A stretch of 33,110 nt of DNA from Caldisericum sp. CG2_30_36_11 (lineage in GTDB: Bacteria; Caldisericota; Caldisericia; Caldisericales; Caldisericaceae), in assembly GCA_001871575.1 (NCBI GenBank), contig MNXV01000070.1, positions 1 through 33,110 of the forward strand. Direction: 5' to 3'. Shown piece after piece: positions 1-33,110 of this stretch. The number at the start of each line of letters is the position of its first letter. The first letter of the stretch is position 1. Made by a program: the position numbers and the translations under genes. The notes beneath the pieces were generated by a model. It had not been told where the DNA came from. It did no database searches and saw only the letters and a program-made list of their open reading frames with translations.

Positions 1-3
1 TCG

Positions 4-555
4 GTGAAAGAAAAGATATTCACGAAAGACAATCTTGTAAAAATCGCAAGAGAGTTAAATAAAAATAGAAATAATATCCTAAACGAGAGTAACAGGGAGA
101 AAAAGTTTATAAACGAGAGCATCAAAGACACCGAGAAAAGAATTTCTAATCTCCTCAAGAGCATAGAGAAGGGTGTTGATGAAGATACTGCAGTACCCAG
201 AATAAATGAGTTAAAAGAAAAGAAGGAGACTTTGATTTCAAGGCTCACTCAAATTGAAGAGGAGATACCATACGAATTCAACGAGAAGGATATTGAAGAA
301 GTAGTTAAAATTATTCAGGAAGGATTAAGCAACTCGGATTCGGGAAAACTGAACGTCTTTTTGAAAATATTCATTGATAAGGTTGTGGTTTTTAAAGACA
401 GGATAGAGATCTTTTACACCTTCCCGCAAGTCAAAAATTCTCAAGTTGCCTTCTGTATGGTGCCGGGGGAGGGAGTCGAACCCTCACGGAGCTCCAAACC
501 CCTGCGGATTTTGAGTCCGCCGCGTCTGCCAGTTCCGCCACTCCGGCACATATAA
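4..555 (+). CDS. Serine (resolvase-family) site-specific recombinase, C-terminal part; likely continues upstream of the window
   Basis: Coiled-coil-rich ORF ending in ...LNVFLKIFIDKVVVFKDRIEIFYTFPQ, typical of the C-terminus of large serine recombinases. The frame begins at the window edge. The last ~35 residues (MVPGEGVEPSRSSKPLRIL...) are antisense tRNA sequence. Confidence 0.65.
   Translation: MKEKIFTKDNLVKIARELNKNRNNILNESNREKKFINESIKDTEKRISNLLKSIEKGVDEDTAVPRINELKEKKETLISRLTQIEEEIPYEFNEKDIEEVVKIIQEGLSNSDSGKLNVFLKIFIDKVVVFKDRIEIFYTFPQVKNSQVAFCMVPGEGVEPSRSSKPLRILSPPRLPVPPLRHI
458..547 (-). tRNA. tRNA-Leu (anticodon CAA), CCA end encoded
   Basis: Reverse complement GCCGGAGTGGCGGAACTGGCAGACGCGGCGGACTCAAAATCCGC...GAGGGTTCGACTCCCTCCCCCGGCACCA. 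Anticodon stem GCGGA/TCCGC with loop CTCAAAA, long variable arm, T-arm GAGGGTTCGACTCCCTC, near-complete acceptor pairing. Confidence 0.93.
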
Positions 556-616
556 ATTATATTGTTTTAGTTTAATAGGTCAAGGTGACTGGCGAATAAC
601 TTTTTTATAGCAAATT

Positions 617-1255
617 TTAGTTTTTGCTCTTTATATCGAAATATCTTGAAATATATTTATCGTAAGAGGCTTTCCACTCCCTTTTTAGAGGTCCTGCACC
701 AAGAGCCTCGATCAATAAAACGAGCAGAATAATTGCAATTATAAAATTTATATTTTTTGTTATAAACCAGAGAGTAACTGGAATCGTTGGCATAATCACA
801 GAAAGCGTCACAACCTGGGAATGAGTAATGATAAGAAATATTATCCAGGCGATGATGTAATATATTATAAATAGGATTGCCTTTGTTCCAAGTGTTACGG
901 GAATAACAAACAATAAAAACCCTCCAGTGGTTGCGGCTCCTTTCCCGCCTTTAAAGCCAAGGAATGGTGAGAAAACGTGACCGAGGACTGAGGCGATGCC
1001 GAGGTATGTTAGGATTGTGCCATTGAATTTATACATGAGCCATATTATATATAGCGCAAAGAAACCTTTTCCTACATCTCCAATAAGTGCAATAGTGCCA
1101 GCCCTCCAGCTTATAAGGTGGAATACATTGCCCGTACCAGGGTTTTTGGAGCCGTATTTTCTTATATCAATGTGTTTTGTAGCCCTTCCTACAATATAGG
1201 CATAGGGTATTGCTCCCATAAAAAATGCAAAAATAATAGAAACAATATATTTCAT
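617..1255 (-). CDS. plsY: Glycerol-3-phosphate acyltransferase PlsY
   Basis: Multi-TM protein with the PlsY motifs GSKNPGTGNV, GDVGKG and GFKGGKGAATTGG. Confidence 0.92.
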   Translation of the reverse strand: MKYIVSIIFAFFMGAIPYAYIVGRATKHIDIRKYGSKNPGTGNVFHLISWRAGTIALIGDVGKGFFALYIIWLMYKFNGTILTYLGIASVLGHVFSPFLGFKGGKGAATTGGFLLFVIPVTLGTKAILFIIYYIIAWIIFLIITHSQVVTLSVIMPTIPVTLWFITKNINFIIAIILLVLLIEALGAGPLKREWKASYDKYISRYFDIKSKN

Positions 1256-1357
1256 ATTTAAATTATAATCAAAATGTGAGCCTTGTTAAATGAAGGGTCA
1301 TGGGTTTTTGTGAGATGGTTAAACACTATAAAACATGCAGTTTTTCTTTGTTTATCT

Positions 1358-1386
1358 TTTTTGTGACTGTGGAATTCTCACAAAAA
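1358..1386. promoter_or_regulatory. Perfect 9-bp inverted repeat TTTTTGTGA-N11-TCACAAAAA upstream of the ECF sigma gene
   Basis: Direct reading: TTTTTGTGA (1358-1366), CTGTGGAATTC spacer, TCACAAAAA (1378-1386), then TATAAT (1391-1396) and ATG at 1405. Confidence 0.6.
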
Positions 1387-1404
1387 TTAATATAATATCT
1401 TTAG

Positions 1405-1935
1405 ATGGAAGAAAAAGAGATAATTGAGAGACTCAAAAAGGGAGATATTACTGCAAAAGAATGTTTTGTCCGTGAATATCAAAACCTTATTTTTAATGCT
1501 ATATTTCAGGTTTCAAGGGATAGGGTAATTACAGAGGACGTCCTTCAAGAGACTTTTCTCAGGGCTTTTAAGTACATAAAGGGGTTTAAGGGTGAGGCAA
1601 ATATTACGACCTGGTTATATAGAATCGCAATGAATACATTAAAAGATGAGTTTAAGAAACGTAAAGCCGTTAATATGCTTGATAATCCTATTTCTGAAGA
1701 CATTCCTATTGAATATTCGTTCGACGAAAAGAAAAAGATTATATGGGAAGGTTTGAAGCGTTTGAGTGAAAACGAGCGTGAAATTATTACTCTTGTGGAC
1801 ATTCGTGGATTTTCTTATGAAGAAACTGCAAAGATGCTTGATGTGCTTGTTGGAACTGTGCGCTCGAGGTTGGCAAGGTCGAGAGAGCACTTGCGTGATG
1901 AAATTCTGAAAATGGATTTTTTTGACAAAATTTAA
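1405..1935 (+). CDS. ECF-type RNA polymerase sigma factor (sigma-70 family)
   Basis: Sigma-70 region 2 (EDVLQETFLRAFKYIKGFKGEANITTWLYRIAMN) and region 4 (REIITLVDIRGFSYEETAKMLDVLVGTVRSRLARSREHLR). Confidence 0.93.
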   Translation: MEEKEIIERLKKGDITAKECFVREYQNLIFNAIFQVSRDRVITEDVLQETFLRAFKYIKGFKGEANITTWLYRIAMNTLKDEFKKRKAVNMLDNPISEDIPIEYSFDEKKKIIWEGLKRLSENEREIITLVDIRGFSYEETAKMLDVLVGTVRSRLARSREHLRDEILKMDFFDKI

Positions 1936-1975
1936 AAATATATGGAACTTTTTCAAAGGTGAAGAGGTCTAAAAT

Positions 1976-2635
1976 ATGATGAAAGAAAAAATTTCAAAGT
2001 ACATAGATGGAGAAGGTAATAAAGAAGAGTTAGAAAAACTCCTCAAAGAGGATCCTGAATCAAAGGAATACTTTGAGCAACTTTTGCTTATGAAGAGCAC
2101 CTTAAGCGAAATGAATGTTCAATCTCCCGATGTTCTAAACAAAGTGCTCGAAAAGGACAAGAAGCATAAAATTGTTTTCAGATATAGATTTGCCTTTGCT
2201 TCACTACTTGCGGTGGCCATTGTGTCAGTTCTTTTCTTAACATTTTACAATTTCAAACCGCAGGAAAAAGGAATTACAACTCCTCAATTAAGGTCAGATA
2301 CTCAAAATCCCTCTTTTGGAATAACAGCAGTAAAACCAGAGATAAACATTAGCATTGGTGTAAGAGATGATGAGATACTTTTAAGTATACTTGAACGTCA
2401 TGGTACGATTACGGGTAGCAGTGTTGAAGGTAAAGGTAATGACGAATTTCAAGATGAATTGCAACCTGAAGGCAATGCTACGCAGAAGGTTCTTTATTAT
2501 AAAATCGTTGCAAACGAAATTTCACAGCTTGTTAAAGATATAGAAAAGATAAAAGGAGCTACAATTACACTCCCTGAAGCACTTCCGCAGGATGATACAG
2601 AAGCCGAAATTATAATAAACATCTATGAAAAATAG
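1976..2635 (+). CDS. Probable anti-sigma factor, single TM, no zinc-binding motif
   Basis: Immediately downstream of the ECF sigma; short acidic N-terminal domain, one TM (FAFASLLAVAIVSVLFLTFY), extracytoplasmic C-terminal domain. Confidence 0.65.
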   Translation: MMKEKISKYIDGEGNKEELEKLLKEDPESKEYFEQLLLMKSTLSEMNVQSPDVLNKVLEKDKKHKIVFRYRFAFASLLAVAIVSVLFLTFYNFKPQEKGITTPQLRSDTQNPSFGITAVKPEINISIGVRDDEILLSILERHGTITGSSVEGKGNDEFQDELQPEGNATQKVLYYKIVANEISQLVKDIEKIKGATITLPEALPQDDTEAEIIINIYEK

Positions 2636-2800
2636 TTCAGCTGATTTTTAAAAATCTCAAGCATACTACTAAAAATATTTTCTTTAATTTCTCATTTTCT
2701 TGACTTCAAAAATAATTACATTGGGTTGTATATGAATTTACCTTTTTATAACCTGGACTGGTATTTTATTATGCTGTTTGAGATTGTATTGTGTGAAATT

Positions 2801-2826
2801 AAAAGAGGGCGTTGACGCCCTCTTTT
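2801..2826. terminator. Bidirectional intrinsic terminator between convergent genes
   Basis: AAAAGAGGGCGTTGACGCCCTCTTTT: perfect GC-rich stem with A/T flanks, between ORFs ending at 2635 (+) and 2856 (-). Confidence 0.9.
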
Positions 2827-2855
2827 ACTGGTTATCTTAAAAGTTAATTGTGAGA

Positions 2856-3995
2856 TTATGGGTTTTGTAAGTCTGGGCAGAAATTAAACCCTCTCCCAAA
2901 TCCTTTACCCATCACGTTTGCAAAGCCAGGTTTTCCGGTTTCTGTTCTTTCCACCATTTCTTTGACTCGTGTTGCCATATCTTTCACTGCATTATCGTAC
3001 TGAATCTGAGTAATCTTTCCGTCTTTGAGTAGACTATCAAGATTTGCAGTTTCTTTTGAAACGATGAACTGGATGAGTGCATCTTCTGTTTTGCCATGCT
3101 CTGTTGCTATTCCCGCAAGACTCTTGCCGCTTTCTCGAGCAGTTCTTAAATCATCAACTGTTACACCGATAAAGTTTGCAATGTCGGTGTCAAGAGCGTT
3201 AAAATCTAAACCCTTTCCTCTGCCTCCGAAGCCAGGCTTACCGACATCGGTTCTTTCTACCATTTCTTTTACTCGTGCTTCAAGATTATCTTTCATATCG
3301 TCATGCTGTTCCTGTGTTATTTTACCATCGCTAAGAGCTGTTTTAAGTTCGTCGGTTCTCTTCGAGACGATGAAGTTTATTAAGCCATCTTCAGTTTTGC
3401 CCTGTGCTACTGCAATCTGAGCAAGAGTCTGTCCACTCTGCAACTCTGTACGGAGTGTATCGGAAGAAACACCAAGATATGTTGCTACATCTTCAAGCAT
3501 TGCCTGTTCATCAACGCCAGCCCTGAACCCCTTTTTAAAACCATCTTTAAATGAAGGTAAACTTCTTTCTACTATTGTCTTTACTCTTGCCGGAAGATTC
3601 TTTACTGCATCGTCATGCTGTTCCTGTGTTATTTTTCCATCGCTAAGTGCTGTCTTTAATTCATCAGTTCTCTTTGAAACTATGAAAGTTATCAGTTCCT
3701 CTTCAGTTTTACCCTGTGTCACTGCAATCTGAACAAGTGTTTGACCGTTTTTCAGATCTGCTTTAAGTGTATCAACAGAAACACCAAGATATGTTGCTAC
3801 ATCTTCAAGCATTTCACCATCGGCAATTTCGCCTCTTAAACCCGGTTTAAACATGGTAAATACTGCATTTGCAAATGCTCCAAATCCTGTGGAATTAGTG
3901 TTACTACCATTTCCCGCATAGACTAAACTTAGGCCACCAAGTACTATTCCTAATCCAATCAAACCTACCAGAATTAACTTTACTGTTTTTTTCAT
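2856..3995 (-). CDS. Secreted protein with three tandem ~95-100 aa repeats
   Basis: N-terminal signal sequence (MKKTVKLILVGLIGLGIVLGGLSLVYA) and three copies of [YLGVS.DTL...NGQTL.QIAV.QGKTE..LI.FIVSKRTDELKTALSDGKITQEQHD...VKEMVER]. Confidence 0.75.
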   Translation of the reverse strand: MKKTVKLILVGLIGLGIVLGGLSLVYAGNGSNTNSTGFGAFANAVFTMFKPGLRGEIADGEMLEDVATYLGVSVDTLKADLKNGQTLVQIAVTQGKTEEELITFIVSKRTDELKTALSDGKITQEQHDDAVKNLPARVKTIVERSLPSFKDGFKKGFRAGVDEQAMLEDVATYLGVSSDTLRTELQSGQTLAQIAVAQGKTEDGLINFIVSKRTDELKTALSDGKITQEQHDDMKDNLEARVKEMVERTDVGKPGFGGRGKGLDFNALDTDIANFIGVTVDDLRTARESGKSLAGIATEHGKTEDALIQFIVSKETANLDSLLKDGKITQIQYDNAVKDMATRVKEMVERTETGKPGFANVMGKGFGRGFNFCPDLQNP

Positions 3996-4159
3996 TTAAA
4001 ACCTCCTATACTTAAAATTTCTAACTGCTTGTAGCAATTTTAAGATTTAATTGTGATAGAATTATGAAAAGAAAAACATTATCATCAATACTGCATTATT
4101 TGTATAAAAATTTAGCTTAAAAATTTTTGTAAAAAATATTCAAGTTATTATAAGTACTT

Positions 4160-4789
4160 TTATACCTGCATTTTAAGGTTAAATAATCTGTAAAAAGCAA
4201 AGAATAACCCAATTGCAATTAGGGAACCTGTAATGTCGACCAGAACATGCTGTTTCAAAAATTGAGTGGATAGCACAATGCCAAATGCCCATATTGACAT
4301 AATCCAGGCAATGACTCTGTATCTATTTTTTACAAACCAGAATGATGCAGTTAGTGCCGATGTGCCACAATGGAGGCTTGGAAAGCAGTTGTAAGGGTTG
4401 TCACTGTTGTAAAGAGAGATGACTTTGTCAACAAACCAGTTTGTATGTGGAGTGAGATCAGGCCTTGGCACTTGTGTTTGAAATCCGACGTATACAAGGT
4501 TGCTTATAAGAAACAGGGAAATCATAGCAAGGGCAAATGCTGTAAAAATTTTAGGATGAAATAGAAAGAAGAACATTAGTGAAGCGTATATCACGGGCTC
4601 GAGAGAATTATAAATCACAATGAATTTTGGTATAAAAGGAACAAGCCTGTCGAGTGGAGTTTGTAGTATGTGCACGTTCGCCGTTGCGTGATTTGTAATG
4701 TCATATATTTTTGAAGAGAAATAAATCCCCACTGCAAGCGGAATGTTGATAAGGTAAAACTTCCAGTTTTCTTTGAGAAATTTTTTCAT
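4160..4789 (-). CDS. PAP2-superfamily membrane phosphatase / inositol phosphotransferase-like
   Basis: Multi-TM protein with the PAP2 motif CFPSLHCGTSALTASF and the later FLKQHVLVDITGS. Confidence 0.8.
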   Translation of the reverse strand: MKKFLKENWKFYLINIPLAVGIYFSSKIYDITNHATANVHILQTPLDRLVPFIPKFIVIYNSLEPVIYASLMFFFLFHPKIFTAFALAMISLFLISNLVYVGFQTQVPRPDLTPHTNWFVDKVISLYNSDNPYNCFPSLHCGTSALTASFWFVKNRYRVIAWIMSIWAFGIVLSTQFLKQHVLVDITGSLIAIGLFFAFYRLFNLKMQV

Positions 4790-4924
4790 TTTGTACCCTC
4801 CTTTGTATTAATATATTTATTTTGAAAATCTCAGCAACTGCCGATTTGTGTCAGGCACTTATGTGCAATTCCCTGATTCGCCTTTCAACTTGATTAAAAT
4901 TCTTAACGGTGTAAAATAGCATTT

Positions 4925-6256
4925 GTGAGAAAGATTTTTGGAACAGACGGTGCAAGAGGTGTGGCGAATAGGGGAATAACGGTTGAACTTGCAGTTAAAA
5001 TTGGCCGTGCGGTGAGCCAATATTTTAGAGGTGATGGCCCTGTCCTTATTGGCGAAGATACAAGAGTTTCATCTCCAATGCTGAGAAATGCAGTTGCAGC
5101 AGGAATTGCAAGCAATGGAGTTGATATTGTTACTGCGGGGATTATACCAACGCCTGCAGTTTCTCTTTTAACTCGCCTTGGAAATTTCTGTGCAGGAGTC
5201 GTGATTTCAGCTTCCCACAACCCAATTGAATACAATGGAATTAAGGTTTTTGCACATAATGGCTTCAAGCTTGAAGATGAAGTAGAGGAAGAAATTGAAC
5301 ACTTGCTTGATAAAATTAACCTGACTGCCCTTCCAGAGGGTATACAGATTGGAAAAATTACAGAGGATACAACCCTTAGAGAATCTTATGTTAACCACCT
5401 TGTTAAGAGGTTTCCTCTAAGCCTTGCTGGTTTAAAAATTGCAGTTGATGCAGCCTTTGGTGCAACCCATTTTACAACTATTGAAACCTTGAAAAGGCTT
5501 GGCGGAGATCTTATTACTTATGGAACGGAGCCAGATGGTTCAAGGATTAATGTGAACTGTGGCTCTACAAACCCCCATATTATTTCTGAGCTAACAAAAG
5601 CTTCAAGATCAGTCATAGGCGTAAGTCATGATGGCGACGGAGACAGGGTAATATTTGCAGATTCCGAAGGGAATATTGTTGATGGTGACGAGACGATGCT
5701 TATCATTGGAAAATGGCTTCATAAGAAAGAAAAGTTGAAGAACAATACAGTTATAGGCACTGTAATGAGTAATATAGGGATTGAGAGAGCGTTTATCGAA
5801 AATGGTATTAGGTTTTTAAGAACCTCAGTTGGTGATAGGTATGTGCTTTCCGAAATGATTAAGAGTGGTGCGATAATCGGCGGGGAACAATCCGGGCATA
5901 TTATATTCCTTGAGGAAAGCTCAACAGGGGACGGCCTAATAACTGTCCTGATGTTGCTTACGGTTATGAATGACGAGGGTAAACCGTTAAGTGAGCTAAG
6001 GAAAGGAATTGTTCATTTTCCTCAAATCCTTACGAATGTTAGGGTAAAGGATAAAAATATCGCGGATAAAGAAGAATTCAAGGATTTAATTGCAAGCGAA
6101 TCAAAATTACTTGGAGACAAGGGAAGGATATTTGTCCGTCCTTCTGGTACAGAGCCCCTCATCCGTATTATGGTTGAAGGAGAGGATGAGAATGAAATTA
6201 AAAATATTTCATCGAAAATTAAACAATTTTTGGAGGGATTAAAATGTGTGGAATAG
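4925..6256 (+). CDS. glmM: Phosphoglucosamine mutase
   Basis: FGTDGARGVAN, active-site VISASHNPIEYNGIK, DGDGDRV, and FVRPSGTEPLIRIMVEG. GTG start. Confidence 0.96.
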   Translation: MRKIFGTDGARGVANRGITVELAVKIGRAVSQYFRGDGPVLIGEDTRVSSPMLRNAVAAGIASNGVDIVTAGIIPTPAVSLLTRLGNFCAGVVISASHNPIEYNGIKVFAHNGFKLEDEVEEEIEHLLDKINLTALPEGIQIGKITEDTTLRESYVNHLVKRFPLSLAGLKIAVDAAFGATHFTTIETLKRLGGDLITYGTEPDGSRINVNCGSTNPHIISELTKASRSVIGVSHDGDGDRVIFADSEGNIVDGDETMLIIGKWLHKKEKLKNNTVIGTVMSNIGIERAFIENGIRFLRTSVGDRYVLSEMIKSGAIIGGEQSGHIIFLEESSTGDGLITVLMLLTVMNDEGKPLSELRKGIVHFPQILTNVRVKDKNIADKEEFKDLIASESKLLGDKGRIFVRPSGTEPLIRIMVEGEDENEIKNISSKIKQFLEGLKCVE

Positions 6257-8064
6257 TAGGATATATTGGCAATAAAGACGCTCTTCCAATACTTATAGAT
6301 GGATTGAAGCGTCTTGAATATCGTGGTTATGATTCAGCAGGAGTCGCAATTATTGGAGATGACCTAAAGGTTGTTAAAACTCAGGGAAGAATATCCGACC
6401 TCGAAAATAAGCTTAAAAACGAAGAATTAAAGGGTTCAATAGGGCTGGGGCATACAAGATGGGCAACCCACGGAGTTCCGAATGATGTAAATGCTCACCC
6501 TCATTTAAGCGAAAGTAAAAGTATCGTAGTGATCCATAATGGTATCATAGAAAACTATCTTGAATTGAAAAAGATGCTTGTTAAAGAAGGTAGAACTTTC
6601 AGAACCGATACTGATACAGAAGTTATTGCATACCTTATTGAGGAATTTTACGAAGGAGACCTTTTAAAAGCAGTTAAAAAGACCGTTGAACTCCTCGAAG
6701 GCTCTTACGCAATAGCCGTGATGAGTAAAAATGAAAGAGATCGTTTTGTTGCCGTGAGGAAGGATAGCCCACTTGTTGCAGGACTTGGTCAGGGTGAAAA
6801 TTTTATTGCATCAGATATACCTGCAATTCTCCCATACACAAAGAACATAATTATACTTGAGAACGGCGACATTATAGATGTGAGAAGAGAGAGCATTAAT
6901 GTTTACGACAAGAACCTTAACCTGATTACAAGAAACATCAAAAGGATTGACTGGAGAATTGAGGATGCCCAGAAGGGTGGGTTTAAGCATTTCATGCTTA
7001 AAGAAATTTTCGAGGAGCCTGATGTCATAAGAGAAGCAATGAGGGGAAGGGTGAGGGATGCAGTTGTTGAATTTCCCGAGCTTAATATTTCACTTGAATA
7101 TTTAAAAAGTATTAATCAGGTATATTTTGTAGCCTGCGGCACGGCGTATCATGCTGGTGTATTTGGGAAGTATCTTACAGAAAAATATTTGAGAATACCT
7201 GCACAGGCAGAAGTTGCCTCTGAATTCAGGTATAGAGACCCCGTAATAGATGAGCATACTCTCCTTTTCGTCATAAGCCAGTCGGGAGAGACAACAGATA
7301 CGCTTGCTGCCTTAAGATTTGGAAAAGAAAAAGGTGCCAGGACAATAGGCATTGCAAATGTCGTAGGAAGCTCTGTTACAAGGGAAGTCGATCAAGTTGT
7401 GTACATACATGCAGGCCCTGAAATTGCTGTTGCTTCAACCAAGGCTTATGTGGCACAGGTTGAAGTAATTTTACTCCTCATTGTCTATTTCGCTAAATTG
7501 CTTGGTAAACTTACAAAAGAGGAAGAAAGTAACATCGTAAATGATTTTCAGAAACTTGAAGAGAAGGCAAGGAGCATCGTTTTAAGAAGTAACGAAATTG
7601 CAGATTTTGTCTCAACTACAAAAAGTATAGAGGAGACTTTCTATATTGGACGAAATCTTGATTTTGCACTTTCTCTTGAAGGTGCTTTGAAGCTTAAAGA
7701 AATTTCCTATGTTCATGCGGAAGGGTATCCTGCAGGGGAGTTAAAACATGGTCCACTTGCACTTGTGACTCCTAATTCACTTGTCATTGCTGTTATAACT
7801 TATGGGCCTCTTAAGGAAAAAACTCTGAGTAATATAAAAGAGGTCAAAGCGCGTGGCGGAAAAGTCCTTGCGATTGCGCAAGAAGGGTACAATACAATCG
7901 AAGAAGTTGCAGATAGGGTTTTTTATGTCCCTAAAGTGGCAAATGACATTGGTCCAATTATTAATGTTATCCCTCTTCAGCTTATTGCTTACTATATGGC
8001 AGAAGCAAGAGGTCTTGACATAGATAAACCTCGAAACCTTGCGAAGTCAGTGACAGTGGAGTAA
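6244..8064 (+). CDS. glmS: Glutamine--fructose-6-phosphate aminotransferase
   Basis: MCGIVGYIGNKDALPILIDGLKRLEYRGYDSAG, SIS domains, C-terminal LAKSVTVE; overlaps glmM by 13 nt. Confidence 0.97.
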   Translation: MCGIVGYIGNKDALPILIDGLKRLEYRGYDSAGVAIIGDDLKVVKTQGRISDLENKLKNEELKGSIGLGHTRWATHGVPNDVNAHPHLSESKSIVVIHNGIIENYLELKKMLVKEGRTFRTDTDTEVIAYLIEEFYEGDLLKAVKKTVELLEGSYAIAVMSKNERDRFVAVRKDSPLVAGLGQGENFIASDIPAILPYTKNIIILENGDIIDVRRESINVYDKNLNLITRNIKRIDWRIEDAQKGGFKHFMLKEIFEEPDVIREAMRGRVRDAVVEFPELNISLEYLKSINQVYFVACGTAYHAGVFGKYLTEKYLRIPAQAEVASEFRYRDPVIDEHTLLFVISQSGETTDTLAALRFGKEKGARTIGIANVVGSSVTREVDQVVYIHAGPEIAVASTKAYVAQVEVILLLIVYFAKLLGKLTKEEESNIVNDFQKLEEKARSIVLRSNEIADFVSTTKSIEETFYIGRNLDFALSLEGALKLKEISYVHAEGYPAGELKHGPLALVTPNSLVIAVITYGPLKEKTLSNIKEVKARGGKVLAIAQEGYNTIEEVADRVFYVPKVANDIGPIINVIPLQLIAYYMAEARGLDIDKPRNLAKSVTVE

Positions 8065-8296
8065 TCACCTGAAAAAGAGTGGCGATTATAGAGGAGTAAA
8101 AAGAGTTTAAAACTTATGCGCTAAAGATAAGTAAATTTTCGTGGATTATGAGTACTTATACCTTTTAGTTATTATTACCTATGAGGTGTAATCTAATAAT
8201 TTTTATTTGATTAGATGTCCAGAGAGATGAATTAGACAGGATAAAACATGAAACAAATAGAACAATAATAGCTTACATGAGAGAGGAAATTAACTT

Positions 8297-9379
8297 TTGA
8301 TGAACAAATTTAGACAATATCAAATGATTGCTATACTGTCTGCTGTACTATTTGGAGTAAGCGCACCTCTTTCGAAACTTCTTTTAAGAGAAATTGACCC
8401 TATTCCACTTGCAGCGTTCTTATATATAGGAAGTGGTGCTGGTTTGTGGATTTTCCAGAGATTAGAGCGCCTCATAGCAAAACGAGAGCATGAAGAGGCT
8501 TCTCTTTCAAAAAAAGATATTCCTTGGCTTATTGGTGCCATATTATCGGGTGGTGTTATCGCACCCATTTTATTGATGTTCAGTTTGCGTATAACACCTG
8601 CTTCTACTGCATCTTTGCTTTTGAATTTTGAAAGTGTGGCTACTGCATTAATTGCAGGATTATTCTTTAGCGAGTACATAGGTAAGAGAGTTTGGATATC
8701 TATTTTATTGATTACTTTAGCAAGCATACTCCTTTCCTGGAATTTTACAGGCCAATGGGGATTATCCGTAGGTGCAATAGGAATTATCTTTGCATGTTTC
8801 TGCTGGGGAATAGATAACAATTTTACAAGAAATATCTCATCAAAAAATCCCTTTTCTATTGTTATAATAAAGGGATTTTCTGCAGGTTTATTTTCTTTGT
8901 CTTTAGCAATCCTGTTTAAAAATGTACTTCCAGGCTTAAAGATAATTTTGCTTTCGATGCTACTTGGCTGTTTCAGTTATGGTTTCAGTCTCGTGTTATT
9001 TGTGCTTGCGTTGAGAAATCTTGGAAACTCAAGGACAAGCGCATTTTTTGGAACTGCACCTTTTATAGGCGCAGCGCTATCTTTTATATTATTTAAAGAT
9101 AATCCGAACATTATGTTTATTATTTCACTGCCTTTAATGATCGTGGGTGCTGTTTTTTTATTAAAGGAAAAACATAGCCATAAACATTTTCATGAATATG
9201 TTGCCCATGTTCACATGCATAATCATAGAGATGGTCATCATAACCATCCCCATAAACCTGGAGAAGTACCAGAGAGTGGGTATCATTCACACTTTCATAT
9301 TCATGAACCATTAGAGCATGAGCATTCACATGTGCCTGATATACATCACAGGCACAGTCATACACCTCATAAAAAATAA
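8297..9379 (+). CDS. DMT/EamA-family transporter with His-rich C-terminal tail
   Basis: Ten-TM EamA-like protein followed by a ~68-residue tail with about two dozen His residues (HSHKHFHEYVAHVHMHNHRDGHHNHPHK...). Actual start probably ATG at 8300. Confidence 0.85.
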   Translation: MMNKFRQYQMIAILSAVLFGVSAPLSKLLLREIDPIPLAAFLYIGSGAGLWIFQRLERLIAKREHEEASLSKKDIPWLIGAILSGGVIAPILLMFSLRITPASTASLLLNFESVATALIAGLFFSEYIGKRVWISILLITLASILLSWNFTGQWGLSVGAIGIIFACFCWGIDNNFTRNISSKNPFSIVIIKGFSAGLFSLSLAILFKNVLPGLKIILLSMLLGCFSYGFSLVLFVLALRNLGNSRTSAFFGTAPFIGAALSFILFKDNPNIMFIISLPLMIVGAVFLLKEKHSHKHFHEYVAHVHMHNHRDGHHNHPHKPGEVPESGYHSHFHIHEPLEHEHSHVPDIHHRHSHTPHKK

Positions 9380-9435
9380 TTGCATTATCAGAAAATAACA
9401 GAGAAGAATGAAACTAATATAAATTGTAAAATTGA

Positions 9436-9465
9436 AATAGAGCTCAGTTTTGAGCCCTATTTTTT
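9436..9465. terminator. Bidirectional intrinsic terminator (DMT transporter / oppF)
   Basis: AATAGAGCTCAGTTTTGAGCCCTATTTTTT: AATAG/CTATT and GCTC/GAGC stems with one mismatch, T-run after; between convergent ORFs and overlapping the oppF stop. Confidence 0.65.
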
Positions 9466-10440
9466 ATAAAGGTGGCAGGCAACTGAATGACCTGCTTCAG
9501 TCTCTTCTAAAACTGGTTCTACTTCCTTGCAGATATCCATTGCATATTTGCAACGAGGTCTGAATCTACAACCTTTTGGAAGTTTGATATTGCTTGAAAT
9601 ATCTCCTTCAAGGAGTATTCTTTCTCTGCTTTTCTCGACCTTTGGGTCGGGTATTGGCACTGCGGAAATCAGTGCCTGTGTGTACGGATGTAATGGCTTT
9701 TTGTATATCTCTCCACTTGGTGCTATTTCCATTATTCTGCCGAGATACATAACAATAATTGAGTTGCTTATGTGTTTCACCATAGCAAGGTCGTGTGAAA
9801 TAAATAGATATGTAAGGTTAAATTTTTCTTGAAGGTCCTCGAAAGTATTTATTATCTGTGCCTGAATTGATACATCAAGTGCAGAAACAGGTTCATCAGC
9901 CACAATAAATTCTGGTTCAACAGCAAGTGCCCTTGCAAGTCCAATTCTCTGTCTCTGACCCCCTGAAAATTCATGAGGAAATCTTGTCAGGTGTTCTGGA
10001 TCAAGCCCCAGAAGATTAAGAATATACGTTGCTCTTTCCTTTCTCTCATTTGGCTTGTATAAATTATGAATCTCCATTGGTTCCTTAACAATGTCTTCAA
10101 CAGTAAGTCTCGGGTCAAGTGATGCATAGGGATCCTGGAATATCATTTGGAGTTTTCTTCTCACTTTTTTCATTTCGTTTTCATTGAGTTTTGCTATGTC
10201 TATTCCTTCAAATATAATGCTCCCGGCAGTTGGTTCGTAAAGTTTGATTATTGTTCTGCCTACTGTTGTTTTGCCGCTCCCTGTTTCTCCAACAAGGCCA
10301 ACGGTCTCTCCCTTTTTAACCTTAAAACTTATATCATCAACTGCTTTAACTGTATCTCCTACTGTGCTTGCGAAAAGCCCGCTTTTTATGGAGAAATATT
10401 TTTTCAGGCTTTGAACTTCAAGAATGATCTCGTTTTCCAT
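9457..10440 (-). CDS. oppF: Oligopeptide/dipeptide ABC transporter ATP-binding protein
   Basis: Walker A GETGSGKTT, signature FSGGQRQRIGLARAL, C-terminal oligo_HPY region GCRFRPRCKYAMDIC. Confidence 0.92.
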   Translation of the reverse strand: MENEIILEVQSLKKYFSIKSGLFASTVGDTVKAVDDISFKVKKGETVGLVGETGSGKTTVGRTIIKLYEPTAGSIIFEGIDIAKLNENEMKKVRRKLQMIFQDPYASLDPRLTVEDIVKEPMEIHNLYKPNERKERATYILNLLGLDPEHLTRFPHEFSGGQRQRIGLARALAVEPEFIVADEPVSALDVSIQAQIINTFEDLQEKFNLTYLFISHDLAMVKHISNSIIVMYLGRIMEIAPSGEIYKKPLHPYTQALISAVPIPDPKVEKSRERILLEGDISSNIKLPKGCRFRPRCKYAMDICKEVEPVLEETEAGHSVACHLYKK

Positions 10441-11450
10441 TATTCATCCCTTTTTACTTTTTGAGCCCTTTTATCAAGAAGCCAGCACATAGTCCTGTGT
10501 CCTTCTTCTGAGTTGAAGTAAGGGGGCCTTTCTTCAAAACAAATCTTCATTGCGTATGAACATCTCATGGCAAACGGGCAACCCTTTGGAGGAGACATTA
10601 GATCTGGTGGGAGTCCCTTAATTGTGGAGAGTCTTTCCTTTTCTTGTTCATCTACTCTTGGCACAGCACGGAGTAGTCCCCATGTATAAGGGTGTTTCGG
10701 GTTATCGAAAACCTGTCTGTCATTTCCCTCTTCGACAATCAAACCTGCATACATTACAATGATTCTGCTACATAGACCTGCAACGACTGCGAGGTTATGT
10801 GTAATAAGAATTATTGAAGAGTTAACCCTTGATTTTAAATCCTGAAGTAGATTTAAAATTTGTGCCTGGATTGTTACATCTACCGAAGTTGTTGGTTCGT
10901 CTGCGATAACAATCTTTGGCTCACAGGAAAGCGCAAGAGCAATCATTGCTCTCTGTCTCATGCCTCCACTCAACTGGTGCGGATACTGGTTAAATACATT
11001 TTCAGGAGATTTTATACGGACCATACTTAGAAGCTCAATGATCTTTTTCTTTGTCTCTTCTTTAGTTATGTTTTTATGTAGGATAAGCATTTCAGATAAC
11101 TGAAAACCAATAGTTAGTGCTGGATTAAGTGATGTCATAGGATCTTGAAATATCATTGATATTTTAGCGCCTCTTATCTTTCTCATCTCAGACTCAGATA
11201 ATTTGAGTAAATCAGTTCCATCTAAACTTACTTCTCCTGAAACGATTTTTCCGGGTGGATATGTGATGAGTCTCATAATTGATAGACCCGTTACAGTCTT
11301 TCCACATCCTGATTCTCCCACAATCCCAACTGCTTCTCCTGGATTTACGCTAAAATCGATTCCCCTCACTGCTTTAACGACGCCTGTATATGTGAAGAAT
11401 TCTGTTTTAAGATCTTTTACTCTAAGAACTGGTTCCATTTTTCCTCTCAT
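10440..11450 (-). CDS. oppD: Oligopeptide/dipeptide ABC transporter ATP-binding protein
   Basis: GESGCGKTVTGLSIMRL, LSGGMRQRAMIALAL, GCPFAMRCSYAMKIC. Confidence 0.92.
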   Translation of the reverse strand: MRGKMEPVLRVKDLKTEFFTYTGVVKAVRGIDFSVNPGEAVGIVGESGCGKTVTGLSIMRLITYPPGKIVSGEVSLDGTDLLKLSESEMRKIRGAKISMIFQDPMTSLNPALTIGFQLSEMLILHKNITKEETKKKIIELLSMVRIKSPENVFNQYPHQLSGGMRQRAMIALALSCEPKIVIADEPTTSVDVTIQAQILNLLQDLKSRVNSSIILITHNLAVVAGLCSRIIVMYAGLIVEEGNDRQVFDNPKHPYTWGLLRAVPRVDEQEKERLSTIKGLPPDLMSPPKGCPFAMRCSYAMKICFEERPPYFNSEEGHRTMCWLLDKRAQKVKRDE

Positions 11451-12364
11451 TATTTTCTTTGTCTCGGGTCGAGTGCATCTCGCAAACCGTCGCCGAGGAA
11501 GTTAAAAGATAGCATGGTGATAGAAATAAACAGTGCAGGGAAAAATAGAAGATTTGGATGTGATTGGAACGACCTTACACCGTCTGATGCAAGTACACCC
11601 CAGCTTGCTACTGGAGCTGATACACCCAATCCAATAAAGCTCAGAAATGCTTCAAAAAAGATTGCATTTGGAATTAGAAGAGTTGCAGTTACTATAATTG
11701 GACCGATTGCATTTGGGATGATGTGTCTTACGAGTATTCTTGTTCTTGATGCGCCAAGCGTTTTCGCAGCAAGCGTAAATTCCTGCTCTTTTAAACTTAA
11801 TGTTTGGCCTCTTACAATTCTTGCCATACCTACCCAGTAACCAATTCCAAGTGCTATAAAAATGTTTGTAAGCCCCGGTCCAAGCACAACCATGAGAAGA
11901 ATTACAATGAGGAGTATTGGGACGCCGTAGAGGATATCGACAAATCTCATCATTACGTTATCAACTTTGCCACCCATGAATCCTGAAATTCCACCATAAA
12001 GTACGCCTATAATCAAGTTTATGAAACTTGCAACAAAACCAACCGCAAGGGATATTCTTGCTCCGTATAGAACTCTTGTAAATACATCCCTTCCCAATTC
12101 ATCTGTCCCAAACCAGTGAGAGCCGGATATTGGTGCATAAACGTTATTGAGGTTTGTGGCATCATATTCATAAACGGAAACCATGGGGCCAAAAATAGCC
12201 AGAGCAATTAGGACAATTATTATATAGAGACCTATAAGAGCCAGTTTATTTTTTTTCAGTCTTCTCCATGCGTCTGCCCAGTATCCGATGCTTGGTCTTA
12301 TATATTCCTTTGCTTCAATCTCTTCAGTTTTTACAGGTTCAAAAAGTTCTTTTTCGTTGATCAT
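11450..12364 (-). CDS. oppC: Oligopeptide/dipeptide ABC transporter permease
   Basis: BPD_transp_1 permease with HWFGTDELGRDVFTRVLYGARISL and an EAA-like loop LGASRTRILVRHIIPN. Confidence 0.92.
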   Translation of the reverse strand: MINEKELFEPVKTEEIEAKEYIRPSIGYWADAWRRLKKNKLALIGLYIIIVLIALAIFGPMVSVYEYDATNLNNVYAPISGSHWFGTDELGRDVFTRVLYGARISLAVGFVASFINLIIGVLYGGISGFMGGKVDNVMMRFVDILYGVPILLIVILLMVVLGPGLTNIFIALGIGYWVGMARIVRGQTLSLKEQEFTLAAKTLGASRTRILVRHIIPNAIGPIIVTATLLIPNAIFFEAFLSFIGLGVSAPVASWGVLASDGVRSFQSHPNLLFFPALFISITMLSFNFLGDGLRDALDPRQRK

Positions 12365-13293
12365 TTTATTTTCTCCGTTGAATAGGTAATTCTTGGGTCA
12401 AGGAAGGCATAGATAATGTCAACGACAAAATTTGCAATGATTAGAAATGCAGCATAGAATACTGTAGTTCCTAGAATTACTGTATAATCTCTATCGTATA
12501 TGCTTGTTACATAATATCTCCCTAATCCGGGGATAAAGAAAAGTCTCTCTACAATAAAACTACCTGTGAATACTGCTGCAATCAGTGGGCCCAGATAAGT
12601 GACAACTGGAATTAGCGCATTTTTTAATGCATGTATTATCATAACTCTGTATTCTGATAGTCCCTTTGAACGAGCTGTTTTAATGTAATCCTGGTTTAAA
12701 ACATCGAGCATGCTCGACCTCATCAGTCTTGCTATATATGCAGTTGGGTACGCAGCAAGAGTAATAGCAGGTAGTATTATGTTATGCCATTCCCCCCAGC
12801 CTGCTACGCTGAGAAGATGTAACTTTAATCCAAATACGTACATAAAAAGCGTTGCAAGGATAAAATTAGGAATTGATATTCCGAGTATAGAAAAGAACAT
12901 TACAAAATTGTCCTGCCAGAAATTCTGTTTATATGCTGATATTATTCCTGCAGGAATTCCGAGCCCGAGTGAGATAAGTATCGCAACAAGTCCTAAAAGT
13001 GCAGACACAGGGAACCCCTTCCTCACGATATCATTTACAGTAAGTGCATCGTATCTGAATGAAGGTCCCAAATCACCTTTCATAAGGCTTATCATATAAT
13101 CCGCATATTGCTTCCAGAGAGGGTCATTAAAATGGTATTTTTGTTCAAGATTTTTGAGAACAGCATCCGGAACTGCTTTCTCTTTTGTAAAAGGACCGCC
13201 TGGAATTGCTTTAGCAAGGAAGAAGGTAATAGTTGCAATAATAAAGAGAGTGACTAACATTGCAATAACTCTTTGTATAACAAATTTTCTCAT
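12361..13293 (-). CDS. oppB: Oligopeptide/dipeptide ABC transporter permease
   Basis: Permease with N-terminal FVIQRVIAMLVTLFIIATITFFLAKAIPGGPF and GSFIVERLFFIPGLGRYYVTSIYDRDY. Confidence 0.92.
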   Translation of the reverse strand: MRKFVIQRVIAMLVTLFIIATITFFLAKAIPGGPFTKEKAVPDAVLKNLEQKYHFNDPLWKQYADYMISLMKGDLGPSFRYDALTVNDIVRKGFPVSALLGLVAILISLGLGIPAGIISAYKQNFWQDNFVMFFSILGISIPNFILATLFMYVFGLKLHLLSVAGWGEWHNIILPAITLAAYPTAYIARLMRSSMLDVLNQDYIKTARSKGLSEYRVMIIHALKNALIPVVTYLGPLIAAVFTGSFIVERLFFIPGLGRYYVTSIYDRDYTVILGTTVFYAAFLIIANFVVDIIYAFLDPRITYSTEKIK

Positions 13294-13312
13294 TTGTTAA
13301 TCCTCCAGTGGA

Positions 13313-13344
13313 AGCCATGCCCCGATATTAACAGAGGCATGGCT
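13313..13344. promoter_or_regulatory. Intercistronic stem-loop between oppA and oppB
   Basis: Perfect 9-bp inverted repeat AGCCATGCC (13313-13321) / GGCATGGCT (13336-13344) with no U-tract on the minus strand. Confidence 0.7.
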
Positions 13345-13353
13345 CTTTTCGAG

Positions 13354-14955
13354 TTAATGTTTTTCGATATAAGCTTCCTTGAAGTCTGTGTAACCGAGTG
13401 CTGATGTATAGTAACCTTTTATGTAAGGTTTTATAAGTTCAGGCCTTGTATAGAAGTAAATTGGGCCAATCGGCATTTCGGCCATAAGGATTGTTTCAGC
13501 TTTGTGCATTGCATCCATTCTTGCTGCCTGGTCACCGGTTGATTTTGCTATTCTTACATACTCATCGTACTGTGTGTTGCTCCAGCCAGTGTCGTTATTT
13601 CCGCCGCCTGTAACCCACATATCAATGAATGTCATAGGGTCAGTATAATCGCCAATCCAGCCTGCTCTTGCTACATCATAATTCAAATTATTTCTGTTAT
13701 CAAGATAAACCTTCCACTCCTGGTTTGTAAGTGTGCAGTTTATGCCAAGAGTTTCTTTCCACATTCTTTGTATTGCTTCAGCAATTGTCTTGTGTCTTTC
13801 ATTTGTGTTATAAAGAAGGACGAAAGTAGGGAAGCCTTTTCCGTCAGGATAACCTGCCTCAGCAAGCAGTTTCTTTGCTTCGTCAGGATCATATGCTTTG
13901 AAGAAATCCCCACCAACTTTTCTGAAGTCACTTCCAGGCGTTGCATCTGGAACACCTGGTGGGACATAAGCAGTTGCGGGAAGTTCTCCTGACTTTGTGA
14001 TGTTCTTAACGATTGCTTCTCTATCAATTGCAAACATAAGTGCTTTTCTCACTCTTATATCGTCGAATGGCTTCTTTGTTACATTGAAAAGGTAGTAGTA
14101 TGTCCCGAGGTATGGATTTACAGTTAGTTTACCCTCTGCCTTAAGCCTGTCAAGTTCTGCCGGAGGCGGGTTAGGTCCCCAATCAATTTCTCCATTTTCA
14201 AACATCAACATTTCGGTAGTATTTTCCTCGACCATTGAGAAGACAATCTTGGTGAGTTTTACCTTGCCTTTATCCCAGTAGTTTGGATTATTTACCATCT
14301 CAATTGTGTGGTTATGGTCCCACAAGGTCAGCTTAAAAGACCCATTGCTTACATAATTGTCAGCAGATTTTGCCCAGTCAGGATTTGATTGGTCGAGTTT
14401 TTTGTTTATCGGAAGGTATGTGGTGAATGAAAGAAGTGAAGTAAAGTAAGGAGTAGGTGCTTCAAGAGTTACTTCGAGTGTTTTGTCGTCAAGAGCTTTT
14501 ACGCCAACTTCATCTGCATTTGTTAACTCACCTGAATTATATTTTTCACCGTTTTTTATGTAGTATAGCTGATATGAATATTCTGATGCTATTTCCGGGC
14601 TCAGAGCTGTTTTCCATGCATATTCAAAGTCGCCTGCTGTAAGTGGTTCTCCGTTTGACCATTTTGTGTCTTTCAGTTTAAATGTCCATACAAGACCATC
14701 TGTAGAAACAGTGTAACTTTCTGCAACAGAAGGTACAATCTGTCCCTGGTTATCATACCTCATAAGACCATCGAACAGGTTCAAAAGCATCGTGAACTCA
14801 GGAATACCTGTTGCTTTCCTTGGATCAAAGTACTGTGGTTCAGCGCCTACGTTGTACTTTAACACCATTTCTTCAACTGGTGCAGCTTTCTTACATCCTG
14901 CAAAAGTTCCCAGCATTGCTACCACTAACATAAGAATTGTTAGTTTTTTTAACAT
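13354..14955 (-). CDS. oppA: Oligopeptide-binding lipoprotein (SBP_bac_5 family)
   Basis: Lipoprotein signal LGTFAGCKK; LKYNVGAEPQYFDPRKATG, FDDIRVRKALMFAIDREAIVKN typical of SBP_bac_5. Confidence 0.92.
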   Translation of the reverse strand: MLKKLTILMLVVAMLGTFAGCKKAAPVEEMVLKYNVGAEPQYFDPRKATGIPEFTMLLNLFDGLMRYDNQGQIVPSVAESYTVSTDGLVWTFKLKDTKWSNGEPLTAGDFEYAWKTALSPEIASEYSYQLYYIKNGEKYNSGELTNADEVGVKALDDKTLEVTLEAPTPYFTSLLSFTTYLPINKKLDQSNPDWAKSADNYVSNGSFKLTLWDHNHTIEMVNNPNYWDKGKVKLTKIVFSMVEENTTEMLMFENGEIDWGPNPPPAELDRLKAEGKLTVNPYLGTYYYLFNVTKKPFDDIRVRKALMFAIDREAIVKNITKSGELPATAYVPPGVPDATPGSDFRKVGGDFFKAYDPDEAKKLLAEAGYPDGKGFPTFVLLYNTNERHKTIAEAIQRMWKETLGINCTLTNQEWKVYLDNRNNLNYDVARAGWIGDYTDPMTFIDMWVTGGGNNDTGWSNTQYDEYVRIAKSTGDQAARMDAMHKAETILMAEMPIGPIYFYTRPELIKPYIKGYYTSALGYTDFKEAYIEKH

Positions 14956-15100
14956 ACTAACCTCCTTTAAAAAATTTTATGCCATTTGAGGCATAATTAA
15001 AAACTTGCTGTTATTTAATCCAGCAATTATATTTTACTCTAAAAAATTTTTTCTACAAAAAATATAACAATCATAGGATTATCAAATATCTCATAATTTT

Positions 15101-15751
15101 TTAGCTTAAAAATGGATTTAATTCCTTCTCCTCCTTAATTTTGCTTGTTCCTCCATGTCCCGGTAGTACGATTGTTTCATCCTGTAGGACAAGAAGTTTT
15201 TTCTTTATCGAAGTAATCATTTCCTCAAATGCATTGCTGTACTCCTTTGCAATACCAACGCTTCCTGTAAAGAGTGTGTCACCTGAAAATATAAATCCCT
15301 CTCCCTTAAGAGAAATACTGCCTTTTGTATGCCCAGGCGTGTGAATTACTTTTAATTTTATTTTTCCTATCTTTATTTCATCGCCTTCATTTATTGTCAT
15401 GTTGCAATCTGGAGAAATTACCGGTTCTCCAAAGAAATTTGAACCATTTTTTACAGAGTCATTTAATTTTTCTTTATCAAGAGGATGAATAATAATTTTT
15501 GCATTCTTAAATTCTTCTTTAAGTGTTCTATTTCCAATTATATGGTCAAAATGTCCATGTGTGTTTATAATATATTTTAACTCTCCTAGCTCTTTGATCT
15601 TTTCAATTATCTCTATATCCTCATCTTTGTTAGCATTTGCAGGGTCAACGACGCAGACGCTTTTCGAGTCTTCAAATACGTAAGTGTTTGTTTTAAGTGA
15701 CCCGAACGTATAAATATAAATGCTTAGACCCTGGATGTCTTTCTTTTCCAT
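15101..15751 (-). CDS. MBL-fold (glyoxalase II-like) metal hydrolase
   Basis: Metal motif THGHFDH, HTPGHTKGS, FSGDTLF, VLPGHGG. Confidence 0.88.
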   Translation of the reverse strand: MEKKDIQGLSIYIYTFGSLKTNTYVFEDSKSVCVVDPANANKDEDIEIIEKIKELGELKYIINTHGHFDHIIGNRTLKEEFKNAKIIIHPLDKEKLNDSVKNGSNFFGEPVISPDCNMTINEGDEIKIGKIKLKVIHTPGHTKGSISLKGEGFIFSGDTLFTGSVGIAKEYSNAFEEMITSIKKKLLVLQDETIVLPGHGGTSKIKEEKELNPFLS

Positions 15752-15801
15752 TTTATATTATATAGATTTATAATAGTATGTATAATTAATAGAGGTGATT
15801 G

Positions 15802-17571
15802 ATGGATAACTCTTTCCTTAGTTCTATCTTTACACGCGGAAAGCTTTATATACAGCTTCTACAGTCATTAACTGTTATTATTACAGCGGCATTTATTCTT
15901 ACACAAACCTTTATCACCAGAGTTCTTTTTAATCTTGAGGAGTCGGTTAAAAAACAAATTTTTTTGGGCATATTCTTTGGGCTAATTTCAATCACAGGGA
16001 CATACCTCGGGGTAAATATTAATGATGCAATTGCAAATGTGAGGGATATCGGTGCTATAACAGGTGGTCTTTTTGGTGGGCCTCTTGTGGGTGCTATTGC
16101 TGGACTAATGGGTGGAGTGCATCGTGCATCTTTGGGAGGGTTCACCGCGAATTCATGTGCTCTCGCAACTATAATAAATGGTGTTGCCGCCGGGTTTCTT
16201 TATAGATTGAGAAGAGGAAAGATTTTTTCACCACTTGCAGGGTTTTTTTTCGCAGCAGCAGCGGAATCCTGCCATATGCTTCTCGTTCTTCTTATTACAG
16301 AGCCATTTAATCAGGCACTTGCTCTTGTGCGGCAAGTAAGCGGTCCGATGATCCTTACAAATGCAGTTGGTGTAGGGCTTTTCCTTCTTGTAATACAAGT
16401 ATCAATGAGAGAAAGGGAATTGGTTTCAGCGATTACTGCTGAAACTGTGCTCAAGATTACAGAAAAAACACTGCCCGTTTTAAGCAAAGGGCTTACAACG
16501 GAAACCGCAGACATAGCAGCTAAAATTATTTTGAAATATACAAATCTTGATGCAGTTGGCATTACAGACAGGAATAAGATTCTTGCATTTAGAGGGCTTG
16601 GGGAAGACCATCATATAGCAAATGGCTCGTTCAGGACATCTTCCACAAAAAGAGTTTTGAAATCAGGAGAAATTGCATTTTTAAGAAACAAAAGTGATAT
16701 AGATTGTGAAGAAAAGAGTTGTCCTCTTGGTTCAGGTGTAGTAGTTCCTATGAAAAGCGCAGATGAAGAAATTTTTGGTGCCCTCAAACTTTATAGAAGA
16801 CATAGCGACGCAATGAGTCCTTTTGACATCGAAATTGCAAAAGGACTTGCAACAATTCTTACTACACAGATCGAATTAAACCAGATAGAAGAAGAAAAAA
16901 AGCTAAGAATCGTATCCCAGTTGAAAGCTCTTCAGGCCTATGTAAATCCACACTTTCTTTTCAATGCTCTTAATACTATTTCGTATATCGTAAGGCAGGA
17001 TCCAGAAAGAGGGAGACACCTCATACAAAAACTCAGTTATATCCTAAGAGAGACGATCTATAGAGTTTCAGACCTTGTAGATTTAAAAGAGGAGATTTGT
17101 CTTGTTAAGTCATATCTTGAGATAGAAAAAGAAAGGTTTGGGGAGTGCCTTGAATATGAATTTCATATTGACGATAAACTTCTTGATGTAAAAATCCCGT
17201 CATTTACCTTGCAACCAATCGTTGAAAACTCAGTTAAGCACGGTTATTCCACGGATATAAGGAAGATAAAGATAGATATTTCCGCATATTTAAAGTTAAA
17301 TATGCTTTATTTTGTAGTATCTGATACAGGGAGAGGAATCCCAAAAGATAAATTGAAGGATTTACTTCAGGGCTGTGATAAAAATTCAATCGGCATTAAA
17401 AATGTTTTTGAAAGGTTAAAGAATCTTTATGGATTGAAAGCTGTGTTTAAGGTGAAGAGTGTTCCGGGCAAGGGAACGAGAGTTGTAATTGCAATACCAA
17501 TAGAAGGAGTGAAAGATTGGCTATTAGAACAGTTATCGTTGACGACGAAAAACCTTCAAGAGAAGAGATAA
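15802..17571 (+). CDS. LytS/YehU(BtsS)-type sensor histidine kinase
   Basis: N-terminal 5TM-Lyt-like domain, GAF-like region, His_kinase motif QLKALQAYVNPHFLFNALNTISYIVRQ, ATPase motifs VENSVKHG, DTGRGIPKD. Confidence 0.92.
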   Translation: MDNSFLSSIFTRGKLYIQLLQSLTVIITAAFILTQTFITRVLFNLEESVKKQIFLGIFFGLISITGTYLGVNINDAIANVRDIGAITGGLFGGPLVGAIAGLMGGVHRASLGGFTANSCALATIINGVAAGFLYRLRRGKIFSPLAGFFFAAAAESCHMLLVLLITEPFNQALALVRQVSGPMILTNAVGVGLFLLVIQVSMRERELVSAITAETVLKITEKTLPVLSKGLTTETADIAAKIILKYTNLDAVGITDRNKILAFRGLGEDHHIANGSFRTSSTKRVLKSGEIAFLRNKSDIDCEEKSCPLGSGVVVPMKSADEEIFGALKLYRRHSDAMSPFDIEIAKGLATILTTQIELNQIEEEKKLRIVSQLKALQAYVNPHFLFNALNTISYIVRQDPERGRHLIQKLSYILRETIYRVSDLVDLKEEICLVKSYLEIEKERFGECLEYEFHIDDKLLDVKIPSFTLQPIVENSVKHGYSTDIRKIKIDISAYLKLNMLYFVVSDTGRGIPKDKLKDLLQGCDKNSIGIKNVFERLKNLYGLKAVFKVKSVPGKGTRVVIAIPIEGVKDWLLEQLSLTTKNLQEKR

Positions 17572-18230
17572 AACTTTTTTTAAAGAGGTTTCCAAATTTT
17601 GAGCTTTCAGGTGAATTTGATAATGCATTTGACGCACTGAGTTTTATGGTATCCACAACTGTTGATGTTGCCTTTTTTGATATCAATATGCCTGGTTTTG
17701 ATGGAATTCGTCTTGCAGAAGTTCTAAAGGGTACCGAGAATTCCCCTGTTATCGTATTCGTGACCGCGTATTCAGAACATGCGGTAAAGGCATTTGAAGT
17801 TGATGCCGTTGACTATATCCTCAAGCCCATTGACGAGGGGCGTTTTGTAAAAACCCTTGCAAAGATAAGCTCAAAAGTAAAAGGGAAGACACCGCCTAAC
17901 CTTAATTTTGTGGTTTGCGAATTTCAGGGAGAGTTAATACTGCTTAAACCGGAGGACGTTCAATACTTTTATGTGGAAAAGGGAAAATTATTTGTAAGGA
18001 AGAAAAGCGAATCACTCCCGGTAAAAGGCATGAATCTTCAAAACGCTGAAAAAAGATTTGTTTCTCAAAACTTTTTCAGAATAAATAAGGAATATATAAT
18101 AAATTTATCTAAAGTGTCCAAAATTATACCATGGTTTAAGGGAAAATATCTTATTCAGATGGAAAATGGAGATAAACTTCCTCTTTCGCCGCACCATCAG
18201 AAAGAATTCAGAGATAGATTTCGCTTTTGA
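17517..18230 (+). CDS. LytTR-family response regulator
   Basis: Receiver domain (TVIVDDEKPSREEI, FFDINMPGFDG, VTAYSEHAVKAFEVDAVDYILKPI) and C-terminal LytTR domain (FFRINKEYIINLSKVSKI...SPHHQKEFRDRF). TTG start preceded by AGGAG. Confidence 0.92.
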   Translation: MAIRTVIVDDEKPSREEIKLFLKRFPNFELSGEFDNAFDALSFMVSTTVDVAFFDINMPGFDGIRLAEVLKGTENSPVIVFVTAYSEHAVKAFEVDAVDYILKPIDEGRFVKTLAKISSKVKGKTPPNLNFVVCEFQGELILLKPEDVQYFYVEKGKLFVRKKSESLPVKGMNLQNAEKRFVSQNFFRINKEYIINLSKVSKIIPWFKGKYLIQMENGDKLPLSPHHQKEFRDRFRF

Positions 18231-18325
18231 ATTTTTAAAATTTTCCTAATATATAATTCAAAATAATCAGTGTTTCAAATATTTTTACTTTTACCCCTCC
18301 TTTTTTTGCTTTTATTTAAAAACTC

Positions 18326-18353
18326 TTGACAGTCGCGTAATAAGTTATATAAT
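18326..18353 (+). promoter_or_regulatory. Sigma-A-type promoter upstream of cstA
   Basis: TTGACA (18326-18331), 16-nt spacer, TATAAT (18348-18353). Confidence 0.75.
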
Positions 18354-18477
18354 ATTATAGAGTTATTGTGTAGTTTTTTAAAAATCTTACGGAGGAGGTG
18401 GATAAAACAACAAAAACCTTCGAAAATTATTTAAGTTTAGACTGGAAAAGCAAAATTTAAGTAAAAGGAGGTATTAG

Positions 18478-20256
18478 ATGACAGCATTGATAGTGTTGAT
18501 TGGTGGAGCAATTTATCTGTTTTTCTATTTCACCTATGGAAGAAAGCTTCAAAGTGAGGTTGTAAGAGCAGACAAAGATAGACTAACACCAGCAGTAAGG
18601 CTCAGAGACAATGTGGACTACATGCCTGGGCAAAAGATGGTTGTATTCGGGCACCACTTTGCGTCAATTGCAGGTGCGGGTCCAATTGTCGGTCCTGCAA
18701 TTGCACTGGCATGGGGATGGCTTCCTGCACTTCTCTGGGTATGGTTTGGAAACGTATTTATCGGTGGTGTTCATGATTATCTTTCCCTCATGGCATCTGT
18801 CAGGTATGATGGAAAGTCAATTCAATGGGTTGCAGGGAAGGTTATGCACCCGAGGACGAAGTATATTTTTGAAATTTTTGTTTTCTTTGCTTTAATTCTT
18901 GTAATCGCAGCATTTGAAGGCGTCTTTGCGCGTCTTGCATCAACTAACCCTACAGTTGGAACTTCTTCTTTCCTATTCCTGGTTATCGCAGTTATTGAAG
19001 GGTTGCTTCTCTATAAAACTAAACTTTCATTCAGGGTTGCATCAATTATCGGTGTGTTAATGCTTATTGGTGCAGTGGTAATAGGATTTGTATGGCCGTT
19101 CCTTGCTTTTACAAGCGTTAAGACCTGGTATGTACTTCAGTTCATTTATATAATTTTCGCTGCATCTCTACCTGTATGGATTCTCTTACAGCCAAGAGAT
19201 TATCTTAACTCGTATTTACTCTGGTTTGGACTTGCTCTTGGTGGCGTTGCTGCCCTTATTGCATTTAAAGGGTTCTCATGGCCAGCGTTTACCACTTTCA
19301 GTGCAGCTACGATAGTAGCAGGTAAGCCTGCGCCATTCTGGCCGGCAGTTCCCCTTGTTATTGCATGTGGTGCACTTTCAGGATTCCATTCTATTGTTGC
19401 TTCAGGCACCGTGTCAAAACAGCTTGATAATGAATTGAGTGGCCTTTTTGTTGGATATGGCGCGATGTTCACGGAAGGGTTCCTTTCAACGATTGTTATA
19501 ACTTCAATTTGTGCATTTGGCTTTACTGTACTTGCAAATTTTAAAGAAGCAGTTACTGCGGCAGGAGTCAATCTGGATCAATTTATATTGGGTGGTAAAT
19601 ACCTTGGCGATTCTTATATCGTGGCAAGCGGTGCTAAAGGAGTTGGCGGAGCGGCGGGAATGTTTACAAAATCTTATGGAGAAATGGTTAAAGTTTTAGG
19701 CGTACCTGCTAAAATTGGAGCAACATTCGCGGGATTATGGGTCTCTGCATTTATTCTTACCACTCTTGATACAGCTACAAGGCTTGGAAGATTTGCATGG
19801 CAGGAACTGTTTGAGTTCACTAAAAAAAGTTCTGCGGGTTTTCACGCATTTATCACGAATAGGTGGCTTGCATCATTAATTCCTGCGGCTGTGGGTACAT
19901 GGCTTGTATGGTATGGAGGATATGCTGTGTTATGGCCTGGCTTTGCGGGTTCTAACCAGTTGCTTGCATCCATTGCGTTACTTACGGCAACACTCTGGGT
20001 TAAGAACGTGCAGATGGTAAAAAGGTCATTCCAGCTGTTGGTTCTTATTCCCGCGCTTGCACTCTGGATAACCGTGTTCTCAGGACTTGTCTGGTTTGTA
20101 ATTGTTATCGTTCCCTCGCTTAAAGCACAAATCAGATTTGCTATGTATTCATTTGTAATATTAATGCTTGTCCTTGCAGTTGTTCTTCTTATCGATTTCT
20201 TTGCAGCCTACAGGAGAGGACCACTTCCTGAGGCAAAAGCAGAAGCTGCTAAATAG
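18478..20256 (+). CDS. cstA: CstA-family carbon starvation / peptide or pyruvate transporter
   Basis: CstA motifs VRADKDRLTPAVRLRDNVDYMPGQKMVVFGHHFASIAGAGPIVGPAIA, GGVHDYLSLMASVRYDGKS; SD AAAGGAGG. Confidence 0.94.
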   Translation: MTALIVLIGGAIYLFFYFTYGRKLQSEVVRADKDRLTPAVRLRDNVDYMPGQKMVVFGHHFASIAGAGPIVGPAIALAWGWLPALLWVWFGNVFIGGVHDYLSLMASVRYDGKSIQWVAGKVMHPRTKYIFEIFVFFALILVIAAFEGVFARLASTNPTVGTSSFLFLVIAVIEGLLLYKTKLSFRVASIIGVLMLIGAVVIGFVWPFLAFTSVKTWYVLQFIYIIFAASLPVWILLQPRDYLNSYLLWFGLALGGVAALIAFKGFSWPAFTTFSAATIVAGKPAPFWPAVPLVIACGALSGFHSIVASGTVSKQLDNELSGLFVGYGAMFTEGFLSTIVITSICAFGFTVLANFKEAVTAAGVNLDQFILGGKYLGDSYIVASGAKGVGGAAGMFTKSYGEMVKVLGVPAKIGATFAGLWVSAFILTTLDTATRLGRFAWQELFEFTKKSSAGFHAFITNRWLASLIPAAVGTWLVWYGGYAVLWPGFAGSNQLLASIALLTATLWVKNVQMVKRSFQLLVLIPALALWITVFSGLVWFVIVIVPSLKAQIRFAMYSFVILMLVLAVVLLIDFFAAYRRGPLPEAKAEAAK

Positions 20257-20531
20257 TGAAGTTATTTGAAAGAATAAGAAAGTTTTTTATAGGAGTTGAA
20301 AGCGGTATGAGGGAGACTTCGGTCTCCCTCATTGAACGAGAACTTGAAGAGTACGAAAATATTTTTTCCCTTCTTACAATGGGAATATTTGCAGGAATTC
20401 CTTCTCCCCCGACAGGCATAGTAATACGTATCCTTCCCTATATGCAGAGAGAAGTGTCTGTCATGATGAAAAAAACTAAAGACCTGTCCGATGCTTTTGG
20501 AGATACGGCAGGCATGTTTGATATCACTTAG
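20256..20531 (+). CDS. 91-aa conserved-looking hypothetical protein, translationally coupled to cstA
   Basis: GTG start overlaps the cstA TAG stop (TAGTG); uninterrupted ORF in a tight operon; alternative ATG start at 20307. Not recognisably YbdD/YjiX-like. Confidence 0.6.
   Translation: MKLFERIRKFFIGVESGMRETSVSLIERELEEYENIFSLLTMGIFAGIPSPPTGIVIRILPYMQREVSVMMKKTKDLSDAFGDTAGMFDIT
20307..20332. promoter_or_regulatory. 11-bp perfect RNA hairpin with C(UUCG)G tetraloop
   Basis: ATGAGGGAGAC-TTCG-GTCTCCCTCAT read directly; no T-run follows, so not a canonical terminator. Confidence 0.85.
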
Positions 20532-20554
20532 AATCTTACGAAAAGAATGGTCTT

Positions 20555-21511
20555 ATGAAAGTATATTTCTTTCTTGGAAAGGGTGGAGTAGGAAAAACAA
20601 CTATATCGGCGGCATTTGGGACAGGTCTATCGAAAAATGGTCATAAAGTCATAGTTGTTTCAATTGATCCTGCTCATAACCTTGGCGATGCATTTGATAC
20701 TACTCTTTCTAATAGAGAATTAAAGATAAATGAAAATCTTTACGCAGTAGAAGTTGATATTGAGAAAATGACCCGTGAATACCTTGATGACCTCTCAAAA
20801 AAGATGCAGCATACTTACAGATATCTTACTGCAATGAATCTTGATAGATATTTTAATATCCTTAAACTTTCCCCTGGAATTGAAGAATATGCAACACTCG
20901 AGGCAATAAGGAAATACATCGGCTCAAAGAATTTTGATACAGTCATATTTGATACACCTCCTACTGGAATTACATTGAGAGTCCTTGCAATGCCCAGACT
21001 TTCAGTTCTTTGGTCTGAAAGGCTTATTTCTATGAGGAAAGCAATTCTTTCAAGGAGAAAGATGGTCGAAAATGTTAAAGGAAAAGTTGAAGCAGAGGTC
21101 GAAGGCGAAAAAATTGTTTTGACATCGGATGAAAAGGAAGATGAAATAATGCAGGAACTCATAAAATATCGAGAGGAAATGCTTGAACTGAACAAGTTAT
21201 TTTCTTCTACATCCTGTGAGGTTCATATTGTAACAATGGCAGAAGAACTTGCCTTGCTTGAAACTGAAAGAATTTTGAAATCCCTCTCAATTTTTAGTAT
21301 AACGGCGAAAGTGATATACTTGAATAAATTTATGAAGATTGAAAATCCTCCTGAGGAGATTGCCGGTAAAATTCACGAGCAAGAGCAGGTTGTAACAGAA
21401 ATGAGAGAAAAATTTAAACATCTGTTTATAAAGGAAGTCCCGCTTTTGAGGGCTTCTCCGAGAGGAATTAGAGACCTTCTTTCTGTGTATGAATCTTATA
21501 TAGTGAGGTAG
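20555..21511 (+). CDS. ArsA/Get3-family ATPase, single P-loop domain
   Basis: Deviant Walker A GKGGVGKTTISAAFG, SIDPAHNLGDAF, FDTPPTGITLRVLAMP. Confidence 0.92.
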   Translation: MKVYFFLGKGGVGKTTISAAFGTGLSKNGHKVIVVSIDPAHNLGDAFDTTLSNRELKINENLYAVEVDIEKMTREYLDDLSKKMQHTYRYLTAMNLDRYFNILKLSPGIEEYATLEAIRKYIGSKNFDTVIFDTPPTGITLRVLAMPRLSVLWSERLISMRKAILSRRKMVENVKGKVEAEVEGEKIVLTSDEKEDEIMQELIKYREEMLELNKLFSSTSCEVHIVTMAEELALLETERILKSLSIFSITAKVIYLNKFMKIENPPEEIAGKIHEQEQVVTEMREKFKHLFIKEVPLLRASPRGIRDLLSVYESYIVR

Positions 21512-21513
21512 AG

Positions 21514-22185
21514 ATGATCGGAAATGTGCAGAGCAGTATAATCATTATAATAGTTGTGCTTGCTGGTATTGCAGTTCTTCAGTTCCAAAAAGGAAGAAAA
21601 ATCAATGTTGCCCTTATGAAAACTTTTATTAGGGGTTTCGAAGAAAAACTCAAACTCTCAGATAAAACTTATGTATATCTGGGAGGTTATCTCGGGTTTA
21701 AAGCGGAGTATGACCTTGAAAATAAGCTTTCAAAACGCATCGAGATAACGTTAACATTAATACCTCGGCAGAGTGTTTTCTATTTACCTATCACTTTTCT
21801 TATAAAGAAAACTGATAGGCTTTATGTTGTCATAAGACCAAATTTTAAAATTCACACTGACGCTCATATTGTTAAAAAACATTTTTACTGGCTTGGACTC
21901 GATATTGATGAGGAAGCCGAACTTGAAAAAAAGGATTTGACTCTCAAAGGCAAAGAATTTTTAACTCTTTATAGAAGAAAAAGCGACGTTGATAAGTTAA
22001 AAGAACTTGTAAATAAATGTATACCATCTGAAAGATTGTTTCACATTGCCCTGGTCAACAAGACAAATGTATTTTACTGTCTTATGAGGCCAGATCCTCT
22101 TAAAACGCCGGAAGAGATAAGAAAACTTGTTGAGTATTTACCCAGAGTAATCTACGAAAAGGAAAAGCTCAGAGACTTTCAGTAA
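21514..22185 (+). CDS. Hypothetical protein with N-terminal membrane anchor, operonic with the ArsA-like ATPase
   Basis: Starts 3 nt after the ArsA stop; N-terminal hydrophobic segment SSIIIIIVVLAGIAVLQF then a soluble domain of unknown family. Confidence 0.65.
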   Translation: MIGNVQSSIIIIIVVLAGIAVLQFQKGRKINVALMKTFIRGFEEKLKLSDKTYVYLGGYLGFKAEYDLENKLSKRIEITLTLIPRQSVFYLPITFLIKKTDRLYVVIRPNFKIHTDAHIVKKHFYWLGLDIDEEAELEKKDLTLKGKEFLTLYRRKSDVDKLKELVNKCIPSERLFHIALVNKTNVFYCLMRPDPLKTPEEIRKLVEYLPRVIYEKEKLRDFQ

Positions 22186-22345
22186 AATTATCCTGTATTT
22201 TATGAGAGTTTTTCTTTCATTTCATCCTCCTTATGAGATTTTTTATAACTCAATAATATCCAGGTGTAGGTCAATTTCTTCAGTGAAAAATTCATAAAGA
22301 AGTTCATATTGTTTAACTACTGCTAAATGTGCTTATAATATAGAT

Positions 22346-22588
22346 ATGAAAGTTAATTTGCTATTTTTCGGTGAGGCGAAAACCATTATGAAACAGGATA
22401 GTATTGAAATAGAATTTAAGGGGAGTAATATAAAGGATTTGAAGACGTTTCTTCTAAAGGAAAACCCGAAACTTTGTAATATCCTTGAAAACTCTATGTT
22501 TGCAGTAAATATGGAGTATAGAAGTCTTGATGCAGAACTCAAAAATGGTGATACAGTAGCAGTAATTCCTCCAGTCGAGGGAGGCTAA
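22346..22588 (+). CDS. moaD: MoaD/ThiS-family sulfur carrier protein
   Basis: 80-aa beta-grasp-size protein, MKVNLLFFGEAKTI...ELKNGDTVAVIPPVEGG with the C-terminal GG; followed by moaE. Confidence 0.88.
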   Translation: MKVNLLFFGEAKTIMKQDSIEIEFKGSNIKDLKTFLLKENPKLCNILENSMFAVNMEYRSLDAELKNGDTVAVIPPVEGG

Positions 22589-22589
22589 T

Positions 22590-22985
22590 ATGGTTAGCTT
22601 AACTAAAGACGATTTAAATATAGATTCACTCATTCGGAATCTTAAAAATAGCAATGCAGGAAGCATTATTGTATTTCTTGGCGAACCAAGAAGAAGCATT
22701 GAAGACGGGCCTATTGTTTCAATTGAATATTCTGCTTATGAAGAGATGGCACTTAAGGAGCTTAAAAAAATTGAATCTGAAGCTCTCAAAAGGGACGGCG
22801 TAATAGATGTGATAATCATTCACAAGATTGGCAATGTATCGCTAAAAGAGATCTCTTTTTTTGTGGGGGTAACTTCCTCTCATAGAAAAGAGGGTTTTCA
22901 AGCTTGCAGTTTTATTGTTGATGAGGTAAAGAAAAAGGTCCCGATATGGAAGGAAATCAAGTATGATAGAGACAGGAGTTGTTAA
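22590..22985 (+). CDS. moaE: Molybdopterin synthase catalytic subunit MoaE
   Basis: GSIIVFLGEPR, YSAYEEMALKELKKIESEA, VTSSHRKEGFQACSFIVDEVKKKVPIWKEI(K). Confidence 0.9.
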   Translation: MVSLTKDDLNIDSLIRNLKNSNAGSIIVFLGEPRRSIEDGPIVSIEYSAYEEMALKELKKIESEALKRDGVIDVIIIHKIGNVSLKEISFFVGVTSSHRKEGFQACSFIVDEVKKKVPIWKEIKYDRDRSC

Positions 22986-23403
22986 AAGCCTTAGCGGAAA
23001 ACTTGCAGAGATAACTGCTGACACCGGTACCGAATGTAAATCCTGTGTTTTAAATGGCACATGCGGTCAATCTACGCTCAGTGAAGGGCAGACTGTATAT
23101 GTAATAAATGATATTGGTGCAAAGATAGGCGATGTTGTTGAATTCGAATACGATGAAAAAGAACTTTTAAAAGGCACCTTCGTTGTTTATATGGTGCCTT
23201 TTATCTCCACAATAATTGGCTTAATTATTGGAGTAATTTTAGAAAAGCTTTTAGGAATAGAACTCGTGAGGCTTCAGAATGCGACAACAGTTTTATTTTC
23301 AGTGTTTTTTCTTTTGGCCTCTGTGCCTGTTGTTAGAAGAATTGATAGGAATATTAAATCTCGCTCGCGTATCAGAAATGTACTTGTACAGGGACACAGG
23401 TAA
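22963..23403 (+). CDS. RseC/MucC-like (SoxR-reducing/positive sigma-E regulator) family membrane protein
   Basis: N-terminal Cys motif CKSCVLNGTCGQ and two TM segments, RseC family architecture; overlaps moaE. Confidence 0.75.
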   Translation: MIETGVVKSLSGKLAEITADTGTECKSCVLNGTCGQSTLSEGQTVYVINDIGAKIGDVVEFEYDEKELLKGTFVVYMVPFISTIIGLIIGVILEKLLGIELVRLQNATTVLFSVFFLLASVPVVRRIDRNIKSRSRIRNVLVQGHR

Positions 23404-23432
23404 ATATTAATCTTTTTCGAGCAGCAATAAAA

Positions 23433-24209
23433 TTATTTGTTCCTGTGAATTTGTAGAAGTGGCTGACTCTGGATGTGGTAATGGACTTCACGCCTCAGGG
23501 ATATTAATTCTGCACCGTTTCCAATGATTTCTTTTGCAAGGATGAGTTCTTCTATATTAAGAGATTTTGCAAAACCAAAGGACGGCTCCCTGACCACTGT
23601 ATTTATATGGACTTTATCAGCTCTTATTAATTCTAAAGCGTCATGCAGGCTTCTGTAATTACTCTCGTAATCGTTTACTCCTTTTACGAGCATAATTTCG
23701 ATCCAGAGTTCGTGTGTGAACATTTTTCTGAAATTAATAATTCCCTTTATTACGTCTTCGACCTTTATAGAATCTAGCGATTGATTTATCTTCTTATAAT
23801 AGTCGGTTCTTGCGGCGTTCAGGGTAAACTTAACTATATCAGCCTGTAGAAGGTCAATTTTTACATCGCCTCTTGATATAAGAGAAGAATTAGTAAGGAC
23901 AACCACTGGAATGTTGGTATGCTCTTTTATTTCGGCAATCATATACCCGATTTTTGAATTCAGTGTTGGCTCTCCGAAACCTGAAAATGTAATGTGGTCT
24001 AGATGCTTGTTATAAGTGCTAAGGAACTTCCTCAACTCTTTGAGTATTTCATCTGCACTGACGTATTCTTTTCTTTCGCCAGTAAGAGCCGTCGTCTTTG
24101 CAACATCGCAGTAAACACAATTAAAACTACATACTTTGGCAGGTACTGTCGATATACCAAGTGATACTCCAAGTCTCCGGGACCTCACCGGTCCGTAAAT
24201 ATATTTCAA
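23433..24209 (-). CDS. Radical SAM protein (COG0731-type Fe-S oxidoreductase)
   Basis: CSFNCVYCD (CX3CX2C) cluster, YGPVRSRRLGVSLG, TFSGFGEPTLN. TTG start with SD AGGAGAG. Confidence 0.88.
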   Translation of the reverse strand: MKYIYGPVRSRRLGVSLGISTVPAKVCSFNCVYCDVAKTTALTGERKEYVSADEILKELRKFLSTYNKHLDHITFSGFGEPTLNSKIGYMIAEIKEHTNIPVVVLTNSSLISRGDVKIDLLQADIVKFTLNAARTDYYKKINQSLDSIKVEDVIKGIINFRKMFTHELWIEIMLVKGVNDYESNYRSLHDALELIRADKVHINTVVREPSFGFAKSLNIEELILAKEIIGNGAELISLRREVHYHIQSQPLLQIHRNK

Positions 24210-24241
24210 CTCGCTCTCCTATATTTGAAATAACGATACGA

Positions 24242-24269
24242 ATTTTACACCATTTTGGTTTTGTGTCAA
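24242..24269 (-). promoter_or_regulatory. Promoter of the radical SAM gene
   Basis: Minus strand TTGACA - 16 nt - TAAAAT. Confidence 0.6.
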
Positions 24270-24315
24270 TACCTTTTTGCAGTTTTTTTGGCACTTTTTT
24301 TCTTTTTTTAAAAAA

Positions 24316-24344
24316 TTCTCAAAAGAGTTGATTTATGCTATAAT
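24316..24344 (+). promoter_or_regulatory. Promoter of the MFS/chrA operon
   Basis: TTCTCA - 17 nt - TATAAT (24339-24344). Confidence 0.55.
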
Positions 24345-24372
24345 ATTTTTGTATCGTTGAGGTAAATTTCAG

Positions 24373-25755
24373 ATGAAAAGCTTAAAATTTATTGGGAACG
24401 GGCTTTCTAAAGTGGTTGGAAACCTCGAAAGAAATGCTTCTGAGAAAAACAAGGCTATAGGAAAAACTTTGCAAAACAAGTCAAGATTATACTTTTCCTC
24501 GCTTTACTTCAGGAATTTTAGATTATTTTTCTTCGGGCAGGCGATTTCTCTTATAGGGACATGGATGCAAAATGTAGGCCAGGGGTGGCTTGTCTTAACC
24601 ACCACAAATTCTCCCTTCCTTCTTGGAGTTGTCGGAGCTGCTCAGTTTCTTCCAATGATGTTATTCTCTCTTTATGCAGGAGTAATTATCGACAGATTTT
24701 CAAAGCGTAAGATTTTACTTCTGACTCAGAGTGCACTTACAATTACAGCATTGGCATTTGCAATTCTCACCCAGCTTAAAATTATAACTTACTGGGAAAT
24801 ACTTCTTCTTGCCTTAACAATGGGCATTGCAAATACTTTTGACATGCCTGCAAGGCAGTCTTTTTATGTTGAACTGGTCGGGGAAAAAGCCCTTATAAAT
24901 GCAATATCCCTTAATTCCTCTATTTTTAATTTTGCAAGGATATTAGGTCCTGCCGTTGCAGGTATTCTTATAGGCAAACTTGGGTATGCAGCATGTTTTT
25001 ATATTAACGCAGCAAGCTTTTTGCCTGTTATATATGGAATATACCTCATAAAAATAGAGGAGAAACCCAGAAAAGCAAATCTCACGGAGCGTGTATTTGT
25101 AGATATCAAAGAGGGTTTGAAATATATAAAACACTCTCAGATAATTCTTATTTCTGTGGTTCTCCTTGCTATTGTTAATATATTTATGTTTAACTATAAT
25201 ATCTTTGTTCCATCTTTTGTGAAAGATGTTCTCAGGATGGGCGCGACAGGGTACGGGTTTGTTATGGCTATGATGGGTCTCGGTGCTCTTTTTGGCTCGC
25301 TTTTACTTGCGATGATGAGTCACAGGGGCATCAAACCGTGGTATGTGTTTTTTACGGCGATTGGTGTGAGTATTTCTTCGATTGTAATGGGCCCTCAAAG
25401 AAGCTTTTTATCCTTCAATATCTTTATGATTCTTCAGGGATTCTTTATGATTACTTATCTCAATTCCACAAATATTCTGATACAGGTTAATTCAGAAGAT
25501 AGCGTAAGGGGTAGAGTTATGAGCATATATACGTTTGTGCTTGGTGGACTCACGCCGTTTGGTGCATTGTATGCCGGTACCGTCTCGGAGAAACTGGGCG
25601 CAGGTGCCGGCTTCCTTATAAGTGGGTTAATTTCATCTGTCGCTGTCATTTTTATCTATACCCAATGGTACAGGAGGATTTCTCTTAAAAAACCTGTTGA
25701 AGTTGTGTCTGGAACAATCATTGAAGCCCCTCCGATGAATAAATTGATAAAATGA
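24373..25755 (+). CDS. MFS transporter (MFS_3 / EntS-like)
   Basis: 12-TM protein with GTWMQNVGQGWLVLTTTNSPFLLGVVGAAQFLPMMLFSLYAGVIIDRFSKRKILL and RGRVMSIYTFVLGGLTPFGALYAG. Confidence 0.9.
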   Translation: MKSLKFIGNGLSKVVGNLERNASEKNKAIGKTLQNKSRLYFSSLYFRNFRLFFFGQAISLIGTWMQNVGQGWLVLTTTNSPFLLGVVGAAQFLPMMLFSLYAGVIIDRFSKRKILLLTQSALTITALAFAILTQLKIITYWEILLLALTMGIANTFDMPARQSFYVELVGEKALINAISLNSSIFNFARILGPAVAGILIGKLGYAACFYINAASFLPVIYGIYLIKIEEKPRKANLTERVFVDIKEGLKYIKHSQIILISVVLLAIVNIFMFNYNIFVPSFVKDVLRMGATGYGFVMAMMGLGALFGSLLLAMMSHRGIKPWYVFFTAIGVSISSIVMGPQRSFLSFNIFMILQGFFMITYLNSTNILIQVNSEDSVRGRVMSIYTFVLGGLTPFGALYAGTVSEKLGAGAGFLISGLISSVAVIFIYTQWYRRISLKKPVEVVSGTIIEAPPMNKLIK

Positions 25756-26324
25756 CAGGTTCGAAATTCTCAAACTTAATTAAAGGACTCAAGTTATTTT
25801 CAATTTTCTTTTGCATAGGCTTATTCACCATTGGTGGTGGCTATGCAATGATCCCTGCCATGAGAAACATCATTGTTCAAAGGGAGAAATACCTTTCTGA
25901 AGATGAATTTCTTGAGATGTTTGCAATCTCCCAGATTACTCCTGGACCTATTGCTGTAAATATGGCAACGTTTATCGGATATATGCAGGGGGGAATTATT
26001 TGCTCAACTCTCGCGACCCTTGGAGTCGTGCTTCCATCTCTAATTATTATTACTCTCATATCAATATTTTTCCTTGATTTTACCAGGTTTACAGTTGTGC
26101 AAAAGTTATTTACTGGAATTCTTGCAGGAATTGCAGGTGAAATTGCTTATCTTACCTTTGACCTTGCTAAAAAAATTAAGATTAATCTTTTTACCGGAGG
26201 GATTTTCATTATTTCTCTTGCTGCTCTGTTTATCCTTAAAATTAACCCGATCTGTGTGATCATAATAGGTGGGGCTATTGGAATTATTGTTAAAGGGATG
26301 CTTCACAAAGATGATGGTCATTAA
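25752..26324 (+). CDS. chrA: Chromate transporter (CHR domain), first half-size subunit
   Basis: FFCIGLFTIGGGYAMIPAMRNIIV, ISQITPGPIAVNMATFIGY. Confidence 0.92.
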   Translation: MTGSKFSNLIKGLKLFSIFFCIGLFTIGGGYAMIPAMRNIIVQREKYLSEDEFLEMFAISQITPGPIAVNMATFIGYMQGGIICSTLATLGVVLPSLIIITLISIFFLDFTRFTVVQKLFTGILAGIAGEIAYLTFDLAKKIKINLFTGGIFIISLAALFILKINPICVIIIGGAIGIIVKGMLHKDDGH

Positions 26325-26832
26325 GCTGTTCTTGGAATTCTTTAAAATCGGTGCCTTTACGTTTGGAGGAGGCCAGGCAATGCTTCCCATAATGCAAAGA
26401 GAACTTGTAATAAATTTAAATTGGATTTCAATGCAGAATTTCCTCCATTTTGTTTCAATTGCAGAAGTTACTCCTGGACCTATTGCTATTAATATGGCAA
26501 CTTTTATAGGATATGAGACGCAAGGTATAACTGGTGCGATTTTCTCTACCGCAGGAGTTGTTGCTCCATCTTTTATTATAATCCTCCTTATTGCGATGGC
26601 TGCAACTAAATTCCGTGAGAATCGAGTTTATCAGGCATTTATGAGTGGCGTGCGCCCGGTACTCCCCGCACTTCTCGTAAATGCAGTGTACCTTATAGTT
26701 GCAGAAGGTTTCAAAGGAATAGCTCCCTTTGTATTGGCTGCTGTCACCTTTTTTGTCTTCGCAAGATGGAGAAAAATTAACCCGGTTTTCCTTCTTATCA
26801 TTGCGGGTATAGCAGGCATTTTGTTTCTGTAA
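26311..26832 (+). CDS. chrA: Chromate transporter (CHR domain), second half-size subunit
   Basis: FFKIGAFTFGGGQAMLPIMQRELV, IAEVTPGPIAINMATFIGY; ORF track start 26269, but ATG at 26311 overlapping the upstream stop is more natural. Confidence 0.9.
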   Translation: MMVIKLFLEFFKIGAFTFGGGQAMLPIMQRELVINLNWISMQNFLHFVSIAEVTPGPIAINMATFIGYETQGITGAIFSTAGVVAPSFIIILLIAMAATKFRENRVYQAFMSGVRPVLPALLVNAVYLIVAEGFKGIAPFVLAAVTFFVFARWRKINPVFLLIIAGIAGILFL

Positions 26833-26885
26833 TTTTTATTGCAAAGTGCCAGGTACCCGGGAATATTTTTTGTTGGGTTTTTAAT

Positions 26886-28220
26886 TTAATCAGTTATGAA
26901 ATCTTCTTCGTCTATTTCTTCTTCGTAGCTTTCTTCTTCGACTCTCATAATAACAGGGAAAAGAAAAGATAACAGAGAGATGATTACTATCATACCTCCA
27001 GCTAAAAAGCTGAGCAGCGAAATTGCACCACCGTTCCCATCTCCGAAAATTGAAATAAGATTTATAGATTTGTTAAGAACAATTACTGAAGAGTTATTGA
27101 AAATGGGTGTTAAAAAATTATCAACGAGCGGGCCGCTCGTTGCCATTGGTAGAATACTAACACATTGGGCGATAACTCTTCTTGCCGAAAAAACCCTTCC
27201 CTGAAGATCTGGTGGAACTTTTGACTGCCATATTGCCTGATTTGAGGAATTGGTGATTACTCCGAAGACTCCGATTATAGAACAAGCCACGATATAAGAG
27301 ACAAGAGTTTTTGATAGTCCAAGAATGATGGCTCCTGTCCCAACCAGCATTATTCCAAAGATAAGGCTGAATATTTTTCTTTTTGTTCCCCCCCAGGCTG
27401 TCATTAACAATCCGCCGACAATACCTCCTATACCGAAAGCTGATTCAACCGTTCCAAGAAATACCGTGTTGTTGTTTGTTTTTGCAAGTATCATTGGAGC
27501 AATAAGGGTAGTATAAAAACCCGCAAAAAGATTTACGAACAGAAAAAGTAAAAGTAAATAGAACAATGGTCTTCTCTTGAATATATAAGGAAAACCAAAA
27601 ATAGCATCTTTAAACAGATTTACTTTTTCCTCAACCTCTTTCCTGATATCAGGAATAACGACCCATAAAACTGCTCCGATTGCAAATACAAAAGTGATGA
27701 TATCTATTGTCATAATTCCGCTGAGTTTAATTATTGGAAGCAGCGCTCCTGCAACGATTGGTGCTATAACCATTGGGGCAGTCTCTGTAAGTGAAAACAG
27801 GCCATTCGCTCTCCCGTACTCCTCTTTTTTTAGCATGATGCTTATTGTTACAGAGTAAGCTGGCCACTGGAATGCATTAAAGGCACCGGAAATAAAAGAA
27901 GCAATATAAATAAACCAGAGCGTAAGGTTGTTAGTCTTATACAGGATTAAAGTTATAATTGTTATTATACCTGCTGCTAAGTCCGGGAGAATTAGCGATC
28001 TCTTTTTTGGCCATCTGTCAATTAGTGCACCAGCGATGGGAATGAAAATTATGTTTGGAATGAAGAAAAGTGTTGCGACTATGCTGAATGGAGTTGCATT
28101 TCCTGTTGTCTGCCATATCCAGATTCCTATACCGAATTGTGTCATGCTGGATCCAACCAGTGAGATGATCTGTCCAATAGACATTATTGAGAAGCCTTTA
28201 AACCCTGCAGGTCTTTTCAC
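26886..28220 (-). CDS. MFS transporter (macrolide-efflux-like, MFS_3)
   Basis: MSIGQIISLVGSSMTQFGIGIWIWQTTGNATPFSIVATLFFIPNIIFIPIAGALIDRWPKKR; GTG start with AGGAGAG. Confidence 0.9.
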   Translation of the reverse strand: MKRPAGFKGFSIMSIGQIISLVGSSMTQFGIGIWIWQTTGNATPFSIVATLFFIPNIIFIPIAGALIDRWPKKRSLILPDLAAGIITIITLILYKTNNLTLWFIYIASFISGAFNAFQWPAYSVTISIMLKKEEYGRANGLFSLTETAPMVIAPIVAGALLPIIKLSGIMTIDIITFVFAIGAVLWVVIPDIRKEVEEKVNLFKDAIFGFPYIFKRRPLFYLLLLFLFVNLFAGFYTTLIAPMILAKTNNNTVFLGTVESAFGIGGIVGGLLMTAWGGTKRKIFSLIFGIMLVGTGAIILGLSKTLVSYIVACSIIGVFGVITNSSNQAIWQSKVPPDLQGRVFSARRVIAQCVSILPMATSGPLVDNFLTPIFNNSSVIVLNKSINLISIFGDGNGGAISLLSFLAGGMIVIISLLSFLFPVIMRVEEESYEEEIDEEDFITD

Positions 28221-28501
28221 TTTCTCTCCTTTTTAGAAACCACACAATAATGTTTTAATAAAACTTATTTATTTTCCTTAATTTTATTAAGGTAACTATC
28301 CCATTTTAGTAATTTCAAAGTTTATGTCAAGTTTCAATTGTCTTAATTTACTGCAGTTCTGGTGCAATAAAAGTCATATTTTTACTGTCCTATTTGTGAG
28401 ACGATACCATTTTATAAGGAGGCTTTTTCCTTTGATCTTGTTTATTGCAAAATCTCTTTTTTTCTCTACTTACTTCATATCGTCCTCTGAAAACTTTTGA
28501 C

Positions 28502-29575
28502 CTATTCATATCCTGTTAATTCTACATAGGCAGTACCATTTAGAGATTTCTTTTTAAATAGAACCTTGCCTTCCTGTGCATAATTTTCAGTAATTTCACC
28601 TTTAACATGACAAATCCCTTCCCAGTAAGAGTGTGTTATAAATGATGAAATATGCTGATCTTTAATCAAAGGCAAAACATTAAATTTCATTAATAGATTG
28701 CTGTTTTTACTACCAAATATCTCTATCCTCCAATTCAATGGATATTCTACGCTGTCTTTTGTTTTGAAAGTTTCCTTTGAAGTAATTCTGATATTTTTAA
28801 GTTGAATATTTTTCGAATTTTTGTAGAGGTTTCCAGTCGTCGTCTGTCCATCTTTTCTTCTGAAGTTAAAAATCATTATATAAAGGTCGTCTTCATCAAA
28901 ACGGAGAGAAAACCAGTCCCATTGCAAATTTTTAATATGGAAGTTCCCCCACTGATGGTCGTGCCAGGTGGAACCTGAAACAGGCAAAGTCTCGCCTTTA
29001 AATGTTATGTTTCCGATTGTTTTTAAATTTGGGAATGAAAAATAGTGAGAGGAATCATAAGGCTCATTTTTCATAGCGATAATTCCACTTTTCCCTTGCT
29101 TCATCAGGTCTTGAATTTTAAGATCAAGCTCAATTTTTAAGCCTTGTTGATCGGTTTTAATCCTAAAGCTATTTGATATCGCATCAAACTCTACACGATT
29201 TCCTAATGCAGATATAATCATTTTCTTGCTTTTTCTAAACAAAGACAAAGGATCAAAAGGCAAAACCAGCTCCTTATTATAAAAGGTTCCTTTTTCGACA
29301 TCTGTTATTGATGCGTGAAGGATTCTACTTTCAAATATAGTTCTAGTTATGAAAAACGTTACTTCAAAACCAATTAGTTGCTTTCGTAAAGGAGATTGCA
29401 ACACTCCGGTAAAATACCACCATTCTACATTTGAAGTTCCGTGTAAAAAATGATCGAGGTTGCTAAATTTAACAGAAGAAAGGCGAATGCTTGACTTTCC
29501 TTCTGTACTAATCTCGTAGATTAGATTAGGGACAAATCGTAAAAAGTTCTTTATAAACTCTTTTATTCCATTCAT
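28502..29575 (-). CDS. CrtC/AttH-like lipocalin-fold protein (COG5621-like)
   Basis: NVEWWYFTGVL near the N-terminus and SGSTWHDHQWGNFHIKNLQWDWFSLRFD, signature segments of the CrtC/AttH family. Confidence 0.75.
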   Translation of the reverse strand: MNGIKEFIKNFLRFVPNLIYEISTEGKSSIRLSSVKFSNLDHFLHGTSNVEWWYFTGVLQSPLRKQLIGFEVTFFITRTIFESRILHASITDVEKGTFYNKELVLPFDPLSLFRKSKKMIISALGNRVEFDAISNSFRIKTDQQGLKIELDLKIQDLMKQGKSGIIAMKNEPYDSSHYFSFPNLKTIGNITFKGETLPVSGSTWHDHQWGNFHIKNLQWDWFSLRFDEDDLYIMIFNFRRKDGQTTTGNLYKNSKNIQLKNIRITSKETFKTKDSVEYPLNWRIEIFGSKNSNLLMKFNVLPLIKDQHISSFITHSYWEGICHVKGEITENYAQEGKVLFKKKSLNGTAYVELTGYE

Positions 29576-29794
29576 ACATGCTTTCAGAATCCCCTATCTT
29601 CTATTCTCATATTTCAATTGTACCGAGATAAAAAATTTCTCAAAAGCCAGCTTTGCTAAAAATTTTATTAATCTTTTTCTCCCCCCTCTGCATATTTATA
29701 TGTAAGTGGTGGAGCTGCGCAGAGAAGGAATTCCTCTCCATCATCAAAAACTTGTCCTGAACTTATTTCAGGAAAATATTATGGGGGTGTAATA

Positions 29795-29998
29795 ATGACA
29801 GTATTACAGAATCCAGGAAGACTTAACATGGTTTTCACTCTTTCTGACAGTTCAATAAGAAGGGAACGCATTGGAAATGTTATACCTACGGCTCTTGACC
29901 AGGATTTGTATGACATTACGGTTGCTATTGCTAACCTGTTAAATGACGTTCTATTCGACATAAGGCTTGCCACAAGCAAGACCTATGCTGCATAATTC
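29795..29998 (+). CDS. DUF1659-like small protein
   Basis: 66-aa protein ...YDITVAIANLLNDVLFDIRLATSKTYAA; size and context match DUF1659/DUF2922 pairs. Confidence 0.5.
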
Positions 29999-30073
29999 GC
30001 AAAGACGACGAATACAAAGGAGTAAACCTGCTGAAGAAGAGCACGGGTTAGAAGGGAGTAAAGGAGGTGAATT

Positions 30074-30121
30074 ATGGCTGATACAAGTTCTCAGGTTTTA
30101 AGGCTAGTATTTGGTACATAG
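30074..30121 (+). pseudogene. Truncated DUF2922-like ORF (15 codons)
   Basis: Strong SD AAAGGAGGTG, then ATG...MADTSSQVLRLVFGT*, which resembles only the first beta strand of DUF2922 proteins; immediately followed by an AGAGGC/GCCTCT hairpin. Confidence 0.45.
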
Positions 30122-30122
30122 A

Positions 30123-30137
30123 AGAGGCGAAGCCTCT
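30123..30137. terminator. Short stem-loop, possible terminator after the DUF1659/DUF2922-like pair
   Basis: AGAGGC-GAA-GCCTCT perfect stem; T-rich stretch begins only about 10 nt later. Confidence 0.4.
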
Positions 30138-30328
30138 GTCGGAATTTCATTTTTAAATAACTGAGATTTCTCATCTCTTTCTATTATTAAGTCATATTGA
30201 TATTTCTTACATTTGAGATACTTTTTATTGTCAGTTTATGTATTTTGTTGTTCTTTAAATTTCTTCCTGACTTTTCTACAGTCTTAATCTTGAGTTACTT
30301 ACGTTAAACCATGTAGTATTCGAATGCC

Positions 30329-30862
30329 TCAGGATGTTTCAGATATTTTTTTGCTCTTTACTTCAAAAAAATTGCCACACAGAACTAAACTGAAAACAAC
30401 TGAAACAGTTAAATTTGAAATTAACTGATTTTTTAAGAATGGCAGAGCTCCTGCATAACAGAGTATTAAACCTGCTAAAGTTTTTGGATACATTTGCCAT
30501 GGCTCGAATAACCAAAATAGAAAATTTGAAACTATAAAGAAAACTGCAACCGAATATAGGGTCCTTAAAAATAATTTTTTTCTGTTAAACCAATTAATCG
30601 ATAGAACTATAATTCCATAAGTAATAAATGGGATTAGGTTAACCCAATTCAACTTTGGAACACCAAATGCCAGAATCATAACTAGTATGACTAAGAAATA
30701 TAAGTTGGCTTTTTTGTAATATATTTCTCGATTTAAAACTGTACAGATATACACAAACATAAAAGTTATAATCTCAAAATTCGGTAATACTTTGAAGTAT
30801 CTTAACAAAAGCGCAATCAGTAGCCCGGCTTCTAATAAAACTATTGTTTTAGTTCTAGACAT
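30329..30862 (-). CDS. DUF6580-like integral membrane protein
   Basis: Multi-TM; C-terminal FWLFEPWQMYPKTLAGLILCYAGALPFLKNQLISNLTVSVVFSLVLCG resembles DUF6580 family members; SD AAGGAGG upstream. Confidence 0.55.
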   Translation of the reverse strand: MSRTKTIVLLEAGLLIALLLRYFKVLPNFEIITFMFVYICTVLNREIYYKKANLYFLVILVMILAFGVPKLNWVNLIPFITYGIIVLSINWFNRKKLFLRTLYSVAVFFIVSNFLFWLFEPWQMYPKTLAGLILCYAGALPFLKNQLISNLTVSVVFSLVLCGNFFEVKSKKISETS

Positions 30863-31092
30863 TTTATCTTTGTAACCTCCTTAATTCTTTTCGTCTACTC
30901 GAAGTTAATGTGTCTTATTTTCGGTGCTTTTTACCATTTATAATATACTCATTTTAAATCAAAAGTGAAATTAAATCTTAAAACACACAAAGTGGTATGT
31001 AAAAACTTAAAATTTGCAAAAAGTTTTTACTAAGCGCATTATATTGAAAATTATGTGTAGCAAATGAAGATTAATTCAGTTGTGGAAGCGCC

Positions 31093-31108
31093 AAATTGTT
31101 GACAATTT
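31093..31108. promoter_or_regulatory. Palindrome AAATTGT-TG-ACAATTT, candidate MarR-type operator
   Basis: Perfect 7-bp arms, 2-nt spacer, upstream of the marR promoter. Confidence 0.45.
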
Positions 31109-31196
31109 TCCTTTTTTAGGAGCGATACTACTTAAAGTTGACAAATTTCGAGGAGTTAAGTGAAGCTTCTCTTTTATTTTTTTGTTAGTCTTTTAC

Positions 31197-31225
31197 TTGC
31201 ATATACAACTAATTTATGCTATAAT
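31197..31225 (+). promoter_or_regulatory. Promoter of the marR-MATE operon
   Basis: TTGCAT - 17 nt - TATAAT. Confidence 0.7.
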
Positions 31226-31239
31226 TGCCCGAAGGTGTT

Positions 31240-31698
31240 ATGGAAATGGATAAAAATACTTTTTGGAATTATTTTACCTATATATCGAGGTATACGAAGA
31301 GTTACACGGCTTGTAAGCTCAGGGAGTTTGGCATTGGCAGTGGCCAGTCGAATATTTTGAGGTTTTTAATCCATGCAGGAGATGGGATAAGTCATGAAGA
31401 AATATGCGACAAGCTTGAGCTTAACATGACCACTGTTTCAAGGGCATTGCAAAAATTGAAGGAGAACGGGTACATAGAAGAAGTTAAGGGTGAAAAGGAT
31501 AACAGAATAAAAAAGATATATCTTACAGAAAAGGCGAAAAAATTGGGACAGTTTATTGAAAGCACAAAAAATGATTTAGTAGGTATTCTTTTTATTGGAG
31601 TTGGCGATAGCGAACTGGAAACTTTCATAAATATCCTTAAAAAGATTTACCAAAATGTAAAAAAAGAAGAAAATAGAAAGGAAAAAATTCATGGATAA
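31240..31698 (+). CDS. MarR-family transcriptional regulator
   Basis: wHTH region GISHEEICDKLELNMTTVSRALQKLKENGYIEEVKGEKDNRIKKIYLTEKAKKL. ORF track start 31225 lies within the -10 box, so ATG at 31240 is preferred. Confidence 0.9.
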   Translation: MEMDKNTFWNYFTYISRYTKSYTACKLREFGIGSGQSNILRFLIHAGDGISHEEICDKLELNMTTVSRALQKLKENGYIEEVKGEKDNRIKKIYLTEKAKKLGQFIESTKNDLVGILFIGVGDSELETFINILKKIYQNVKKEENRKEKIHG

Positions 31699-33094
31699 AA
31701 CGACCGAGATGTTAGCAAACGAAGGTATAGGATCTTTACTGTTTAAGTTGTCGTTTCCTGCTGCAATAGGAATGATGGTGCAGGCATCGTACAATGTCGT
31801 TGACGCAATATTTGTCGGAAGAGGCGTTGGCCCGATGGGAATAGCCGGTATAACAATTGATTTCCCCATTCAGATAGTGGTAATGGCGGTTGCGCAGATG
31901 ATTGGCATAGGTGCTGCGTCTATTGTGTCGAGAAGTCTTGGTGCTCAGAATAAAGAACGCGCAGAAAAGGCACTGGGAAATTCATTTACATTGTCGTTAG
32001 GGATAGGTTTGCTGATAACGGTTCTTGGTCTTTTATTTATAAATCCGTTGCTGAAAGTTTTTGGTGCAACTTCAACGATTCTTCCTTTTGCAAAAGATTA
32101 TATGAGTGTTATCCTTTTCGGATCCATTTTTACCATATTTGGCATGGCGTTAAATAGCATAGTAAGAGCCGAAGGAAACGCCAGGATCGCCATGTGGACG
32201 ATGCTTATAGGTGCACTAATGAATATAGGACTTGATCCACTTTTCATATTCGGGTTCCATATGGGGATTAAAGGTGCCGCGATTGCAACAGTGATTTCAC
32301 AATTTGCAACATTTATCTGGCTTTTAATCTATTATTTAAGTGGCAAGAGCGTTATGAGAGTTTATATAAAGAACTTTAAAATTGACCTCTCTATTGCAAA
32401 AGAGACTTTCGCAATAGGTCTGTCTTCTTTTGTAAGACAAGTATCTGCAAGCTTAATGGTTGCAATATTAAACCATGTTCTGGCATTTTATGGCGGGGAC
32501 ATTGCTATAACCATATATGGACTTGTAAATCGTTTGGCGTCGTTTGTATTGATGCCAACATTTGGCATTGCACAGGGTTTTCAGCCAATTGCTGGATTTA
32601 GTTACGGAGCCAAAAGGTATGACAGGACTAAAAGAAGCATATACTTAGCGTCAATCACTGCAATTCTTGTGGCAACTTTTGGTTTTTTGATAATGGAGTT
32701 ATTTCCGTACCAGCTTGTTCGTATGTTCACGACTGACCAGTCGCTAATAAATATGACTGCAATACCATTGAGGATAGTAGTTTTGGTGTTTCCATTAATA
32801 GGTTTTATGGTGATTGTTTCCACTATGTTCCAGGCAATTGGCAAGGCTTTACAGGCATTTGTTCTTTCTATGGCAAGGCAGATTATATTTCTTATACCGT
32901 TAGTTCTCATATTACCAAAATTCTTCAAACTACCAGGGGTGTGGTACTCTTTTCCTATTGCAGATTTCTTAACTATGTTTTTGAGTGCTTTGTACTTGAT
33001 ACCTGAAATTAAAAAATTAGACAAGAAAATATTAGAAATTCGTAAACAACCTGTTGAAACAGTTCCTGTGAGTGAAGAAGAAAATATTTTATAA
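31691..33094 (+). CDS. MATE-family multidrug efflux transporter (MepA-like)
   Basis: 12-TM protein; FPAAIGMMVQASYNVVDAIFVGRGVGPMGIAGITIDFPIQ and GIAQGFQPIAGFSYGAKRYDR; overlaps marR. Confidence 0.92.
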   Translation: MDKTTEMLANEGIGSLLFKLSFPAAIGMMVQASYNVVDAIFVGRGVGPMGIAGITIDFPIQIVVMAVAQMIGIGAASIVSRSLGAQNKERAEKALGNSFTLSLGIGLLITVLGLLFINPLLKVFGATSTILPFAKDYMSVILFGSIFTIFGMALNSIVRAEGNARIAMWTMLIGALMNIGLDPLFIFGFHMGIKGAAIATVISQFATFIWLLIYYLSGKSVMRVYIKNFKIDLSIAKETFAIGLSSFVRQVSASLMVAILNHVLAFYGGDIAITIYGLVNRLASFVLMPTFGIAQGFQPIAGFSYGAKRYDRTKRSIYLASITAILVATFGFLIMELFPYQLVRMFTTDQSLINMTAIPLRIVVLVFPLIGFMVIVSTMFQAIGKALQAFVLSMARQIIFLIPLVLILPKFFKLPGVWYSFPIADFLTMFLSALYLIPEIKKLDKKILEIRKQPVETVPVSEEENIL

Positions 33095-33110
33095 AAATAT
33101 TTTTTAGAAT

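Follow-up and report, generated by a model that had tools for sequence, protein, structure and literature searches.

What does a perfect hairpin do inside the coding sequence of the gene that follows cstA? The window (the whole stretch of DNA that was analysed, 33,110 nucleotides of Caldisericum sp. CG2_30_36_11) contains such a structure at positions 20307-20332 of the forward (+) strand, where ATGAGGGAGAC-TTCG-GTCTCCCTCAT is an exact match to a perfect 11-bp inverted repeat. The first-pass annotation had reported this repeat, its TTCG loop closed by a C-G pair, its position about 50 nt past the cstA stop codon, an AGGAG motif 11 nt before an internal ATG and the lack of a following U-tract, all of which were confirmed. 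The hairpin begins 50 nt past the end of the stop codon (20256) and has no U-tract on either strand; the tail reads TGAACGAG. It had been placed inside or at the start of the open reading frame; it lies inside, 51-77 nt into the frame, and not at the start. The features of the locus are as follows.

18326 to 18353, + strand: likely promoter of the cstA operon, TTGACA-16-TATAAT, 12/12 consensus positions, assigned by consensus match only
18466 to 18471, + strand: strong Shine-Dalgarno sequence of cstA, AGGAGG, from the sequence
18478 to 20256, + strand: cstA, CstA-family (pyruvate/peptide) transporter (PF02554, E = 6.8e-125)
20256 to 20531, + strand: cstX, conserved 91-aa protein, host gene of the hairpin, from its orthologs
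20291 to 20295, + strand: AGGAG, 11 nt 5' of the internal ATG, not conserved and probably incidental
20307 to 20332, + strand: conserved 11-bp hairpin, cstX codons 18-26, from sequence, fold, uniqueness and 16 orthologs
20307 to 20317, + strand: 5' arm, ATGAGGGAGAC, from sequence and pair counts
20318 to 20321, + strand: loop TTCG, closed by C-G, variable in sequence and length among orthologs
20322 to 20332, + strand: 3' arm, GTCTCCCTCAT, with no U-tract after it
20555 to 21511, + strand: single-domain ArsA/Get3-type ATPase (PF02374, E = 5.2e-67; TIGR00345)
21514 to 22185, + strand: cstY-like protein with an N-terminal membrane segment, found downstream of arsA in most loci (name from PMC2963123)

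The cstA-cstX-arsA-cstY set was described by bioinformatics in 2010 (PMC2963123), and the names cstX and cstY were assigned here by gene position and size, after that report. Translation of cstA starts at an ATG preceded by AGGAGG, whereas cstX has a GTG start codon with no evident Shine-Dalgarno sequence, which overlaps the cstA stop codon (TAG, 20254-20256) by 1 nt. No promoter-like site was detected on the + strand between the cstA promoter and position 20841, and cstX is therefore probably read from the cstA transcript. Orthologs of cstX were present in 16 of 54 Caldisericota genomes (Caldisericum and Candidatus Cryosericum being the named relatives, the others assigned to Caldisericota), in every case between cstA and the gene for an ArsA-type ATPase. 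The 91-aa frame is a real gene. More distant homologs were found with an alignment-based contig search, a single-protein query having given none; they occur in Thermococcus, Desulfurococcales, Archaeoglobus, Spirochaetes, Nitrospirota and Desulfobacterota, with nearly always the same neighbours. The invariant core of CstX starts near residue 30. Searches of Pfam and NCBIfam returned no model that covers CstX or CstY, although many bacteria and archaea have the module.

Other features of these loci were also recorded. Directly 5' of cstA the window encodes a LytS-type sensor histidine kinase and a LytTR regulator (15799-18230); the best NCBIfam match of the regulator, below the cut-off, was BtsR, and the arrangement with cstA resembles the BtsSR-BtsT pyruvate system of E. 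coli. In family f3 an extra open reading frame of about 97 aa (MKTKGDEDLIKRIKKILSKI..., L007 2742-3032; also in L003, L004, L005 and L010), with no Pfam match, lies between arsA and cstY. A diverged cstA-cstX-arsA set is present in three Caldisericota genomes (G004, G005 and G009; loci L018 and L019-L021), L018 belonging to a different genus of the phylum.

The hairpin is rare for its genome in strength and unique in sequence. It occurred once in the window, even when three mismatches were allowed, and 100 dinucleotide-shuffled versions of the window did not contain it at the same tolerance; its central 18 nt were single copy in the 1.22-Mb genome at up to two mismatches. The 161-nt RNA around it gave a folding z of -2.4. 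A survey of perfect stems (at least 10 bp, at least 4 G-C pairs) in the window and 400 kb from the genome of a relative, G007, found 19, of which just three fell within reading frames of at least 80 aa: the cstX hairpin, its ortholog in G007 and one copy of a dispersed repeat; perfect stems of such size are otherwise almost absent from reading frames in the 400 kb of G007. The single copy, seen both in the genome search and with a covariance model, ruled out a REP/BIME-like repeat or mobile element. A known Rfam family was likewise rejected, as one tRNA was the only match in the window at gathering score. A non-coding perfect hairpin of 12 bp, TAAAAGAGGGCGTTGACGCCCTCTTTTA, is present at 2800-2827 of the window, and non-coding stretches of G007 contain similar perfect hairpins with no trailing U-run.

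Conservation was then considered within the phylum. The hairpin was kept at the same codons in all 16 Caldisericota cstX orthologs, which fall into three families. Among the 15 distinct sequences used for the covariation counts, 92% of stem cells were paired and compensatory, both-sided changes had occurred in 5 of the 11 stem pairs. None of 500 column shuffles matched the observed pairing, which fell to 43-62% when the partner register was slid by 1-3 columns. Pairs 3, 6 and 9, which set a third codon position opposite another third codon position, had zero mismatches and showed wobble-wobble swaps (ATG/CTC versus TTA/CTT, AGG/TCC versus AGA/TCT, and GAG/NNC versus GAA/NNT), with one change event each on the protein tree; pair 10 had changed at least five times and was nonetheless paired in 14 of 15 sequences. 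The covariance model gave a single confident site in each genome with the gene, in every case within cstX; in genomes with no cstX it gave three marginal matches only, at chance level (E 0.04-0.09). Predicted stem stability ranged from -11 to -27 kcal/mol at 37 C. Inspection by eye showed no conserved stretch upstream with complementarity to the stem that could serve as a switch partner.

Two features to which the earlier annotation had attached importance did not survive this comparison. Sequestration of a start codon was rejected: the real cstX start lies 51 nt upstream, the AGGAG is not conserved and the internal ATG is replaced by TTA in five orthologs, all of one family, so it is not a start. 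The UUCG tetraloop is incidental, because the loops vary among orthologs (TTCG, TTCT, TTCA and longer ones, 4-8 nt in all) and C(UUCG)G occurs only in the window and G013, the other orthologs having different closing pairs or loops. The window and G013 (L008) share an identical 26-nt hairpin, although the operon tree places the two on separate branches and the flanks are not the same.

Selection on the RNA beyond the protein sequence was assessed with two codon tests. Permutation of synonymous codons in the Caldisericota cstX genes gave a mean z of about -3.5 at the hairpin, compared with about 0 over the remainder of cstX; in cstX homologs outside the phylum the mean was about 0 at the same place. 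In the second test, in which codons were drawn from each operon's own usage, the peptide alone was permissive, full core pairing (9/9) being reached in 2-18% of synonymous draws. Pairing as strong as that observed had P≤0.017 per ortholog and mostly P<0.001, values which come from related sequences and must not be multiplied. Since the stem covaries and synonymous codon choice maintains it, these results support the view that the hairpin is a selected RNA structure, as had been proposed; conservation was not confined to the amino acid level.

The junction between cstA and cstX was also compared in other lineages. Among other bacteria, mainly Spirochaetes and Syntrophales, 56 loci have a spacer that is at least 40 nt long, and in 51 of them the spacer contains a strong hairpin shortly past the cstA stop codon, as judged by a score and threshold that were set after inspection of the data. 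Hairpins of the same strength were found at 0-7% of cstX-arsA junctions and in 0-2% of cstA coding windows. The spacer-less Caldisericota had a strong hairpin within cstX in 14 of 16 loci, the other two being slightly weaker, and so did two spacer-less Desulfobacterota loci (L057 and L076) and one Syntrophales locus (L085/L121); in the Syntrophaceae loci L056 and L084, which have spacers of 79-81 nt, the hairpin is in the spacer instead. The distance of the hairpin from the cstA stop codon was stable (group medians of 28-61 nt) and its distance from the cstX start was not. In the three lineages with coding-embedded hairpins these lie near cstX codons 17-29. A U-tract followed the spacer hairpin in 10 of 11 Spirochaetes and 13 of 40 Syntrophales, compared with 0 of 15 Caldisericota hairpins. 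A terminator-like hairpin, AAAGGGGGCACGTATGTGCCCCTTTT, is also present in the spacer right after the diverged cstA stop codon in L018 (about 1800-1850, minus strand).

The hairpin is not required for the cstA-cstX module, since the gene pair mostly lacks a strong hairpin in other spacer-less bacteria and almost always in archaea: none was found in 14 of 16 spacer-less loci of other bacteria (Nitrospirota, the Desulfurella group and others) or in 27 of the 28 loci from archaea. The idea of a deeply homologous RNA element common to all cstX genes was rejected, as no hairpin is present here in the archaeal homologs or in most of the others. What these data suggest, in our estimate with somewhat less than an even chance, is that genes for CstA-family transporters recurrently carry, across bacterial phyla, a selected hairpin at their 3' end, which was rebuilt inside cstX where the spacer was lost (in Caldisericota, one Desulfobacterales group and one Syntrophales genome), protein and RNA co-evolving through third codon positions. 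This alternation between spacer and coding sequence rests on three lineages, one of them with a single genome, and the taxonomic order around the Desulfobacterales locus was represented by three genomes, too few for covariation there.

Taken as a whole, the evidence is best explained if the Caldisericota hairpin is a 3'-end element of cstA that is embedded in cstX and shields the cstA mRNA from 3'-5' decay, a reading to which we assign a probability of about 0.6. The hairpin would belong functionally to the 3' end of cstA, despite lying within the cstX coding sequence. An endonuclease, RNase Y, would cut the less translated distal part of the polycistronic cstA-cstX-arsA-cstY mRNA, and a 3'-5' exonuclease, PNPase, would degrade the RNA back to the hairpin and halt there, leaving a stable cstA message and the transporter in excess over its CstX, ArsA and CstY partners. 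Both enzymes are encoded in the genome, with matches above cut-off (914 bits for PNPase and 624 bits for RNase Y); no RNase R was found above cut-off. An exonuclease block is favoured over termination in Caldisericota by the difference in U-tracts from the Spirochaetes, and a benefit from excess transporter is suggested by the contrast between the initiation signals of cstA and cstX. We infer from the comparison, and for decay protection by analogy, the 3' ends at the hairpin, the differential decay and the stoichiometric benefit alike. The position from codon 18 would place the structure past the footprint of an initiating ribosome and before the invariant core of CstX. Several points argue against decay protection: the gene pair often occurs with no strong hairpin, ribosomes translating cstX must melt the hairpin, the Spirochaete spacer hairpins mostly have U-tracts and may be plain terminators, and the amino acids by themselves permit full core pairing in the fraction of draws given above. 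A literature search found no Caldisericum transcriptome. Differential expression of cstA and stabilisation of its mRNA 3' end were among the functions first proposed, and they remain the best-fitting reading because a hairpin recurs after the cstA stop codon in other phyla; this support is comparative.

Elements of this kind are known from E. coli, where RNA-seq and Term-seq placed 17 of the 26 hairpins that protect stabilised upstream genes within the downstream open reading frame (Dar & Sorek 2018, PMC5927463), 107 ± 56 nt into it, with no U-tract and with conservation at wobble positions. The cstX hairpin resembles these in being a stable structure in the coding sequence of the next gene, free of a U-tract and conserved at wobble positions, in a genome that encodes both an endonuclease and a processive 3'-5' exonuclease; its position (51-77 nt) compares with theirs. 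RNA ends and half-lives were measured for the E. coli cases, whereas the cstX hairpin is known from comparative sequence alone. Unlike them, it is conserved with covariation in three families and has spacer-borne counterparts at the same junction in other phyla. The malE-malF REP and puf stem-loops, cited in PMC5927463 as classic mRNA decay terminators, are also hairpins after a first gene that block 3'-5' exonucleases and set gene ratios; they differ in lying in intercistronic spacers, and REP is multicopy where the cstX hairpin is single copy. In the cip-cel operon (PMC4423207), RNA processing and stabilisation by stem-loops at the 3' ends of abundant genes likewise set subunit ratios, but these stem-loops are intergenic and have mapped processing sites. 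The kind of element is thus known from E. coli, and this case is new and unusually well and deeply conserved.

A transcription attenuator, at which RNA polymerase would pause or terminate, possibly with Rho, and read through in part into cstX-arsA-cstY, is an unlikely alternative. Terminator-like spacer hairpins with U-tracts, which predominate in Spirochaetes and make up about a third in Syntrophales, are in its favour, as is the Bacillus ars operon, in which an internal hairpin lowers read-through (PMC4562236). The ars operons also combine a transporter with an ArsA ATPase and have an arsC-arsD spacer hairpin and hairpins in the 5' coding regions of arsY and arsB that alter segmental RNA levels; their sequences and gene order are unrelated, however, and the spacer hairpin has a U-tract. 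Against attenuation in Caldisericota are the absence of U-tracts, a location in translated sequence, in which a ribosome following the polymerase would get in the way, and a terminator scan that found no intrinsic terminator at the site. A Rho-independent terminator, defined by a GC-rich stem and a U-run, was accordingly rejected, given the tail of the hairpin and the lack of U-tracts in its orthologs.

Less probable again is control of cstX translation, by early slowing of ribosomes or by binding of a regulator, perhaps CstX itself, that would set CstX synthesis or assembly. The common location of the coding-embedded hairpins of three lineages within cstX is consistent with such control and a stem of this strength could slow ribosomes, but where a spacer exists the hairpin is well upstream of cstX and tracks the cstA stop codon, and neither loop nor sequence is conserved as a protein-binding site would be. 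CsrA represses cstA in E. coli (PMC7730263); a search of the genome gave no gene for CsrA, and a CsrA site at the hairpin was rejected for that reason.

A palindrome acting as DNA, such as an operator or other site for a dimeric protein, is very improbable. Symmetric changes would be expected equally of a symmetric DNA site, but the one-sided changes in pairs 2-10 gave G-U on the sense strand in four cases, compared with a single A-C and a single A-G; in addition, the centre and loop are variable, there is one site per genome and the spacer hairpins of other phyla have no sequence in common with it. The least credible alternative, already disfavoured, is that the stem has no function as RNA and follows from codon bias and conservation of the peptide MRE..SLI, for although first and second codon positions are already partly complementary and yield 9/9 pairing in 2-18% of draws, the pair-strength P values are mostly <0.001 per ortholog, pairs 3, 6 and 9 covary wobble to wobble with no broken cell, and the peptide is not kept in homologs of other phyla.

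The hairpin is a clean natural case of an mRNA structure held in the coding sequence of a neighbouring gene by matched synonymous changes, with a role that is probably in operon stoichiometry; it spans a whole phylum, in the lineages of Caldisericum and Cryosericum. The alternation between spacer and coding sequence across phyla makes the exchange of spacing for an embedded structure directly testable, and codon-optimised recoding of cstX would erase a likely control element.

Hairpins were also seen at other positions and beside other CstA-family genes. Several cstX genes of the Desulfobacterota/Desulfurella type (L067, L071, L076, L091, L092, L095 and L097) contain strong hairpins at a later point, near codons 37-50 (the GIPSPP region), possibly with the same role elsewhere in cstX. 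The E. coli cstA-ybdD and btsT-yjiX spacers hold hairpins, with downstream genes that are not homologous to cstX. In strain K-12 the btsT-yjiX spacer (L190 1080-1130, minus strand) contains GCCCCGC-TTCG-GCGGGGC, and the cstA-ybdD spacer (L188 3500-3683) contains strong palindromes, one of which resembles a REP element.
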